From an uncultured Veillonellaceae bacterium (GTDB lineage: Bacteria; Bacillota; Negativicutes; Selenomonadales; Selenomonadaceae): DNA of 64,000 bases. Numbering within the stretch: position 1 is the first letter of the stretch; each line of letters starts with the position of its first letter. Shown here one piece after another: positions 1-64,000 of this stretch. The notes beneath the pieces were generated by a model that searched no databases, had not been told where the DNA came from, and saw only the letters and a list, made by a program, of their open reading frames with translations. Made by a program: the position numbers and the translations under genes. The stretch covers positions 1-64,000 of the forward strand of contig OMWS01000001.1 in NCBI GenBank assembly GCA_900314825.1, written 5' to 3'.

Positions 1-38
1 TCGCGCTACGCGCGCCAGCTCTCCCAGAGGGAGAGCCT
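1..38. repeat. Right end of an intergenic palindromic repeat (truncated by window edge)
   Basis: A short palindrome (gctctcccagagggagagc, 18-36) follows a GC-rich arm. It closely resembles the right end of the repeat at 16605-16757 (gctcccccagagggggagcc) and the left end of the one at 17379. The remainder of this copy lies outside the window. Confidence 0.55.
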
Positions 39-137
39 GCTGTAAGCGTTACGAACGGCAGTCTTATGAAACCGTTCCAGTAAATGCAACAGCCCCTTCT
101 TGATGTTTGTGCGATTCCGCGCCTTGCGAAACCATGA

Positions 138-503
138 TTAAGATGTGCGGACGGCATTTTGTTCTGAGAGCAAATAGACGCAATACTGGTTCAGGCTGAT
201 GCCCTCGCGTTTTGCGTGTTCCGCGAGCTTCTTGTGCAGGCTTTTCGGCAGGCGGAGTTTGAATTGTCCCGAGTAATCTTCTGTGCGCGTTGGCTCGGGA
301 ATCGTGCATCCGTCTTCGATGGCGGCGGCCAGCCAATCCGCTTTTGCCTCGCGGATATTCGCAACGGCCTCTTCGACCGTCTCCCCGCAGGAGAGGCAGC
401 CGGGCAGTTCGGGGATTGATACGGTATACCCGCCTTCTATGGCATCTTCGCACAGCTCGACACGGTACGGAAGACGCAGATAATACGCCAGATCCTTCGT
501 CAT
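138..503 (-). CDS. hicB: HicB-family antitoxin, orphan
   Basis: A 121-residue protein with the HicB layout. The N-terminal RNase-H-like fold (about residues 8-60) carries the hallmark GGYTVSIPELPGCLSCGET. The C-terminal ribbon-helix-helix (about 80-118) has LRLPKSLHKKLAEHAKREG and SLNQYCVYLL. HicB proteins neutralise the HicA mRNA interferase and repress their own operon. The start at 503 is chosen because the conserved fold begins there; the open frame extends upstream to 602 but that part reads as non-conserved. A normal HicA gene (about 60-80 codons) should precede it, but only a 30-codon open frame is present, overlapping this start by 4 bases. It may be a solitary antitoxin or a decayed module. 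Family call is confident; partner status is inferred. Confidence 0.85.
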   Translation of the reverse strand: MTKDLAYYLRLPYRVELCEDAIEGGYTVSIPELPGCLSCGETVEEAVANIREAKADWLAAAIEDGCTIPEPTRTEDYSGQFKLRLPKSLHKKLAEHAKREGISLNQYCVYLLSEQNAVRTS

Positions 504-592
504 GTCAATCCACCTTCTTCTTCCACCATATCCCGCACCATTTCGACGTAATCGATTTTGATGCGCCCGTGTACGGGAATCGTGATCGGCAT
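500..592 (-). pseudogene. Possible HicA toxin remnant (30 codons)
   Basis: A 30-codon frame whose TGA overlaps the hicB ATG, the usual toxin-antitoxin coupling. Its only recognisable motif is TIPVHG near the N-terminus, which resembles the beta-strand near the end of HicA proteins. The catalytic histidine and double-stranded-RNA-binding fold are missing, and a stop codon lies just upstream in the same frame. Read as the degenerate 3' end of hicA; it could equally be a chance frame. Confidence 0.35.
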
Positions 593-623
593 GCGACCTC
601 ATTGTAAGCTCGATTTTGCGAGA

Positions 624-652
624 TTGATAAAGTTTCTAGGATGGTATAAACT
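624..652 (+). promoter_or_regulatory. Possible promoter for the DUF488 gene
   Basis: TTGATA (624-629) and TAAACT (647-652) are separated by 17 bases; an overlapping TATAAA at 645 would give 15. Both hexamers are imperfect. It is the best candidate between hicB, which runs the other way, and the gene starting near 780. Confidence 0.3.
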
Positions 653-779
653 ATAGTTCGTCAAAACGCGCACGGACAAATTCACGGAGGTGTATGCGCA
701 TGGTGACAATTGAAGATGGAATATTGCCGCGACCTAGCAGAGGACGAAACCGCTTGTGAATGAAAGAAGCGAATGTACC

Positions 780-1154
780 ATGGGAACACTGAAAACAAAA
801 CGCATCTATGAACCGGCAGAAGAAGAGGACGGCAAACGCATTCTCGTCGACCGCCTCTGGCCAAGAGGCATGAAAAAAGATCGCGCCAACCTCGCAGTCT
901 GGGCGAAAGAGGTCACGCCGTCCGCCGAGCTCCGCAAGCTCTACCACACGGGCGGCCTCCCGTTCGAAGGCTTCGCCGCCGCGTACCTCGAAGAACTCGA
1001 GGCGAACGATGATGCGAAAGCGTTCGTCCAGAAGTTGCACGAAGAACTCAAAGAGAACGATGTCACGCTTGTCTACGCGACGAAGAACATCGAGCAAAAT
1101 CACGTGCAGGTGCTCGTGCGGTGGCTGAAGCATCATTTAAAAGAAATTTCGTAA
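780..1154 (+). CDS. DUF488 family protein
   Basis: A 124-residue protein matching the DUF488 family: KRIYEPAEEEDGKRILVDRLWPRG near the N-terminus (shown here only as its core, RILVDRLWPRG), then WAKEVTPSAELRKLYH and, near the end, TLVYATKN. These are the conserved landmarks of the family, which has no established biochemical role. The start at 780 is chosen because similarity begins at MGTLKTKRIY; an upstream GTG at 756 in the same frame adds eight unconserved residues. It stands alone between hicB and a clear terminator at 1172-1204, so it is probably monocistronic. Confidence 0.8.
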   Translation: MGTLKTKRIYEPAEEEDGKRILVDRLWPRGMKKDRANLAVWAKEVTPSAELRKLYHTGGLPFEGFAAAYLEELEANDDAKAFVQKLHEELKENDVTLVYATKNIEQNHVQVLVRWLKHHLKEIS

Positions 1155-1171
1155 AGCAGGAAAAACCATGT

Positions 1172-1204
1172 CCCGTGTAGAAACTGTCTACACGGGATTT
1201 TTTG
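1172..1204 (+). terminator. Rho-independent terminator after the DUF488 gene
   Basis: A 10-bp perfect stem (cccgtgtaga / tctacacggg) with a 5-base loop is followed by attttttt. It ends 22 bases before the next start, so the following gene needs its own promoter or read-through. Confidence 0.85.
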
Positions 1205-1225
1205 AGTGGAAGCGTGGTGAACTGC

Positions 1226-2764
1226 ATGAAGATGCCGGAGGGCGAGTCGAAGCGGATCGAGTACAAGGTGGCGGTGCCGGAGAGCAGCGAGAAATACATG
1301 AAGACGGTCGTCGCGTTTGCGAATACGCAGGGCGGGCGGATTGTGTTTGGTGTCGATGACAAAACGCTCGAGGTCGTCGGCATGGACGAGGAAACGATTT
1401 TTCAGACGATGGACGCGCTCACGAATGCGATTTCGGACAGTTGCGAGCCGCGTATCGTGCCGAATGTCACAATGCAATCGGTCGGCGGCAAGACGCTCAT
1501 CGTCGTGGAGATTTTGCCAGGCATGATGCGGCCGTATTACATCCGCTCGAAAGGCATGGTGAACGGTACGTTCACACGCGTCGCGGGGACATCGCGGCTC
1601 GTCTCACGCGAAATGCTGAAAGAACTCATTCTCGAAGGGCAGAACCGCTTCTTTGATTCTGAACCGTGCGAAGGACTGAACGTTACAGACGACGACATCG
1701 CAAATCTTTGTGCGTCGCTCAAAGAGACGGCGGTGCGCAATACCGTCGAAGAAAAAGACAAGCTCGCCGTCAAAGATGTCACGCCGAACGTCCTGCGTTC
1801 GTGGGGCGTGCTCACGGAGCGCGAGGGAAAAATCGTGCCGACGCATGCGTTTGCACTTCTCACGGGGCGGATGCGGTTCCAGCCGGTGACTCAATGCGGG
1901 ATTTTCAAGGGCACGACACGCGGATATTTTGTCGATCGCCGCGAGTTTGATGGCCCGATCCAAGACCAGATGGAAGCGGCGTACCAATATGTGCGCGAGA
2001 AAATCAATCGCGGCATGCGTCTCGTGGGGGTCTACCGGCAAGATGTCTATGAACTCCCGATCGCCAGCGTCCGCGAGCTCATCGCGAATGCGGTCGTGCA
2101 TCGCTCGTATCTGGAGGCGGGCAACATCCAGGTCGCGTTGTTCGATGACCGCTTGGAAGTGACCTCGCCGGGCGGCCTCATGACAGGCGTGACGATCGAG
2201 CAGATGAAAGAAGGATACTCGAAGCCGCGCAACCGCGCGCTTGCGAATGCGTTTGCTTATATGAATCTGATTGAAAAATGGGGCAGCGGCATTCCGAACA
2301 TGATTCGGGATTGCAAGGCGTATGGATTGCCGGATGTTGAGTTCAAAGATTTTGAGAGTGCCATCCGCATCAATATGTATCGGAAGACCACCCAAGATAC
2401 TACCCAATTAACTAACCAGTTAGAAAAAACTATCCTATCGAACCAGTCTGATAGGGTAAATGCGAACTTGGATGCGAATATGGATTCCAACCTCTCAAAA
2501 AATGAGATGTTGGATGCGAACACGGATTCCAACCTCTCAAAAAATGAGATGTTGGAGAAATTGAGCGCGAAGTTGAACTCGAAGGAGCAAGTTGTATTAA
2601 AGACATTGGAAAAAGAACCAACCTTGACACAAACAGCCCTTTCCGAGCGTACAAATATTTCTCTTGGGACAATTCGTCGTATTTTGCCTGACCTTCAAAA
2701 GAAGGGGATTCTGAGAAGAAAAGATGGGCGCAGGTTTGGATATTGGGAAATTGTGATAAATTGA
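1226..2764 (+). CDS. AlbA-type ATP-binding regulator with C-terminal winged helix
   Basis: A 512-residue protein. The N-terminal Schlafen AlbA_2 domain (about 5-130) has ESKRIEYK and FANTQGGRIVFGVDD. A middle GHKL-type ATP-binding domain (about 260-390) has the N-box-like ELIANAVVHRSY and EKWGSGIPNMI. A C-terminal winged helix (about 455-505) includes TQTALSERTNISLGTIRRIL. The family is often labelled RecG-like or transcriptional regulator; the target is unknown. Between the ATPase and the winged helix lies a 14-residue in-frame duplication (units beginning DANMDSNLSKNEML and DANTDSNLSKNEML). ATG 1226 is preferred over a TTG at 1202 that falls inside the upstream terminator. The gene end lies only 29 bases before the flavin-reductase gene. 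Confidence 0.8.
   Translation: MKMPEGESKRIEYKVAVPESSEKYMKTVVAFANTQGGRIVFGVDDKTLEVVGMDEETIFQTMDALTNAISDSCEPRIVPNVTMQSVGGKTLIVVEILPGMMRPYYIRSKGMVNGTFTRVAGTSRLVSREMLKELILEGQNRFFDSEPCEGLNVTDDDIANLCASLKETAVRNTVEEKDKLAVKDVTPNVLRSWGVLTEREGKIVPTHAFALLTGRMRFQPVTQCGIFKGTTRGYFVDRREFDGPIQDQMEAAYQYVREKINRGMRLVGVYRQDVYELPIASVRELIANAVVHRSYLEAGNIQVALFDDRLEVTSPGGLMTGVTIEQMKEGYSKPRNRALANAFAYMNLIEKWGSGIPNMIRDCKAYGLPDVEFKDFESAIRINMYRKTTQDTTQLTNQLEKTILSNQSDRVNANLDANMDSNLSKNEMLDANTDSNLSKNEMLEKLSAKLNSKEQVVLKTLEKEPTLTQTALSERTNISLGTIRRILPDLQKKGILRRKDGRRFGYWEIVIN
2468..2551 (+). repeat. In-frame tandem duplication, 42-bp units
   Basis: Two nearly identical 42-bp units lie head to tail; the shared core attccaacctctcaaaaaat appears in both. 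They encode almost the same 14 residues twice in the linker of the AlbA-type protein, so the reading frame is kept. The units differ mainly at one codon (atg versus acg), which indicates a recent duplication. Confidence 0.85.
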
Positions 2765-2793
2765 AAATGCTTGATAGAACAGGAGTATGCAAC

Positions 2794-3312
2794 ATGAAAG
2801 AACAAATCGACGTACTGGCAAATGCCAAAGAAATCCTCGAGTCCGTGAAGACGGGCGTGCTGCTTGTAACGAAGGATGGCGAGAAGGTCAATGCGATGAC
2901 GATTTCTTGGGGCGCGCTTGGGATTGACTGGCGGCATCCGACGTTTACGACGTATGTGCGCGAGAGCCGGTTCACGAAAGGGCTGCTCGATAAGACGGGG
3001 GTGTTCAACATCGCGATCGGTGCGGGCGAGCAGGCGAAGAAAGTGCTCGGCGTCTGCGGGTCGAAGAGCGGGCGCGACATGGACAAGGTGAAAGAGTGTG
3101 GTTTGACACTTGTTGAACCAGAAGTGAATGATGTGCCGGCCATCCAGGAGTTCCCGTTGACGCTCGAATGCAAGGTTGTTTTCAAGCAGCAGAAAGACCC
3201 GATGGCGATGACGAGGGAGAATCGCGAACAGTTCTATCCTGAGACGGACGGCAAGCGCGACAACCACATCATCTACGAGGGCGAGATCGTCGCGGCGTAT
3301 CGGGTGAAGTAA
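2794..3312 (+). CDS. Flavin reductase-like domain protein
   Basis: A 172-residue protein of the FMN-binding split-barrel, flavin-reductase-like type. TGVLLVTKDGEKVNAMTISW near the N-terminus is the typical barrel strand that contacts FMN, followed by RHPTFTTYVRESRFT and FNIAIG. Such proteins bind FMN and reduce flavins or act as flavoredoxins; the partner here is unknown. The start at 2794 has aggag nine bases upstream; a longer frame from 2743 overlaps the preceding gene and is not conserved. Its stop abuts the nfo start at 3313, so the two are probably co-transcribed. Confidence 0.85.
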   Translation: MKEQIDVLANAKEILESVKTGVLLVTKDGEKVNAMTISWGALGIDWRHPTFTTYVRESRFTKGLLDKTGVFNIAIGAGEQAKKVLGVCGSKSGRDMDKVKECGLTLVEPEVNDVPAIQEFPLTLECKVVFKQQKDPMAMTRENREQFYPETDGKRDNHIIYEGEIVAAYRVK

Positions 3313-4149
3313 ATGGGTGCTTTCTACATCGGTTGCCACTTGTCGTCGTCGAAAGGCTACGAAGCTATGGGCAAGGCGGCGCTTGATCTCGATGCGACGA
3401 CGTTCGCGTTCTTCACGCGGAATCCGCGCGGGGGCAAAGCGAAGGATATTGACACGGACGACGCTGCGAAGTTGCGCGACCTTATGAAGGCGCATGCCTT
3501 CGGCCCAATCGTCGCGCATGCGCCGTATACGATGAACGCCTGCGCGGCGAAAGAAAATCTGCGCACGTTTGCAGAATCCATGATGGCCGACGACCTCGTG
3601 CGCATGGAAAGCACACCGCATCAGCTTTATAATTTTCATCCCGGCAGCCATGTCGGGCAGGGCGCAGCGCAAGGCATCGAGTTCATTGCAGCGCAGCTCA
3701 ATCGCGTGCTGAAGCCGGAGCAGACGACGACGGTGCTCTTAGAGACGATGGCGGGCAAGGGCTCGGAGGTCGGACGGACGTTCGAAGAACTGCGCGCGAT
3801 TATCGACCATGTCGAGCTTGCAGACCATCTCGGCGTCTGCTTTGACACCTGTCATGTCTGGGATGCGGGCTATGACATCGTGCACGATCTTGACGGCGTG
3901 CTCACGCAGTTTGACAACGTGATCGGCCTCGACCGCCTGCGCGCCGTGCATCTCAATGACAGCCTGAACGTCTGCGGCGCGCACAAGGATCGCCATGCGA
4001 AGATCGGCGCGGGCGAGATCGGACTTGATGCGCTCGTGCGCGTCGTGAATCACGAAGCGCTGCGCGATCTTCCGTTCATCCTGGAGACGCCGAACGATGC
4101 GGCGGGCTATGCGAAGGAAATCGCGCTCTTGCGTGGAAAGAGGGAATAA
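3313..4149 (+). CDS. nfo: Deoxyribonuclease IV (endonuclease IV)
   Basis: A 278-residue TIM-barrel AP endonuclease of the Nfo/EndoIV family, which cuts 5' of abasic sites and removes 3' blocking groups in base excision repair. The metal-binding signatures are all present: FHPGSH near residue 112, [12 protein letters not shown] near 145, [13 protein letters not shown] near 180, AVHLND near 212, [14 protein letters not shown] near 225 and LETP near 258. Length matches the family (about 280). It follows the flavin-reductase gene with no gap and precedes an uncharacterised Sel1-like gene by three bases, so these three form one transcription unit. Confidence 0.95.
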
Positions 4150-4152
4150 TCG

Positions 4153-5718
4153 ATGGCAGCTCGTGTTTTTACATCGGAACAGATGAAAAAAATCGCGCGT
4201 TATGAAGAGACATTCGGCTTTGAGGAAAAGAAGATCACGCTCGACCAATTGCGCACGCTGTTCGCGGACTATACGTTCCCCGAGCCGTACCAGATGACGC
4301 TCGAGGATTTGCAAGTGGCGCTCGATAACATCCAGCACAAGAATCCGACGGTTTACGATGCGATTTTCGCGTGGTGGTATCCGATTTACCATCTCGCGCC
4401 GTTCGGCATCCTCACGGCTTCGGGCTTTGACGAGCAGACGAAGAAGGAGCTCCCGAATCGCGTGCGCGGGCTCATCGTCGACGAGTGCGATGTCTTTTAC
4501 CGCGTCTGGACGCTCATCGGCGGTATGCCGCAGAAAGATTACCACACGGCCATCGCGCTCGAGGAAGACCTCGCCATCGCGATGGAGATCATCCGCTGGT
4601 ATCTCGAGGAAAAAGACAAGCCGGTGACGGAGCGCTCGTTCTCGTATTGGGACAAGCTCGGCTTTTTGAAAAAATATGAGCGCAAAGAATGGCTCGAAAC
4701 CGCAAATGACCGCGAGCTCGCCATCTGTCGGGCCTTCGCCGAAGAGCTCGCAGCGGACGGCAACGAGACGGCGCTCGCTCTAACGGCCGAAGGCTGCCGC
4801 AAGGGCAACCGTTTGTATGCCAAGGACGAGAACGTCGCCTATGGCTGCTACATGACGCTCTGGGAGACGACGCACAAGGCACAGTACGCGCGCGAGCTCG
4901 GCAAATTCGCGCGCGATGGCATCGGCATGGCAGAAGGGCAGCCGGACATTGATCTCGCCGTGAAATTCTTTACGGTTGGCACGATCTACGGTGATCACGA
5001 GAGCATGAACGAGCTCGCCGAGCTCTTTGCCGATGGCACGGGCACGCTCCAGAGCCGCGAGACAGCGCACGAGCTGCATCGCCGCATCTATGAGGACGAG
5101 CGCGCGAAATTCGTCGCGGGCGAAAAAGACACGCAGTTCATCTCTGCGGCCAACCAGATGAGCCGCGACTTCCAAGAGGGCGTCGGCGTTGAAGCGGACA
5201 ACAAGGAAGCGTACCGCTATCAGATCGAGTCGTATGCCGCGACGAAGGCGAAAGGCGGGCAGGACGCGCTGTTTTCCGCGCGCCGTGATATGCTTGCCGT
5301 GCAGAACAAACTGCCGGACGGCTATCGCCGTGACGGCCTCGACCGCAAGCATCCGGAGATGTTCCGTCTCTTCGCGTCGGGTGACGCGTATGCGGAGATC
5401 ACGGTCACGCCCGAACAGGACAAGGAAGGACGCTTCGTCATCAAGCTCGCGCGCAAGAGTCGCGACGGCGGCAAGCCGGCGCCGCTCCTCATCACGGAGC
5501 CGCGCTTCGGCACGAGCGTCTTGCAATCCGAGATGGTCATCGGCGGCCGCGTCGGGCAGACGGATCTCGTGGGGAAGGGCGCTGTCGCCTATGATTTCGT
5601 GAAGTGGACGAAAGGCATCGACACGCCGGACCGCCTCATTTTTTACCGCGTCGGCAAGGCAGTCGGCTGGATCGAGTTCGAGCGCTATCGCTTCCCGGCG
5701 CCGGGCAAAGAAATGTGA
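4153..5718 (+). CDS. Uncharacterised protein with Sel1/TPR-like helical repeats
   Basis: A 521-residue soluble protein without a signal peptide or membrane segment. The middle (about residues 190-370) has alternating helices rich in small residues, such as LALTAEGCRKGNRLYAKDE and FTVGTIYGDHESMNELAELF, typical of degenerate Sel1-like (TPR-related) repeats. The N-terminal 180 residues are acidic and aromatic-rich (WWYPIYHLAPFG, RVWTLIGG) with no family I recognise. The C-terminal 120 residues look like a beta-rich domain. Sel1 repeats usually mediate protein binding. Position directly after nfo suggests co-transcription but does not indicate a repair role. Function unknown. Confidence 0.75.
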   Translation: MAARVFTSEQMKKIARYEETFGFEEKKITLDQLRTLFADYTFPEPYQMTLEDLQVALDNIQHKNPTVYDAIFAWWYPIYHLAPFGILTASGFDEQTKKELPNRVRGLIVDECDVFYRVWTLIGGMPQKDYHTAIALEEDLAIAMEIIRWYLEEKDKPVTERSFSYWDKLGFLKKYERKEWLETANDRELAICRAFAEELAADGNETALALTAEGCRKGNRLYAKDENVAYGCYMTLWETTHKAQYARELGKFARDGIGMAEGQPDIDLAVKFFTVGTIYGDHESMNELAELFADGTGTLQSRETAHELHRRIYEDERAKFVAGEKDTQFISAANQMSRDFQEGVGVEADNKEAYRYQIESYAATKAKGGQDALFSARRDMLAVQNKLPDGYRRDGLDRKHPEMFRLFASGDAYAEITVTPEQDKEGRFVIKLARKSRDGGKPAPLLITEPRFGTSVLQSEMVIGGRVGQTDLVGKGAVAYDFVKWTKGIDTPDRLIFYRVGKAVGWIEFERYRFPAPGKEM

Positions 5719-5737
5719 CGAAATATTGCTGAAACGC

Positions 5738-5767
5738 TTGTCAAGTCCTTACTATTCATGATAAAAT
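5738..5767 (+). promoter_or_regulatory. Sigma-A promoter of the ArsB/NhaD-type transporter
   Basis: TTGTCA (5738-5743) and TAAAAT (5762-5767) with an 18-base spacer lie about 110 bases before the transporter start. The transcript would begin near 5774, just upstream of the hairpin leader. Confidence 0.7.
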
Positions 5768-5773
5768 AAGACA

Positions 5774-5835
5774 ACAAACAAAAGCGGGCACCTCAAGGCG
5801 GAGACTGGTCAACATCAGGCTCCGCTTTTTTAGAC
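5774..5835 (+). promoter_or_regulatory. Leader hairpin with terminator features before the transporter
   Basis: The segment ctccgctttttt (5820-5831) can pair with ggcggag (5797-5803) to form a terminator-like hairpin ending in a T-run. The overlapping ccgctttt can instead pair with aaaagcgg (5780-5787). It sits directly after the promoter and before the coding region, so it would stop transcription before the gene unless relieved. The two competing 5' arms are what a transcription attenuator needs. I do not recognise a known riboswitch class here. Confidence 0.5.
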
Positions 5836-5874
5836 GAGGCCGCTCAACACCAGCTGTAGGAGGCGTTTTTCATT

Positions 5875-7152
5875 ATGGAAGTCTTGGCCGGTATTGTCTT
5901 CATCCTCATGTACGTCGTCATCGTCTCGGAGAAAATCCACCGGACGGTCGCGGCCGTGCTCGGCGCGCTCGTCATGCTGTACGCGGGCGTCTTGAGCATG
6001 GACACGGCGCTGCATCACGTCGATTTCAACACGCTCGGCTTGCTCGTCGGCATGATGGTGCTCGTCGGCGTCACGAGCCACACGGGCCTCTTTGATTTCG
6101 TGGCTGTCTGGGCCGCGCAAAAGGCAAAGGCCGAGCCGCGCAAGATACTCATCTACCTCGGGCTCATCACGGCCGTGTTCTCGGGCTTCCTCGACAACGT
6201 GACGACGGTCCTCCTCATGGTGCCCGTGACATTCTCCATCACGCAGAAGCTCCGCATCTCGCCGATGCCGTTCCTCCTGACGCAGATCATCGCGTCGAAC
6301 ATCGGCGGCACGGCGACGCTCATCGGCGACCCGCCAAACATCATGATCGGCAGCGCGGCGCCGGAGCTCACGTTCATGGCCTTCATCGAAAACCTCGCGC
6401 CCATCGCGTTCTTCGACCTCTTCGTCGTCATCTTCATCATGGAGGCGTTGTATCGCAAACAGCTCCAGACGAAGCCGGAACTCCAGGCCGAGGTCATGGC
6501 CATGGATGCGGGGCAGTGCATCAAAGATCACCGCTTGCTCGTGAAATCGCTGTTCGTGCTTGCACTCACGGTGCTTGGATTCTTCACGCACTCGATGCTC
6601 GGGCTCGAGTCCGCGCTCATCGCGCTCGGCGGCGGCTTCCTGCTGCTGCTCCTCGCGGGCGGCAGCGCGCACCTCGTCGAGCATGCGATGAAGTCCGTCG
6701 AGTGGGCGACGATCTTCTTCTTCATCGGCCTTTTCATCGCCGTCGGCGGCCTCGTCGAGACTGGCATCATCCGCGATCTCGCGACGATGGCCATCGAGCT
6801 GACGGGCGGCGATGTCACGACGACGTCGCTCCTCGTGCTCTGGCTCTCGGCCATCGTTTCGTCCGTGCTCGACAATATCCCATTCGTCGCGACGATGATC
6901 CCGCTCATCCAGAACATGGGCGCCATGGGCGTCTCGAATCTCGACCCCGTCTGGTGGAGCCTCGCGCTCGGCGCCTGCCTCGGCGGCAACGGCACGCTCG
7001 TTGGCGCGTCGGCGAATCTCATCGTCGCTGGCCTCGCGGCCGAACGCGGCGTCAAGATCACGTTCATCCGCTACCTCTGGATCGGTTTCCCCATCATGCT
7101 GCTGACGATTCTGCTCTCGACCGTGTACGTGTACGTGCGCTATCTCATGTAA
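5875..7152 (+). CDS. ArsB/NhaD (SLC13/IT superfamily) membrane transporter
   Basis: A 425-residue polytopic inner-membrane protein with about eleven hydrophobic segments and a short cytoplasmic loop around residues 195-225. It shows the duplicated signature of the ArsB/NhaD (P-protein) group: FSGFLDNVTTVLLMVPVT plus NIGGTATLIGDPPN in the first half, and SSVLDNIPFVATMIPL plus GGNGTLVGASAN in the second. The family exports arsenite or exchanges Na+/H+ or organic anions; the substrate cannot be told from sequence. No ars regulator or reductase is nearby, so arsenite is not favoured. The start has aggagg ten bases upstream. Flanked by its own promoter/leader and a strong terminator: monocistronic. 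Confidence 0.85.
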   Translation: MEVLAGIVFILMYVVIVSEKIHRTVAAVLGALVMLYAGVLSMDTALHHVDFNTLGLLVGMMVLVGVTSHTGLFDFVAVWAAQKAKAEPRKILIYLGLITAVFSGFLDNVTTVLLMVPVTFSITQKLRISPMPFLLTQIIASNIGGTATLIGDPPNIMIGSAAPELTFMAFIENLAPIAFFDLFVVIFIMEALYRKQLQTKPELQAEVMAMDAGQCIKDHRLLVKSLFVLALTVLGFFTHSMLGLESALIALGGGFLLLLLAGGSAHLVEHAMKSVEWATIFFFIGLFIAVGGLVETGIIRDLATMAIELTGGDVTTTSLLVLWLSAIVSSVLDNIPFVATMIPLIQNMGAMGVSNLDPVWWSLALGACLGGNGTLVGASANLIVAGLAAERGVKITFIRYLWIGFPIMLLTILLSTVYVYVRYLM

Positions 7153-7158
7153 AAAATG

Positions 7159-7212
7159 AATCCCGTTCTCCTGATGACGTGGCCTCTGGCAGAGGAACGG
7201 GATTTTATTTTT
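7159..7212 (+). terminator. Terminator after the ArsB/NhaD-type gene
   Basis: A 10-bp perfect stem (aatcccgttc / gaacgggatt) encloses a 26-base loop and is followed by a T-rich run. It works on the + strand for the transporter. Confidence 0.85.
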
Positions 7213-7213
7213 C

Positions 7214-7395
7214 AGTCAAACAGATTGCTCATGGATGGTGGCGATACGTCCTCGCTGATCGACATCGAGCATGATGACCGTCGGATTTCCATCGATGGTG
7301 ACAGATAGCGCCTGGAGTTGTTTTGCTCACGACTTGATGTAGAACCATTCGCGTTCGGAATGCGACAAGAGCAGCGTTGAAAATCTACCACATAC
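7214..7395 (-). pseudogene. Remnant of a protein-coding gene (3' end only)
   Basis: On the minus strand the frame reads GRFSTLLLSHSEREWFYIKS, a stop, then AKQLQALSVTIDGNPTVI and MLDVDQRGRIATIHEQSV before a final stop. The amphipathic beta pattern and lack of low complexity look like real protein, but the in-frame TGA and the absence of an upstream body mark it as the decayed end of a gene. I do not recognise the family. It lies at the border of the AT-richer restriction-modification island. Confidence 0.45.
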
Positions 7396-7411
7396 GAAAA
7401 CGGATTTGGTC

Positions 7412-7440
7412 TTCGCAAGATGACGCGTTTTCTGTATAAT
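7412..7440 (+). promoter_or_regulatory. Promoter of the restriction-modification operon
   Basis: A perfect TATAAT (7435-7440) lies 17 bases after a weak TTCGCA (7412-7417), about 53 bases before the methyltransferase start. Confidence 0.6.
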
Positions 7441-7493
7441 AAAGGCAGGGCGTATGAGTTTTCGTACGAATGCATCATGAAGGGAGGACGAGC

Positions 7494-9077
7494 ATGCTAG
7501 AGACTATTATAGAGAAGACGCAAAAATTTATCGCTAGTATGCCGAAGGAAAAACGGAAGGGCATCGGACAGTTTTTTACGAGCATGCAGACGGCACGTTT
7601 TATGGCACGATTGTTCGATGTACCGGCAAAATCTTCTCTGCATATTCTTGATGCAGGATCCGGGTCAGGGATTCTCTCGACGGCGCTTCTGGAACGGTTA
7701 GATGATATCCGCAGCATCCATACTGTGCATCTTGTCTGTTATGAAACAGATGAAAACATTTTGCCATTATTGAACGAGAATTTGTCAGAAATTTGTCGGC
7801 AAGTGCATTTTGAACTTTCGTATGACATCCGAAAAGAGAATTATATTTTGTCACAGGAGTTCGCGTTTAAGGGATGGGAGGAACCGGAACGATACGACCT
7901 GTCGATTGGCAATCCACCATATAAAAAAATCGGAAAGGATGCACCGGAAGCGCTTGCGATGCCGGAGGTCTGCCATGGCGCGCCGAATCTTTATTTCTTG
8001 TTTCTGGCCATGTCGTTGTTTGATCTGCAGGCAGGCGGCGAAATGGTCTATATTGTTCCGCGCTCTTGGACATCGGGGGCATATTTTCGTGCATTCCGTG
8101 CGTTTTTATTCGCGCATGGCTCATTGGAGCATTTGCACCTTTTTGTCAGTCGCGACAAAGTGTTCTCGTCTGAGAGTGTTCTGCAGGAAACGATGATTCT
8201 TAAAGTACGCCGGGGGGAGCAAACATCCCGCGTGACAATTTCATCAAGCGGAACGAGCGATTTTTCGGATTTGCGGGAGCTCACAATGCCGATGGAAACC
8301 GTGGTTTCCGGGAAAGAACAGTATGTCTATCTTGTAACAACGGAAGAAGAAGCGGAAAATCTGCGTATCATGCAGTCGCTTCCTTGCACGTTGCCAGAGA
8401 TTGGCTTTCGCATGAAGACGGGGCTGACCGTTGATTTTCGGGAGCGGGATTCTCTGTTGGCCGAAGCGGAAGATGATGCTGTGCCGATGTTCTTTGCGCA
8501 ACATATTCGCGATGGCCGCGTCGTTCATTCGATTGGGAAATTTGGCGAATGGGTGCGACGGGGACGCCCAGCCCTTTTACAGAAGAACTGCAATTATCTT
8601 TTTGTAAAACGATTCACAGCGAAGGAAGAGTCACGCCGGTTGCAATGCGGCATTTATCTTGCGGATGAGTTCTCTGCATATGATGTCATCAGCACACAAA
8701 ATAAATTGAATTTTATTGATGAAGAAAATCATGCGATGACACGTGCGGAAGCGTATGGTTTGTATACATTGCTCAATAGCACTCTGTACGATCGATTCTA
8801 TCGCATCCTCAACGGTTCGACGCAAGTAAATTCTACAGAAGTCAATCAAATGCCAATGCCAGTGAGGAAAACGGTCGAGCGGCTGGGTGAAAAATTAGAG
8901 GGTATGAAAGATTTGTCAGTAAACGTGTGCGATGCACTATTGGAGGAGGCATTGTTCCATGCCGAAATTACCAGAGGCAAAAAAGATTCTCAAGGCCATC
9001 GGGATGCCGGAGAAACAGCAGAACGATATGTGCGCCCGGACGCTCTTGGCGTTGGCGCATCTCACGCAGCAGGATGA
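7494..9077 (+). CDS. Type II N6-adenine DNA methyltransferase (BsuBI/PstI-type system)
   Basis: A 527-residue methyltransferase. The SAM-binding motif I is LDAGSGSGILSTALLE (about residue 50), and the catalytic N6-adenine motif IV is IGNPPYKKIG (about 140). The C-terminal third is a target-recognition region. The pairing with a BsuBI/PstI-type endonuclease suggests methylation of a CTGCAG-like site; this is inferred, not seen. The start at 7494 has gggagg seven bases upstream. The last ~40 residues overlap the endonuclease gene by 119 bp and read as a low-complexity out-of-frame copy of it, so the ancestral stop was probably earlier. Base composition is lower in GC than the flanks, which suggests horizontal acquisition. 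Confidence 0.9.
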   Translation: MLETIIEKTQKFIASMPKEKRKGIGQFFTSMQTARFMARLFDVPAKSSLHILDAGSGSGILSTALLERLDDIRSIHTVHLVCYETDENILPLLNENLSEICRQVHFELSYDIRKENYILSQEFAFKGWEEPERYDLSIGNPPYKKIGKDAPEALAMPEVCHGAPNLYFLFLAMSLFDLQAGGEMVYIVPRSWTSGAYFRAFRAFLFAHGSLEHLHLFVSRDKVFSSESVLQETMILKVRRGEQTSRVTISSSGTSDFSDLRELTMPMETVVSGKEQYVYLVTTEEEAENLRIMQSLPCTLPEIGFRMKTGLTVDFRERDSLLAEAEDDAVPMFFAQHIRDGRVVHSIGKFGEWVRRGRPALLQKNCNYLFVKRFTAKEESRRLQCGIYLADEFSAYDVISTQNKLNFIDEENHAMTRAEAYGLYTLLNSTLYDRFYRILNGSTQVNSTEVNQMPMPVRKTVERLGEKLEGMKDLSVNVCDALLEEALFHAEITRGKKDSQGHRDAGETAERYVRPDALGVGASHAAG

Positions 9078-9882
9078 ATGGAGAAAAGCTGCTTCGGATG
9101 AGCCGATGCGGACGGTGGACATCATGGAATTCATGAAGAAATACTATCGTAAGGCATATAAGCCGAATACGCGAGAATCTGTCCGAAAGCAAGCACTCCA
9201 ACCATTTTTGCAGGCGGCACTCGTGGAAAATATTCGTCGCGCAACAAACGATGGATCGGGCGGATATGTTTTGACGGCGGAATTTCTCAGCCTGTTACGG
9301 ACGTATCAAACAGAAAAATGGGATGGGGCGTTGCAATCATTTTTGGAATGTCACGACTCTCTGGTTGAGAAGTATCAGACGAAGCGCGAATCCGAGCGGT
9401 TGCCTGTCCAGGTGAATGGTCGGGGCTTGCGCTTATCACGCGGAAAACATAATGCGTTGCAGAAAGCGATTCTCGAAGAATTCGCGTCACGATTTGTTCC
9501 AAAAGCAAAATGCCTTTATGTCGGCGACACGATAAAGCGCGATCTCGTGTTGGATGAAGACGCGTTGCAGAAGTTTCATATCACGATCACGCAGCATGAC
9601 AAGATGCCAGACGTGATCCTTTACTCTGAAGAGAAAAATTGGCTGTTCTTTATCGAAGCTGTCACCTCTGTCGGTCCTATGAGTCCGAAGCGGATTTTGG
9701 AGCTTCGCGAAATGACGAGGGCTACAGAGCGGGGAATCGTTTATGTCACGGCTTTTCCAGATCGGGCAACGTACAAGAAATTTGTGGCTGATCTAGCCTG
9801 GGAAACAGAAGTCTGGTTGGCGGAAGAGCCAGAACATATGATTCATTTGAATGGAAGCCGCTTTATCGGACCATATCGATGA
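8959..9882 (+). CDS. BsuBI/PstI-family type II restriction endonuclease
   Basis: A 307-residue endonuclease. An N-terminal helical domain with winged-helix character (about 1-125) carries KYYRKAYKPNTRESVRKQ, and the catalytic C-terminal domain (about 160-300) has LYVGDTIKRDLVLD, HDKMPDVILY and FFIEAVTSVGPMSPKR, the hallmark stretch of the BsuBI/PstI family with its D...E-type metal-binding residues. These enzymes cut CTGCAG. The start at 8959 has ggaggagg eleven bases upstream. It overlaps the methyltransferase by 119 bp in another frame. Together they form a two-gene type II system without an obvious controller gene. Confidence 0.9.
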   Translation: MPKLPEAKKILKAIGMPEKQQNDMCARTLLALAHLTQQDEWRKAASDEPMRTVDIMEFMKKYYRKAYKPNTRESVRKQALQPFLQAALVENIRRATNDGSGGYVLTAEFLSLLRTYQTEKWDGALQSFLECHDSLVEKYQTKRESERLPVQVNGRGLRLSRGKHNALQKAILEEFASRFVPKAKCLYVGDTIKRDLVLDEDALQKFHITITQHDKMPDVILYSEEKNWLFFIEAVTSVGPMSPKRILELREMTRATERGIVYVTAFPDRATYKKFVADLAWETEVWLAEEPEHMIHLNGSRFIGPYR

Positions 9883-9913
9883 AATGATGACACAAATATG
9901 TTACAAAAAATGC

Positions 9914-9942
9914 TTGACACATTTCCGTGACAGGTGTATTGT
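9914..9942 (+). promoter_or_regulatory. Promoter of the T-box leader
   Basis: A consensus TTGACA (9914-9919), 17-base spacer and TATTGT (9937-9942) lie upstream of the T-box element. Confidence 0.75.
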
Positions 9943-9949
9943 ATACCCA

Positions 9950-10275
9950 TCGATGCGATACAGATACGTAAATCTGTAAAGCGCGATACACCATACGAAT
10001 ACATCCGATGATGGGAAAGAGTACCTTCCAGTCGAAACTTTCAGAGAGCCATCGTTTGCTGAAAGATGGCAGCGGAGACGGGAGCGAAAATCCTCCTGGA
10101 GGAGCGCGGCTGAACAATCCGGTAAGCCAAGACGTCCGCCCTACGTTACAGGGGACGCGCATGGTAGTGCGTTGGTGAGTGCTCATGGCATCGTTGCCGT
10201 GGGAATTTGGGTGGTAACACGGAAATAAACGTCCGTCCCTTTTGAACGTTCAAAAGGGACGGATGTTTTTATTTT
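9950..10275 (+). ncRNA. T-box leader, probable isoleucine specifier
   Basis: The 5' leader of the MFS gene has T-box landmarks in order. The stem I k-turn/S-turn is gatgatgggaaagagtac (10007-10024), followed by the apical agagagcc (10043-10050). The specifier region is gcgaaaatcctcctggag, with ATC at 10090-10092. The T-box sequence gggtggtaacacgg (10209-10222) contains TGGT, which pairs with an ACCA tRNA end (discriminator A). A strong terminator stem (10233-10262, ccgtcccttttgaac paired with its complement) and T-run follow. Uncharged tRNA binding would favour the antiterminator and allow transcription. The specifier reading ATC (Ile) is from alignment by eye; a shifted reading such as CTC (Leu) is possible. 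Confidence 0.85.
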
Positions 10276-10321
10276 TCATCATTTATTTTTTCATTCATTT
10301 CATTTTCTAGGAGGAATCATC

Positions 10322-11641
10322 ATGGAACAGCAGCTCGACCTGCAAGCCCTCAAACGAAAACGGGACCTTCGCATCATCTTCCCGGTCTTCCTCGTCTCGA
10401 TCATCGCCTGCCTCGACCGCGTGAACATCTCGTACGCGGCGTTGACGATGAAAGCCGATCTCGGCTGGCTCACGCCGGAAATCTATGGCGCGGGCGCCGG
10501 CATCTTCTTCGCCGGCTATCTGCTGCTCGAGATCCCGGGCTCGCTCGTCGCGGCGAAGTTCTCGGCGACGAAATGGATCGCGCGCATCATGTTCACGTGG
10601 GGCCTTGTCTGCGTGCTCATGGCGTTCATGCAGACGCAAGCGGAATTTTACCTCTATCGTTTCTTGCTCGGTGCTTCGGAAGCGAGCCTCTATCCTGTCA
10701 TCTACTCCGTGCTGTTCCCGCGCTGGTTCACGGGCCGCGAGCGCGCCCGCGCTACGAGCCTGATGCTCGGGTCGCTGCTCCTTGCGAACATCATCGGCGC
10801 GCCGCTTTCGGGCGTGCTGCTGCAGACGTCGTTCTTCGGTATGCACGGCTGGCAGGAGCTCTTCATCATTGAAGCCGTGCCGGCGCTGCTGTTCTCCGTC
10901 CTGTTCTTCTTTGGCGTGAAAGATCGTCCGGATCAGGTTGGCTGGCTCACGGACGCGGAAAAAGCGTATCTCACGAAATCGTATGAAGAAGAAAAAGCCG
11001 CCATGCAGAACAAAAAGAAATACACGGTGCTGCAGGCGTTCAAAGATCCGAAAGTCCTCCGTCTCTGCCTCATCTATTTCCTCTGGGTTGTCGGTTTCTG
11101 GGGCTTCTATTTCTGGATGCCGACCGTGCTCAAGAGCTTATCGGGCTGGTCGACGCAGCTCCTCGGCGGCGCCATCGCCATCCCGATGACGGTCGCGCTC
11201 CTCGTGCAGTGCGTCATCGGCTGGTCGTCGTCGCGCACGGGCGACAAAGTCTGGCACGTCTCGCTGACGCTCATGGTCGGCGCGTTCGGCCTCGCACTTT
11301 CGCCGTTTGCGACGGACACGACGGTCGCGCTCGTCCTCATCTGCCTCTCGGCCATCGGCATCCATGCCGCGATGGGCGTCTGGTGGACGATCCCGACGAC
11401 GTTCCTCACGGGCCCTGCGGCAGCCGGTTCCGTCGCACTCATCAATTCGTGCGGCAACCTCGGCGGCTGGGTCGGCCCGTACATGATGGGCTGGATCAAG
11501 ACGAACACGGGCGCGTTCGACCTCGGCTACTTCATCATGGGCGGCATGATGTTCGCGGCAGCGCTGCTCGTGCTCACGATCAAATACGGCTTCAGCTTCT
11601 CGCACAAACACGAAGAAGAAGCGGCCGTAGTGGAAAACTAA
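10322..11641 (+). CDS. MFS transporter, ACS (anion:cation symporter)-like
   Basis: A 439-residue major facilitator with 12 predicted membrane segments. Segment 1 carries the ACS signature ACLDRVNISYAALTM, with the conserved DR.N, and the loop 2-3 region and LYRFLLGASEASLYP match the hexuronate/tartrate/phthalate branch (also called YfaV/ExuT-like). Known members import organic acids; the natural substrate here is unknown. The T-box leader upstream ties expression to an aminoacyl-tRNA pool, which is unusual for this branch and suggests an amino acid, or a keto- or hydroxy-acid precursor of one, as the substrate. RBS aggagg precedes ATG 10322. A terminator follows, so the gene is monocistronic. 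Confidence 0.85.
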   Translation: MEQQLDLQALKRKRDLRIIFPVFLVSIIACLDRVNISYAALTMKADLGWLTPEIYGAGAGIFFAGYLLLEIPGSLVAAKFSATKWIARIMFTWGLVCVLMAFMQTQAEFYLYRFLLGASEASLYPVIYSVLFPRWFTGRERARATSLMLGSLLLANIIGAPLSGVLLQTSFFGMHGWQELFIIEAVPALLFSVLFFFGVKDRPDQVGWLTDAEKAYLTKSYEEEKAAMQNKKKYTVLQAFKDPKVLRLCLIYFLWVVGFWGFYFWMPTVLKSLSGWSTQLLGGAIAIPMTVALLVQCVIGWSSSRTGDKVWHVSLTLMVGAFGLALSPFATDTTVALVLICLSAIGIHAAMGVWWTIPTTFLTGPAAAGSVALINSCGNLGGWVGPYMMGWIKTNTGAFDLGYFIMGGMMFAAALLVLTIKYGFSFSHKHEEEAAVVEN

Positions 11642-11671
11642 GGACATCGTAGCAACTCATTTTATAGAAGG

Positions 11672-11709
11672 GAACTCGCGGGCGCGATAGCGTTCGCGAG
11701 TTCTTTTTA
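11672..11709 (+). terminator. Terminator after the MFS gene
   Basis: A 9-bp perfect stem gaactcgcg / cgcgagttc with a 14-base loop runs into ttttta. Confidence 0.85.
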
Positions 11710-11793
11710 TCGAAAAGAGAATTTTTATGGGAAAAAAGAAGGAATTTTGCGAAAAGGGGCGAAACTACATAGGAGAAAGAATGGGGGGAAACT

Positions 11794-11821
11794 TTCACAT
11801 ACGGTAGAAGTAAACTATGAT
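11794..11821 (+). promoter_or_regulatory. Possible promoter of the chemoreceptor gene
   Basis: TTCACA (11794-11799) and TATGAT (11816-11821) have a 16-base spacer, about 29 bases before the start codon. No convincing sigma-28 site was seen. Confidence 0.35.
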
Positions 11822-11849
11822 GTCCAGTGTACAGAGGGGGAACCAATTT

Positions 11850-13646
11850 ATGGAATTATCATCCATGAAGACACGACTGATCGCAGCGATCAGCGGCGTG
11901 TCACTCGCATCGACCATCCTGATCGGCGCTTTTTTCATCTTTGAGACCGTCAAGGAAAACGAAGCGAGCATCGCGAGCTATCGCCAGGATCTCGAGTCGA
12001 ATGTCGAGACGCAGCTCAAGGAAGAGACGCAAGTCGCAGTCAGCATCCTCGACGAATACAACAAAAGGGCGCAGGCCGGCGAGATGCCGATCGAGCAGGC
12101 GAAGAAGGAAGCGGCCGACCGCGTGCGCGACCTCCGCTATGACAACGGCAAAGGCTATTTTTGGATCGACACGAAAGAGGGCGTCAACGTCGTCCTCCTC
12201 GGCCGTGACGTCGAGGGCAAGAGCCGCATCGATCTCGTCGACCCGAACGGCGTCCATTTCATCCAGGAAATGATCAAGAACGGCTTGCAGGAGGGCGGCG
12301 GCTACACCGACCTCGAGTTTGCGAAGCCGGGCGAGACGGAGCCGTTGCCGAAGCGCAACTACACGGTGCTGTATGCGCCGTTCAACTGGGTCATCGGCAC
12401 GGGCGTCTGGATCGATGACATCGACACGGCCGTCGCTGCGCGCACGGAAATCTGCGATGCGAAGCTCCGCTCGCAGATCGTGACGTCGCTCATCGTCATG
12501 GTCGTCATCCAGCTCATCTTCATCGCGTTTGCGCGCTACATCGGTTCGAACATCGCCGGACCGATCCTCAAGGTCACGAAGCGCTTGGAAGTCATCGGCA
12601 CGGGCGACTTCACGCTCAGCTCGCAGGATGCGGCCGAGCTCGACAGCCTCGCTGCGCGCCCCGACGAAATCGGCAAGATGGCGCACGCCATGAAGGACAT
12701 GAATGAAAAAGTCCGCGAGCTCATGCGCGATGTCGCGCAGACGGCGGAATACCTCGCGGCGGCCTCGGAAGAGCTCACGTCGACGGCAGACCAGGCCGCC
12801 GAGGTCAGCCAGTCCATCGCTGATTCCGTCGTGAACGTCGCCGGCTCGTGCAGCGAGCAGTTCACGGACGTCGAGACGGCGAACGAGCACACGCAGAAGC
12901 TCACGGAGAACATGGAGTCGTTCCGCCAGAACCTCGACAATGCCGGCAAGAAGGTCGACGAGACGAGCGCCGTCGCGGCCAAGGGCGGCGAGGACGTCAA
13001 GACGGCCGTCACGGGCATGCAGTCCATCGAGAAGAACGTCGGCCACATCGCGGAGATCATCGAAGGCCTCGGCGAGAACAGCAAGGAGATCGGCGCTATC
13101 GTCGCGACGATTTCGGAGATCGCCGACCAGACGAACCTCCTCGCGCTGAACGCCGCCATCGAGGCCGCGCGCGCAGGCGAGCATGGCCGCGGGTTCTCCG
13201 TCGTCGCGGACGAAGTCCGCAAGCTCGCCGAGCAGTCGCAGGAGGCTGCCGGCGAAATCTCGAACCGCATCGGCAAGATCCAGCAGTCGACGGACGAAGC
13301 GGTCGAGGCGATGCATGCCGGCCTCGCGGAGGTCATGAACGGCACGAAGACCGTGCAGTCGACGGGCAGCTCGTTCCAGGGCATCGTCAGCATGGTCGGC
13401 GAAGTCGCGACGAATTCGAATGCCATGGTCGGTTCCGTCCAAGTGCTCACGTCGAGCATCGAGGAGATCAGCCACGCCATCGAGCAGATCAACGAGAAGA
13501 GCCGCGCCGTCGCCGACGAAGCGCAGACCGTCTCGGCTTCGACGGAAGAAGAAACGGCCTCCATGCACGAGATTGCTGACGCGAGCCGCAAGCTCGCCGA
13601 GCAGGCGCAAGACTTGCAGAACGCGATTGCCGTGTTCAAGATTTAA
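11850..13646 (+). CDS. Methyl-accepting chemotaxis protein with single Cache domain
   Basis: A 598-residue chemoreceptor. Membrane segment 1 is at about residues 8-30. The periplasmic single-Cache (sCache_2) domain (about 35-200) has [14 protein letters not shown] and [13 protein letters not shown]. Membrane segment 2 is at about 205-230, then HAMP (about 232-285) and the cytoplasmic signalling domain with its hairpin tip [22 protein letters not shown]. The tip binds CheW and CheA, whose genes lie at 57-60 kb. sCache_2 receptors often sense small carboxylates; the ligand here is not predictable. No C-terminal pentapeptide tether is present. The start at 11850 has gggg about nine bases upstream. 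It is probably co-transcribed with the small gene 30 bases downstream. Confidence 0.93.
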
Positions 13647-13676
13647 CGATTCATTCATCAGGGAAGGAATATCGAA

Positions 13677-14027
13677 ATGACGAAAGAAGAACTCAAAGTC
13701 ATCGCCCAGAACGTCGCTGATGCGTCTTCGTGCTTCGGCGGCCTCAAAGACCTCATCGCCGCTTGGCAGAAAGCCGTCGGCACGCCGGACGAAAAAGCGG
13801 CCGCAGAAAAGATGCTCGCGGGCCTCAAGGAGTGCGTGACGCCGATCGACGGCCTCATCGCTTTTGCGCAGTCGCCGGAAGGCGAGCAGGTCTTCGGCAA
13901 AGAAGGCGCGGCAGGCACAGTGAAAGCCGCGCAGGAAGCGAAGGCGAAAGGCGAAGACACCTGCATCTGCCCGGCTTGCCAGAATGGCAAGATCTTGCTC
14001 GCGCATGAGAAGGAATTGCTCGCTTGA
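13677..14027 (+). CDS. Small conserved-looking protein with C-terminal CxCxxC
   Basis: A 116-residue acidic, helical, soluble protein. The first 90 residues form alanine-rich amphipathic helices. The C-terminus holds DTCICPACQNGKILL, a CxCxxC cluster that could bind a metal or be redox active; one further cysteine pair candidate lies at SSCFGG and KECVTP. I do not recognise the family. It follows the chemoreceptor by 30 bases with agggaagg upstream and no terminator between, so the two are probably one transcript. A role as receptor accessory protein is only a guess from position. Confidence 0.7.
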   Translation: MTKEELKVIAQNVADASSCFGGLKDLIAAWQKAVGTPDEKAAAEKMLAGLKECVTPIDGLIAFAQSPEGEQVFGKEGAAGTVKAAQEAKAKGEDTCICPACQNGKILLAHEKELLA

Positions 14028-14111
14028 TGCTTGTCGAGCACGAGCAATAAAATACGCTAACGTTACTAGACCAATTTCACATGTATCTGTTGCTGCGCGT
14101 AACAAATACAG

Positions 14112-14212
14112 CAGCCTCTCCCTTTGGGAAAAGCAGACACTTAGCGCTTTAGCGCTTAGTGGTCGCTTTATCCTTTAGGTAGAGGGGGACCGCGAAGCGG
14201 TGGAGAGGGTAC
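14112..14212. repeat. Composite intergenic palindromic repeat
   Basis: An outer element starting cctctccctttggg and ending accgcgaagcggtggagagg is interrupted by an inner palindrome at 14130-14167 (aagcagacac, gcgctttagcgc, gtggtcgctt). The same two-part architecture with base changes occurs at 17379-17483. Intergenic stretch 14028-14243 holds nothing else I can identify. Confidence 0.75.
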
Positions 14213-14243
14213 TAGGGTTCGATAGCCTAACAAAAACAAGAAG

Positions 14244-14290
14244 ACTCCAAAGCATCAAGCCGTTTGAGTGAAAACGCGATGCTTTGGAGC
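14244..14290. terminator. Terminator shared by converging transcripts
   Basis: A 13-bp stem (actccaaagcatc / gatgctttggag) lies between the small CxCxxC gene and deoD, which converge. On the minus strand it is followed by tcttcttgtttttgtt, so it best serves deoD; the + strand tail ccttctttg is weaker. Confidence 0.75.
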
Positions 14291-14323
14291 CTTCTTTGTA
14301 TTTTGTTTTACGTGTTTTGCCGA

Positions 14324-15034
14324 TCAGTCTTCGATCGCCGTCTCGAGTGCGATCTTGATCATGTCATTGAAGCTCGTCTGGCGTTCGTCCGCCGTGCAGG
14401 CTTCGCCCGTCAAGAGATGATCGCTGACTGTGAAGAGCGCGAGCGCCTGGACGTGAGCACCAGCCGCGAGCGTGTAGAGGGCCGCGGCTTCCATCTCGAC
14501 ACCAAGGATGCCGTACTTCCGGAGTTTGTCGTTATCGATTTCGTCATCATAGAAGCGGTCGACGGAGATGATGTTGCCGACCGTCGCGCGCAGGCCGAGC
14601 TTTTTCGTGTTCGCAACGGCTTTCGACAGCAGGTCGAAGTCCGCGATCGGCGCGAAGTTGATCGAGCCGCCGAAGATATTGCGGATGATGGAGGAATCCG
14701 TCGTCGCGGCCTGCGCGATCAGCACGTCGCGCAGATGGACATCGGGATGCATGCCACCGCATGTACCGACGCGGAAGAGCTTCTTGCAGCCATATGCGTG
14801 GATGAGCTCGTGAACGTAGATGGAGATGGACGGGATGCCCATGCCCGTGCCTTGGACGGAGACGGGGACGCCTTTGTACGTGCCCGTGTAGCCGAGGATG
14901 TTGCGGACGTGCGTGTATTCTTTCGCGCCGTCGAGGAAGTTCTCGGCGATAAATTTCGCGCGCAGAGGATCGCCCGGCAACAGGATGCGCTCGGCGATCT
15001 GGCCTTTTTCAGCAGCGATATGCGGTGTGCTCAT
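14324..15034 (-). CDS. deoD: Purine-nucleoside phosphorylase, DeoD type
   Basis: A 236-residue hexameric-type PNP that splits purine (deoxy)nucleosides with phosphate in purine salvage. It has the family landmarks [14 protein letters not shown] (phosphate-binding GDP.R), [20 protein letters not shown] (ribose/phosphate site), [10 protein letters not shown] (Met-Glu ribose clamp) and [10 protein letters not shown] with the catalytic aspartate. Length equals E. coli DeoD. The start at 15034 has aagga upstream; an upstream in-frame ATG at 15160 precedes the promoter. It stands alone, transcribed toward the shared terminator at 14244-14290. Confidence 0.96.
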
Positions 15035-15100
15035 GAAACGGTTCCTTCTTTCTTGTGGATGAAACAGTTTGGACAACGGAATTGTTCTTGTTATGTCTCC

Positions 15101-15129
15101 ATTATACGCGAAAGCGGGGAAAGTGAAAA
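15101..15129 (-). promoter_or_regulatory. Promoter of deoD
   Basis: On the minus strand TTTTCA (15124-15129), 17-base spacer, TATAAT (15101-15106). It fires away from the rnpB promoter. Confidence 0.75.
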
Positions 15130-15173
15130 GGCCAGTTGTCCGAAATTTCTCACGCAGCAAGACGGAATGCGCC

Positions 15174-15202
15174 TTGACAGCTTGTGACCTAAGTGCTAAA
15201 AT
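15174..15202 (+). promoter_or_regulatory. Promoter of rnpB
   Basis: TTGACA (15174-15179), 17-base spacer and TAAAAT (15197-15202) just upstream of the RNase P RNA. Confidence 0.85.
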
Positions 15203-15218
15203 AAATTTCGTTAATATA

Positions 15219-15561
15219 AGTAGTCAAGACAATCGCGGCTGCCGAATGGCAGATGAGGAAAGTCCGGGCTCCGCAGGGCAGTGTGCTGGACAACATCCAG
15301 CGGGGGCGACCCCAGGGACAGTGCCATAGAAAAGGAGACCGCCAGCGTTCGCCTGGCAAGGGTGGAAAGGTGCGGCAAGAGCGCACCAGCGGGCAGGTGA
15401 CTGTCCGGCTTGGTAAACCCCACACGGAGCAAGACCAAATAGGGAAGGGTTGAGGCGGCCCGCCGACCTTCCGGGTAGCGTCGCTTGAGACGTGCGGCAA
15501 CGCACGCCCTAGATAAATGATTGTCGCCGCGCGAGCGGTACAGAACTCGGCTTATTGACTG
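15219..15561 (+). ncRNA. rnpB: RNase P RNA, catalytic subunit (class A-like)
   Basis: The universally conserved cores are present: gaggaaagtccgggctccgc near the 5' end (CR I), agggtggaaaggtgcggcaag with the following agcgcaccagcgg (P11-P12 region), cggcttggtaaaccccac (P15 region) and the 3' agataaatgattgtcgccgc (CR V). The ends pair (agtcaagacaatc with gattgtc and cttattgact). This ribozyme trims the 5' leader of pre-tRNAs together with RnpA. It has its own promoter and terminator. The exact ends are approximate by a few bases. Confidence 0.96.
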
Positions 15562-15582
15562 CTTGTATTCATCGAAAAACGG

Positions 15583-15615
15583 ACAAGGCTGTCAATAGGA
15601 CAGCCTTGTTTTGTG
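15583..15615 (+). terminator. Terminator of rnpB
   Basis: An 11-bp perfect stem acaaggctgtc / gacagccttgt with a 5-base loop, then ttttgtg. Confidence 0.88.
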
Positions 15616-15704
15616 TCGCTTCCGTGGAGAGAAAGCGAGGAGTTTTATCGGGGAAGTGATTTTGCATACTGCAGCCAAGCTTTTGACTGTTGTATGATAA
15701 ATTT

Positions 15705-15860
15705 GGGCGTTATATAGGAAAGCCGAATCCAGCCCAGGAGCGGGGGAACCAAATGATTTTGGGGTGAACGCATCCACCGGGATATCTTGCGGTATAACGG
15801 TGGGAGCGCGGGTGGTCTTCTCTACCCGAACCCGGCAGCTAACCTCGTAGGCGAACAGAG
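15705..15860 (+). ncRNA. c-di-AMP riboswitch (ydaO-yuaA type)
   Basis: The leader has the ydaO/yuaA consensus in order: agccgaatccagccc, cgggggaacca, ttggggtgaa, ggtataacggtggg, then the highly characteristic ctacccgaacccggcagct and aacctcgtaggcg. It ends 15 bases before the NlpC/P60 start. Members of this class shut off downstream genes, commonly cell-wall hydrolases and K+ or osmolyte transporters, when c-di-AMP is high. A separate terminator is not obvious; the final helix lies next to the ribosome site gagagaggag, so control of translation is possible. Confidence 0.92.
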
Positions 15861-15874
15861 AGAGGAGTGGCTTT

Positions 15875-16540
15875 TTGAGTAAAGCGCTGCGTGTCATCAC
15901 GCTATCCACGATCCTGCTGGTCTGGCTCACTGCCATCTGCGGGGCTTCGGCCTTCCGTATGGGTGACCAGGGCAGCGATGTAGCAGAGATCCAAGGGCAA
16001 TTGGCCAGTCTCGGCTACGATGTCGCGGCCGATGGGGATTTCGGTCCTGCCACGGCTGAGGCGGTAAAAGCATTCCAGGTCGCGAGAGGTCTCGATGCAG
16101 ACGGCCTCGTCGGCCCCTCCACGTACACGGCTCTCCTTGGGAAGGCCATGCCGGAGGTCAGCCGCGGGTCGAACGCCATCGGGCGCCGCGTCGTCGCGAG
16201 CTCGATGCAGTACCTCGGTGTGCCGTACGTCTTCGGAGGCACGACGCCGAGCGGTTTCGACTGCTCGGGCTATGTGCGCTACGTCTTTGCAAATGCAGGC
16301 ATCTACCTGCCGCGCACGGCGGATGCACAGTATGAGTGCGGCTACGCCGTCTCGACGTCCAAACTCGTGCCGGGCGATCTCGTCTTCTTCTCCACGTATG
16401 AAGCGGGCCCGTCGCACGTCGGCATCTATCTCGGAGATGGCAATTTCATCAATGCGTCTTCGAGCCAGGGCGTTTCCATCGCGTCACTGTACAGCTCCTA
16501 TTGGGGCTCGTGCTACATCGGCGCGCGCCGCGTCATGTGA
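15875..16540 (+). CDS. Exported NlpC/P60 peptidoglycan hydrolase
   Basis: A 221-residue exported protein with a TTG start (gagagaggag lies upstream). A signal peptide (about residues 1-26) ends ICGASA. A PG_binding_1 domain follows (about 28-90, GSDVAEIQGQLASLGYDV and GPATAEAVKAFQ). The C-terminal NlpC/P60 domain (about 103-221) has its catalytic cysteine in FDCSGYVRYVF (near 130) and histidine in GPSHVGIYLGDG (near 177). It should cleave peptide bonds in the peptidoglycan stem in the periplasm. Control by the c-di-AMP riboswitch upstream fits the known link of this second messenger to wall homeostasis. It is followed by its own terminator. Confidence 0.93.
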   Translation: MSKALRVITLSTILLVWLTAICGASAFRMGDQGSDVAEIQGQLASLGYDVAADGDFGPATAEAVKAFQVARGLDADGLVGPSTYTALLGKAMPEVSRGSNAIGRRVVASSMQYLGVPYVFGGTTPSGFDCSGYVRYVFANAGIYLPRTADAQYECGYAVSTSKLVPGDLVFFSTYEAGPSHVGIYLGDGNFINASSSQGVSIASLYSSYWGSCYIGARRVM

Positions 16541-16576
16541 TCGGCAAACAAGACAGAAAAAACTTCCACTGTATTC

Positions 16577-16604
16577 GGGAGGCATTTGCCTCCCTTTTCT
16601 TTTT
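16577..16604 (+). terminator. Terminator of the NlpC/P60 gene
   Basis: A perfect stem gggaggc / gcctccc with a 4-base loop, then ttttcttttt. Confidence 0.8.
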
Positions 16605-16757
16605 GCCTCCCCCTTTGGGGGAGGTGGCCCCGAAGGGGTCGGAGAGGGTAGCGCATGGACTGATTCTGTATTCCTATCGGAAGGAATGAGAATGCAGAAA
16701 TTGCGCTACCCTCTCAGTCTCGCTATCGCTCGACAGCTCCCCCAGAGGGGGAGCCTT
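16605..16757. repeat. Intergenic palindromic repeats, two copies inverted
   Basis: The left half begins gcctccccctttgggggagg and runs to gagagggtagcgca. The right half is the inverted equivalent, from tgcgctaccctctc to gctcccccagagggggagcc. The two copies face each other across about 50 bases. They belong to the same family as the elements at 1-38, 14112-14212 and 17379-17483. Confidence 0.75.
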
Positions 16758-16764
16758 GATTTGA

Positions 16765-16842
16765 TTAGTTCGTGAACAGCTCGTCCCAGAATGCATACGA
16801 GATTATGAGGAAGATGAGCACGACCATGAAGATGTCGCCCAT
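16765..16842 (-). CDS. Predicted 25-residue membrane peptide
   Basis: A very small open frame encoding MGDIFMVVLIFLIISYAF followed by WDELFTN. The centre is one continuous hydrophobic segment (about residues 4-18) ending in an acidic aromatic tail, as in known small membrane proteins of bacteria. Support comes from signals: aaagga lies nine to ten bases upstream of the ATG, and a promoter (TTGCGC, 17 bases, TACAAT) lies 32 bases further up on the same strand. Function unknown. It is divergent from folB. The same signals could drive a small RNA instead, but the combination of RBS and membrane segment favours a peptide. Confidence 0.55.
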   Translation of the reverse strand: MGDIFMVVLIFLIISYAFWDELFTN

Positions 16843-16873
16843 AGAGGTCCCGTCCTTTCGAAAGCTTTCCTTC

Positions 16874-16902
16874 ATTGTAATCGCTCACAGGGCGCTGCGC
16901 AA
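16874..16902 (-). promoter_or_regulatory. Promoter of the 25-residue membrane peptide
   Basis: On the minus strand TTGCGC (16897-16902), 17-base spacer and TACAAT (16874-16879). Confidence 0.6.
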
Positions 16903-16997
16903 GTTTTTTTGAAAAACGCACGATGCAAGAAGGATTTTTCGCTTGCAAGGCGAATAGAGAAAAAAGAGAATCAAGTTTTTCGACAGGAGTGATTGAA

Positions 16998-17360
16998 ATG
17001 GCAAGAGCCAGTATCAAGAACATGATGTTTTACGGGTTTCATGGCGTCTACGAGTATGAGCGCGAGCAGGGCCAGAAATTTTATCTCGACGTGACGGCCG
17101 AGACGAAGGACGACAAGGTCGTCGAGACGGACGACATCAAGGACGGCGTCGACATCGCGGCGGTCTACGATGTCGTGAAGGACGTGACGGAGAACAAGCG
17201 TTTCACGACGCTCTCCGCGCTCGGCGGCCACATCGGCGACCGCCTGCTGGGCAAGTACGGTCATCTCGCAGCCGTGACGGTGACGATCCGCAAGCCGAAC
17301 GTGCCGATCTCCGGCTCGCTCGATTACGTCGAGGTCTCCGTGACGCGTCACGCACAGTAA
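16998..17360 (+). CDS. folB: Dihydroneopterin aldolase
   Basis: A 120-residue protein matching FolB, which converts dihydroneopterin to 6-hydroxymethyl-dihydropterin and glycolaldehyde in folate synthesis. Landmarks are the N-terminal NMMFYGFHGVYEYEREQGQK, the central DGVDIAAVYDVVKDV, and the C-terminal TVTIRKPNVPISGSLDYVEV with the conserved lysine. The start at 16998 has aggag upstream; an upstream ATG at 16923 adds unconserved sequence. folK and folP are not adjacent, so the gene stands alone here, with a repeat and a terminator behind it. Confidence 0.93.
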   Translation: MARASIKNMMFYGFHGVYEYEREQGQKFYLDVTAETKDDKVVETDDIKDGVDIAAVYDVVKDVTENKRFTTLSALGGHIGDRLLGKYGHLAAVTVTIRKPNVPISGSLDYVEVSVTRHAQ

Positions 17361-17378
17361 ACTGCACCACACCTCTTA

Positions 17379-17483
17379 GCCTCTCCCTCAGGGAGAGGGG
17401 GACCGCGTCAGCGGTGGATAAGCAGACACACGGCGCTTTAGCGCCGATGTGGTCGCTTATGCCGCTTGCGGCTGAGGGTCCCC
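17379..17483. repeat. Composite intergenic palindromic repeat
   Basis: The outer palindromic element (cctctccctcagggagaggg, then accgcgtcagcggtgg) contains an inner palindrome at 17420-17458 (aagcagacac, ggcgctttagcgcc, gtggtcgctt). It is the same nested arrangement as 14112-14212, with paired base changes in the inner stem. Confidence 0.75.
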
Positions 17484-17510
17484 TGTACGACAAATCAATA
17501 AGAACGTAAA

Positions 17511-17547
17511 AACTTCCGCGGGTGCGATAACGCCTGCGGAAGTTTTT
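17511..17547 (+). terminator. Terminator upstream of dprA
   Basis: Stem aaacttccgc / gcggaagttt with a loop of about 17 bases, then tttt. It probably ends the folB transcript. Confidence 0.75.
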
Positions 17548-17559
17548 TGTAAGAAAAAG

Positions 17560-17588
17560 TTGCAGATTTTTCGTCTTTTCTGTATAGT
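17560..17588 (+). promoter_or_regulatory. Promoter of the dprA-topA-hslU unit
   Basis: TTGCAG (17560-17565), 17-base spacer, TATAGT (17583-17588), 69 bases before the dprA start. Confidence 0.65.
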
Positions 17589-17656
17589 AGTTAACTGTTA
17601 CAGAGTCAATTTGCACGTTGCTCGCTACATTGTGCTTTTGCGGGGGAGATGAGACG

Positions 17657-18763
17657 ATGGACGAAGAGGAACGCAGGGAAGATGAGCATCTTGCGCTCGC
17701 CGCGCTGCTCGCGGCGCAGGGCGTCGGCCCTTCGACGGCGCTGAAGCTTCGCGATGCGTTTGGCACGTGGCGCGCGGCGCTCACGGCTTCGGCGGATGAG
17801 CTCCAGGCGAATGCGTTCAGCGAGGCGCTCGCGGAAAGCATCCTGCGCACCTCGAAAGACGCGCCGGCCTTTGAAGCACGCCTCCGGAAGACGTGCGAGG
17901 AAAAACACATCCGTCTGGTGGCATTCGAAGATTCCGATTATCCGCCGTACCTTGCGCAAATCTACAACGCGCCGGCGCTCCTCTATGTACGCGGCACGCT
18001 CGTGCCGGACGCGCAGCGCATTGCCATGGTCGGATCGCGGCGCTTCAGCAAGTATGGTGAGAGCGTCGCGCAATCGTTCGCCGAGGCGCTCGCGAAAGGC
18101 GGCTTCACGGTCGTGAGCGGCGCGGCGCGCGGTATCGACAGCGCATCGCACAGAGGCGCGCTCAAGGCCGGACGCACGGAGGCCGTGCTCGGCTGCGGCG
18201 TCGATGTCGCCTATCCTCCGGAGAACCGGAAGCTCCTCGACGAGATCGCGGAGCATGGCGCCGTCCTCTCCGAGTATCTGCCTGGCACGCCGCCGCTCCC
18301 CGCGTATTTTCCCATGCGCAACCGCATCATCAGCGGCCTTGCGCGCGGCGTCATCGTCGTCGAGGCGGCAGAGAAAAGCGGTTCGCTCATCACGGCGGAG
18401 CAGGCGCTCCAAGAAGGGCGCGACGTCTTTGCCGTGCCGGGCAGCATTTATTCGGCGACGAGCCGCGGCTGCCACCGCCTCATCCAGCAGGGCGCGAAGC
18501 TCGTTATGAGCGCGGCGGATGTCTTCGTCGAGTACGGTATCGAGCCGCAGCGGAAAGCAGCGAAGAAATTGCCGCCGATGAGCGCGGAGGAACGGAAGGT
18601 TTACCAAGTCCTTTCGAGCGAGCACGCGATTTCACTGGATGAAATCTTGATCAGCCTGCACGAAGGCGATGCCTCGAGCCTGTCGTTCCTCCTTTTGCAG
18701 ATGGAGCTCAAGGGGCTCATCGAGGAAAATGATGCGCATGGATATGTCCGCGCGCCATCGTGA
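17657..18763 (+). CDS. dprA: DNA-processing protein DprA
   Basis: A 368-residue DprA/Smf protein that loads RecA onto incoming single-stranded DNA during natural transformation. The N-terminal helix-hairpin-helix/SAM-like part covers about 12-75. The Rossmann-like core (about 80-285) has AMVGSRRFSKYG, VVSGAARGIDSASH, GCGVDVAYPPEN, YFPMRNRIISGL and EAAEKSGSLITA. The C-terminal winged helix (about 305-365) has the DML1-like SLDEILISLHEGD. The start at 17657 follows gggggagatgag. It heads the run into topA, an order common in Firmicutes. Competence is plausible but cannot be concluded from dprA alone. Confidence 0.95.
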   Translation: MDEEERREDEHLALAALLAAQGVGPSTALKLRDAFGTWRAALTASADELQANAFSEALAESILRTSKDAPAFEARLRKTCEEKHIRLVAFEDSDYPPYLAQIYNAPALLYVRGTLVPDAQRIAMVGSRRFSKYGESVAQSFAEALAKGGFTVVSGAARGIDSASHRGALKAGRTEAVLGCGVDVAYPPENRKLLDEIAEHGAVLSEYLPGTPPLPAYFPMRNRIISGLARGVIVVEAAEKSGSLITAEQALQEGRDVFAVPGSIYSATSRGCHRLIQQGAKLVMSAADVFVEYGIEPQRKAAKKLPPMSAEERKVYQVLSSEHAISLDEILISLHEGDASSLSFLLLQMELKGLIEENDAHGYVRAPS

Positions 18764-18819
18764 AACGCATACGCTTACGTGAAGTTCCTGCGTGAATTTA
18801 AATAGAAGGAAGTGTTATC

Positions 18820-21114
18820 TTGCCAGCCACGAAGACAGCAGAAATCGGACCGACGGCTGAAAAAACGACGGCCAAGCGGAAGCCGGCAAAGAAACGCACG
18901 GCGGCGAAGAAAACGCTCGTCGTCGTCGAGTCGCCGGCGAAAGCGAAGACGATCGAGAAATACCTCGGCCGCCGCTACATGGTCCGCGCCTCGATGGGGC
19001 ATTTGCGCGATTTGCCGAAAAGCCAGTTCGGCATCGATGTCGAGCATGATTTCGAACCGAAATACATCAACATCCGGGGCAAAGGCGACCTCATCAAAGA
19101 ACTGAAGAAAGACGCGAAGAACGCCGACAAGGTCTATCTGGCAAGCGATCCCGATCGCGAGGGCGAGGCCATCGCCTGGCATCTCGCGTATATCCTCGGC
19201 ATCGACCCGACGACGGACTGCCGCATCGTGTTCAATGAGATCACGAAGCCGGCCATCCATGCGGCGGTCAAAGAGCCGCGCCCCATCAACATGGATCGCG
19301 TTGACGCGCAGCAAGCGCGCCGCATGCTCGACCGTATCGTGGGTTACAAGCTCAGCCCGCTCCTCTGGCGCAAAGTCCGCAAAGGGCTCTCGGCCGGCCG
19401 CGTGCAGTCCGTGACGGTCAAGCTCATCTGTGACCGCGAAAAGGAAATCCAGGCGTTCAACTCTGAAGAATATTGGACGGTCGGCCTGAAACTGCGCAAG
19501 GGCAAATCCGCGATGTTCGCGGCCGAGCTCGCGCTCGTCGATGGCAAGAAGCTCGCGATCCATGAGGAAAATGGAAAGAACTTTGTCCTTCATGACGAGG
19601 ACGCGGCAAAGACGCTGGCCCATGAGCTTGCGGATGCGCCATTCACCGTTGCATCCGTCAAGCAAAGCGAACGCAAGCGCCGTCCGTCCGCGCCTTTCAC
19701 AACGAGCTCGATGCAGCAGGATGCCGCGCGCAAGCTCGGCTTCACGTCGCGCCGCACGATGATGATCGCGCAGCAGCTCTACGAGGGCGTCGAGCTCGGG
19801 GGGCTCGGCCGCCAAGGCCTCATCACGTACATGCGTACGGACTCGACACGCATCTCCGAGCTCGCGCAGGGCGAGGCGAAAACCTTCTTGACGCAGACGC
19901 TCGGCGCGGAATACGTGCCGGCGAAGCCGAACATCTATGCGGCCGGCAAGAAAGCGCAGGACGCGCATGAGGCCATCCGTCCGACGTCCATCAGCAATAC
20001 GCCGGATGCTGTCGAGTCGTTTTTGACGAAAGAGCAGGCGAAGCTTTACCGCTTGATCTGGCAGCGTTTTGCGGCGAGCCAGATGACGCCAGCCGTCTAC
20101 GACACGATGAGCGTCACGATCGACGCGGGCACGCGCTGCCAGCTGAAGTCGTCGGGCTCGCGGCTGAAGTTTGCGGGCTTCACAGCCGTCTACGCCGGCG
20201 CGGATGCGACGAAGAAAGAGAAAGACGTCGTGCTGCCGGAGCTCGCGGCAGGCGATGCGCTGACCGTCGAGAACGTTGACCCGCAGCAGCATTTTACGGA
20301 ACCGCCGCCACGTTACAATGACGCGTCGCTCGTCAAGACGCTCGAAGAAAAGGAGATTGGCCGTCCGAGCACGTACGCGCCGATCATCGAGACGATCCAG
20401 GCGCGCGGCTACGTGCAGCGCGTCGAGAAGCATTTCCAGCCGACGGAGCTCGGCTTCCTCGTGCTCGATATGCTCGAAGAATATTTCAAGAACATCGTCG
20501 ATGTGAAATTCACGGCGAACCTCGAAAATGAGCTCGACGAGATCGCCGAGGGCAAGATTGAGAAAAACAACTTGCTGCGCGAATTCTATGACCCGTTCGA
20601 GCAGACGCTCGAGCAAGCAGACGAGGCCATCGGCCATGTCGAACTGCCCGTCGAAGTCTCGGATGTGCGCTGTGAGAAGTGCGGCCGCCTGATGGTCGTG
20701 AAGCAGGGGCGTTTCGGCAAGTTCCTCGCGTGCCCGGGCTTCCCCGAGTGCCGCAATACGAAGCCGCTGCTCGTCGATACGGGCGTCAAATGCCCGAAGT
20801 GCGGCGGTGCCATCGTCGAGCGCAAGACGCGCCGCGGCCGCATGTTCTACGGCTGCAACAATTACCCGGATTGCGACTACACGACATGGGACACGCCGCT
20901 CAAAGAGACGTGTCCGGAATGCGGCTCATTCCTCCTCAAGCATCATTACAAGAATGGCCGCACGCTGACGTATTGCAGCAATGACGTCTGCAAGACGCGC
21001 GAGGGCAGCCCCATCAATGAAGAGCTCGCGAAGATGCGCGAACGCCTCGCGAAAAAGCACGCGAAGGATGAGGCCGCAAAAAAAGCGCAGGCAGACGAGG
21101 AAAAAGACGCATGA
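18820..21114 (+). CDS. topA: DNA topoisomerase I
   Basis: A 764-residue type IA topoisomerase that relaxes negative supercoils. A TTG start follows agaagga. A basic Lys/Thr-rich N-terminal extension of about 28 residues precedes the Toprim domain ([18 protein letters not shown]; acidic triad [13 protein letters not shown] near 107-115). The catalytic tyrosine is in [12 protein letters not shown] (near 337), and [19 protein letters not shown] is the usual gate motif. Three C-terminal zinc ribbons (about 620-735) begin [16 protein letters not shown] and CPECGSFL. The stop overlaps the trmFO start by 4 bases. Confidence 0.97.
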
Positions 21115-22427
21115 AAGACATCATCATCATCGGCGCCGGCCTCGCGGGCTCGGAGGCCGCTTGGCAGGCTGCGCAGCGCGGCGCACACGTGACGCTCTAC
21201 GAGATGCGTCCGCAAAAGCTGACGCCCGCGCACAAGACGGGCGGCTTCGCCGAGCTCGTCTGCAGCAATTCATTGCGCGGCGCGGGCATGGAGAATGCGG
21301 TCGGCGTGCTGAAAGAGGAAATGCGCCGTTTGCATTCCATCGTCATGGAAGCGGCCGACGCGACACGCGTGCCGGCGGGCGGGGCGCTCGCCGTCGACCG
21401 CCACGGGTTCAGCGATTACATCACGGACAAGGTCACGAACCATCCGAATGTCACGGTTGTGCACGAGGAACTCGCGGAGATTCCGTTACATGATGACACC
21501 GTGACGATCGTCGCGAGCGGTCCTTTGACCGAGGGCGCGCTCGCGGACGACATCGCGCGACGCACGGGCGGCGACAGCCTGTATTTTTACGACGCAGCCG
21601 CGCCCATCGTGAGCCTCGCGTCCATCGACATGACGAAGGCCTACCGTGCTTCGCGCTATGGCAAAGGCGAGGCGGCCTACATCAACTGTCCGATGACGGA
21701 AGCGGAATACCGCACGTTCTGGCAGGCGCTCACGACGGCGGAAAAAGCGCCGACGCATGCGTTTGAAAAGGAAAAATTCTTCGAAGGCTGCATGCCCGTC
21801 GAAGTCATGGCGAGCCGTGGCGAGGACACGTTGCTGTTCGGCCCGTTGAAGCCCGTCGGGCTCGAAGACCCGCGCACGGGCGTACGTCCCTTTGCCGTCG
21901 TGCAGCTGCGGCAAGACAATGCCGACGGGACGCTTTATAACATCGTCGGCTTCCAGACGCATCTCAAGTGGCCGGAGCAGCGCCGCGTGTTCTCGATGAT
22001 CCAAGGGCTCGAGCATGCGGAGTTCCTGCGCTATGGCGTCATGCACCGCAACACGTTCCTTAACGCGCCAAAGCATCTGCGGCCGACGTATCAGTTCACT
22101 AGCGTTGATAATTTGTTCTTTGCTGGACAGATGACCGGCGTCGAAGGCTACGTCGAGTCGGCGTCGTCCGGCCTCGTCGCGGGGCTGAACGCCGTGCGCG
22201 TGGCCAGCGGGGAAGCGCCGTATATTTTCCCCGCAGAGACGTGCCATGGCGCGCTCGCGCACTACATCACGACGAGCGAGGCGAAGCATTTCCAGCCGAT
22301 GAATGTGAATTTCGGCCTGCTGCCCGGCCTCGGCCAGCGGATCCGCGATAAGAAAGAGAAAAAATTGCGCCTCGCAGAGCGGGCGCTGAAGGCACTGGAA
22401 ACCTTCCGAAAGGAGAATGATCTCTGA
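21111..22427 (+). CDS. trmFO: tRNA (m5U54) methyltransferase TrmFO
   Basis: A 438-residue folate- and FAD-dependent enzyme that methylates U54 of tRNA, the Gram-positive type replacing TrmA. Visible are the FAD-binding [15 protein letters not shown] at the N-terminus, the [12 protein letters not shown]-type motif (here [15 protein letters not shown]), [15 protein letters not shown] with the conserved cysteine, [15 protein letters not shown], and NVNFGLLP near the end. It overlaps topA by 4 bases and hslV by 1 base, so expression is coupled. In many Firmicutes xerC sits between trmFO and hslV; it is missing here. Confidence 0.97.
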
Positions 22428-22969
22428 TGGATTTACAGTTTCATGCGACCACGATCTGCGCGGTGCGCAAGAATGGCAAGACGGCGATCGCCGGCGACGG
22501 CCAGGTGACGTTTGGCGAGCATACAATCATGAAGGCGAACGCGCGCAAAGTCCGCACACTTTACCACGGCAAGGTTGTCGCGGGCTTCGCGGGCTCCGTT
22601 GCCGATGCCTTCACGCTGTTCGAGAAATTCGAGAGCAAGCTGGAGTCGTACAATGGCAATCTGCAGCGCGCGGCCGTCGAGCTCGCGAAGGACTGGCGCA
22701 CGGATCGCGTGCTCCGCAAGCTCGAAGCCTTGCTGCTCGTCGCGGACAAGAACCAGCTCTTGATGCTGTCGGGCAATGGCGAAGTCATCGAGCCGGACGG
22801 CGATGTCGCGGCTATTGGCTCCGGCGGCTTTTACGCGCTCGCGGCCGGCCGCGCCATGGCACGGCATACGGACATGGAGGCCCAGGACATCGCGAAGGAG
22901 GCACTCTCCATCGCGGCGGACATCTGTGTCTATACGAATCACAACATCAAGGTGGAGGTGCTGGAGTAA
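22427..22969 (+). CDS. hslV: ATP-dependent protease subunit HslV (ClpQ)
   Basis: A 180-residue threonine peptidase that forms the double hexamer of the HslVU protease. The N-terminus reads [17 protein letters not shown]. The catalytic Thr of ATTI implies removal of a seven-residue leader. [24 protein letters not shown] is the usual next block (its core GDGQVTFG is diagnostic), and [15 protein letters not shown] and the C-terminal [10 protein letters not shown] match the family. It overlaps both neighbours by one base (TGATGG and TAATGG junctions), giving the trmFO-hslV-hslU order. Confidence 0.97.
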
Positions 22970-24396
22970 TGGCGGAACAAGAAGCAAAAGATTTTTTTGA
23001 AGAGATCGGCGCGAATGAGCAAACGCCGCGCCAGATCGTCGAGGAACTCGACAAGTACATCATCGGCCAGGACGAGGCGAAGCGTTCCGTTGCCATTGCT
23101 CTCAGAAACCGTTGGCGCAGCCGCAAGCTCACGGGCGCGATGCGCGACGAAGTCATCCCGAAGAACATCCTCATGATCGGCTCGACGGGCGTCGGCAAGA
23201 CGGAGATCGCCCGCCGCCTTGCGAAGCTCGTCAAGGCGCCATTCATCAAGGTCGAGGCGACGAAATTCACGGAGGTCGGCTACGTCGGCCGCGACGTCGA
23301 GTCCATCGTGCGCGACCTCGCTGAGACGGCTGTGCGCATGGTGCGCCAGGAGCGCATGGAGTCCGTGCAGGAAAAGGCGAAGGAACTCGCCGAGGAACGC
23401 ATCCTCGACGTCTTCGTGCCGCAGCCGAAAAAATCGCAGAATCCGCTCGGCCGTCTGTTCGGCGGCGCGGAAGACGACGATAAAAAAGAAGATAGCGAAG
23501 AAGAGAAGCCGAAGTATCAGGCCGGCCGCGAATGGGTGCGGGGGCGCCTGAAGAATGGCGAGCTTGAAAAAGAGCTCATCGAGATCGACGTCGTGGAATC
23601 GAGCCGCCCGATGGTCGGCATGTTCGCGGGCTCGTCGCTCGAGGGTATGGGCGACAACATCCAGGACATGATGAGCAGCCTCATGCCGAAGAACCGCAAG
23701 AAACGCAAGGTCACGGTCGAGCAGGCGCGCAAGATCTTCACGCAGGAAGAAGCAGGCAAGCTCATCGACATGGACGAAGTCACGGAGACCGCGGTCAAAG
23801 TCGCAGAGCGCAGCGGCATCGTGTTCCTCGACGAGATCGACAAGGTCGCCGTCAAGGGCAACTCCCAGGGCGCCGACGTTTCGCGCGAAGGCGTGCAGCG
23901 CGACATCCTGCCCATCGTCGAGGGCTCGCAGGTCTCGACGAAGTACGGCCCCGTCAAGACGGATCACGTGCTCTTCATCGCGGCCGGCGCGTTCCACACG
24001 GCGAAGCCCTCCGACCTCATCCCCGAGCTCCAGGGCCGCTTCCCGATCCGCGTCGAGCTCAAGAGCCTGCGCAAAGAAGACTTCGAGCGCATCCTCGCCG
24101 AGCCGCAGAACGCGCTCATCAAGCAGTACCAGGCGATGCTCGCGACGGAAGGCGTTGAGCTCGAATTCCAGCCGAGCGCCATCAGCCGCATCGCGCAGCT
24201 CGCCTGCGACGTCAACGAACAGTCGGAAGACATCGGCGCCCGCCGCCTCCACACGCTGCTCGAAAAACTCCTCGAAGACGTTTCATTCGACGCGCCGGAG
24301 CTCACGGACAAGCACGTCGTCATCGACGAGAAGTATGTCGACGAAAAACTCCACGACATCGTAAAGAACCGCGACCTCTCGCAGTTCATCCTCTAA
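22969..24396 (+). CDS. hslU: HslU (ClpY) ATPase subunit
   Basis: A 475-residue AAA+ unfoldase that feeds proteins to HslV. The N-terminal [21 protein letters not shown] is typical. Walker A is [16 protein letters not shown] (near 62), and Walker B is [12 protein letters not shown] (near 283). The intermediate I-domain spans about 110-240, and sensor/arginine motifs follow in GRFPIRVEL and the C-terminal region [19 protein letters not shown]. The C-terminus DLSQFIL is the HslV-docking tail. The start is the ATG overlapping the hslV stop. It is the last gene before a strong terminator, which separates it from codY; in many relatives codY follows directly. Confidence 0.97.
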
Positions 24397-24424
24397 TCGG
24401 ACGAACTTGCTCTTTTTTCTCCTG

Positions 24425-24468
24425 TCGGCTAAAATGGGTGCAGCATCCGTTTTGGCCGATATTTTTTT
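24425..24468 (+). terminator. Terminator of the dprA-hslU unit
   Basis: A 16-bp stem (tcggctaaaatgggtg / catccgttttggccga) with a few G-U pairs and a 3-base loop is followed by tattttttt. Confidence 0.85.
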
Positions 24469-24556
24469 CGCAGGTTTCTGTTTTCTTGGCATGGCGCATG
24501 GCATCTATATGCACGAGTTCGGCTTTTTGTTCATCGAGGGGGAGGGAAGCTTGGAT

Positions 24557-24793
24557 ATGAGTGGACGACATCTATCCGCAGAAGCGGAGACCGAGCGGGT
24601 GGCCGCGCTCTACGAACACATTTGGCAAAGCGGGAAGGCGACATTTCTTTCCGGCGGCGCGGTGGATGCGCAGGTACGTGAAGCTGCACAGGACGAGCGC
24701 TATTCGCTTCACAATTGGTACGACACATGGAATCGCCGCTTGGCAATCGTGCCCATCGGAAAGGATATGGTTGAAAGGGCAACGATAGCGTGA
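24557..24793 (+). CDS. Small hypothetical protein (78 residues)
   Basis: A short protein that I do not recognise. It is hydrophilic, with EAETERVAALYEHIWQSGK, FLSGGAVDAQVREAA and a tryptophan/arginine-rich SLHNWYDTWNRRLAIVP. ggggagggaagc upstream gives a good ribosome site for TTG 24551 or ATG 24557; the latter is used here. The same frame continues upstream to 24407 but crosses the hslU terminator, so the longer version is not credible. It ends 66 bases before the UvrA paralogue and may share its transcript. Confidence 0.5.
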   Translation: MSGRHLSAEAETERVAALYEHIWQSGKATFLSGGAVDAQVREAAQDERYSLHNWYDTWNRRLAIVPIGKDMVERATIA

Positions 24794-24859
24794 AAGGAAT
24801 CCACGCGAGCCATATGGCGTATCGAGCACAGTACGGTGTTCATGGAGGGGGAATTGTTT

Positions 24860-27346
24860 ATGCCACAACCAAAGGCGATAGAAGTGCGTGGAGCGCATAT
24901 GCATAACTTGCGGAATCTCGATCTCGACATCCCGCTGCATGAGATCGTCGGCATCGCCGGCGTGTCGGGGTCGGGGAAGTCGTCGCTCGCGCTCGGCGTG
25001 CTGTATGCCGAGGGCTCGCGGCGGTATCTTGAGGCACTGTCGACGTATACGCGGCGGCGCATGACACAGGCGGCGCTTGCGGATGTCGATGAGATCCGCT
25101 ATGTGCCGGCGGCACTCGCGCTCCGGCAGCGGCCGGGCGTGCCGGGCATCCGCAGCACGTTCGGCACGATGACGGAACTGCTGAACAGCTTGCGCCTCAT
25201 GTTTTCGCGTCTCGCGAGTCACCGCTGCCCGAACGGGCACATGGTGCCGCCGTCCATGAACATCGCGGCCGATCGCGAGATCGTCTGCCCGACGTGCGGC
25301 GTACATTTCTACGGGCCGGGCGCGGAAGACCTCGCGTTCAACAGCCGCGGCGCGTGCAAGACGTGCCAGGGCACGGGCGTCGTGCGCACGGTCGACGAGG
25401 CAAAGCTCGTGCCAGATGATTCGTTGACAATCGACGAGGGCGCGGTCGCGCCGTGGCAGAAGCTCATGTGGTCGCTGATGAAAGACATCGCACGCGACCA
25501 TGTCGGCATTCGCACGGACGTGCCGTTCCGCGACCTCACGGCGCGGGAAAAAGACCTCGTGTTCCACGGGCCGGCAAAAAAGTATCACCTGCTGTATCAC
25601 AATGAAAAGACGAATACGGCCGGCGAGATGGATTTCACGTATTTCAATGCCGTGTACACGGTCGAGAATGCGCTCGCGAAAGTGAAGGATGAAAAGGGCA
25701 TGGCGCGCGTCGCGCCGTTCCTCACGGAAGGGCCGTGTCCGGACTGCCACGGCACGCGCCTGTCGGACGAGGCACGGGCGCCGCGCCTTTGCGGCATTTC
25801 GCTCGCGGATGCGACGGCTATGACGCTCATGGATCTCATCCCGTGGGTCGCGCATGTGCCGAAGTCTCTGCCAGAGGAAATGCGCCCGATGGCGGCGGCC
25901 ATCGGCGACGCGTTCCAGCGCACGGCGCGGCGGCTCATGGATCTCGGCCTCGGCTACCTGACGCTCGACCGCGCGGCCGCGACGCTCTCGACGGGCGAGC
26001 GCCAGCGCACGCAGCTCGCGCGCGCCGTGCGCAACGGCACGACGGGCGTGCTCTATGTGCTCGACGAGCCGTCCATCGGCCTGCACCCGTCAAACCTCCA
26101 AGGCCTGCTCGGCGTCATGGACGACCTCGTCGCGGACGGCAATTCCGTCGTGCTTGTCGACCATGACACGCAGGTGCTTCGCCATGCCGACCACATCGTG
26201 GAACTCGGCCCGGGGGCGGGCAAAGAGGGCGGGCACCTCTTGACGTATGGCACGGTGCCCGCCGTCAGCAAGAACAAAGGGTCGCTCATCGGCCCGTACC
26301 TCGATCCGGCGTACCATCCGATGCTGCGCACGGCCTGCCCGAAGGACGCGCTGTTTGAAAACGGCGCCATCGAGCTTGCGACGGGCGCGATCCACACGGT
26401 GCAGCCGCTCCGTGTCCGCATCCCGCGCGGGCGGCTGACGGTCGTGACAGGTGTCTCGGGCTCTGGAAAGACGACGCTCGTCCTTGAAAGCCTCATTCCC
26501 GCGCTTTCGACCAGCATCGCGGGGAAAGCACTGCCGAAGCATGTCCAATCCATCGCGGCGGATGGCATCGCACAGGTGAAGCTCATTGACGCGACGCCGA
26601 TCGGCATCAATGTGCGCTCGACGGTCGCGACGTACGCGAACGTCCACGACGAGCTGCGCAAGCTCTACGCGAAGACGGAAGTGGCGAAAGTGCAGAAACT
26701 CAAGGCCGGCGCCTTTTCGTACAACACGGGCAGCCTGCGCTGCCCGACGTGCGAAGGCACGGGCACGATCAGCCTCGACGTGCAATTTTTGCCCGATGTC
26801 GCCATCCCGTGTCCGGACTGCCACGGCACGCGCTACGCGCCGGCGGCCTCTCATATCCTGCGGGCGGCGGAGGATGGAAAGGACTACGCGCTGCCGACGC
26901 TCATGGCCATGAGCGTCGACGAGGTCTTGCCGCTCTTTGCGCCGCGCACCGTCGTGCACCGCCGCCTGCAAGTGCTGCATGACCTCGGCCTCGGCTACCT
27001 GACGCTCGGCGAGGAGACGCCGGGGCTTTCGGGCGGCGAGGCGCAGCGATTGAAGCTCGCGAGCGAGATGGGCAAGGGACAGGGCGACGCCGTGTTCGTC
27101 TTTGACGAGCCGACCATCGGCCTGCATCCGCGCGACGTCGCGACGCTCGTCGCCGTCTTTGGCCGCCTGCTCGCGCAGGGCGCGACCGTCATCGTCATCG
27201 AGCACGACCTCGACGTCATCCGGAGCGCGGACTACCTCATCGACATGGGCCCGGGCGGCGGCACGGCCGGCGGCCGCATCGTTGCCTGCGGAACTCCGGA
27301 AGAGATTGCAAAGAATCCAGAGAGTATTACGGGACAATACCTGTGA
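24860..27346 (+). CDS. UvrA-like ABC ATPase (UvrA2 type)
   Basis: An 828-residue UvrA paralogue with two ABC cassettes. Cassette 1 has GVSGSGKSSLALG, the signature LSTGERQRTQLARA and LDEPSIGLHPSN; cassette 2 has GVSGSGKTTLV, LSGGEAQRLKLASE and FDEPTIGLHPRD. Zinc modules show CPTCG, CKTCQGTG, CPTCEGTG and CPDCHGTR. It is over 100 residues shorter than housekeeping UvrA (about 940), with the loss in the UvrB-binding region of the first cassette, as in UvrA2 proteins linked to DNA-drug resistance or damage tolerance. The start at 24860 follows ggaggggg. No uvrB or drug-biosynthesis gene is nearby. A role in canonical excision repair is unlikely. Confidence 0.88.
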   Translation: MPQPKAIEVRGAHMHNLRNLDLDIPLHEIVGIAGVSGSGKSSLALGVLYAEGSRRYLEALSTYTRRRMTQAALADVDEIRYVPAALALRQRPGVPGIRSTFGTMTELLNSLRLMFSRLASHRCPNGHMVPPSMNIAADREIVCPTCGVHFYGPGAEDLAFNSRGACKTCQGTGVVRTVDEAKLVPDDSLTIDEGAVAPWQKLMWSLMKDIARDHVGIRTDVPFRDLTAREKDLVFHGPAKKYHLLYHNEKTNTAGEMDFTYFNAVYTVENALAKVKDEKGMARVAPFLTEGPCPDCHGTRLSDEARAPRLCGISLADATAMTLMDLIPWVAHVPKSLPEEMRPMAAAIGDAFQRTARRLMDLGLGYLTLDRAAATLSTGERQRTQLARAVRNGTTGVLYVLDEPSIGLHPSNLQGLLGVMDDLVADGNSVVLVDHDTQVLRHADHIVELGPGAGKEGGHLLTYGTVPAVSKNKGSLIGPYLDPAYHPMLRTACPKDALFENGAIELATGAIHTVQPLRVRIPRGRLTVVTGVSGSGKTTLVLESLIPALSTSIAGKALPKHVQSIAADGIAQVKLIDATPIGINVRSTVATYANVHDELRKLYAKTEVAKVQKLKAGAFSYNTGSLRCPTCEGTGTISLDVQFLPDVAIPCPDCHGTRYAPAASHILRAAEDGKDYALPTLMAMSVDEVLPLFAPRTVVHRRLQVLHDLGLGYLTLGEETPGLSGGEAQRLKLASEMGKGQGDAVFVFDEPTIGLHPRDVATLVAVFGRLLAQGATVIVIEHDLDVIRSADYLIDMGPGGGTAGGRIVACGTPEEIAKNPESITGQYL

Positions 27347-27360
27347 AGATGCAGTAAAAT

Positions 27361-27405
27361 ATGGCCTCTGTTCGCAAGTCTTGCTTGCGGGCGGAGGCCA
27401 TGTTT
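27361..27405. terminator. Hairpin between converging uvrA2 and TauE genes
   Basis: atggcctctg ... ggaggccat encloses a second stem cgcaag / cttgcg. The hairpin lies between two genes that run toward each other. The T-runs on both sides are poor, so its strength is uncertain. Confidence 0.5.
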
Positions 27406-27426
27406 GTCATACGATGTATTTTGCCG

Positions 27427-28173
27427 TTATTTCAGCAGCACTTCTCCCATGCCGATGACAGACGTCACGAGCAGCAGGATGTTGATGGACTGGCGGATCC
27501 ATGTTTTCGGCAGGTACGGGAACAATGCGTCGCCGAGCAGGATGCCTGCGGCGAGGCCGGGGAGCAGGTAGACGTACTCCGTCAGCACGAACGCGAGCGA
27601 CATGCCACCGATGGCGTGAGAGGCGAGCGATGTGATGTTGCAGAAAAAGAAGAAGACGTAGCACGTTGCGCGCAGCATTTCAGGCGCGATTTTCGTATGC
27701 GCCATGTACAGCAGGAACGGCGGCCCGCCCATGCCCGTCGTCGCGGACGTGATGCCGGAGAGCACGCCCGTCTTCACGGCGTTCACATCCGTCTCGCGGA
27801 AACGTGCGTGCGTGACGTGCGTGATCAGGAGCGACGCGAGTACCATCGCATTGATGCAGAATTTCAGCGTGTCGCTCGAAAGCGCGAAAAAAATCCATGC
27901 GCCGATGGGCTGGCCTAGCACGACGCCTGCGAAGAGGAACGCGACGAGCCGCCGGTCGGCCTCGCGGAAATGCATCACGCCCTGCACGAGGTTGCCTGTG
28001 ACGCAGATGAGCAGCACGAGCGTGACGACTTCTTTCGCGTCATAGAAAAACATCAAGAGCGGCGCCAGCACGATGGCGAGCCCGAAGCCCGTAAGCGATT
28101 GCAAAAACGAAGCCGCCACGACGCAGCCGAGCGGCAGCAGGTGCGCGAGCAGGCCGGAAAGGGAAAGTTCCAT
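27427..28173 (-). CDS. TauE/SafE family permease
   Basis: A 248-residue membrane protein with about eight hydrophobic segments. It shows the TauE/SafE (DUF81) features: SFLQSLTGFGLAIVLAPLL near the N-terminus and GITSATTGMGGPPFLLYM at mid-protein, the second half of the internal duplication. These proteins are proposed exporters of sulfite, sulfoacetate or other organosulfur anions; the substrate is unknown. The start at 28173 has aggag eight bases upstream, while an in-frame ATG at 28203 is less well placed. It points toward uvrA2 and away from codY. Confidence 0.85.
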   Translation of the reverse strand: MELSLSGLLAHLLPLGCVVAASFLQSLTGFGLAIVLAPLLMFFYDAKEVVTLVLLICVTGNLVQGVMHFREADRRLVAFLFAGVVLGQPIGAWIFFALSSDTLKFCINAMVLASLLITHVTHARFRETDVNAVKTGVLSGITSATTGMGGPPFLLYMAHTKIAPEMLRATCYVFFFFCNITSLASHAIGGMSLAFVLTEYVYLLPGLAAGILLGDALFPYLPKTWIRQSINILLLVTSVIGMGEVLLK

Positions 28174-28239
28174 GGAAATGTCTCCTGTCGTTGAAAAGTT
28201 CATCGCCCTTTATTATACTGGAGATGCCACGATATGTGA

Positions 28240-28563
28240 ACATCGAAGGATGACAGCGAAAGCATTGCTCATTTGTATGCGCTCGGCCTTGCGCTGTTGC
28301 CGTTCGTTCATTCCATGCCGGCTGTGATGATGGACATCGGCGTCTTCATGGGCGCGGTCTGCTTCGGCATCATCCTCTCGGCCATCGTGCAGCGGGTCGG
28401 CGAGCGCAATGCCATGCTGATTTCGGGCATCCTCAACGCGTCGTCCGGCCGCGGCTCGACGGCGTTTGCGCCGATGATCTCCGGTTTGCTGTCGGCAGGC
28501 GGCTTGCCGCTTGCGTCGCTTGGCCTCGCTGTGCCGGTCGTTTCTCTTGCGCTTTTGTGTTGC
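28240..28563 (+). pseudogene. C-terminal remnant of an MFS transporter
   Basis: The frame is open from 28240 after a TGA and reads ALGLALLPFVHSMPAVMMD, FMGAVCFGIILSAIVQRVG and PLASLGLAVPVVSLALL: the last three membrane segments of a major facilitator of the arabinose-efflux type. No start or N-terminal nine segments exist. The same frame runs to 28686 through the codY control region, where it is no longer protein-like. It looks like a deletion remnant left between the TauE gene and codY. Confidence 0.6.
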
Positions 28564-28578
28564 GAAATTCAGAAATAT
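28564..28578 (+). promoter_or_regulatory. Possible CodY-binding box upstream of codY
   Basis: gaaattcagaaatat keeps the palindromic core ttcagaa of the CodY consensus AATTTTCWGAAAATT, with five mismatches. It sits just before the codY promoter, where autoregulation would be expected. Weak by score alone. Confidence 0.35.
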
Positions 28579-28608
28579 TCGAACAACATCTATCTATTTT
28601 TCAAAATG

Positions 28609-28619
28609 TGTGCTAAAAT
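28609..28619 (+). promoter_or_regulatory. Extended -10 promoter of codY
   Basis: gtgctaaaat gives TAAAAT (28614-28619) preceded by TGC, an extended -10. No good -35 is visible at 17 bases. It is 89 bases before the codY start. Confidence 0.45.
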
Positions 28620-28707
28620 AACTACAACAGTAGGAAATATGTCAGCACTTCGACAAAATGTCGGCAGATTCGTTGTCCCGGTTTGAGCAAGAAAGGGAGT
28701 TATTTTC

Positions 28708-29547
28708 ATGGCGACATTACTGGAAAAAACACGAAAGATCAATCGGCTGCTGCAGCGCTCCGTCAGCGTCGAGTACGATGGCATCGCGCGCGTCCTCAGC
28801 AATGTGCTCGATGCGAATGTCTACATCACGGACACGGCGGGCAAAATCTATGGCTATGCGTTCATCGATGATTTCGAATGCGACCTTATGGTCGACAAGG
28901 TCATCAATCAGGGCGAGTTCCCGCACGCGTATGTGAATTGGCTGAGGCGTGTCGACGAGACGACGCCGAACCTGCGTTCGAAGACCGGCAAGTGCGCATA
29001 CGACGAGGATGTCGATTGCCTCTTCAACGGCAAGAACACGACGATCGTGCCGATTTACAGCAACGGCGACCGCAAAGGGACGCTCGTCGTCGCGAAGTAC
29101 AACGACGAATTCGATGACGACGACCTCGTCCTCGTCGAATATGGTGCGACCGTCGTCGGCATGGAAATCCTGCGCGACGAAAACCTCAAGATCCAGGCCA
29201 TCGAGCGCAAGAAGACGGCCGTGCAGATCGCGATCAACACGCTCTCGTACTCCGAGCAGGTCGCGGCGAAGGGCATCTTGCAGAAGCTCGAAGAAAATGA
29301 CACGGAAGGCAAGCTCGAGGGCAACCTCATCGCCTCGACGGTTGCAAAAGAAATGGACATCACGCGCTCCGTCATCGTCAACGCGCTTCGTAAATTCGAA
29401 TCGGCCGGTGTCATCGAGTCGAAGTCGCTCGGCATGAAGGGCACGTACATCAAGGTCAAAAACGAATACCTCATCGACGAAGTCAAAAAAATCGACGCGA
29501 AGCCGTTGCCGAAAGACGACAAGAAGGCGCGCCACACGCATTTCTGA
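28708..29547 (+). CDS. codY: CodY, GTP/branched-chain amino acid-sensing repressor
   Basis: A 279-residue CodY. The N-terminal GAF domain (about 1-155; SVEYDGIARVLSNVLDANVY, NGKNTTIVPIYSNGDRKGTL) binds branched-chain amino acids. The C-terminal winged helix (about 205-250) has the recognition helix in SVIVNALRKFESAGVIESKS and the wing GMKGTYIKV. CodY represses stationary-phase and nitrogen genes, and motility in several Firmicutes, when GTP and branched-chain amino acids are plentiful. It is about 20 residues longer than B. subtilis CodY because of a charged C-terminal tail. It has its own terminator, yet it lies directly before the flagellar operon. Confidence 0.97.
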   Translation: MATLLEKTRKINRLLQRSVSVEYDGIARVLSNVLDANVYITDTAGKIYGYAFIDDFECDLMVDKVINQGEFPHAYVNWLRRVDETTPNLRSKTGKCAYDEDVDCLFNGKNTTIVPIYSNGDRKGTLVVAKYNDEFDDDDLVLVEYGATVVGMEILRDENLKIQAIERKKTAVQIAINTLSYSEQVAAKGILQKLEENDTEGKLEGNLIASTVAKEMDITRSVIVNALRKFESAGVIESKSLGMKGTYIKVKNEYLIDEVKKIDAKPLPKDDKKARHTHF

Positions 29548-29553
29548 ACCATT

Positions 29554-29593
29554 CGCTCGCTTGAAATTTTTTCTGGCGAGCGTTATTTTTTTG
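29554..29593 (+). terminator. Terminator of codY
   Basis: cgctcgc / gcgagcg stem with a 15-base loop is followed by ttattttttt. It separates codY from the flagellar operon. Confidence 0.8.
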
Positions 29594-29687
29594 TTAAAGA
29601 ATAGGACTTTTTGCGGAAATAAAGGAATTTCGTTTCATGGGACTTCTAAAAGCGCAGAAAAAGTGATAGAATTTGAAGGAGTTATAG

Positions 29688-29732
29688 CGTGCGCGTAGAA
29701 GAAAGAACATAACCGCTTTCTTTGCGTGCACG
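29688..29732 (+). other. Long imperfect hairpin in the flgB leader
   Basis: cgtgcgcgtagaagaaag (29688-29705) pairs with ctttctttgcgtgcacg (29716-29732) over about 17 base pairs, with a few G-U pairs and a one-base bulge. It lies nine bases before the first flgB start and has no T-run, so it is not a simple terminator. The 5' arm also holds a 7-codon frame starting GTG (29689) after gaaggag. Confidence 0.5.
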
Positions 29733-29744
29733 GAATACGAAGGG

Positions 29745-30188
29745 ATGTGGAAGCCCGTGCTGGAACAAATCATGAATTCATCGAACTTCAATTTCCTCGG
29801 GCGCGGCCTCGCGGCGGCCAGCCTCCGGCAGGAAGTCATCTCAAATAATATCGCAAATGTCAACACGCCGAATTTCAAGCGCAGCGAAGTCGTCTTCGAA
29901 GACATCCTCGCGAAGGAGATCGGACTCGGCGGTGATGAGGAAAAGCAGAAGCTTGAGCTCGTCCGTACGCACGACCGTCATCTGCCCGTCACGCCGTTCC
30001 CGAATGAGGATGCGCACATCTACGAGGACGACACGACGACGATGCGCGTCGACAACAACAACGTCGATGTCGACATCGAAATGGCAAGCCTTGCAAAGAA
30101 CCAGCTGTATTATAGCGCCATGGCGCAGAGTCTCGGTGGCTACATGACGAAGCTCAAGAACGTCATCACGAGCGGCGGCCAGTCGTAA
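29745..30188 (+). CDS. flgB: Flagellar basal-body rod protein FlgB
   Basis: A 147-residue rod protein with the axial-family motif RQEVISNNIANVNTPNFKRSE near the N-terminus (core ISNNIANVNTP) and the C-terminal coiled segment ending in MTKLKNVI. FlgB makes the proximal rod just above the MS ring and is exported by the flagellar type III system. ATG 29745 is used; a GTG at 29757, giving MLEQIMNSSNF, matches family starts and is an equal choice. It opens the operon running to at least flgE. Confidence 0.95.
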   Translation: MWKPVLEQIMNSSNFNFLGRGLAAASLRQEVISNNIANVNTPNFKRSEVVFEDILAKEIGLGGDEEKQKLELVRTHDRHLPVTPFPNEDAHIYEDDTTTMRVDNNNVDVDIEMASLAKNQLYYSAMAQSLGGYMTKLKNVITSGGQS

Positions 30189-30249
30189 TAAAAATAGTGA
30201 TGGGACCCCAGTTGCTTCGTGGCATGGGATGGGAAATGGAGATTGACAC

Positions 30250-30699
30250 ATGAGTATGTTTTTGGGAATCGATGCGGCAGCTTCAGGCCTCACGGCTGAG
30301 CGCCTGCGCATGGATGTCATTTCAAATAATATCGCAAACGCAAACACGACGCGGACGGCGCAGGGAGGAGCCTACCACCGCCAGTACGTCGTGTTCGAGC
30401 CGCGCGACAATTCCGAGGGCGCGTTCTCGACGTTCCTCCAGAAATCCGTGAACAAGCTGCGTGCAGGCGATGGCGTGCGCGCTGTCGGCATCGAGGCAGA
30501 TCCTTCGCAGGGTCCGCTCGTCTATGATCCGGGGCACCCGGATGCGAATGCCGAGGGCTATGTCGAGCGCCCGAATGTCAACATCGTTTCGGAAATGGTT
30601 GACATGATCACAGCCTCCCGCGCCTATGAAGCGAATACGACGACGATCAACGCGGCGAAAAGCATGGTCACGAAAGCCCTCGACATGGGCAAAGGCTGA
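30250..30699 (+). CDS. flgC: Flagellar basal-body rod protein FlgC
   Basis: A 149-residue proximal rod protein. The N-terminal axial motif RMDVISNNIANANTTRT (near 20) and the C-terminal EGYVERPNVNIVSEMVDMI plus SRAYEANTTTINAAKSM are the FlgC signature. It assembles with FlgB, FlgF and FliE into the rod. The gene lies 61 bases after flgB; no terminator is between them. Confidence 0.96.
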   Translation: MSMFLGIDAAASGLTAERLRMDVISNNIANANTTRTAQGGAYHRQYVVFEPRDNSEGAFSTFLQKSVNKLRAGDGVRAVGIEADPSQGPLVYDPGHPDANAEGYVERPNVNIVSEMVDMITASRAYEANTTTINAAKSMVTKALDMGKG

Positions 30700-30722
30700 T
30701 GTTTGACGGAAAGACGAGGTGA

Positions 30723-31040
30723 ATGACGATGGAAATGGAACCCCTGCAGATGACGCCCGTGCGTCCCGTGCACATGAGCGCAGAAAGCCATCTTGGCGAA
30801 ACACAGCAGCCGGACGAGGTCAAAGGCTTTGCCGACTATCTGACGGATGCGCTCAAGGAAACGAATCAGCTCCAGCTCGATTCGGACAAGTGGAATGCCG
30901 CGCTCGCGGCCGGCAAGGTGGACGACGTCTCGCAAGTCGTCATCGCCTCGCAGAAAGCGGACATCGCGCTGCAGCTCACGACGCAGATCCGCAACCGCGC
31001 TGTTTCTGCCTACCAAGAAATCATGCGCATGCAGGTGTGA
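30723..31040 (+). CDS. fliE: Flagellar hook-basal body protein FliE
   Basis: A 105-residue FliE, the adaptor between the MS ring and the rod and the first axial substrate exported. The family core is in the C-terminal half: FADYLTDALKETNQLQLDSD, VVIASQKADIALQLTTQIRN and the terminal AVSAYQEIMRMQV. The start is the ATG at 30723 after gacgagg; internal ATGs two and four codons on are possible. It is 23 bases behind flgC. Confidence 0.95.
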   Translation: MTMEMEPLQMTPVRPVHMSAESHLGETQQPDEVKGFADYLTDALKETNQLQLDSDKWNAALAAGKVDDVSQVVIASQKADIALQLTTQIRNRAVSAYQEIMRMQV

Positions 31041-31090
31041 TGTGATGATTTGAAACAGCACACCACTCGATGCGCGAAGGGATGGAGAAT

Positions 31091-32716
31091 ATGGCAGACC
31101 AAGCAGAAAACGCAGAGAAAACGGGATGGAAAGACCGTTATCTGCAGCTTTGGCATAAATATAGCAAGAAACAACGATATATCGCGATCGGAGCGCTTGT
31201 CGCCGTCTTGATTGCCATTGTCGTCGGCGCGGCGATGTATGGCAGCAAGCCGGACATGGTGCCGCTCTTCACGAACATGGAGACGAAGGACGCCGGCGAG
31301 GTCGCAGCAAAACTCAAAGAGCAGAAAGTCACGTACGAAGTCCAGGAAAACAAGCTCGGCACGACGATCCTCGTGCCGTCGGACCAAGTGCACGAAGCGC
31401 GCCTGAATCTCTCGACCGAAGGACTTCCGCGCGGCCAGAAAGGCTTTGAAATCTTCGACGACAGCAAGCTCGGCGTCACGGAATTCCAGAACAAAGTCAA
31501 TTACCTGCAGGCGCTCCAGGGCGAGCTCACGCGTACGATCGAGCAGATCGACGCCGTGCAGAAGGCGCGCGTCCACATCGTCCTGCCGGAAGACAGCCTG
31601 TACAAGAAAAACGAGAAGCCCGCGACGGCGTCCATCATGCTCATGCTGAAGCCGAACCAGACGCTCCAGAAAAAAGAGATCAAGGGCATCGTGAACCTCG
31701 CGGCGCACAGCATCCAGGGACTCCAGCCCGAGAACATCACGATCGTCGATGAGACGGGCAAGATCCTCAACGATCCGGACGAGCTCGACGAGCAAGGCGT
31801 CAATGCCAAGACGATGACGCAGCTCGAGATGACGAAGAAAGTCCAGGACAACATCCAGAAGAACGTCCAGTCCCTGCTCGACCAGTCGCTCGGCGAAGGC
31901 CGTGCGGTCGCGCGCGTCAGCGTCGAGCTCGATTTCGACGATGCGACGACGGACACGCAGACGTTCACGCCGGTCGTCGACGATTCGGGCATCATCCGCA
32001 GCCAGCAGGACATGAATGAGACGTACAGCGGCACGTCGACCCAGCCGGGCGGCCCTGCCGGCGTCCAGTCAAATGTGCCGGGCTACGTCGCGCAGAATGG
32101 CAACTCGAATGCGAACTACGAGAAGAAGGAATCGACGAAGAACTACGAGATCAACGAGGAAAAGAAGAAGGTCATCGCTTCTCCCGGCTCGATCCGCCGC
32201 CTGAACGTCGCCGTGCTCGTCAATGACGACATCAATGCGACGCAGCAGGACAGCATCCTCCGCAGCGTGAGCTCGGCGGCCGGCATCAACCAGGACCGCG
32301 GCGACACCGTCTCCGTTGAGCCGCTGCCATTCAGCACGGAAGCGCGTGACCGCCTCGCGGCTGCCGAGCAGGCGGAAAAAGACCGCCAGGATCGCATTTT
32401 CTATGCCGAGGTCGGCATCCCGCTCCTCATCATCGCGCTCATCGTCGGCGCGCTGCTCATGCGCCGTCGCAAGAAGCAGCAGGAGCAAGAGGCCGCCGAA
32501 GAAGCGGCACGCCTCGAACAGGAGGAACAGGAGCGCATGGCAGAAGAAGCACGTGCTGCCGCCATCGAGGCCGGCGAAATCCCGGAAGGCGAAGAAGAAC
32601 TTTCCGAGGAAGAGCAGAAGCGCCTCACCGAGAAGCAGCAGCTGCAGGAACTCATCGATCAGAAACCGGCCGAAGTCGCCATGCTCATCAAGACGTGGCT
32701 GTCCGACGAAGAATAA
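31091..32716 (+). CDS. fliF: Flagellar MS-ring protein FliF
   Basis: A 541-residue inner-membrane protein that forms the MS ring. Membrane segment 1 is at about 29-50. Ring-building YscJ-like domains (about 55-215) include PSDQVHEARLNLSTEGLPRG and RVHIVLPEDSLY. A variable beta-collar region (about 250-370) follows, then membrane segment 2 (about 440-460) and a cytoplasmic Glu-rich coiled tail. The last 30 residues (QQLQELIDQKP and MLIKTWLSDEE) are the FliG-binding helix. ATG 31091 has gaaggg nine bases upstream; ATGs at 31070 and 31082 are alternatives. Confidence 0.96.
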   Translation: MADQAENAEKTGWKDRYLQLWHKYSKKQRYIAIGALVAVLIAIVVGAAMYGSKPDMVPLFTNMETKDAGEVAAKLKEQKVTYEVQENKLGTTILVPSDQVHEARLNLSTEGLPRGQKGFEIFDDSKLGVTEFQNKVNYLQALQGELTRTIEQIDAVQKARVHIVLPEDSLYKKNEKPATASIMLMLKPNQTLQKKEIKGIVNLAAHSIQGLQPENITIVDETGKILNDPDELDEQGVNAKTMTQLEMTKKVQDNIQKNVQSLLDQSLGEGRAVARVSVELDFDDATTDTQTFTPVVDDSGIIRSQQDMNETYSGTSTQPGGPAGVQSNVPGYVAQNGNSNANYEKKESTKNYEINEEKKKVIASPGSIRRLNVAVLVNDDINATQQDSILRSVSSAAGINQDRGDTVSVEPLPFSTEARDRLAAAEQAEKDRQDRIFYAEVGIPLLIIALIVGALLMRRRKKQQEQEAAEEAARLEQEEQERMAEEARAAAIEAGEIPEGEEELSEEEQKRLTEKQQLQELIDQKPAEVAMLIKTWLSDEE

Positions 32717-32728
32717 GGGGAAATTTCC

Positions 32729-33760
32729 ATGGCAGATATGTACGGCCTGAGTGACGACGAAGGCGAGCTCACCAACCAGCAGAAAGCGGCGATCCTGTTC
32801 ATCGCGCTGGGGCCCGAGTACTCCGCGAAGCTCTTCAAGCATATGGATGATGACGAGATCGAGCGCGTCACGCTCGAGATCGCGAACCAGAAACAGGTCA
32901 GCGCCGAGACGAAAGCCTCCGTCATCAGCGAATTCTACCAGATGGCCATGGCGAAAGATTACATTTCGACCGGCGGCCTCGAGTACGCGCAGAACGTCCT
33001 CGAGAAAGCGCTCGGCACCGAAAAAGCCATGGACATCATCAACCGCCTCACGACGAGCCTCCAAGTGCGCCCGTTCGACTTCCTGCGGAAGACCGATCCA
33101 TCGCAACTTTTGAACTTTATCCAGAACGAGCATCCGCAGACGATCGCGCTCATCATGGCCTACCTCGAGCCCGAGCAGGCAGCGACCGTCCTCGGCTCGC
33201 TGCCGCCCGACCAGCAGGCGGATGTCGCAAAGCGCATCGCCGTCATGGACCGCACATCGCCGGATGTCATCCGCGAGGTCGAGCGCGTGCTCGAGCGCAA
33301 GCTTTCGACGCTCGTCACGCAGGACTTCACGACAGCCGGCGGCATCCAGAGCGTCGTCGAGATGCTCAACCGCGTCGACCGCACGACCGAGAAATCCATC
33401 CTCGAAAACCTCGAGGTCGACAACCCCGAGCTCGCCGAGGAGATCAAGCGCCGCATGTTCGTGTTCGAAGACATCGTCATGCTCGACGATCGCTCGCTCC
33501 AGATGGTGCTGCGCGATGTCGATACGAAAGACCTTTCGCTCGCCCTCAAGGCAACGCCGAAAGAAGTCGCAGACAAAGTCTTCAAGAATATGTCGTCGCG
33601 TGCTGCCGACATGCTCAAAGAAGAAATCGAATTCATGGGCCCCGTCAAGATCCGCGACGTCGAAGAAGCCCAGCAGAAGATCGTCAATGTCATCCGCTCG
33701 AAGGAGGACAAGGGCGAGATCGTCATTTCGCGCGGCAAGGGGGACGAGATGATTGTCTAA
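32729..33760 (+). CDS. fliG: Flagellar motor switch protein FliG
   Basis: A 343-residue rotor protein. The N-terminal FliF-binding domain covers about 1-110. The middle domain has the FliM-contact EHPQ motif in QNEHPQTIALIMAYLEPEQA (near 131) and a second DDRSLQMVLRDV. The C-terminal torque helix has charged residues, MLKEEIEFMGPVKIRDVEEAQ. It transmits torque from the stator and switches with CheY-P through FliM. It overlaps fliH by 8 bases. Confidence 0.97.
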   Translation: MADMYGLSDDEGELTNQQKAAILFIALGPEYSAKLFKHMDDDEIERVTLEIANQKQVSAETKASVISEFYQMAMAKDYISTGGLEYAQNVLEKALGTEKAMDIINRLTTSLQVRPFDFLRKTDPSQLLNFIQNEHPQTIALIMAYLEPEQAATVLGSLPPDQQADVAKRIAVMDRTSPDVIREVERVLERKLSTLVTQDFTTAGGIQSVVEMLNRVDRTTEKSILENLEVDNPELAEEIKRRMFVFEDIVMLDDRSLQMVLRDVDTKDLSLALKATPKEVADKVFKNMSSRAADMLKEEIEFMGPVKIRDVEEAQQKIVNVIRSKEDKGEIVISRGKGDEMIV

Positions 33761-34556
33761 AATCATCAAGGCAGCCGATTGGAAAGAAAAACCAAAGCTC
33801 ATCGACGTGCCCGAGCCGCCGAAACCGCCACAGACGGAAGAGGAAGAACTCGCCGCGGAAGGCCGTTTCGACGAGGAAGCTCAGGCGCGGATGCTTGCCG
33901 AGATTGAGAAAAAACAGCAAAAGGCAGAAAAGCTCCTCGCCGATGCCCGCAAGGAATGCGCGGAACTGAAACAGAAGACGGCGAGCGACTGCGACCGCAT
34001 GCGCGAGGAGACGAAGCAGGAATGCGAAGAGCTCCGCGAAGATGCGCGCCAGTCCGGCCACGCCGAGGGATTGCAGCAAGGCCTGGAAGAAGGCAAGAAA
34101 CAGGCGCAGCAGGAGATGGCGGACGCCATCCAGCAGGCGAACAAGAAAGCCGAAAAGACGCTGAAGGATGCGAAGGACGCGACGAGCTACTATCTTGCGA
34201 AAGCAGAAGATGACGTCACGTCCATCGCGCTCGCCGTCGTCGAGAAGATCCTGCCGCAGCACTTCATCGACGTGCCGCAGATCATCCTGCCGCTCGTGCA
34301 GCAGGCGCTCGAAAAGGTCAAAGACCAGAAGGAAATCAACATCCATGTCGCGCCGGCCGTCTACGACCTTGTGCTCATGGCGCGTGATGAATTCCGCAGC
34401 CGCCTCTCGGGCGCGGGCGCCGAGCTCTCCGTCACAAGCGACGAAAGCCTCGTGCCGGGCGATTGCGTCATCGAGACGCCGAACGGCAACGTCGATGCGC
34501 GCCTCCAGACGCAGATCGAGCTCATCCGCCAGGCCGTCGAAGAAATGAAGGCCTGA
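33753..34556 (+). CDS. fliH: Flagellar assembly protein FliH
   Basis: A 267-residue regulator of the export ATPase FliI. It has the long Glu/Lys/Gln coiled coil (about 35-150) with the GxxxG-like run SGHAEGLQQGLEEGKKQ, then the C-terminal V-ATPase-E-like domain (about 155-265) including ALAVVEKILPQHF and the terminal DARLQTQIELIRQAVEEM. A TTG start at 33753 overlaps the end of fliG by 8 bases. FliH holds FliI at the export gate and FliM/FliN at the C-ring. Confidence 0.92.
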   Translation: MSKIIKAADWKEKPKLIDVPEPPKPPQTEEEELAAEGRFDEEAQARMLAEIEKKQQKAEKLLADARKECAELKQKTASDCDRMREETKQECEELREDARQSGHAEGLQQGLEEGKKQAQQEMADAIQQANKKAEKTLKDAKDATSYYLAKAEDDVTSIALAVVEKILPQHFIDVPQIILPLVQQALEKVKDQKEINIHVAPAVYDLVLMARDEFRSRLSGAGAELSVTSDESLVPGDCVIETPNGNVDARLQTQIELIRQAVEEMKA

Positions 34557-34620
34557 AATCCATCGTCGATGTTCCTTGTGATCCCTGATGTATCCGAGCC
34601 ATTGAGGAAGTGATTGTCCG

Positions 34621-35937
34621 ATGCAGGTCGATATCAAGAAATTCACGGATGCCATCCATGATTCCGTTTCCATCAAGCTCACGGGCAAAGTCACGCAGGT
34701 CATCGGCCTCGTCATCGAATCGCAAGGACCGACGGTCAGCGTCGGCGAGCTCTGCTACGTGAGTTCGCATTTCCCGAACGTCCCGCCCGTGCCGGCCGAA
34801 GTCGTCGGTTTCCGGGAGGGATTTGTCATGCTCATGCCCGTCGGCGAGATGCAGGGCATCGGCCCGGGCTGCGAAGTCGTCTCGGCGCAAAAAACACTGA
34901 AAGTCAAAGTCGGCCCGGAACTCCTCGGCCGCGTGCTCGACGGCCTCGGCAACCCGATGGACGAAAAAGGACCGATCCTTTCGAAAAAAGAATATCCGCT
35001 CCAGGCGCCGCCGCCTGCGCCGCTCACCCGTCCGCGCATCCACGATCACCTCTATGTCGGCGTGCGCGCGATTGACGGGCTCATCACGATGGGCGATGGC
35101 CAGCGCATCGGCATCATGGCGGGCTCGGGCGTCGGCAAATCGACGCTGCTCTCCATGATCGCGCGCAATACGGAAGCCGACATCAGCGTCATCGCGCTCG
35201 TCGGCGAGCGTGGCCGCGAGGTGCGCGACTTCATTGAGCGCGACCTCGGCGAGGAAGGGCTCAAGCGTTCCGTCGTCGTCGTCGCGACCTCGGATCAGCC
35301 GGCCCTCGTGCGCATCAAAGGCGCGATGACCGCCACGGCCATCGCGGAGTATTTCCGCGACCAAGGCCACAAGGTCATCCTCATGATGGACTCCGTCACG
35401 CGTTTCGCCATGGCGCAGCGCGAAGTCGGACTCACGATCGGCGAGCCGCCGGCGACGCGCGGCTATACGCCGTCCGTCTTTGCCATGCTGCCGCGTCTCC
35501 TCGAGCGTGCGGGCACGAGCGGCAAGGGCTCGATCACGGGCATCTACACCGTGCTCGTCGATGGCGACGACATGAATGAGCCGATCGCCGACGCCGTGCG
35601 CTCCATCCTCGACGGCCATATCGTACTCTCGCGCAATATTGCCGCGCAGAACCATTTTCCAGCCATCGACATCATGACGAGCGTCAGCCGTGTCATGAAC
35701 GAAGTCGTGACGCCCGAGCATCTCAAAGCCGCGCAGCGCATGCGCCAGCTCATGGCCGTCTACCGCGATGCAGAAGACCTCATCCACATCGGCGCCTATG
35801 TCAAAGGATCGAGCGCGAAAATCGACGAGTCCATCGCGAAGATCGATGCGATCAACGATTTCCTGTGCCAGGGCATTTTCGAAGTGGACACCTATGAAGC
35901 GACGGAAGAGAAGCTTCAGGGCATCACGGGCGACTGA
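34621..35937 (+). CDS. fliI: Flagellum-specific export ATPase FliI
   Basis: A 438-residue F1-beta-like ATPase powering flagellar type III export. Walker A is GSGVGKSTLLSMIAR (near 168), Walker B is VILMMDSVTRFAMAQREVGL (DSVTRFA, near 257), and the family block GEPPATRGYTPSVFA follows. The N-terminal beta barrel (about 20-90) and the C-terminal helical domain are complete. RBS gaggaag precedes the start. Two bases separate it from fliJ. Confidence 0.98.
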   Translation: MQVDIKKFTDAIHDSVSIKLTGKVTQVIGLVIESQGPTVSVGELCYVSSHFPNVPPVPAEVVGFREGFVMLMPVGEMQGIGPGCEVVSAQKTLKVKVGPELLGRVLDGLGNPMDEKGPILSKKEYPLQAPPPAPLTRPRIHDHLYVGVRAIDGLITMGDGQRIGIMAGSGVGKSTLLSMIARNTEADISVIALVGERGREVRDFIERDLGEEGLKRSVVVVATSDQPALVRIKGAMTATAIAEYFRDQGHKVILMMDSVTRFAMAQREVGLTIGEPPATRGYTPSVFAMLPRLLERAGTSGKGSITGIYTVLVDGDDMNEPIADAVRSILDGHIVLSRNIAAQNHFPAIDIMTSVSRVMNEVVTPEHLKAAQRMRQLMAVYRDAEDLIHIGAYVKGSSAKIDESIAKIDAINDFLCQGIFEVDTYEATEEKLQGITGD

Positions 35938-35939
35938 TC

Positions 35940-36404
35940 ATGAAAAAATTCAAGTTCCAGCTCGAAACGCTCTTGCGCGTCACGCGCAGCAAGAAGGAAG
36001 ATGCCGAGGTCGCGTTCGCCGAAGCGTCGCGCAGCCTCGAAGAAAAACGCGCCGTCATGCAACAGTTGCTCGAAGAGATGCAGCGCGGCCAGCGCGAATT
36101 TGAAAATCTCACGCAGGCCGGCAAGCGCGTGACGGTCGGAAAACTCATGGACTACCATAATTTTTTCAACTGGAAGCGCGAGCAGATCGAGATCCAGCAG
36201 CAGATCATCCTGACGGCGAAGGCCGAGCGGCAAAAAAAGCTCAAGGAACTGTTGGAGCTCATGAGCTACCTCAAGAGCATCGAGCAGTTGCGCGAGAAGC
36301 GCTTGCAAGAATATAAAGATGCAGCCCTCCACGAAGAGCAGAAGATGCTCGACGAGATCGGCCTGCAACTATTTATGAGAAACGGGAAGAGGGATGCCGT
36401 ATGA
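35940..36404 (+). CDS. fliJ: Flagellar export chaperone FliJ
   Basis: A 154-residue all-helical coiled-coil protein beginning MKKFKFQLETLLRVTRSKK, the typical FliJ opening, and rich in Glu, Lys, Arg and Gln throughout. FliJ sits in the FliI hexamer like the gamma stalk of F1 and escorts export chaperones. Position between fliI and the transglycosylase gene, with a 4-base overlap to the latter, supports the call. Confidence 0.9.
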   Translation: MKKFKFQLETLLRVTRSKKEDAEVAFAEASRSLEEKRAVMQQLLEEMQRGQREFENLTQAGKRVTVGKLMDYHNFFNWKREQIEIQQQIILTAKAERQKKLKELLELMSYLKSIEQLREKRLQEYKDAALHEEQKMLDEIGLQLFMRNGKRDAV

Positions 36405-37078
36405 TCGATGTCGTGAACATGGCAGACATCGCGCACGTGCAGCAGCGCATCAAAGAGCTGCAGAAATCATTTGGCCAGCTCCAGCAGGTGCCGGGCGGCG
36501 CTGTCGGCTTTGATGATATGCTCCAGCGCACGATGAAAGCGCAGGAAGCCGCGCACCAAGCGAAAACGCAGAACGCGGCACCGGAAAGCGCGACGAGCAA
36601 AACACCAGCGGCCACGCAGGCAGCAGATGCAACGAATCAAGCGAAGACAACGCTGCCTGTCAACGTCGGCACGGGGCTGAAAGCCGTATCTGATCTTCCT
36701 CCGGCAAATGGCGACCTTTCCTCGATGGTGCAGGCGGCCGCGCAGCGTGAGAACGTCGATGCACGCCTCGTCAATGCCATTGCGCAGGCCGAGTCCGGCG
36801 GTGACCAATCCGCCGTCTCACCCGTCGGCGCCATTGGCGTCATGCAGCTCATGCCGGACACGGCGGCAGGCCTCGGCGTCGATCCCTATGACGAGCAGCA
36901 AAATGTCGAGGGCGGCGCGAAATATCTGCGCGAGATGCTCGACACGTTCGGCGGCGACGTGCGCAAAGCCGTCGCAGCGTACAATGCCGGCCCAGCCGCC
37001 GTCAAAGCGTATGGCGGCGTGCCGCCGTATCCCGAGACGCAGGAATACGTCGATCGCGTGCTCGATCTGTATCGTTGA
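36401..37078 (+). CDS. Flagellar-operon lytic transglycosylase, SLT fold
   Basis: A 225-residue protein with a C-terminal SLT (goose-lysozyme-like) domain (about 105-222): catalytic glutamate in AIAQAESGGDQSAVSPVGAIG, then GVMQLMPDTAAGLGV and VAAYNAGPAAVKAYGG. It cleaves peptidoglycan glycan strands, presumably to let the rod pass. There is no signal peptide: the N-terminus is an amphipathic helix (ADIAHVQQRIKELQKSFGQL) followed by a Thr/Ala-rich linker. Export through the flagellar gate, as for the rod-cap muramidase FlgJ, is the likely route (inference). No flgJ is seen in the window. Confidence 0.9.
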   Translation: MIDVVNMADIAHVQQRIKELQKSFGQLQQVPGGAVGFDDMLQRTMKAQEAAHQAKTQNAAPESATSKTPAATQAADATNQAKTTLPVNVGTGLKAVSDLPPANGDLSSMVQAAAQRENVDARLVNAIAQAESGGDQSAVSPVGAIGVMQLMPDTAAGLGVDPYDEQQNVEGGAKYLREMLDTFGGDVRKAVAAYNAGPAAVKAYGGVPPYPETQEYVDRVLDLYR

Positions 37079-37173
37079 TGTACCACGAAAGATAACTTTT
37101 GCATGTACTGTCAATGCAGCAGAAATGCTTGCAAAAGCACAGATTCGAATTTTGACTTCGAGAGGTGAACCCT

Positions 37174-37830
37174 ATGGCAGAAGAAGAAGAAGAGCAGCCG
37201 AAGAAAAAGCATCGCTTTTTGAAGATCCTCCTGGCGCTCTTTTTGCTCCTCGTGCTCATCGTCGGCGGCTTTGCGCTCGGCACTTATCTGCGCATCTTCG
37301 ATACGCAGCAGGCGAATGAGACGCTCGGCCTCTATAATCTGCCGGTCATCGGCCAGTATTTCGTGAAGCCGGCGCCGACGGAAGAGGAAATGGAAAACAC
37401 GCCGGCCGAAGACGTCAAGCCCGACCCGAAAGCCGACGAGAAGAACAAGGACAAAGACAAGCAGTCGAAGAAAGTCCAGCTCTCGAAGAAGGAAATCGAG
37501 AAGCAGATGAAAGATCGCGAGGCCGCCGAGCGCAAGCGCGTCTCAAAGCTTGCGCGCCTCTACAATGAAATGAAGCCGGCCGATGCAGCCGCTGCGCTCG
37601 ACGAGATCGATGACGACGCATGCGTCGCGATCCTTCAGCGTATGGATGAAGGCCAGGCTGCGAAAGTCCTCTCGGAGTTCGAGCCGTCAAAAGCCGCGCG
37701 CCTCACGAAGATCATCTACGAAGGCACGCAGAAGAAAATGACGAGCCCGAGCGATCTGGAGAAAATGCTCCAGCAGCAGAATGACGATAACGCACAGGAC
37801 GAAAGCGCTACACAAACGGCGGCGCAATGA
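37174..37830 (+). CDS. MotE-like flagellar protein (MgtE N-terminal-like domain)
   Basis: A 218-residue single-pass membrane protein. A basic N-terminus (KKKHRFLK) precedes a membrane segment at about 18-40, then an acidic linker, a coiled coil (about 105-135), and a MgtE-N/FliG-middle-like helical domain (about 135-200) with YNEMKPADAAAALDEIDDDA and AAKVLSEFEPSKAARLTKII. This is the YlxF/MotE layout. MotE-type proteins assist stator or export functions in other flagella; the exact role here is unproven. ATG 37174 follows agaggtg. Confidence 0.85.
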   Translation: MAEEEEEQPKKKHRFLKILLALFLLLVLIVGGFALGTYLRIFDTQQANETLGLYNLPVIGQYFVKPAPTEEEMENTPAEDVKPDPKADEKNKDKDKQSKKVQLSKKEIEKQMKDREAAERKRVSKLARLYNEMKPADAAAALDEIDDDACVAILQRMDEGQAAKVLSEFEPSKAARLTKIIYEGTQKKMTSPSDLEKMLQQQNDDNAQDESATQTAAQ

Positions 37831-37897
37831 AATTTTCATTTAAGTAAATCGAAAAACATTCGATAATAAACATGGAACGTGAAGGGAGGTGAAAAAC

Positions 37898-39652
37898 ATG
37901 AACAATGTACAAATCATGAGCACGAGCCCGCAGGCCGGCAGCGCCAAGGCAGCGAGCAGCACGAAAAGCGTCAAGGCGATGAAATCCACGTCGCAATCGA
38001 CGGGATTCGACGACGTGCTGCAAAAGAGCCAGACGCCGACGGACGACAAGGCGGCGGTGCAGGATAACACAGCAAAGGCAACCGCGCAGGATTCAAATGA
38101 TGCCGCACAGGCAGCAAAAGACGTTGCGGCCGACGCAAAGGATGCAATGGATGCCGCGGCCGTGGCAGAAGTGACAAGAAAGGCTGACACGAAACCAGCG
38201 AAGCAGACGTCCAAAACTGGCAAGGACGCCAAAGAAATGACAGCGACAGATGATGGCAAGGAAGCTTTGGCAGACCTGGACGACAGCGCGGCGGTGAATG
38301 TCGCAAGCGCGATCCTCGCCACGAAACTTTCCGCGGTGCAGACGATGCTGACGGGCGAACTGAAGACGCTGGCGAAAGATGCGCTGGGCACGGCGAAAGG
38401 CCCGGTCGCGCATGCGGTCGAAGACCTCGCGCAAGCGCTGCTCGATGCCTCGTCGCAAAAGACGGAGACGGCAAGCGACCTCATGTCGCTCCTTCCGCAG
38501 ACGGCGACGACGGGCAAAGCGCAGCAGGCGATGCTTGCGATGCTTTCGGGCCAGAACACGACAGCGCAGGACGCGCAGTCGGCACTTGCCTCGCTCCTCC
38601 AGAAAGATGCGAATCCGCAGCAGACGCTGACGCAGCTGCAGGCGCTGATGGCGAACGTTGCATCGAAACCAGAAATAGCGACGGCGATGCCAAACGCCCT
38701 GCAAGGAAATGTGTCGCAGACGAATGCACAGCAGAATGCCTTTGCCTCGCTCCAGAGCTTGGCGACGCCAGCCGTCCAGCAGACGGTCACGCAGGCCGCG
38801 CCGCTCTTCGCGAGCCTCCAGAATGCACCGGCAGCGCAGACGAAGAACGAGACGACGAGCGTTAGTGACTTTGCGAATCTCCTTGGGACGACAGTGACAG
38901 AGGAGGCGCCAAGCGTTGATCTTGGCCAGCAAGTCCTCGCGGCGTTCCAGCAGCAGGCGGGCGCCAATGCCGATGCAAATCAGCAAGGCGCACAGCAGCA
39001 GGCGATGACGGAACTGCTGATGACGCAGGATGGCGAGCAGGCGGTCACGCAGCTGCCGGAAGAAGCAGCCTTCGACAAAGCGCCCACGACGCAGGAAGCG
39101 GTCCCCTCGCAGCCTGCTGGCATCACGAGCTTCGCGCAGACGCCCCAGAACCTTGACGGGACGCAGCAGGCGTCGTCCACGCAGGCGCCACAGCAGCCCC
39201 AGACGGATTATGATATCCCGCAGCAGATCGTCGACCAGGCGCGCCTCATCCAGCGCGGGCAGGAGACCGAGATGGTCATCCACCTGAAGCCGGAGCATCT
39301 CGGCGACCTCACACTCCGCGTGTCCGTCGGTGCGAATGGCGCAGTCAATGCGTCGTTCCATTCGAACAACGCAGAGGTCCGCACAATCATCGAGAACACG
39401 CTCGTCCAGCTCAAGCAGGAACTCAACAATCAGGGATTGAAAGTCGACAACGTCGGCGTCTATGCCGGTCTCGCCGATGGCGGCTTGCCGCAGCAGGATG
39501 GCGGCCAGCAGCAGGCGTTCCAGCAAGGCAGCCAGCGTCATCACTCGACGCAGGAAAGCGCTGAGGCGTTCGAGGACGGGCAGGAGCTCGCGGCAGCGCT
39601 CGCCGCGCAAAAGGAAAACGCAGCCACGGACGGCGTCGATTATCGGGTGTAA
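37898..39652 (+). CDS. fliK: Flagellar hook-length control protein FliK
   Basis: A 584-residue exported ruler. The N-terminal ~440 residues are low-complexity, rich in Ala, Gln, Thr and Asp. The conserved C-terminal Flg_hook domain (about 445-540) has ETEMVIHLKPEHLGDLTLRV and ENTLVQLKQELNNQGLKV, which switches FlhB from hook to filament export. A Gln/Gly-rich tail follows. ATG 37898 has gaagggaggtg just upstream; an in-frame GTG at 37889 is within that RBS. Position between motE and flgD fits. Confidence 0.93.
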   Translation: MNNVQIMSTSPQAGSAKAASSTKSVKAMKSTSQSTGFDDVLQKSQTPTDDKAAVQDNTAKATAQDSNDAAQAAKDVAADAKDAMDAAAVAEVTRKADTKPAKQTSKTGKDAKEMTATDDGKEALADLDDSAAVNVASAILATKLSAVQTMLTGELKTLAKDALGTAKGPVAHAVEDLAQALLDASSQKTETASDLMSLLPQTATTGKAQQAMLAMLSGQNTTAQDAQSALASLLQKDANPQQTLTQLQALMANVASKPEIATAMPNALQGNVSQTNAQQNAFASLQSLATPAVQQTVTQAAPLFASLQNAPAAQTKNETTSVSDFANLLGTTVTEEAPSVDLGQQVLAAFQQQAGANADANQQGAQQQAMTELLMTQDGEQAVTQLPEEAAFDKAPTTQEAVPSQPAGITSFAQTPQNLDGTQQASSTQAPQQPQTDYDIPQQIVDQARLIQRGQETEMVIHLKPEHLGDLTLRVSVGANGAVNASFHSNNAEVRTIIENTLVQLKQELNNQGLKVDNVGVYAGLADGGLPQQDGGQQQAFQQGSQRHHSTQESAEAFEDGQELAAALAAQKENAATDGVDYRV

Positions 39653-39684
39653 AAAGTAGAAAGCCCGAAAAGGAGGCTTGGAAC

Positions 39685-40233
39685 ATGGCAAATACGCTCA
39701 ACACGGTCACGGTCGATGGCGTGACGTACAGCGCCGAAGACTATGCGAAGCAGCAGACAGCGGCAGCGTCCTCGGCAGTAAATGCGAACAGCGCGCTCGG
39801 CAAAGATGCATTTTTGCAGCTGCTCGTGACGCAGATGCAGTATCAGGATCCGCTCGATCCGCAGGACAACAGCGAATATCTCTCGCAGCTCGCGCAGTTC
39901 TCGGCCCTCGAGCAGATGTCGAATGTCGCGACGGCGCTCGAAAAGACGAATACGCTCGTCAGCAACATCGATACGAGTATGCTCGTCGGCCAGCTCAGCG
40001 GCATGATCGGGAAAGATTTGCAGTGGACGTCGACAGTCGCGGTCACGAACAGCGATGGCACGGCGGTCACGGACAGCAATGGCAAGGCCAAGACGACGAC
40101 CACGACGTACGAAGGTACGGTCACGGGCGTCAGCATTTCGGACGGCAGCCCGAGCATCATCGCGAAAGGCACGGACGGCCAGACGTATAAGGTCGCGATC
40201 AGCGACATCACGCGCGTCGGCACCGGCAGCTAA
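39685..40233 (+). CDS. flgD: Flagellar hook-capping protein FlgD
   Basis: A 182-residue hook cap protein needed for FlgE polymerisation. The N-terminal signature LLVTQMQYQDPLDPQDN (near 50) with FSALEQMSNVATAL is diagnostic. The C-terminal beta domain (about 95-180) includes GQLSGMIGKDLQWTS and ISDITRVGT. RBS aaaaggagg precedes the ATG. It lies between fliK and the small operon protein, with short gaps. Confidence 0.95.
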   Translation: MANTLNTVTVDGVTYSAEDYAKQQTAAASSAVNANSALGKDAFLQLLVTQMQYQDPLDPQDNSEYLSQLAQFSALEQMSNVATALEKTNTLVSNIDTSMLVGQLSGMIGKDLQWTSTVAVTNSDGTAVTDSNGKAKTTTTTYEGTVTGVSISDGSPSIIAKGTDGQTYKVAISDITRVGTGS

Positions 40234-40260
40234 AAACGACCACATAGGAGGGACGGAAAC

Positions 40261-40650
40261 GTGGCGGATCGCATTTTTTTCCATCCGCAGCCCATCCTGC
40301 CCATCCAGACGAATACCGGGGCACCGTCCCGGCGAGCGACCAGCACGGCGCAGACAAGCTCCGGCGACTTCGGCGCACTGCTCTCGGCCGCACAGGACAA
40401 AGTCCTTTTCTCGGCGCACGCGGAAAACCGCATGAAAGAGCGCGGCATCCAGCTGACGGAGCAAGACCTCCAGAAGCTCGACACGGCCGTCAGCGATCTC
40501 GAGAAGAAGGGCGCACGTGAATCCCTCGTGTACATGGACGGCACGGCGTTCGTCGTGAGCGTCCGCAACCGCACGGTGATCACGGCCATGGATGGCAGCA
40601 GGCCGCAGGAAAATATTATTACGAACATTGACAGCGCAGCAATTTTATAA
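40261..40650 (+). CDS. Flagellar operon protein, TIGR02530 type
   Basis: A 129-residue protein with a GTG start after ggaggg. The C-terminal half, FSAHAENRMKERGIQLTEQD and ARESLVYMDGTAFVVSVRNR, together with VITAMD, matches the small uncharacterised flagellar operon protein that lies between flgD and flgE in many Firmicutes and spirochaetes. Its function is not known. The order here supports the call. Confidence 0.85.
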   Translation: MADRIFFHPQPILPIQTNTGAPSRRATSTAQTSSGDFGALLSAAQDKVLFSAHAENRMKERGIQLTEQDLQKLDTAVSDLEKKGARESLVYMDGTAFVVSVRNRTVITAMDGSRPQENIITNIDSAAIL

Positions 40651-40753
40651 AGAGAATCGGACCTACGGGAGATTCCGGGACGCGGACTGACAGAAGCGTT
40701 CCAAAACAAATTGCTGCATGTCTTCGTTCCTTGATTGAAAGGAAGCATGCACT

Positions 40754-42385
40754 ATGATGCGTTCTCTTTTCTCCGGTGTCTCCGGTCTGAAATCCCATCA
40801 GAGCCGCATGGATGTCATCGGCAACAACATCGCGAACGTCAACACGACGGGCTTCAAATCGAGCCGCACGACGTTCGCGGACACGCTTTCCCAGACGCTC
40901 ACGGGCGCGTCCTCGCCGCAGGGCAATCTCGGTGGCACGAACCCGAAACAGATTGGGCTTGGCGTCGGCGTCGCGAGCATCGACTTGCTTTTCACGGACG
41001 GCTCCGTCCAGTCTACGGGCAAGAACACGGATCTCTGCCTTTCGGGCAATGGGCTCTTCGTTGTAAAGCAAGGTAATCAGACGTATTATACTCGTGACGG
41101 CGCATTTTCATTTGATGCGGATGGCAATTATGTTCTGCCGAGTTCCGGCCTTTTTGTTCAAGGATGGATGCGGAAAGAGGGTGCGGAAACAGTCGATACG
41201 ACAGGGGCGGTCACGAATATTAAGATCGCAGCGGGCAAGAGTATGCCGTCGAAAGCAACGACGACTGCGACATATGCCAATAATCTCAACGCGAGTGCAT
41301 TGACGATTGCAGAGTTGACAGGCGGCAATGCGACTGCAACGAAGAGCGTGACGACTTATACCGCAACTCCGGCAGCCCCAGTAACAATTACATACCAATA
41401 TGCTGATGCGCAGGGGCAGACGCAAACTGGCACGGCAACGGAGACGTCGCGTACGTTTAAAGTCGGCGACACGTATACGAGCGGTGCGTATACGGGAATC
41501 ATTACAGCTCTTTCCGGTGGTACAACGGCAACCGCGACGGTGACAACAGCTGCAACAGCAAGCCCGACAAGTCCTGTGACGGTTACCATGAGCGATGGAA
41601 CGCAAGCTACATATACGTCCGGATCCTACACGGTGGGCCACAGTATGCCTGTGACGACGACAATTACCGTCCATGACAGCCTTGGAACAGCGCATAATAT
41701 CCCAGTCCTTTTTGAAAAAGATGGAACGGATAATGAGTGGCTGATATCGCTTGGCAAGACGGCGATTCAAGAGTCGGATGGCAGCTACACGGAAGTTTCG
41801 ATGGCGCCGGGTACAGGAAGTACGACGACAACGGTGAATTTTGATGATACAGGCAAGTATAAGAGCGGCGCGGTTGTCCTTACTTTGAAATACAGCAACG
41901 TCAATACGGTTGTTAAAGGTAAAGGTGCAAATGGTGCGCAAGATTCCCAGAAGGTGACGCTGAATCTCTCACAGCTCACACAGTACGCTGGCAGCAGCAC
42001 GATCAATGCGACTCCGGATGGCAATGCAGCGGGCACGCTCTCAAGCGTCTCTGTTGACAGTTCAGGCATCATCACCGGGACATATACGAATGGTGTCAAG
42101 CAGCAGGAAGCACAGGTCGCTGTTGCACAGTTCACAAATGCTTCTGGTCTCACGAAGACGGGCAATAGTCTCTATCAGGAGTCGAATAACTCTGGTGTTG
42201 CGAACGTCAAGTCGGCTGCCGATCTCGGCGTCACGATCACGCCGTCCGCGCTCGAGATGTCGAACGTCGATATCGCGAACGAATTCTCCGACATGATCAT
42301 CACGCAGCGCGGCTTCCAGTCGAACTCGAAGATCATCACCGTCGGCGACGAGATGCTCGAGACGGTCATCAACATGAAGCGCTGA
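40754..42385 (+). CDS. flgE: Flagellar hook protein FlgE
   Basis: A 543-residue hook subunit. The conserved N-terminus is MMRSLFSGVSGLKSHQSRMD with NNIANVNTTGFKSSRTTFAD, and the C-terminus has LEMSNVDIANEFSDMIITQR and NSKIITVGDEMLETVINMKR. The middle (about residues 105-480) is a Thr/Ser/Gly-rich beta region that would form the outer D1/D2 domains. Base composition changes sharply inside the gene: nucleotides from about 41060 to 42200 are AT-richer and use tat, ttt and gat codons, while both ends use the GC-rich codons of the operon. This suggests recombination of the exposed domain. A strong terminator follows. Confidence 0.95.
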   Translation: MMRSLFSGVSGLKSHQSRMDVIGNNIANVNTTGFKSSRTTFADTLSQTLTGASSPQGNLGGTNPKQIGLGVGVASIDLLFTDGSVQSTGKNTDLCLSGNGLFVVKQGNQTYYTRDGAFSFDADGNYVLPSSGLFVQGWMRKEGAETVDTTGAVTNIKIAAGKSMPSKATTTATYANNLNASALTIAELTGGNATATKSVTTYTATPAAPVTITYQYADAQGQTQTGTATETSRTFKVGDTYTSGAYTGIITALSGGTTATATVTTAATASPTSPVTVTMSDGTQATYTSGSYTVGHSMPVTTTITVHDSLGTAHNIPVLFEKDGTDNEWLISLGKTAIQESDGSYTEVSMAPGTGSTTTTVNFDDTGKYKSGAVVLTLKYSNVNTVVKGKGANGAQDSQKVTLNLSQLTQYAGSSTINATPDGNAAGTLSSVSVDSSGIITGTYTNGVKQQEAQVAVAQFTNASGLTKTGNSLYQESNNSGVANVKSAADLGVTITPSALEMSNVDIANEFSDMIITQRGFQSNSKIITVGDEMLETVINMKR

Positions 42386-42405
42386 TTTTAGCGGTTAACA
42401 GCTTG

Positions 42406-42440
42406 GCAGCTGTATCCTCAGAGGTACAGCTGCTTTTTTG
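42406..42440 (+). terminator. Terminator after flgE
   Basis: A 9-bp perfect stem gcagctgta / tacagctgc with a 10-base loop is followed by ttttttg. It ends the first half of the flagellar operon. Confidence 0.88.
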
Positions 42441-42474
42441 TTGTCAGAATTTGCATCATCAATATGATATCTGC

Positions 42475-42503
42475 TTGTCATGTCCTAGCCTTTGAGATAA
42501 AAT
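42475..42503 (+). promoter_or_regulatory. Promoter of the Rpn-family nuclease gene
   Basis: TTGTCA (42475-42480), 17-base spacer, TAAAAT (42498-42503), 26 bases before the start codon. Confidence 0.75.
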
Positions 42504-42528
42504 AAAATCAAAGCGAGGAGATGGTTTC

Positions 42529-43431
42529 ATGAAGCAGCGACCACCGTATGATCCGACGAATGACGTGCTTTTCAAATTTGTCTTTGGCAAGGAAGAACGA
42601 AAGAACATTACCTTGCAATTCATCAACGACATGACAGGTCGTCAAGGAAAAAATGCGTTTGTCGATATCGATTTTGAAAGTGTCGAATTCGTGCCAGAGT
42701 TGCAGGACGAAAAACTTGGGCGGCTGGACGTATTTGGCGTGCTTGATACAGGAACACGCATTGACGTCGAAATGCAGGTTATCAACCGTCGTAACATGGA
42801 AAAGAGAACACTTTTTTATTGGGCACAAATGTATCTGCATTACAAGTCACTCAAGAGAGGGGACGATTACCGCAGGATCAAACCTGCAATCGCCATCAAT
42901 ATCTTGCGGTTCCCGTTTCTTCCGCAGAAAGAACCATTCTCTCGCTACGGCATTTACAATCCCGAAACAGGCCATCAATTGACAGGGGATTTGGAAATCG
43001 ATTTTTTGGAAGTTCCAAAATACAAAGATAAACCAATCAAGGACCTCAATCGGATGGAGCGTTGGCTGGCGTATTTTGCCAACAGATTGAACCCGGAGGA
43101 AAAGGAGGAACTCGCCATGCAGGACACAGCACTTGCGGAAGCCTTCGATGCTTCGAATGAATTTATTAGAGATGAACGGTCGTATCGGGAGTATCTTCAG
43201 AGGGAAGCGGCGATTTGGGATTATAACAATGACATACTTGGTAGTCGAGAGGAAGGTCGAGAGGAAGGCCGTGAGGAAGGCCGTGAGGAAGCAAGAAAAA
43301 AAATAACGACTAGTTTTGTGCAAAATCTTCTCGCCGATGGAGAAATGGAATATGAAAAAATTGCCAAGCTGGCGAACACGTCGGTGGAAGAAGTTGCCAA
43401 AATCGCAGCGGCTTGGAAAAATAAGAGATGA
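42529..43431 (+). CDS. Rpn/PD-(D/E)XK nuclease family putative transposase
   Basis: A 300-residue protein of the Rpn (recombination-promoting nuclease)/PD-(D/E)XK transposase family. The opening YDPTNDVLFKFVFGKEE is diagnostic. The catalytic region GRLDVFGVLDTGTRIDVEMQ contains the D...ExQ nuclease core, and MYLHYKSLKRGDDYRRIKPAI follows. A C-terminal repeat of Arg-Glu-Glu-Gly units (about 239-255), encoded by tandem 12-bp repeats, is typical. E. coli RpnA cuts DNA and promotes RecA-independent recombination. It has its own promoter and terminator, is AT-richer than its neighbours, and separates flgE from flbD: a likely later insertion. Confidence 0.9.
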   Translation: MKQRPPYDPTNDVLFKFVFGKEERKNITLQFINDMTGRQGKNAFVDIDFESVEFVPELQDEKLGRLDVFGVLDTGTRIDVEMQVINRRNMEKRTLFYWAQMYLHYKSLKRGDDYRRIKPAIAINILRFPFLPQKEPFSRYGIYNPETGHQLTGDLEIDFLEVPKYKDKPIKDLNRMERWLAYFANRLNPEEKEELAMQDTALAEAFDASNEFIRDERSYREYLQREAAIWDYNNDILGSREEGREEGREEGREEARKKITTSFVQNLLADGEMEYEKIAKLANTSVEEVAKIAAAWKNKR

Positions 43432-43459
43432 GTGTTTTCCGCGCAGCAAAAATTTTTTG

Positions 43460-43496
43460 GAAGGCTCTCCGTTTTTTTCGGAGCGCCTTCTTTTTT
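43460..43496 (+). terminator. Terminator of the Rpn gene
   Basis: A 12-bp stem gaaggctctccg / cggagcgccttc (one mismatch) with a T7 loop, then tttttt. Confidence 0.88.
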
Positions 43497-43536
43497 GCGC
43501 ACGTATGTTTTTTCTAGTCTTATTGTCCCGCACGGC

Positions 43537-43565
43537 TTGACGAATCGGCGTGCGTGCGGTATGCT
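43537..43565 (+). promoter_or_regulatory. Possible promoter for the second flagellar segment
   Basis: TTGACG (43537-43542), exactly 17 bases, TATGCT (43560-43565). Terminators on both sides of the Rpn gene mean that flbD and the following genes need a start point here. Confidence 0.55.
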
Positions 43566-43698
43566 TGAAAGCGTTGAAAACAAAAATTCGAAGAAATCTG
43601 TGTCTTTTTTTCGACGAGAAAAAAGGAAAATCATGCACGCATGACGAATAGAGATACTGTATGGGAATCCTGACAAGAGAAGTTTGGGAGATGGTATC

Positions 43699-43899
43699 TT
43701 GATCAAGCTGACAAAGTTCAATTCGAAGACGAACAAGAAAGGCGAGTTCGTGCTGAATGCAGAGATCATCGAGACGATCGAGGAGACGCCCGATACGGTC
43801 GTGACGCTCACGAACGGCAAGAAGCTCATCGTCGAAGAACCGATGGACGAAATCGTCCGCCGCGTCATGAAGTACCGGCGCGCGATGCACCAGTTCTGA
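43699..43899 (+). CDS. flbD: FlbD-family flagellar protein
   Basis: A 66-residue protein with the FlbD family pattern: IKLTKFNSKTNKKGEFVLNA at the N-terminus, TPDTVVTLTNGKKLIVEEPM in the middle, and VRRVMKYRRAM at the end. Its function is unknown; it is a routine resident of Firmicute and spirochaete flagellar operons just before the stator or fliL genes. Start TTG 43699 has gggag eight bases upstream; the frame is open back to 43684 but those codons precede the RBS. motAB, which often follow, are absent. Confidence 0.85.
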   Translation: MIKLTKFNSKTNKKGEFVLNAEIIETIEETPDTVVTLTNGKKLIVEEPMDEIVRRVMKYRRAMHQF

Positions 43900-43934
43900 C
43901 GGATTGGCAAAGAATGTAATGGAGGGATCACTCA

Positions 43935-44456
43935 ATGGCTGACGAAAAGAAAGCAGATGCCGCGCCTGCGGCACCACCCGAGGAAAAGAAGAAGAAATCT
44001 CCGATCATCCTCGTCGTGGTCCTCGTCATCATCGGCCTGCTCCTCGCGGGCGGCATCTCTTTCTTCATCACGACGAAGATGATGGCGGACACGGCGACCG
44101 AAGCGGGCGTGTCGGAACATCATGATCCGGGCATGTTCATCAAGCTCGGCGATGCGAAAGAAGGCATCCTCGTCAATGTCGGCGGCGTGAAAGCCGGCAA
44201 GTTCCTGAAGGCGGGCATCGTCCTCGAGATGAACCCCGGCAAGAAGGACAACGTCACGGAGGAGGGCAAGCTCCAGCCGATGGCGGAGACGAAAGTCCTC
44301 GATACGACGATGCAGATCCTCCGCAGTGCGAAACTCGACGAGTTCGACGCGACGAAGCAGGATGATTTGAAGAAAAAGATCAAGGACGAGCTCAATGACA
44401 AGCTTGGCCCGGGTTCCGTATATGACGTGTATTTCACGAGCTTCCTGCTCCAGTGA
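43935..44456 (+). CDS. fliL: Flagellar basal-body-associated protein FliL
   Basis: A 173-residue single-pass membrane protein. A short basic cytoplasmic N-terminus is followed by one membrane segment (about 22-45, IILVVVLVIIGLLLAGG) and a periplasmic FliL/stomatin-like domain (about 60-173, MFIKLGDAKEGILVNVGG and the terminal PGSVYDVYFTSFLLQ). FliL rings surround the stator and stabilise it. RBS ggaggg precedes the ATG. It lies between flbD and fliM, as usual. Confidence 0.92.
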   Translation: MADEKKADAAPAAPPEEKKKKSPIILVVVLVIIGLLLAGGISFFITTKMMADTATEAGVSEHHDPGMFIKLGDAKEGILVNVGGVKAGKFLKAGIVLEMNPGKKDNVTEEGKLQPMAETKVLDTTMQILRSAKLDEFDATKQDDLKKKIKDELNDKLGPGSVYDVYFTSFLLQ

Positions 44457-44492
44457 TGAGATGCCGCAACAAGACAGAAAGGGGGACGAAGA

Positions 44493-45509
44493 GTGGCAGA
44501 TGAAGTCCTATCTCAATCCGAGATAGATAAGCTGCTGTCCGCGCTTTCTGATGGTACGGTGTCCGCAGAGGAAGTCAAGGCCGATGAAGAACAAAAGAAG
44601 ATCAAGGTCTATGACTTCAAGCGACCGGACAAGTTCTCGAAAGACCAGATCCGCACGCTGCAGATGCTCCATGAAAGTTTTGCGCGCATGCTCAATACGT
44701 ACCTTTCCACGCATCTGCGGACGATCGTCAATGTCGAGGTGGCGTCGGTCGAGCAGCAGACGTATCAGGAATTCGTCCAGTCCTTGCTGAATCCGAGCGT
44801 CATCAGCATCCTCGCAGTGCCGCCCCTCAAAGGCAACATCATCATGGAGGTCAACACGGAGATCGCATTCGCCTTCATTGACCGCGTCTTCGGCGGCGAG
44901 GGCAAGGCGGGCATCAAGACCCGCGTGCTGACCGAGATTGAGGAGACCGTCATGAAGCGGTTCGTGGATACCGCGATGGACGAGCTCCGCGAAGCGTGGA
45001 AGAATGTCTGCGAATTCCATCCGAAGCTCGAAGCGACGGAGTCAAATCCACAGTTCACGCAGATCGTCCCGCCGAGCGACATGGTCGTCATCGTCACGAT
45101 CCAGATGAAGATCGGCGATGTCGAAGGCATGATGAACATCTGCATCCCGTACCTCGTGCTCGAACCGATCATGTCGAAACTCACGACGACGTTCTGGGTG
45201 GCGTCTTCCGTCTCGAAGGACGATGCGAACCCGGATCAGGTCGCGATGCTCCAGAAGAAGATCGAGCGCACGCGCGTGCCGCTCATCGTCGAGCTCGGCC
45301 GCATCCAGATTTCGATTTCCGAGTTCTTGAATCTCGGTTTCGGCGATGTGCTGCAGCTTGATACGAAAGTGAAGGACGAAATGCCAGTCCTTGTCGGCCG
45401 ACGGCCGAAATTCCTTTGCCGGCCAGGCACGGCCGGGAAGACCATGGCCGTCCAGGTCACGAGAATCCTAAATAATAGCGTTGAAGGAGATGAAGAAACG
45501 GATGAGTGA
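44493..45509 (+). CDS. fliM: Flagellar motor switch protein FliM
   Basis: A 338-residue switch protein. The N-terminal CheY-P-binding peptide is VLSQSEIDKLLSAL. The CheC-like middle domain covers about 35-235 (FDFKRPDKFSKDQIRTLQ-like opening, here YDFKRPDKFSKDQIRTLQML; GGxG region FGGEGKAGIKTR), and the C-terminal FliN-like domain about 250-330 (RVPLIVELGRIQISISEFL). A GTG start follows agggggac. It overlaps fliY by 8 bases, indicating coupled translation of the two switch proteins. Confidence 0.97.
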   Translation: MADEVLSQSEIDKLLSALSDGTVSAEEVKADEEQKKIKVYDFKRPDKFSKDQIRTLQMLHESFARMLNTYLSTHLRTIVNVEVASVEQQTYQEFVQSLLNPSVISILAVPPLKGNIIMEVNTEIAFAFIDRVFGGEGKAGIKTRVLTEIEETVMKRFVDTAMDELREAWKNVCEFHPKLEATESNPQFTQIVPPSDMVVIVTIQMKIGDVEGMMNICIPYLVLEPIMSKLTTTFWVASSVSKDDANPDQVAMLQKKIERTRVPLIVELGRIQISISEFLNLGFGDVLQLDTKVKDEMPVLVGRRPKFLCRPGTAGKTMAVQVTRILNNSVEGDEETDE

Positions 45510-46788
45510 TGATGGTATGATCTCACAGGAGGAGATCGATGCCCTCCTGAACGGCGGCCTTGCGAATGGCGGCGGTGATGCGCCCGCAGCCGATGCCGCT
45601 CCCGCAGCAGATGCTGCTGCACCCGCTGCGGAGGAGACCTCCGACGATTCATCTCAGTTTGAAGGCGTCCTCTCCGATACGGAGAAAGACGCGCTCGGCG
45701 AGATCGGCAACATCTCGATGGGCAGCGCCGCGACGACACTGTCCGTCCTCTTGGGTCACAAGGTAAACATCACGACGCCTTCTGTGGCCGTCTCGACGAT
45801 GTCGCTGATCCGCGAGCATTATCCGATGCCGTACCTGATTGTCGAGGTTGGGTACACAATCGGCATCGACGGCAACAACGTCCTCGCCATCCAGGCGCAG
45901 GACGCCGCGATCATCGCCGACCTCATGATGGGCGGCGACGGCACGAATCCGGATACGGAGATCGGCGAAATCGCCATGAGCGCCGTCGGCGAGTCCATGA
46001 ACCAGATGATGGGCACCGTCGCGACGTCGCTCTCGACGATGTTCAACAAGAAGATCGACATCTCGCCCCCGAAGGTCAATTTGATCGACCTCGGGGCGGA
46101 AGACAAGGTCACGGAGATCGTCGATCAGAACGAGCCGATCGTGCGTATCTCGTTCCGCATGGAGGTCGATGGTCTCATCGACAGCGAGATCATGCAGATC
46201 CTGCCCGTGGACGTGGCAAAGGAAATGGTCGAGTCGCTCATGGGCGGCGCGACGTCCTCCGAGCCTGTGCCTGCTCCGGCCCCTGCGCCGACGCCCGCAC
46301 CGGCTCCGGCACCCGCACCGACGCCAGCGCCTGCGCCCATGCCGGCTCCAACGCCAGCTCCGCAGCCGGCTCCGATGCCGCAGCCGCAGATGGCCCCGCC
46401 GCCGCAGTACGCCGCGCCGCAGCCGCAATATGCACCGCAGCCCATGTACGCGGCGCCGCCGATGCAGAGCGTGCCCGTTCAGCCGGCGCAGTTCACGCCG
46501 CTCGCGACAGGCCCTGTGCCGGTCAATGATGCGAACATCGGCCTCATCCTCGATGTCCCGCTCGAAATCACCGTCGAGCTCGGCCGCACGCGTAAGTCGA
46601 TCAAGGAGGTCCTCGAGCTCACGAACGGCTCGATCATCGAGCTTGACCGCCTCGCAGGCGAGCCGGTCGACATCATGGTCAATGGCAAATATCTCGCAAA
46701 AGGCGAAGTCGTCGTCATCGACGAAAACTTCGGCGTGCGCATCACGGATATCGCGAGCCCGGCCGAACGCGCTGCGAACTTGCGGTGA
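45502..46788 (+). CDS. fliY: Flagellar motor switch phosphatase FliY
   Basis: A 428-residue FliN-type protein. The N-terminal CheY-binding peptide is MISQEEIDALLNGG. A CheC-phosphatase-like domain (about 52-245) has two active-site helices, DALGEIGNISMGSAATTLSV and MSAVGESMNQMMGTVATSL. A long Pro/Ala/Gln-rich linker (about 255-335) leads to the C-terminal FliN domain (about 345-425; ILDVPLEITVELGRTRKSIK, VGEVVVIDENF-like end). It both builds the C-ring and dephosphorylates CheY-P, replacing CheZ. No separate fliN is present. The start at 45502 overlaps fliM; ATG 45490 is possible. Confidence 0.95.
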   Translation: MSDDGMISQEEIDALLNGGLANGGGDAPAADAAPAADAAAPAAEETSDDSSQFEGVLSDTEKDALGEIGNISMGSAATTLSVLLGHKVNITTPSVAVSTMSLIREHYPMPYLIVEVGYTIGIDGNNVLAIQAQDAAIIADLMMGGDGTNPDTEIGEIAMSAVGESMNQMMGTVATSLSTMFNKKIDISPPKVNLIDLGAEDKVTEIVDQNEPIVRISFRMEVDGLIDSEIMQILPVDVAKEMVESLMGGATSSEPVPAPAPAPTPAPAPAPAPTPAPAPMPAPTPAPQPAPMPQPQMAPPPQYAAPQPQYAPQPMYAAPPMQSVPVQPAQFTPLATGPVPVNDANIGLILDVPLEITVELGRTRKSIKEVLELTNGSIIELDRLAGEPVDIMVNGKYLAKGEVVVIDENFGVRITDIASPAERAANLR

Positions 46789-46802
46789 TGTGAGAAAACT
46801 TG

Positions 46803-46831
46803 TTGGCAAGTGCCGCGATTTTCGGTATAAT
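46803..46831 (+). promoter_or_regulatory. Internal promoter before cheY
   Basis: TTGGCA (46803-46808), 17-base spacer and a perfect TATAAT (46826-46831), about 68 bases before cheY. This would give cheY and the export genes a separate vegetative input. Confidence 0.8.
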
Positions 46832-46898
46832 AGAGCCAAATATGAATCTAGCAACCTATATTGGATTTTTTTCCAAAAGCAATGAGGAGAGATGAAAC

Positions 46899-47261
46899 AT
46901 GGCAGTACGTGTTTTGGTCGTCGATGACGCAGCATTTATGAGAATGATGGTGAAGGATATCCTCACGAAGAACGGCTATGAAGTCGTCGGTGAGGCGGAA
47001 AACGGCATGAAGGCTCTCGAGAAATATCAGGAGCTCAAGCCGGACCTGGTCACGATGGACATCACGATGCCGGAGATGGATGGCATCAGCGCGGTCAAGG
47101 AGATCAAGAAGGTCGATCCGAACGCGAAGATCGTCATGTGCAGCGCCATGGGCCAGCAGGCCATGGTCATCGAAGCGATCCAGGCGGGCGCCCGCGACTT
47201 CATCGTGAAGCCGTTCCAGGCAGACCGAGTGCTTGAGGCTGTGCGCAAAGCTGTTGGCTGA
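46899..47261 (+). CDS. cheY: Chemotaxis response regulator CheY
   Basis: A 120-residue single receiver domain. The acidic pocket is VLVVDDAAFMR (Asp pair near 9-10), the phospho-acceptor is in DLVTMDITMPEMDG (near 54), the Ser/Thr switch residue is in IVMCSAMGQQ (near 84), and the lysine is in DFIVKPFQ (near 106). Phosphorylated by CheA, it binds FliM and FliY to switch rotation. It has an upstream promoter and overlaps the fliO start by one base. Confidence 0.97.
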   Translation: MAVRVLVVDDAAFMRMMVKDILTKNGYEVVGEAENGMKALEKYQELKPDLVTMDITMPEMDGISAVKEIKKVDPNAKIVMCSAMGQQAMVIEAIQAGARDFIVKPFQADRVLEAVRKAVG

Positions 47262-47800
47262 TGAATAAGAAAAGGATGCTCGAAGTGGCGGCGGTTGCCG
47301 CCCTTTGTGGCTTTAGTCTCTTTGTCCTGCCGGATACCGGATGGGCGGCCGATGCGGCCGGCTCGTCCGGCTATCTTTCAGGATATGAGAATCCGGATCC
47401 TAGGCCGTCCCCAGTTTCCTGGTGGTCCACGCTCGCATATTTTGCGAGCTTGCTGGTCATCTTCGGATTCGTTGTGGTGATGGCTTATTTTGCTGCGCGC
47501 TTCCTGGGCGGCCATTTTGGAAAGTCGGTTTCGCGTCATGGCGGACGCCTGCTCGTGCAGCTGCCTTTGGGCCCGAAGAGCTCGGCTTGCGTCGTCGAGA
47601 TGGCGGGACGCACGTTCCTCTTGGGCGTGACGGAAGCAAGCGTCACGATGCTTGCGGAAATCACGGATCCCGAAGAGGTGGAGGCACTGGAGCGTGCGAG
47701 CGCAACGATGCCGCTGCGGCCGGAAAAAGACGTGGGCACGCTGTTCACGTCACAGCTCGGTACGTTGGCGGATTTCGTGGCAAGGTTCCGGAAACCATAG
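47261..47800 (+). CDS. fliO: Flagellar export-gate assembly protein FliO
   Basis: A 179-residue bitopic membrane protein. An N-terminal cleavable signal-like segment (about 6-28, ending GWAAD) is followed by a short periplasmic stretch with YLSGYENPDPRPSPVSWW, a membrane segment (about 53-78), then a cytoplasmic FliO domain (about 85-140; GRLLVQLPLGPKSSACVVEM, FLLGVTEASVTMLAEI). FliO helps FliP assemble. It lies directly before fliP, with overlap of signals. Confidence 0.88.
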   Translation: MNKKRMLEVAAVAALCGFSLFVLPDTGWAADAAGSSGYLSGYENPDPRPSPVSWWSTLAYFASLLVIFGFVVVMAYFAARFLGGHFGKSVSRHGGRLLVQLPLGPKSSACVVEMAGRTFLLGVTEASVTMLAEITDPEEVEALERASATMPLRPEKDVGTLFTSQLGTLADFVARFRKP

Positions 47801-47829
47801 TGTTTGATGTGACCGCTAGGCATCATAGG

Positions 47830-48609
47830 ATGGAGTGGGAAAGCTTGAGAAGGAAACGCATGCTGCTCGGCATGGCCGGCCTGGCCATCGCCGTTTTGCT
47901 TGCCGTCTGCGGCGGCGTGGCGTCCGCAGCGCCTGCGGTTCCGAATGTCAATCTCAGCATCGGACAGGCGCAAGGCCCGCAGGATGTCTCCGTGACGCTC
48001 CAGATCCTCGCGCTCCTCACCGTGCTCTCGCTGGCTCCGGGCATTCTCATGATGACGACGTCTTTCGTGCGCATCGTCGTGGTAATTGGTTTCCTGCGCA
48101 ATGCGCTGTCGACGCAGAACGTCCCACCGAACCAGGTCGTCATCGCGCTGTCGTTGTTCTTGACGTTTTACATTATGGCGCCTTACTGGGGCCAGGCGAA
48201 CGAGCAGGGCATCCAGCCGTATCTCGCGGGACAGATCACGCAGGAGCAGGCTATCGACAACGTGGCAGCACCGATCCGCGAATTCATGTTCAAGCAGACG
48301 CGTGAGTCGGATCTTGCGCTCTTTGTGAATCTCTCAGATGCGGAACGGCCGGAGACGCAGGAAGACGTCTCGACGGTGACGCTCGTCCCGGCGTTCATCA
48401 TCAGCGAGCTCAAGACGGCGTTCCAGCTCGGCTTCATGATTTACATTCCGTTCATCGTCATCGACATGATCGTTGCAAGCACGCTGATGTCTATGGGCAT
48501 GATGATGCTGCCGCCGGTCATGATTTCGTTGCCGTTCAAGATTTTGCTCTTCGTCATGGTCGACGGGTGGCATCTCCTCATCCAGTCGCTCGTCATGAGT
48601 TTCAAGTAG
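47830..48609 (+). CDS. fliP: Flagellar export protein FliP
   Basis: A 259-residue type III export-gate core protein. A cleavable signal peptide (about 12-32, ending ASAAP) precedes the FliP domain. The signatures LAPGILMMTTSFVRIVVVIG, TQNVPPNQVVIALSLFLT, FIISELKTAFQLGFMIYIPF and MGMMMLPPVMISLPFK are diagnostic. FliP5-FliQ4-FliR1 makes the conduit. ATG 47830 is used; TTG 47845, with ggag nine bases upstream, is an equally good start. The next gene, fliQ, follows after 13 bases. Confidence 0.95.
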   Translation: MEWESLRRKRMLLGMAGLAIAVLLAVCGGVASAAPAVPNVNLSIGQAQGPQDVSVTLQILALLTVLSLAPGILMMTTSFVRIVVVIGFLRNALSTQNVPPNQVVIALSLFLTFYIMAPYWGQANEQGIQPYLAGQITQEQAIDNVAAPIREFMFKQTRESDLALFVNLSDAERPETQEDVSTVTLVPAFIISELKTAFQLGFMIYIPFIVIDMIVASTLMSMGMMMLPPVMISLPFKILLFVMVDGWHLLIQSLVMSFK

Positions 48610-48622
48610 GGGAGGCTGCTTC

Positions 48623-48892
48623 ATGTCAGGTGATCTTGTCATCCAGCTCGGGCAGCAAGCGCTCATGACGGTCATCCTCGTGGCTGCGCCGATGCTCGGC
48701 CTTGGCCTCGCGGTTGGCCTGGCTGTCAGCGTGTTCCAGGCGACGACGTCCATCCAAGAGCAGACGCTCGCGTTCATCCCGAAAATCATCGCTGTTTTCG
48801 TGGCTATCTTGATTTTCGGTCCGTGGATGCTCAGCATCATGGTGGAGTATTGCCGCAATATCTTCATCAATTTGCCATATTATATTGGCTGA
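48623..48892 (+). CDS. fliQ: Flagellar export protein FliQ
   Basis: An 89-residue protein with two membrane hairpin segments (about 14-40 and 52-75). VAAPMLGLGLAVGLAVSVFQ and ATTSIQEQTLAFIPKIIAV are the family motifs. FliQ surrounds the FliP-FliR core of the export gate. RBS gtagggga precedes the ATG. 22 bases separate it from fliR. Confidence 0.96.
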   Translation: MSGDLVIQLGQQALMTVILVAAPMLGLGLAVGLAVSVFQATTSIQEQTLAFIPKIIAVFVAILIFGPWMLSIMVEYCRNIFINLPYYIG

Positions 48893-48914
48893 AACAGAGA
48901 GAGGGGAAGCATGC

Positions 48915-49697
48915 ATGGATCTTTTTACATTGTTGCAAGACCATGCAGCTGTCTTCCTGCTCCTGCTCACGCGCACGAGCGGGCTCTTCATGATTGCGCC
49001 GTTTTTCGGCAGCATGAACATCCCGATGCAAGTCCGCGCAGGCGCCTCGCTTGCCTTTGCTGTCGTGTTGTTTCCTGTTGTGGACGGTCTCAGTACTGTT
49101 GCGGCACCGACGACGCTCCTTGCTTATACGGCGGCGGTTATCGCAGAACTTTTTGTCGGCTGGCTCATCGGCTTCGTGGCTTATGTCTGCTTTTCTGCCA
49201 TCCACATGGCAGGCAAGGTCATGGATATGCAGGTGGGATTCGCCGTCGTCAATGTCATGGATCCGACTTCCGGTCAGCAGATTCCGCTCATCGGAAGTTT
49301 TCTTTATAATCTCTCCATCATCGTCTTCCTTGTGACGAATGGCCACCATATGCTCATCACGGCACTCGCGGAAAGCTTCCATCTTGTGCCGCTCATGACG
49401 ATGCAGCCAAACCTGTCACTCTCGATGATCATGGTGAATTTCGTCTATGGCGTTTTCGTGACAGGGATGAAGGTCGCAATGCCGGTGACGTTTGCCATCT
49501 TGCTCGTGAATGTGTCGCTCGGAATCCTCGCGCGCACGATGCCGCAGCTTAACATCTTCGTCGTCGGCATCCCGATGCAGCTCATGGTCGGCGTCGGCGT
49601 GCTTGCGATGCTCTTGCCGTTCTATGTGATGTTCCTGGGAGGCATGTTCGATGAGATGCATGGAAAAATCTCGATCGCTTTGCAGGCATTGCAATAG
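48915..49697 (+). CDS. fliR: Flagellar export protein FliR
   Basis: A 260-residue export-gate protein with about six hydrophobic segments. LLLLTRTSGLFMIAPFFGSM near the N-terminus and the conserved central AGKVMDMQVGFAVVNVMDPT, with QIPLIGSFLYNLSIIVFL, are diagnostic. ATG 48915 follows gagagggg; an earlier in-frame TTG at 48885 overlaps fliQ and adds unconserved residues. Its 3' end overlaps flhB by 47 bases in another frame. Confidence 0.95.
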   Translation: MDLFTLLQDHAAVFLLLLTRTSGLFMIAPFFGSMNIPMQVRAGASLAFAVVLFPVVDGLSTVAAPTTLLAYTAAVIAELFVGWLIGFVAYVCFSAIHMAGKVMDMQVGFAVVNVMDPTSGQQIPLIGSFLYNLSIIVFLVTNGHHMLITALAESFHLVPLMTMQPNLSLSMIMVNFVYGVFVTGMKVAMPVTFAILLVNVSLGILARTMPQLNIFVVGIPMQLMVGVGVLAMLLPFYVMFLGGMFDEMHGKISIALQALQ

Positions 49698-50802
49698 GGA
49701 CGACGATATCACAAAGCGTCGGTTCCGCTTTTCGCTCCAGCGATTTGCGGATGACAACAAGACCGAGGAGCCGACGGCCAAGAAGCGCGCAGACGCCGCG
49801 AAAAAAGGGCAGGTCGGCAAGAGTCAGGAAGTCAGCACGGCGTTCGTGCTGCTCATCGCGTTTATTGTCATCAAAGTGCTTTGGGAGCGCATCTATGCGA
49901 ATCTAGCGGAGTACGCGGTTTACATCTTCGGCCATCTGAATCAGACCGTCGATGTCGAGACCGTGTTGCAGCTTTTTCTCGGCATGATCATCATTCTGGC
50001 ACGGACCGCGTTTCCCATTATGCTTTCCGTCATGATCGTCGGTCTCGCCATCAACATCGCACAAGGTGGCTTCATTTTCAGTACGGAAAAGATCAATTTC
50101 GATATTACGAAATTGAATCCGATCAATGGCTTTGGCCGCTTTTTTTCCAAGCGTGCGCTCGTCGAGCTTGTGAAGTCGCTCTTAAAAATTGCGATCATCG
50201 GCTTTTTCATATACAATTACCTCAAAGGTGAAATCCTGACGATGCCGCAGTTCATTTTTTATGACCTCGGAACATCGCTCCAGAAGATTTCCGATATCAT
50301 CTTCGGACTGGTGTTTCAGATCATCGGCGTCATTATGATTTTGGCTTTTGCCGATCTCGCATATCAAAAATGGCAGACGACGCAGGACCTCAAGATGACG
50401 AAGCAGGAAGTCAAGGACGAGTTCAAGCAAACAGAAGGCGATCCGCAGATCAAGGGCAAGATCCGCCAGAAACAGCGTCAGATGGCCATGAGCCGCATGA
50501 TGCAGGAAGTGCCAAAAGCGGATGTCATCGTCACGAACCCGACACATTTCGCGGTCGCGCTCAAGTACGAAAAAGGCATGATGGCGCCGCAGGTGCTCGC
50601 AAAGGGCGCGGATTTCGTCGCGCAGAAGATCAAGAGCGTCGGGCGCGAGCACGATGTGCCGCTCGTCGAGAACCGGCCGCTCGCGCGCGCGCTGTATGCG
50701 TCGGCGGAGGTCGGCGACTACGTGCCGCGCGAGCTCTACCAGTCCGTGGCGGAAGTGCTCGCGTACGTCTATCGTCTGAAACATCGCCGGCGCCAGGCGT
50801 GA
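49651..50802 (+). CDS. flhB: Flagellar export switch protein FlhB
   Basis: A 383-residue export-gate protein. LQRFADDNKTEEPTAKKRAD is the typical N-terminus, and four membrane segments follow (about 70-225). The cytoplasmic domain contains the self-cleavage site in VIVTNPTHFAVALKY (near 293), whose autoproteolysis switches export from hook to filament under FliK control. ATG 49651 lies inside fliR with gggagg eight bases upstream; the first ~28 residues before LQRFADD are not conserved, but no better start is visible. Confidence 0.94.
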   Translation: MRCMEKSRSLCRHCNRDDDITKRRFRFSLQRFADDNKTEEPTAKKRADAAKKGQVGKSQEVSTAFVLLIAFIVIKVLWERIYANLAEYAVYIFGHLNQTVDVETVLQLFLGMIIILARTAFPIMLSVMIVGLAINIAQGGFIFSTEKINFDITKLNPINGFGRFFSKRALVELVKSLLKIAIIGFFIYNYLKGEILTMPQFIFYDLGTSLQKISDIIFGLVFQIIGVIMILAFADLAYQKWQTTQDLKMTKQEVKDEFKQTEGDPQIKGKIRQKQRQMAMSRMMQEVPKADVIVTNPTHFAVALKYEKGMMAPQVLAKGADFVAQKIKSVGREHDVPLVENRPLARALYASAEVGDYVPRELYQSVAEVLAYVYRLKHRRRQA

Positions 50803-50844
50803 CGGCGCACCCTATAGATTTTCTCAAAAGACAAGGAGGAACGT

Positions 50845-52938
50845 ATGGCTTCACCCATCGCCGCATCGGCCGGCATGTTCGGCAAGGGCAGCTTTGTCCA
50901 GAAGTACAGCGACGTCATGATCGCCGTGGTGATCGTCATCATCGTCGTGATGATGATCATCCCGCTGCCGACGCTCTTGCTCGATCTTTTGATTTGCCTG
51001 AATATCACGATCGCGCTCCTCGTCGTCATGTCCGTCATCTACAACAAGGAAGCGCTCGATCTTTCCATTTTCCCGTCCCTGCTCTTGATCACGACGCTGT
51101 TCCGCCTCGCGCTGAACATTTCTTCGACGCGACTCATCCTCTTGGACGGCTTTGCCGGCGAAGTCATCACGGCATTCGGCAACTTCGTTGTCGGCGGTAA
51201 TGCCGTCGTCGGCTTCATCATGTTCATGATCCTCGTCGGCATCAACTTCATCGTCATCACAAAAGGTTCGGAGCGTGTCGCAGAAGTCTCGGCACGTTTC
51301 ACCCTCGACGCGATGCCAGGCAAACAGATGGCCATCGATGCCGACCTCAACCAAGGCGCCATCACGGATGAGCAGGCGAAGGAGCGCCGCATCAAGATCC
51401 AGCGCGAAGCAGATTTCTTCGGCGCGATGGATGGTGCTTCGAAGTTCGTCAAAGGCGATGCCATGGCGGCGATCGTCATCATGTTCATCAATATTACGGG
51501 CGGCTTCGTCATCGGCATGCTGCAGCGCAACCTCACGGCGGTGCAAGCACTCCAGCAGTACACGCTGCTCACCGTCGGCGAGGGCCTCGTCTCGCAGATT
51601 CCGGCGTTGCTCATTTCAACGGCGACGGGCCTCATCGTCACGCGTGCGGGCGCGGAGGGCAACCTCGGCATGGATCTCGTGTCGCAGCTGTTCCACAACG
51701 ACCGCATCTTCTACATTTTGGCAGGCGTGCTCGCGTTCTTCGCACTCGTGCCGGGCCTTCCTGGCATTCCGTTCACCGTGCTTGCCGTGCTCTGCTTTTT
51801 CATCGGGCGCGAGCTCAAGAAGCAGACGACGGCGATCATGGAGGAAGCGGCAAAACCGGAGGAAACACAGGCGAAAGTCCAGAAGAAGAAGGCGACGAGC
51901 CCCGAGAACATCGTCTCGCTCCTCCAAGTCGATCCGATGGAGCTCGAGATCGGCTACAGCCTCATCCCGCTCGTCGATACGGGGCAGGGCGGCGACCTCC
52001 TCGACCGTATCGTCATGATCCGCCGCCAGTGCGCGCTCGAGCTCGGCCTCGTCGTGCCGACGATCCGCATCCGCGACAACATCCAGATCAAGCCGAATGC
52101 ATATATCATTAAATTGAAGGGCGTCGAGATCGCAAAAGGTGAACTCATGCTCGATCATTATCTCGCGATGAATTCCGGCACGGTCTTCGAGGAAGTGCCG
52201 GGCATCGAGACGACGGAGCCGGCGTTCGGCCTGCCGGCGCTCTGGATTCCTGACAGCGAACGCGAGCAGGCGGAGCTCAACGGCTACACGGTCGTCGATG
52301 CGGTCTCCGTGCTCGCGACGCACCTCACGGAAGTCATCAAGAGCCATGCCGCCGAGATCCTCGGCCGTCAGGAGACGCAGAACCTCGTCGACAACCTCAG
52401 CAAGGCGAACGAGGCGCTCGCCAAGGAGGTCGTGCCCGACCTCGTCACAATCGGCGAAGTGCAGAAAGTCTTGCAGAACCTCCTCGCGGAGCGCATTTCC
52501 ATCCGCGACATGGAGACGATCTTCGAAGTGCTGTCGGACTATGCGCGCGCGACGAAGGACACGGAAATTCTCACGGAATACGTGCGCCACGCGATGGCGC
52601 GACAGATCACGCAGGCGAACGTGCAAAACGGCCAGCTGCCGTGCATCACGCTCGATGCCGCGCTCGAGAACCGCATCGCAGGCGCCGTGCAGCGCACGGA
52701 TCGCGGCTCGTATGTCAGCTTCGATCCCGACTCGATGAAGAAGCTCGTGGCGGCGCTCGATACGGAGCTCCAGAAGCTCACGAACATGGGCTACCAGCCC
52801 ATCGTGCTCACGAGCCCGGCGGTGCGCCTCTATTTCCGCAAGCTCGTCGAACGCAGCGTGCCCGGCATCATCGTGCTGTCGCAGGCGGAAATCGAGTCGA
52901 GCGTCGAAATCCAGATCCTAGGGGTGGTGAAGATCTAA
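50845..52938 (+). CDS. flhA: Flagellar export protein FlhA
   Basis: A 697-residue FHIPEP-family gate protein. The N-terminal half has eight membrane segments (about 22-330). The FHIPEP-like motif is RLALNISSTRLILLDGFAGE and the conserved cytoplasmic loop is ARFTLDAMPGKQMAIDADLN. The C-terminal half is the ring-forming cytoplasmic platform that docks chaperones. RBS aaggagg precedes the ATG. Overlap with flhF is nearly exact (stop 52938, next start 52939). Confidence 0.97.
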   Translation: MASPIAASAGMFGKGSFVQKYSDVMIAVVIVIIVVMMIIPLPTLLLDLLICLNITIALLVVMSVIYNKEALDLSIFPSLLLITTLFRLALNISSTRLILLDGFAGEVITAFGNFVVGGNAVVGFIMFMILVGINFIVITKGSERVAEVSARFTLDAMPGKQMAIDADLNQGAITDEQAKERRIKIQREADFFGAMDGASKFVKGDAMAAIVIMFINITGGFVIGMLQRNLTAVQALQQYTLLTVGEGLVSQIPALLISTATGLIVTRAGAEGNLGMDLVSQLFHNDRIFYILAGVLAFFALVPGLPGIPFTVLAVLCFFIGRELKKQTTAIMEEAAKPEETQAKVQKKKATSPENIVSLLQVDPMELEIGYSLIPLVDTGQGGDLLDRIVMIRRQCALELGLVVPTIRIRDNIQIKPNAYIIKLKGVEIAKGELMLDHYLAMNSGTVFEEVPGIETTEPAFGLPALWIPDSEREQAELNGYTVVDAVSVLATHLTEVIKSHAAEILGRQETQNLVDNLSKANEALAKEVVPDLVTIGEVQKVLQNLLAERISIRDMETIFEVLSDYARATKDTEILTEYVRHAMARQITQANVQNGQLPCITLDAALENRIAGAVQRTDRGSYVSFDPDSMKKLVAALDTELQKLTNMGYQPIVLTSPAVRLYFRKLVERSVPGIIVLSQAEIESSVEIQILGVVKI

Positions 52939-54393
52939 TTGCAGATCAAAGTCTATAAAGCAGCGACGATGAAGGAAGCCATGCAGCAGGTCAAAGACGA
53001 CCTCGGCGCGGATGCCGTCATCTTGCATACGAAAAAATACCGAGAGGGCGGCATCCTCGGCTTCAATGCGAAGGAAGTCGTCGAAGTGACGGCGGCCATC
53101 GAGGATACGCCGGAGCCGCCAAAGAAAAAGATGCCGGCAAAGAAACCGGCGAAACCGGCAAGCCGGATCGATGTCGTGTCCGAGCCGGAATCATCCGTCG
53201 TCCCGCCCGTGACGACGGCGCAGCGCAGCCAGGGACTGCGCACGTACGGCACGCAGCAACAAGAGACGGATGCAGCGGCAGAGGCGGAGCGCCAGGCGGC
53301 GCAGGCGCGTTTTGACGCTATGGTGGAGACTCTTGCGAAAGGCGGCGTAGATGCTGCACCGAATCCGCATATCATCAAGGCGGAAGCCGTTCAACAACCG
53401 GGACCGGCGGTTCCGCCACAGGCCGCGCAAGCCGCACCGTTACAGCAACCGCAGATGGGAGCACAGCCATTGCAAGCAGCCCCGGAGTCGCAACCAGCAG
53501 GAGACCGTGATGCCATGAACGAAGCGGATGCCAAGAAAATCCAAGCACTGCAAGAAGAACTCGCGCAGATGAAAACGCTGCTCGCGCAAGTGATGGTGAA
53601 AGACCAGCCGAAAGGCGTCCGCACGCTCGCGGAAGCACTCAAAGAGCAGGAGGTCACGGAAGACATCCAGAAGGATCTGGCCGCGACAGCGGCTGCCGGC
53701 GATACCGTGCGCGACAGCCTGACGCAGGAAGCGCATGACGCGCTTGCGGATTACCTTTCGAAAAAAGTGCAGTTTTCCGCCGGTCTCGAACCGCGCGCGG
53801 ACGAACGCCAGCCGGAAATCGTCGCGCTCATCGGCGCAACGGGCGTCGGCAAGACGACGACGCTTGCGAAGATCGCCGCGCGTTTCGTGCTCGAGCAGGG
53901 CATCGACGCCGCGCTCATCACGGCGGACACGTATCGTATCTCGGCGGTCGAGCAACTCAAGACGTATTCCGATATCATCGGCCTGCCGCTCGAGATCGTC
54001 TATTCGCCGCAGGAACTCAAGACGGCGATTCACAAGTTCCGCAAGAAGGACCTCATCCTCATCGACACGGCCGGCCGCAGCCAGCACAATGAGTTCCAGA
54101 TGAAGGAACTGAGCGATTTCCTCGCTGTCCATTCGCGCATCGCGCGTTATCTCGTCATGAGCGCGACGACGAAGAACCGCGACGCGGCGGATATCCTCGA
54201 AAAATTCTCCGTCTGCAATCCAGATCATGTCATCTTCACGAAAACGGACGAGACAGCGAGCGTCGGCCTCATTTTGAATTTGCTCTACGAGAAAGACATC
54301 CGTCTCGCGTTTTTGACGAACGGGCAGAGCGTCCCAGATGACATCGTGCCCGCGACGCCGGATGCGCTCGCGGATCTTCTGTTGAGGGAATGA
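52939..54393 (+). CDS. flhF: Flagellar GTPase FlhF
   Basis: A 484-residue SRP-type GTPase that positions and numbers flagella. The N-terminal B domain (1-50, KAATMKEAMQQVKDDLGADA) precedes a Pro/Ala/Gln-rich linker (about 55-260). The NG domain has GATGVGKTTTLAKIAARF (near 298), ADTYRISAVEQL, LIDTAGRSQHNEFQ and FTKTDETASVG. A TTG start at 52939 directly follows the flhA stop; gggg lies upstream in flhA. It overlaps flhG. Confidence 0.95.
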   Translation: MQIKVYKAATMKEAMQQVKDDLGADAVILHTKKYREGGILGFNAKEVVEVTAAIEDTPEPPKKKMPAKKPAKPASRIDVVSEPESSVVPPVTTAQRSQGLRTYGTQQQETDAAAEAERQAAQARFDAMVETLAKGGVDAAPNPHIIKAEAVQQPGPAVPPQAAQAAPLQQPQMGAQPLQAAPESQPAGDRDAMNEADAKKIQALQEELAQMKTLLAQVMVKDQPKGVRTLAEALKEQEVTEDIQKDLAATAAAGDTVRDSLTQEAHDALADYLSKKVQFSAGLEPRADERQPEIVALIGATGVGKTTTLAKIAARFVLEQGIDAALITADTYRISAVEQLKTYSDIIGLPLEIVYSPQELKTAIHKFRKKDLILIDTAGRSQHNEFQMKELSDFLAVHSRIARYLVMSATTKNRDAADILEKFSVCNPDHVIFTKTDETASVGLILNLLYEKDIRLAFLTNGQSVPDDIVPATPDALADLLLRE

Positions 54394-54395
54394 GC

Positions 54396-55340
54396 ATGGA
54401 TCAAGCAGAACGTTTGCGTGAGCTCGCAAAAAACCGCCCGCCACAGGAACCTGCTGCGGCGGGCGTCTCGTATATCACGCCGCCGCCGGAAGTCGTGCAT
54501 GCACCGCAGTCCTCCGCACCAACGGCTGCCTTTGGTAAGGGCACGCGCGTCATCGCCGTCACGAGCGGCAAGGGCGGCGTCGGCAAGACGAATTTCACGG
54601 TGAATCTCGCCATCGCGCTCCGAGAGGCGGGGAGCCGCGTGCTGATCCTCGATGCCGACCTCGGCATGGCGAATGTCGACATCGTCATCGGCTCGTCATC
54701 AAAAAAATTTTTGCTGAACCTCCTCGACGACGGCGTCGAGCTCGCGGACGTCCTCGTGCACGGGCCGTACGGCGTCGAATTCATCCCCGGCGGCTCCGGA
54801 CTGGAGAAAGCGCAGACGCTCCATGATGACGAGCGCCGGATCCTTTTGGAAAAACTCGCAGGCGTCGGCAGCCTCGCGGACATCATCCTCATCGACACGG
54901 GCGCAGGCCTCGGCAAGAACGTCATGGATTTCATCCTTGCGGCCGGCGAAGTGCTGCTCGTCACGACGCCGGAGCCGACGTCGCTGACGGATGCGTATGC
55001 CGTCATGAAAGCGTACAGCCGCTATGCGGAGCACCCGGACTTGCAGCTCGTCGTCAACCGCGTCTATGACGATCGCGAGAGCCGCGACGTCACGGCAAAG
55101 CTCCAGCAGACCGCCGAGCGCTTCCTGCACATGGAAGTCGGCTGCCTCGGCTACCTCTATGAGGATACGAGCGTCATGCGCGCCGTGCGGAGGCAGACGC
55201 CGTTTTACGTCGCCACGCCGGACGCCATCGCTTCGCGTTGCGTCCGCGCGATGGCACAAAGCCTTCTTTATGGGACTCCGGTCGTAGTCGAACGCGGCTG
55301 GCGCGGATTTTTACAAAGGATTTTCCATTTTTCACGTTAA
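54396..55340 (+). CDS. flhG: Flagellar number regulator FlhG (MinD/ParA family)
   Basis: A 314-residue MinD-like ATPase. The N-terminal DQAERLRELAKN is the helix that activates the FlhF GTPase. The deviant Walker A is TSGKGGVGKTNFTVNLA (near 56), the Walker A'/switch is ILDADLGMANVDIVIG, and LIDTGAGLGKNVMDF plus the membrane-binding C-terminus follow. With FlhF it sets flagellar number. ATG 54396 is preferred (gaggg eight bases upstream) over ATG 54390, which overlaps the flhF stop by four bases. Confidence 0.94.
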   Translation: MDQAERLRELAKNRPPQEPAAAGVSYITPPPEVVHAPQSSAPTAAFGKGTRVIAVTSGKGGVGKTNFTVNLAIALREAGSRVLILDADLGMANVDIVIGSSSKKFLLNLLDDGVELADVLVHGPYGVEFIPGGSGLEKAQTLHDDERRILLEKLAGVGSLADIILIDTGAGLGKNVMDFILAAGEVLLVTTPEPTSLTDAYAVMKAYSRYAEHPDLQLVVNRVYDDRESRDVTAKLQQTAERFLHMEVGCLGYLYEDTSVMRAVRRQTPFYVATPDAIASRCVRAMAQSLLYGTPVVVERGWRGFLQRIFHFSR

Positions 55341-55358
55341 ACATGGAGGAACTTTTCT

Positions 55359-56048
55359 ATGGCAGGCGAATTACTAAAAGCAGGAACTGTATTGAAGATC
55401 GGCCAGCGCATCGAGTTCTATGTCGAGAATGATGACAATCGCTACGCGAGCCGCATCGAGGACATGACGAAGAAAGAGATCGTCGCCGCCCTGCCTGTGA
55501 ACCGGCAGCGCGTGCCGATCATCCCGCGCACAGGCTCGCGCATTTACGCGCTCGCCGTCGGCGATCAATGCCGCTACCGGTTTTTCTCCACGTATCTCGG
55601 CACGTCGAAAGTCGATGGGCGCATCCCCGTCTGGAGGATCACGCGCCCCGAGACCGTCGAGCGTCACCAGAACCGCGAGTTCGTACGCGTGCGCGTCGAC
55701 CTGCGCGTGCGGGCACGGCTCGTCGGCGACGATGGGTCGATCGGCGACGCGATCGAAACGCGGACGATCGATCTTTCCGGCAACGGCGTCGCCATCGTCC
55801 TCAAAAAGCCCGTCAAAGTGGACAGCCAGATGGCGCTCGAGATCTTCGATATTCCAGAAGTGGGAACCTTGGAAATCATGGCGCGCGTCGCACGCTGCCA
55901 GCAGGTCATGATCGATGAAGAGCACGCGGTGTATCACGTCGGCGCGCTTTTAGAGCATCTTGACCGCCGCACGATGAACCAGGTCGTGCGCTATCTCTTC
56001 ACCGTGCAGCGAAAGGCCATCGCCAAGGGCATCTCCGGGAACTTGTGA
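55359..56048 (+). CDS. PilZ-domain c-di-GMP effector (YcgR/YpfA-like)
   Basis: A 229-residue protein. An N-terminal YcgR-like PilZN domain (about 5-95; GQRIEFYVENDDNRYASRIE, then VGDQCRYRF) leads to the C-terminal PilZ domain (about 100-215). c-di-GMP-binding residues are in RHQNREFVRVRV (RxxxR) and IDLSGNGVAIV (D/NxSxxG). Such brakes bind the motor when c-di-GMP is high. Between flhG and cheB, it gives this motor a second-messenger input. RBS ggagg is nine bases before the ATG. Confidence 0.93.
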   Translation: MAGELLKAGTVLKIGQRIEFYVENDDNRYASRIEDMTKKEIVAALPVNRQRVPIIPRTGSRIYALAVGDQCRYRFFSTYLGTSKVDGRIPVWRITRPETVERHQNREFVRVRVDLRVRARLVGDDGSIGDAIETRTIDLSGNGVAIVLKKPVKVDSQMALEIFDIPEVGTLEIMARVARCQQVMIDEEHAVYHVGALLEHLDRRTMNQVVRYLFTVQRKAIAKGISGNL

Positions 56049-56073
56049 TTGCGTTTTTAGAGGGGGTAGCAGG

Positions 56074-57312
56074 ATGATTCGTATCCTGATTGCCGACGAT
56101 TCCGCGTTCATGCGGAAAGTTTTGACGGACTTGTTCAAAAAACAGCCCGATTTCGAGGTCGTGGGTACGGCAGTGAATGGCCGTGATGCCGTGGAAAAAG
56201 TCAAAGCGCTGCATCCTGATCTCTTGACGCTCGACGTGCAGATGCCCGTCATGGACGGGCTCAACGCGCTCGCCGTCATCATGGAGACGGCGCCGATGCC
56301 GGTCGTGATGCTTTCGAGCCTCACGCAGGAAGGCACGGACGAGACGATCCGCGCGCTGTCGCTCGGCGCCATTGATTTCATCAGCAAGGCGGGCGGCTCG
56401 ATTTCGCGCATTGACACGATCGAGAGCGACATCCTCGCAAAATGCCGGGCAGCCGCGAAGGCAAACGTCAAACGCGCGCTCACGGGCACGCGGGCGGCAG
56501 AGAAGGCGGAGTCGGAACGGCTCGCGAAGGAAAAATCCGCACCGCTCGGTGTGCGCCATGTCGCGCTTCCGAAGCGCACGGGCCTGAAGTTCCCTCAGAA
56601 GTCCGGTTTGCCGGAGCCGCAGCCAAAGGCCGCAAGCCCCTTCGCCAAGCGTGAAAATCCATTGCTCGCCCGCCGCAAGCCGACGCTCACGCCCCATGCG
56701 ACCCCGTCGCCTGCGGCGGCGCCAGCCGCTTCCGGTCATGGCAGCAGCAAGCTCGTCGCCATCGGCACATCGACGGGCGGCCCGCAAGCGCTGCAGAATG
56801 TCATCACGCGCCTGCCCGGCGACCTGCCGTGCGGCGTCGTCGTCGTGCAGCATATGCCGGCAGGCTTCACGAAGTCCCTCGCGAACCGCTTGAATACGCT
56901 TTCGAAAGTGGAGGTCAAGGAAGCGGAAGACGGCGATATCATAAAGCCCGGGCACGTCTACATCGCGCCGGGCAACTATCACATGCGCGTCACCTCGTCG
57001 GGCGGCACGCGGAAGATCGTGCTCGGGCAGGACCCGCCGGTCGGCAATCATCGCCCAGCGGTCAACGTGCTTTATGATTCTGTCGCGCCCGTCGGGAAGA
57101 ATCTTGTGGCCGTCATCATGACGGGTATGGGCAGCGACGGCACGGAAGGCATGAAGAAGATCAAAGCGCAGGGCGGATATTCCATCGCGCAGGACGAAAG
57201 CACCTGCGTCGTCTACGGTATGCCGAAATCCGTCGTCGACGCCGGCCTCGCTGATGAGGTCCGGCCAGTCACAGACATCGCACGCGCCATCGTGGTTGCG
57301 GTTGAGAAATAA
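56074..57312 (+). CDS. cheB: Chemotaxis methylesterase CheB
   Basis: A 412-residue response regulator. The receiver domain (1-120) has ILIADDSAFMRKVL and the phospho-acceptor in LLTLDVQMPVMDG (near 52). A Lys/Arg/Pro-rich linker (about 135-222) joins it to the methylesterase domain, whose triad is Ser in AIGTSTGGPQAL (near 230), His in VVQHMPAGFTKSLA (near 257) and Asp in MTGMGSDGTEGM (near 353). It demethylates and deamidates chemoreceptors, such as the one at 11850. The linker is longer than in E. coli. cheR is not in the window. Confidence 0.97.
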   Translation: MIRILIADDSAFMRKVLTDLFKKQPDFEVVGTAVNGRDAVEKVKALHPDLLTLDVQMPVMDGLNALAVIMETAPMPVVMLSSLTQEGTDETIRALSLGAIDFISKAGGSISRIDTIESDILAKCRAAAKANVKRALTGTRAAEKAESERLAKEKSAPLGVRHVALPKRTGLKFPQKSGLPEPQPKAASPFAKRENPLLARRKPTLTPHATPSPAAAPAASGHGSSKLVAIGTSTGGPQALQNVITRLPGDLPCGVVVVQHMPAGFTKSLANRLNTLSKVEVKEAEDGDIIKPGHVYIAPGNYHMRVTSSGGTRKIVLGQDPPVGNHRPAVNVLYDSVAPVGKNLVAVIMTGMGSDGTEGMKKIKAQGGYSIAQDESTCVVYGMPKSVVDAGLADEVRPVTDIARAIVVAVEK

Positions 57313-57338
57313 AGGGAAGCAAAGGGGAGGACACCAAT

Positions 57339-59411
57339 ATGGATACGAATCAGTACATGGACATGTTCCTCGACGAGTCGCATGAGCATCTGCAGTCGCT
57401 GAACGATGGCCTGCTGAGCCTCGAGGACAACATGGAAGACACGTCAGTCGTCAACGAGATCTTCCGCAACGCGCACACGCTGAAAGGCATGTCGGCGACG
57501 ATGGGCTTCAACAAGATCGCGGAGCTCACGCATGAGATGGAGGACGTCCTCGACCTCATCCGCAAAGAGCAGCTGAAGCTCAACGAAGACATCATCGATA
57601 CGTTGTTCAAATGCGTCGACTCGCTGACGCAGATGGTCGACAGCGTCGGCAATGGCGAGGCGGAAGATGTCGTCGACGTCTCGGACCTCGTGAAAAAACT
57701 CAGCTCCATCTCGAAACCGGATCAGGCGGCCGCAGCAGCGGCTCCAGCCGCGCCCGCTGCAGGTGCGGCGCCAGCAGCAGCGCCTGCTGGCATCTCTATC
57801 GAGCTCACGGATGTCGACAAAGACGTCATCAAGCAGGCGACGGCGCAAGGCCTCCAGGCCATCCACGCGCGCGTGACGCTCGCAGATACGTGTCTCCTGA
57901 AGTCCGCGCGTTCCTACATGGTCATGAACGCGCTCGATGAAATCGGTGATGTCGTGAAATCCGTGCCGAGCTCCGAAGACCTCGAGCAGGAGAAATTCGA
58001 CAAGAGCTTTGATGTCATCGTCGTGACGTCGCAAGAGGAAAAAGGCGTCCAAGATGCCATCAACTCCATTTCGGAAATCTCGAAAGTCGAGACGAACATC
58101 GTAAACCTCGACGCACCGAAGAAAGAAGAACCGAAACCAGCGCCTGCTCCGGCAGCTGCGCCTGCACCGGCACCGGCTGCAGCGGCTCCAGCGCCCGCGA
58201 AGAAAGCGGCGCCGGCCCCCGCGAAGAAGCCAGCAGCAGCTCCTGCCGCGAAGCAGAAAGTCCATCACAGCCAGTCCGTCCGCGTCGACATTGAGAAGCT
58301 CGACAACCTCATGAACCTCATGGGCGAGCTTGTCATCAACAAGGTCCGCCTCGAGCAGATCGGCCAGACGCACCGCCTTGCCGACCTCACCGAGACGCTC
58401 GAGCAGATGGATCGCGTGACGACGGATCTCCAGAACATCGTCATGAAAGTCCGCATGGTCCCTGTGAGCTCCGTCTTCAACCGCTTCCCGCGCATGGTCC
58501 GCGATATCGCGAAAGAACTGAATAAGGAAATCAACCTGACCATCGAAGGCGAGGAAACCGAGCTCGATCGTACCGTCATCGACGAGATCGGCGACCCGAT
58601 CATGCATCTTCTCCGCAACTCCTGCGACCACGGCGTCGAGGAACCGGACGTCCGCGAGAAGAAAGGCAAGCCGCGCGCCGGCGAAGTTGGCCTCATCGCG
58701 CGCCACGAAGGCAACAACGTCGTCATCATGGTCACGGATGACGGCGCCGGCATCGATGCGACGAAAATCAAAAACAAGGCCATCGAGAAAGGCATGCTCA
58801 CGCAGGAAGAAGCCGACAAGATGGACGATGCCGATGCCGTGCGCATCATCTTCGCGCCGGGCTTCTCCACGGCGGAAAAGATCTCTGACATCTCGGGCCG
58901 CGGCGTCGGCATGGATGTCGTGCGCAGCAAGATTGAAGCGCTCTCCGGTCACGTCGATGTCGAGACGAAGATCGACGAAGGCTCCGTCTTCAAGATCAAG
59001 CTGCCGCTGACGCTCGCCATCATCCAGGCCATGCTCGTGCGCGTGCAGGAAGAAATGTACGCCATTCCTCTCGGCTCCATCGACAGCACGATCAATATCC
59101 AGCCGGACGAGATCAAGACGGTCCAGAACAAGGAAGTCATCGTCCTGCGCGGCGAGATCATCCCGATCATCCGCATGGAGAAGATGCTCCAGGTGCCGCA
59201 CGTGAAAGATTCCGACGAGACGTTCGTCGTCGTCGTCCACACGGGCGAGGCAAAGGCCGGCATCGTCGTCGACAGCCTCATCGGCCAGCAGGAAATCGTC
59301 ATCAAGACGCTCGGCAGCCTGTTCACCGGACTCAAGATGTTCTCCGGCGCCACCGTCCTCGGCGACGGCCGCGTCGCGCTCATCCTTGATGTCGCCACGA
59401 TGATGCAGTAA
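57339..59411 (+). CDS. cheA: Chemotaxis histidine kinase CheA
   Basis: A 690-residue kinase. The P1 domain has the phosphorylated histidine in FRNAHTLKGMSATMGF (near 46), P2 (about 150-250) binds CheY and CheB, and an Ala/Pro/Lys-rich linker covers about 255-310. P3 dimerisation (about 312-375) and the P4 kinase (N box HLLRNSCDHGVEE near 423; GxG boxes DDGAGID and SGRGVGMDVV) follow, then the CheW-like P5 (about 560-690). It phosphorylates CheY and CheB in response to receptors. RBS ggggagg lies ten bases before the ATG. Confidence 0.97.
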   Translation: MDTNQYMDMFLDESHEHLQSLNDGLLSLEDNMEDTSVVNEIFRNAHTLKGMSATMGFNKIAELTHEMEDVLDLIRKEQLKLNEDIIDTLFKCVDSLTQMVDSVGNGEAEDVVDVSDLVKKLSSISKPDQAAAAAAPAAPAAGAAPAAAPAGISIELTDVDKDVIKQATAQGLQAIHARVTLADTCLLKSARSYMVMNALDEIGDVVKSVPSSEDLEQEKFDKSFDVIVVTSQEEKGVQDAINSISEISKVETNIVNLDAPKKEEPKPAPAPAAAPAPAPAAAAPAPAKKAAPAPAKKPAAAPAAKQKVHHSQSVRVDIEKLDNLMNLMGELVINKVRLEQIGQTHRLADLTETLEQMDRVTTDLQNIVMKVRMVPVSSVFNRFPRMVRDIAKELNKEINLTIEGEETELDRTVIDEIGDPIMHLLRNSCDHGVEEPDVREKKGKPRAGEVGLIARHEGNNVVIMVTDDGAGIDATKIKNKAIEKGMLTQEEADKMDDADAVRIIFAPGFSTAEKISDISGRGVGMDVVRSKIEALSGHVDVETKIDEGSVFKIKLPLTLAIIQAMLVRVQEEMYAIPLGSIDSTINIQPDEIKTVQNKEVIVLRGEIIPIIRMEKMLQVPHVKDSDETFVVVVHTGEAKAGIVVDSLIGQQEIVIKTLGSLFTGLKMFSGATVLGDGRVALILDVATMMQ

Positions 59412-59428
59412 GGGGAGGTAACCAGACC

Positions 59429-59896
59429 ATGGCTAACAACGAAAATGCAGTCACGACCGAGGAAAATCTGCAGGTCGTCGCTTTCAAGCTCCGCAATGAG
59501 GAATACGGCGTCAGCATCCTGAACGTCCAGGAGATCCGCAACCTCACCGATATCACGCGCGTCCCGTTCGCGCAGGATTTCATCAAAGGAGTCATCAACC
59601 TGCGCGGCAGCGTGCTGCCCGTCATCGATCTCAAGCAGCGCCTCGGCCTCGAGGAAACGCCGTACACGGATGACACGCGCATCGTGACGGTCAACATCGG
59701 CGACCTCCATGTCGGCATGCTCGTCGATGCCGTCACGGAAGTCCTCACGCTCACGGCAAAGCCGCTCGATCCGAAGAAAGCCATCAATGGCAAAGACCTC
59801 ACGAAGTTTTTGAGCGGCATTGGCAACATCGACGGCCGCCTCATCATCATGCTGAACCTCGAAGAGATCATCGGGCTTCCCCCCGAGGGGAAATGA
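59429..59896 (+). CDS. cheW: Chemotaxis coupling protein CheW
   Basis: A 155-residue SH3-like scaffold that couples receptors to CheA. VVAFKLRNEEYGVSILNVQE, RVPFAQDFIKGVINLRGSVL (its core GVINLRGSVLPVIDL) and VGMLVDAVTEVLTL are diagnostic. Seventeen bases separate it from cheA; RBS aggggagg is clear. It ends 49 bases before cheC. Confidence 0.97.
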   Translation: MANNENAVTTEENLQVVAFKLRNEEYGVSILNVQEIRNLTDITRVPFAQDFIKGVINLRGSVLPVIDLKQRLGLEETPYTDDTRIVTVNIGDLHVGMLVDAVTEVLTLTAKPLDPKKAINGKDLTKFLSGIGNIDGRLIIMLNLEEIIGLPPEGK

Positions 59897-59945
59897 CGCT
59901 TTAAAATCGGAAGACAAAAGACTTTCGTAGGTGAGGAGTCATCTT

Positions 59946-60560
59946 ATGTGTGAAGAAATGAAATTATCGCCGGCACAGATTGACGCCCTGCGCGAAATCG
60001 GCAACATCGGCGCAGGCAATTCGGCGACGGCTCTCTCGCAGATCATCAACCGCCGCATCGACATGAATGTGCCGCGCGTTTCGATGGTTCCTTTGGAACA
60101 AGTGCCGGAGCTCGTCGGCGGCCCGGATGCCATCGTCGTCGGCATCTTCCTGCGCGTCTACGGCAAAGCTCCCGGCAACATCCTCTTCCTCCTGCCGCAG
60201 AAGAGCGCTTACTACCTCGTGGACACGCTCATGGGGAAGAAACACGGGGAGACGGACAAGCTCGATTACATGGACGAGTCCGCACTCATGGAAATCGGCA
60301 ACATCCTGTCGGGCGCGTACCTCAATGCATTCTACACGTTCACGCAGATTTCCATGCTGCCCTCGATCCCGGCGCTTGCGATGGACATGGCTGGAGCCAT
60401 CCTCAACGTCGTGCTCGTCCAGCTCGGACAGATGGGCGATCAGGCGCTCGTCATGGAGACGGAATTCCTTGCTGAGGATGACGGCATCAACGGCCATTTC
60501 TTCCTCGTGCCGGATCCGGGTTCCCTCGAGACGCTGATCAAAGCAGTAGGAGTTGAATGA
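59946..60560 (+). CDS. cheC: CheY-P phosphatase CheC
   Basis: A 204-residue phosphatase. Two active-site helices are present: QIDALREIGNIGAGNSATAL and DESALMEIGNILSGAYLNAF, the paired E..N motifs of CheC-type enzymes. It dephosphorylates CheY-P and forms a complex with CheD. ATG 59946 follows aggtgaggag; an upstream TTG/ATG at 59931 is within the leader. It nearly abuts cheD (stop 60560, next ATG 60562). Confidence 0.96.
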   Translation: MCEEMKLSPAQIDALREIGNIGAGNSATALSQIINRRIDMNVPRVSMVPLEQVPELVGGPDAIVVGIFLRVYGKAPGNILFLLPQKSAYYLVDTLMGKKHGETDKLDYMDESALMEIGNILSGAYLNAFYTFTQISMLPSIPALAMDMAGAILNVVLVQLGQMGDQALVMETEFLAEDDGINGHFFLVPDPGSLETLIKAVGVE

Positions 60561-60561
60561 A

Positions 60562-61047
60562 ATGGCCGAACTGATCAGAGTTGGGATGGCTGATTACAAG
60601 GTCGGCAAAAGCCCAGCTACCATTATAAGTTATGGACTTGGCTCCTGCGTCGGCATCTCCCTGTACGACCCGCAGCTCAAAGTCGGCGGCCTCTTGCACA
60701 TCATGCTGCCGGACAGCACGCAGGCGCGCCCGTCGGACAACCCCGCAAAATTTGCGGACACAGGCCTGCCGCTCATGCTGAAGGACGTCCTCGCGCTCGG
60801 CGCGTCGAAATCGCGCCTCGTCGCGAAGATGGCAGGCGGTGCACAGATGTTTGCCTTCGCGAATGCGACGGACATCATGCGTGTCGGTGCACGCAACGCA
60901 GAAGCAGCGAAGAAGATGCTCCAGAAGCTCGGCATCCGCATCCTCGCGGAGGACACGGGCGGCACGTATGGCCGCACAGTCTCGATTAACTTGGAGAACG
61001 GCATGTACCGGGTCAAGACCATCGACAAGGGAGAAAAAGAAATCTGA
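60562..61047 (+). CDS. cheD: Chemoreceptor glutamine deamidase CheD
   Basis: A 161-residue deamidase that modifies receptor glutamines and activates CheC. The catalytic cysteine is in GLGSCVGISLYD (near 29) and the histidine in GGLLHIMLPDS (near 47). NPAKFADTGLPLML and KMAGGAQMF follow. ATG 60562 has aggag nine bases upstream. Its stop overlaps the next gene by one base. The CheC/CheD pair marks a B. subtilis-type adaptation system. Confidence 0.97.
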   Translation: MAELIRVGMADYKVGKSPATIISYGLGSCVGISLYDPQLKVGGLLHIMLPDSTQARPSDNPAKFADTGLPLMLKDVLALGASKSRLVAKMAGGAQMFAFANATDIMRVGARNAEAAKKMLQKLGIRILAEDTGGTYGRTVSINLENGMYRVKTIDKGEKEI

Positions 61048-61436
61048 TGTTCAAGATTGGCATGGCGCTCGTCTTTGCCGTCATCGCTGCTCTCGTCGTC
61101 ATCATCGCAGGCGTTCTCGGTTCGCCACGCCTCTTGACCGTCTTTTTGCGCGCGTTTCTCGCATTTGTCGTCACGTGGGTGGCTTGTTGGCTCGTGCTCT
61201 TCTTGCTCGAAGCGAAAGGCGTCGTGGGATTCGACAAAAACCTCGAACTCCTCGCGGATGAAGATGCGGAGCCGACGGATGAGGAACTCAAAGCCCTTGC
61301 GGATGAGGCAGAAGCTGGAGAGGACGCAGATGCGGCAGAGCACGGGACGGAAGGCGAAGCGGAAGAAACCGAAGGAGGATTCCAACCGCTTTCGACCGAC
61401 AACTTGAAGCATATGGATACGTCGGGGAACGCGTGA
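61047..61436 (+). CDS. Membrane protein of unknown function between cheD and fliA
   Basis: A 129-residue protein with two membrane segments (about 3-26 and 31-55, connected by RLLTVFLRAF) and an acidic cytoplasmic tail rich in Glu, Asp and Ala. I do not recognise the family. Its ATG overlaps the cheD stop by one base and it is 63 bases before fliA, so it belongs to the chemotaxis transcript. It may affect motor or receptor placement, but nothing in the sequence says so. Confidence 0.75.
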   Translation: MFKIGMALVFAVIAALVVIIAGVLGSPRLLTVFLRAFLAFVVTWVACWLVLFLLEAKGVVGFDKNLELLADEDAEPTDEELKALADEAEAGEDADAAEHGTEGEAEETEGGFQPLSTDNLKHMDTSGNA

Positions 61437-61499
61437 CCTCTGGCAGAAGAGCTTTTAGCAAGAAGCGCGTGATGTGAAAAAGAGGGGAGGCGGCAGCGC

Positions 61500-62249
61500 A
61501 TGGAACGCGATGAAGTGTCTGAAGAGGACGTTTCCCGGATGTGGGAAGCGTATGAAAAGGTGCGCGACAATGCATCGCGCAACGACCTGGCAGAATACTA
61601 CCTCCCGCTCGTGCGCTATACGGCTGGCCGCCTCGCCATCAGCCTGCCGTCGCATGTGGATCGCGACGACCTCCTCTCGAGCGGCTTTTTTGGCTTGCTC
61701 GATGCCATTGAGCGCTTTGATGCTGCGCGGAATATCAAGTTTGAGACATATGCGAGCGTCCGCATCCGCGGCGCGATGGTGGATTACCTGCGCGCAAAAG
61801 ACTGGATGCCGGTCACGGCGCGCTCGCGCGTGCGCAAGTACGGCGACACGATGGCGAAGCTCACGAACGAGCTCGGGCGTGCGCCGACGGATGAAGAAAT
61901 TCAAAAAGACATGGCGCTCGATGACAAGGAGTTTCGCCAGCTTCAGGCGCAGCTTGCCATGGCGACGATGCTGCCGATCGACGATATGGGAATAGAGCTT
62001 GAGGCATCCGCGCCGAGTCCGTCTGCGTCCATGGAAGCAGAGGAACTCAAAAAAACGCTCGCGAAAGCTATCGACAAGCTGCCGGAAAAAGAACGGATGG
62101 TCGTTTCCCTCTATTATTACGATGAACTGACGCTCAAGGAAATCGCGCAGATCCTCCATTTGACGGAAGCGCGCATTTCCCAGTTGCATACGAAGGCGGT
62201 TTTTCGTCTGCGCGGCTCGCTCGCGCGCATGAAAGCGAGCCTGTTTTGA
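61500..62249 (+). CDS. fliA: RNA polymerase sigma factor FliA (sigma-28)
   Basis: A 249-residue sigma factor of the FliA/WhiG group. Region 2 has LVRYTAGRLAISLPSHVDRD, GFFGLLDAIERFDAARNIKF and YASVRIRGAMVDYLR. Region 3 includes the GRAPTDEEI block, and region 4 has LPEKERMVVSLYYYDELTLK and EIAQILHLTEARISQLH. It drives late flagellar and chemotaxis genes. RBS gggaggcgg precedes the ATG. No flgM anti-sigma gene is in the window. Confidence 0.96.
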   Translation: MERDEVSEEDVSRMWEAYEKVRDNASRNDLAEYYLPLVRYTAGRLAISLPSHVDRDDLLSSGFFGLLDAIERFDAARNIKFETYASVRIRGAMVDYLRAKDWMPVTARSRVRKYGDTMAKLTNELGRAPTDEEIQKDMALDDKEFRQLQAQLAMATMLPIDDMGIELEASAPSPSASMEAEELKKTLAKAIDKLPEKERMVVSLYYYDELTLKEIAQILHLTEARISQLHTKAVFRLRGSLARMKASLF

Positions 62250-62281
62250 ACGTGTTTTGAAACCGGAAGGAGCCCCAGGCC

Positions 62282-63949
62282 ATGGAAGAGGAAGCAAAAG
62301 AAACCAGCGTCGGCGGGCAGGAAGCCGGATATCTCTTTGAGTTCAAGAAGGATGGCGTGTTCCTGACCGTTTACCCGACGGCGGGCAACACAATCCTCTA
62401 CGAACTTTCTGACATGCGGCAGATTCTCTATGATTATGGCGTCAATGACTATGATATCCTGACGCTCGCGAAGACCGTGCGCAAGGCGGACGGCGAGCCC
62501 GTGAAGCTCTCGGATCATTTCACGGCCCCCACAGAGTCAGGGCTTGCCGATCTTGATGCGGCCGTGTTGCCGTTCGCATCAGCAGCACCGACGGAATTCG
62601 CCGGCATCACGGTGGACATCAGCTCGGACAAGCTTACGGCGACGGTCCGCTATGATGTCACGAAGGGCACGCGCCCGCCTGCACCGCAGCTCATCCGCGA
62701 TGCACTTGAAGCGAAAGGCGTCGTCTACGGCATTGACGATGAAGCGATTGAGAAAGGCTCGAAGGCGCTGGAATCCTTCGTCGCGGCAAAGGGCACGCCA
62801 GCCGTGCCGGGGCAAAACGCCTATATCGACAAGAAATTCGATCTTTCCCATAAAGGCCATCCGAAAGTCGTCGAGTATGACCGTGTCGACTACAAGGACA
62901 TGAATCTTTTCGTCCTCGCGAGAGCAGGACAGCTCATCGCCGTGCGCGTGCTGCAGACACAAGGGCAGCCGGGGACGAACGTGCTCGGCAAGACGATAGC
63001 GGCGCGCAATGGCCGGCCGATTCCCTTCACGGCGGGCAAAAATACGGAGATTCGTGACGAGAACAAGCTGTATGCGCTCATTGACGGACAGATTGTGGAA
63101 GAAGGCAAGCGCATCTCCATCGACCCGCACCTCAAGATTTCGGGCTCCGTCGGTGTCGGCACGGGCAACATCGAGTTTGCTGGCAGCGTTGAGATCACGG
63201 GCGGTGTCGAGGCGGGCTTCATCGTCCATGCGACCGGCGACATCCAGATTGGCGATGGCGTGGCCGGCGCTGAGGTCATGGGACGCAACGTTTTCATCTC
63301 GGGCGGCATCACAGGCCAGGGACGCGGCAAGATTGCGGCGAAGGAAGATGTGCGCGCAGCTTTTGTTGAAAACGGCCTCATCGAAGCCGACCGCGACATC
63401 TACATTTCTGATGTCGTGCTGCATTCGACGCTGAAGGCCGGCAAGAAGATCATCATCGAAGATGGACGTGGGCTTGTGACGGGCGGATACCTCGCAGCTG
63501 GCGAGGAGATCCGTGCGAAGTGCGTCGGCAATCAGGCGTTCGTCGCGACGCGCCTCATCGTCGGCGTCAATCCGGCGCTCGCGCAGAAGTATCAGAAAGC
63601 GTGCCGCGAATACAAGGAAGACAAGCAGCGCCTCGAGCAGATCACGAACGTGCTGAACACGTTCTCGAAAATCGACGTGACGCTTTTGCCACAGAATCGC
63701 ATCGACCAGATCAATGCGCTCACGCGTTCGCAGTTCCCGCTCGCCGGCAAGATCAAGCGCACGGAGGCGGAGCTCAAGAAGCTCCAGGACGAGCTTTCAA
63801 AGATGGAGGGCGGCAAGATCCGCGTGCAGGACATCCTTTATCCGGGGGTCAGCGTGTCGATCAATTCCGTGCTGCGCAATTTTCATTCGGAAGTGCGCGG
63901 CTGCACGCTCTCCGTCGATGACGACGAGGTGTCAATCGGCCCGTATTGA
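62282..63949 (+). CDS. DUF342 (FapA-like) protein
   Basis: A 555-residue protein of the DUF342/FapA family, often found next to fliA in Firmicutes. The N-terminal ~190 residues form a mixed domain. The core (about 200-430) is a right-handed beta-helix with GSVGVGTGNIEFAGSVEITG, VMGRNVFISGGITGQGRGKI and ITGGVEAGFIVHATGDIQIG repeats. The C-terminal ~110 residues include a coiled coil (LKKLQDELSKMEGGKIRVQD). Function unknown; the genomic link to motility is the main clue. RBS gaaggag precedes the ATG. Confidence 0.85.
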   Translation: MEEEAKETSVGGQEAGYLFEFKKDGVFLTVYPTAGNTILYELSDMRQILYDYGVNDYDILTLAKTVRKADGEPVKLSDHFTAPTESGLADLDAAVLPFASAAPTEFAGITVDISSDKLTATVRYDVTKGTRPPAPQLIRDALEAKGVVYGIDDEAIEKGSKALESFVAAKGTPAVPGQNAYIDKKFDLSHKGHPKVVEYDRVDYKDMNLFVLARAGQLIAVRVLQTQGQPGTNVLGKTIAARNGRPIPFTAGKNTEIRDENKLYALIDGQIVEEGKRISIDPHLKISGSVGVGTGNIEFAGSVEITGGVEAGFIVHATGDIQIGDGVAGAEVMGRNVFISGGITGQGRGKIAAKEDVRAAFVENGLIEADRDIYISDVVLHSTLKAGKKIIIEDGRGLVTGGYLAAGEEIRAKCVGNQAFVATRLIVGVNPALAQKYQKACREYKEDKQRLEQITNVLNTFSKIDVTLLPQNRIDQINALTRSQFPLAGKIKRTEAELKKLQDELSKMEGGKIRVQDILYPGVSVSINSVLRNFHSEVRGCTLSVDDDEVSIGPY

Positions 63950-63984
63950 GTAAAATTTGAGTGTTTGCAAAGGAGGAGTTCCTC

Positions 63985-64000
63985 ATGGATGTCACACCGA
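63985..64000 (+). CDS. First codons of a further gene, truncated by the window end
   Basis: A strong ribosome site aaaggaggag lies eight bases before an ATG reading Met-Asp-Val-Thr-Pro at the very end of the window. It lies 36 bases after the DUF342 gene in the same direction. Identity cannot be told. Confidence 0.5.

What the first reader, a model, noticed from the sequence alone, without database searches (positions are those of the whole stretch)
9950..11641. T-box leader, probably isoleucine-specific, on an ACS-type MFS transporter
Seen: stem I landmarks, agagagcc, a specifier region with ATC, the T-box gggtggtaacacgg and an overlapping terminator. Known: T-boxes sense uncharged tRNA and usually control aminoacyl-tRNA synthetase or amino-acid genes. 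TGGT requires a discriminator A, consistent with tRNA-Ile or tRNA-Leu. The downstream gene belongs to a branch known for organic-acid symport (hexuronate, tartrate). Inference: this transporter imports an amino acid or a branched-chain keto- or hydroxy-acid, which would be an undescribed activity for this branch. CodY, the other branched-chain amino acid sensor, is encoded 18 kb away.
Basis: partly seen in the sequence, partly recalled or inferred. Interest (0 to 1): 0.7.

Follow-up and report, generated by a model that had tools for sequence, protein, structure and literature searches.

The report
Isoleucine T-box controlling a carboxylate transporter
In rumen and gut Selenomonas-type bacteria, an RNA switch that senses uncharged isoleucine tRNA controls a membrane transporter from a family known for importing organic acids; the pairing is conserved across the group, so the transporter probably brings in isoleucine or a close carboxylate relative, although its substrate is untested.

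Summary
Window 9999-10243 is a complete T-box leader (Rfam RF00230, 130.4 bits, E 1e-28), the best-scoring of ten in this genome. It has a promoter upstream, mutually exclusive antiterminator and terminator folds, and one downstream gene (MFS, 10322-11641) that ends at its own terminator.

The specifier is AUC (isoleucine). The same register gives the expected amino acid for the genome's other T-boxes, including ileS (AUC).

The leader-gene pair is conserved: 28 of 30 homologues in named genomes (62-96% identical) carry a T-box, AUC in all 27 read. Carriers group together in the transporter tree; the two exceptions branch just outside. Stem pairs covary strongly. In two relatives the ilvC operon also has an AUC T-box.

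The protein is SLC17/ACS-type. It keeps DgoT's carboxylate- and proton-binding residues but has hydrophobic ones where DgoT binds sugar hydroxyls. The likeliest role is uptake of isoleucine (or branched-chain amino acids), next a hydrophobic precursor acid; sequence evidence does not decide. The host makes isoleucine itself. The CodY link is not supported.

This is a well-conserved new member of a known kind; the open point is the substrate.

The parts
9914..9942 (+). sigma-70-type promoter TTGACA-17-TATTGT
   Evidence: consensus scan, 10 of 12 matches; a TTGACA-TAtxxT pair sits at a similar place in nearly all orthologous leaders
9999..10243 (+). T-box leader (stem I to antiterminator)
   Evidence: RF00230, 130.4 bits, full model; covariation on 23 leaders
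10090..10092 (+). specifier codon AUC (isoleucine)
   Evidence: covariance-model register; invariant in 23 aligned leaders; register checked on the genome's other T-boxes
10209..10239 (+). antiterminator with T-box sequence GGGUGGUAACACGG; UGGU at 10212-10215
10227..10268 (+). intrinsic terminator, 19 pairs, 5' arm shared with the antiterminator
10310..10314 (+). ribosome-binding site GGAGG
   Evidence: read directly
10322..11641 (+). MFS transporter of SLC17/ACS type, 439 aa
   Evidence: MFS_1 E 1e-38; TIGR00893 and HpaX below cut-off; sialin, DgoT and VGLUT2 folds
11667..11708 (+). hairpin with T-rich 3' arm, likely terminator of the one-gene transcript
   Evidence: fold of 11650-11725, -34.7 kcal/mol

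Best explanation
A transcription-terminating T-box senses uncharged tRNA-Ile(GAU). When isoleucine runs short, the tRNA pairs with AUC in stem I and, by its 3' end, with UGGU in the antiterminator; the terminator cannot form and the MFS gene is transcribed. The product is most likely a proton-coupled importer of isoleucine (or branched-chain amino acids in general), or failing that of a close hydrophobic carboxylate that the cell turns into isoleucine. The RNA part is shown by sequence and covariation; the direction of regulation follows from established T-box knowledge; substrate, proton coupling and direction of transport are inferred.
For: T-box at 130.4 bits. AUC register calibrated on nine other T-boxes of the genome, ileS included, and on two relatives. 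T-box upstream of the gene in 28 of 30 homologues from named genomes and in 17 of 17 orthologs of whole-genome relatives, overlapping sets. T-box carriers form one group in the tree. ilvC operon also under an AUC T-box in G013 and Megasphaera; in G013 the MFS leader is nearest to the ilvC leader; ilvC-ilvB next to the MFS gene in L047. Carboxylate and proton residues of DgoT conserved, hydroxyl-binding residues replaced by L152, Y252, G352. Lysine T-box on an MFS permease is precedent (PMC2494555).
Against: The host has ilvA, ilvB, ilvC and BrnQ, so need for this importer is not obvious. The pocket residues are shared with T-box-free homologues and in part with distant paralogs, so they do not single out isoleucine. 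Residue matching to DgoT rests on about 18% identity. tRNA-Ile of the host was not found in the draft. Leaders of Pectinatus and G028 have UGGC, which pairs less well with the usual discriminator A.
Confidence: 0.8

Rival explanations
1. The transporter imports an isoleucine precursor rather than the amino acid: 2-oxobutyrate, 3-methyl-2-oxopentanoate or its hydroxy acid, or 2-methylbutyrate, which is present in rumen fluid (from memory). The T-box switches it on because the precursor feeds isoleucine synthesis.
For: Characterised SLC17/ACS relatives in bacteria move organic acids. Pocket keeps the carboxyl site and is otherwise hydrophobic. The gene occurs with ilvC in every genome checked, and ilvC carries the same kind of T-box in two relatives.
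Against: T-box-controlled transporters described so far are annotated as amino-acid or amino-acid-precursor carriers, most as amino-acid carriers (PMC2494555). The 2-ketoisovalerate oxidoreductase model that a 2-methylbutyrate route might use is over its cut-off in none of the genomes with the gene, a weak point because other enzymes could serve.
Confidence: 0.28
2. The link is loose: the T-box was captured by a general organic-acid transporter, and expression on isoleucine shortage is a side effect or serves another need, such as carbon supply or chemotaxis-linked uptake.
For: Host is an isoleucine prototroph with BrnQ. A Cache-domain chemoreceptor gene follows the MFS gene in the window and in some homologous loci.
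Against: The pairing has been kept across genera with AUC unchanged. The other T-boxes read in three genomes fit the pathway of their gene where it could be named. The chemoreceptor lies behind a hairpin terminator.
Confidence: 0.15
3. The specifier is in another frame (for example UCC/UCA, serine, or AAU, asparagine) and the gene serves another amino acid.
For: Alternative frames are known for some T-boxes (PMC7778990).
Against: The register is right for ileS, valS, leuA, pheS, thrS, trpS and aroF in the same genome. AUC is invariant while the bases on both sides vary.
Confidence: 0.02

Closest known systems
T-box leaders of ileS and ilv operons (RF00230, isoleucine class)
   Same: Same architecture, same AUC specifier, transcription-terminator type
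   Different: Target is an SLC17/ACS-type MFS transporter instead of a synthetase, a biosynthetic operon or BrnQ/ABC uptake
Lysine T-box on an MFS permease in Bacillus (Wels et al. 2008, PMC2494555)
   Same: T-box controlling an MFS transporter, used to infer its substrate
   Different: Other amino acid; relation of that MFS member to the SLC17/ACS branch was not tested here
DgoT, E. coli D-galactonate:proton symporter
   Same: Fold; D46, R47, Y79, R126, E133 and N393 conserved as D32, R33, Y66, R113, E120 and N375
   Different: Hydroxyl-binding Q164, Q264, S370 replaced by L152, Y252, G352; about 18% identity
Sialin and VGLUT2 (SLC17)
   Same: Best Foldseek matches (sialin) and best PDB sequence match (VGLUT2, E 6e-12)
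   Different: Animal lysosomal and vesicular carriers; no branched-chain amino acid role known to me

Membership tests
T-box leader (RF00230) | Full-length match to the covariance model above the gathering score | tested here: met
   130.4 bits against 93, model 1-219
T-box leader (RF00230) | Stem I with specifier codon in the model register | tested here: met
   AUC at 10090-10092; stem I pairs covary in 23 leaders
T-box leader (RF00230) | Antiterminator with UGGN bulge, exclusive with a terminator | tested here: met
   UGGU at 10212-10215; terminator 10227-10268 shares the 5' arm
T-box leader (RF00230) | Response to uncharged cognate tRNA | not testable with these tools
   Needs a reporter or in-vitro transcription
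Isoleucine class of T-boxes | AUC specifier and discriminator of the host's tRNA-Ile able to pair with UGGU | tested here: inconclusive
   AUC met; host tRNA-Ile not found in the draft; the Megasphaera tRNA-Ile(GAU) has ACCA, i.e. A, which fits
SLC17/ACS transporter family | MFS fold nearest to solved SLC17 members | tested here: met
   Sialin, DgoT, VGLUT2 head the Foldseek list; mean pLDDT 78.5; by VIA-align they tie with other MFS members
SLC17/ACS transporter family | TM1 Arg for the substrate carboxyl and TM4 Glu for protons | tested here: met
   R33 and E120 invariant in the close homologues, aligned to DgoT R47 and E133
D-galactonate transporter subfamily (TIGR00893) and HpaX (TIGR02332) | Score above the curated cut-off | tested here: not met
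   270.6 against 395 and 198.5 against 615.4 bits
CodY regulon | CodY box near the promoter | tested here: not met
   No site with 3 or fewer mismatches in the promoter-leader region; three in the window, no more than chance

The most novel reading that the evidence does not exclude
A bacterial SLC17/ACS-type transporter clade dedicated to isoleucine or to branched-chain 2-oxo or 2-hydroxy acids, which acquired an ilv-type T-box once in the Selenomonadaceae and passed with it as a unit to Megasphaera; such an activity would be new for this branch in bacteria.
Probability: 0.6. Interest if true: 0.6.

Novelty: new member of a known kind. Interest (0 to 1): 0.42.

Why it matters
The T-box gives a testable substrate for a transporter clade whose sequence alone says only 'organic acid'. 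If it moves isoleucine or its acids, it adds a carrier type to branched-chain amino acid uptake in common rumen and gut Selenomonadales, and a bacterial SLC17 relative with a small hydrophobic substrate for comparison with sialin and the VGLUTs.

Tried and rejected
Auxotrophy as the reason for the transporter: every genome with a close ortholog has ilvC, so rejected. Replacement of BrnQ: 14 of the 17 relatives with the gene also have BrnQ, and no T-box core was seen by pattern in the 20 BrnQ loci fetched, so no clean displacement. CodY co-control: no box. 2-ketoisovalerate oxidoreductase profile: over cut-off only in genomes without the gene, little information. Host tRNA-Ile discriminator: two searches found no tRNA-Ile in the draft. 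Literature: no paper in the held library was found that describes an isoleucine T-box on an ACS-type MFS or T-boxes of Selenomonas transporters. Vitreschak et al. 2008 is not held and TBDB tables could not be read, so an earlier mention cannot be excluded.

Full report
What is there. A whole-window Rfam scan places a full-length T-box leader at 9999-10243 on the + strand, 130.4 bits against a gathering score of 93. A promoter TTGACA-17-TATTGT lies at 9914-9942. The T-box sequence GGGUGGUAACACGG is at 10209-10222, and its antiterminator shares bases with a 19-bp terminator at 10227-10268, -29.0 kcal/mol on its own. The gene runs from 10322 to 11641 and is followed by a strong hairpin at 11667-11708, so the transcript probably carries one gene. 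The genome (3.36 Mb, 137 contigs; nearest relatives are rumen Selenomonas-type genomes) has ten T-boxes and this is the best-scoring one.

Specificity. The covariance-model register puts AUC (10090-10092) in the specifier position. The same register in the other nine T-boxes gives UAC for the DAHP synthase gene, GUC for valS, CUC for leuA, UUC for pheS, ACC for thrS, UGG for trpS and for the trp genes, AUC for ileS, and GCU for an Lrp-type regulator with an aminotransferase. In G013 (Megamonas-type) and G016 (matching Mitsuokella multacida) the specifier regions again fit the targets that could be named, including AUC for ileS in both and for ilvC in G013. TBDB reports AUC as 99% of Ile specifiers (PMC7778990). 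Isoleucine is therefore well supported and leucine is not.

Conservation. A scan of 84,980 species genomes found 30 close homologues of the MFS protein, all in Selenomonas-, Mitsuokella-, Pectinatus-, Megamonas- or Megasphaera-type records; the scan reaches close relatives only. In 28 a T-box lies directly upstream: 18 of the 20 loci scanned with Rfam pass the gathering score, the others show the T-box core by pattern. AUC was read in 27; L063 was not read separately. A second, overlapping set of whole genomes gave a T-box upstream in 17 of 17 orthologs at 73% identity or more. The exceptions are Selenomonas artemidis (68%) and a second copy in a Megamonas assembly (62%). In a maximum-likelihood tree the T-box carriers form one group (91/97), with the exceptions just outside and Megasphaera nested among Selenomonadaceae. 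The simplest reading is one acquisition and a later joint transfer to Megasphaera; support for some inner forks is moderate. On 23 leaders the Rfam structure shows 173 double-changed cells against 56 in shuffles and 17-40 in slid controls.

Link to isoleucine metabolism. In G013 and in Megasphaera the ilvC operon also has an AUC T-box. In G013 the MFS leader resembles the ilvC leader more than any other leader of that genome (72% identity, score 236; next 176). In one Selenomonadaceae genome (L047) ilvC and ilvB follow the MFS gene, though with a promoter-like sequence of their own between. Against a simple story, the host keeps ilvA, ilvB, ilvC and BrnQ, and most relatives with the gene also have BrnQ.

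The transporter. Pfam gives MFS_1; NCBIfam gives D-galactonate transporter (TIGR00893) and HpaX, both below cut-off. The nearest solved sequences are VGLUT2 and VGLUT3; sialin, DgoT and VGLUT2 head the Foldseek list, although VIA-align ranks several other MFS members equally high. Aligned to E. coli K-12 DgoT, the residues that in DgoT bind the substrate carboxyl (R47, Y79) or carry protons (D46, E133), and N393, are conserved as R33, Y66, D32, E120 and N375 in the close homologues. The DgoT residues that bind hydroxyls, Q164, Q264 and S370, are here L152, Y252 and G352. A small hydrophobic carboxylate therefore fits better than a polyhydroxy sugar acid. The same holds for the T-box-free homologues and in part for more distant paralogs, so the pocket alone does not single out isoleucine. 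The residue equivalence rests on an alignment at about 18% identity, anchored by invariant motifs.

Mechanism. Shown: leader, specifier, exclusive folds, conservation, one gene before the next terminator. From established knowledge of T-boxes: uncharged tRNA-Ile stabilises the antiterminator and turns the gene on. Inferred: import, proton coupling and substrate. I put about 0.55 on isoleucine or branched-chain amino acids, about 0.28 on a precursor acid and the rest on other substrates. The confidence of 0.8 in the best explanation covers the broad statement (isoleucine T-box; importer of isoleucine or of an acid turned into it), which includes the first rival as its second branch.

Novelty. 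T-box-regulated transporters are known, and an MFS member with a lysine T-box was reported (PMC2494555). I found no description of an isoleucine T-box on an SLC17/ACS-type MFS, but older surveys and the TBDB tables could not be read. It is a new member of a known kind, with an untested and possibly new transport activity.

Noticed in passing
window 7470-9882: Restriction-modification pair (Eco57I-like methylase and BsuBI/PstI-type endonuclease) directly upstream of the promoter. In L041 and L044 the CitMHS-type gene (window 5875-7152) is instead the direct neighbour of the T-box-MFS unit, so the pair looks inserted here.
   Followed up: partly
window 9961-9981; L045, L048, L050, L140: GTAA-type repeats between the -10 box and the T-box; in S. 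ruminantium L050 a 16-bp inverted repeat (ACAACTTTACATACGA / TCGTATGTAAAGTTGT) spans the promoter, and similar repeats precede the ilvC T-box of G013. Possible operator of a second regulator.
   Followed up: partly
L057, L068, L021 leaders: Pectinatus and G028 leaders have UGGC instead of UGGU in the antiterminator bulge, although the specifier is still AUC.
   Followed up: no
window 15711-15869: c-di-AMP riboswitch (86.5 bits) ahead of an NlpC/P60-type cell-wall hydrolase gene at 15875; RNase P RNA lies just upstream at 15217-15569.
   Followed up: no
window 11817-13646; L042, L044, L070: A Cache-domain chemoreceptor gene follows the MFS gene here and in L042 and L044; a chemoreceptor-sized ORF also follows the T-box-free homologue in L070.
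   Followed up: no
L003 (G000:C25:12972-13181) and L152 (G013): A T-box with specifier GCU (alanine) precedes an Lrp/AsnC-type regulator gene and an aminotransferase gene; a GCU T-box also precedes a similar aminotransferase gene in G013.
   Followed up: no
L097:3999-4907: A 302-aa gene after leuA under the leucine T-box looks AzlC-like by eye (branched-chain amino acid export family); NCBIfam gave no hit.
   Followed up: no
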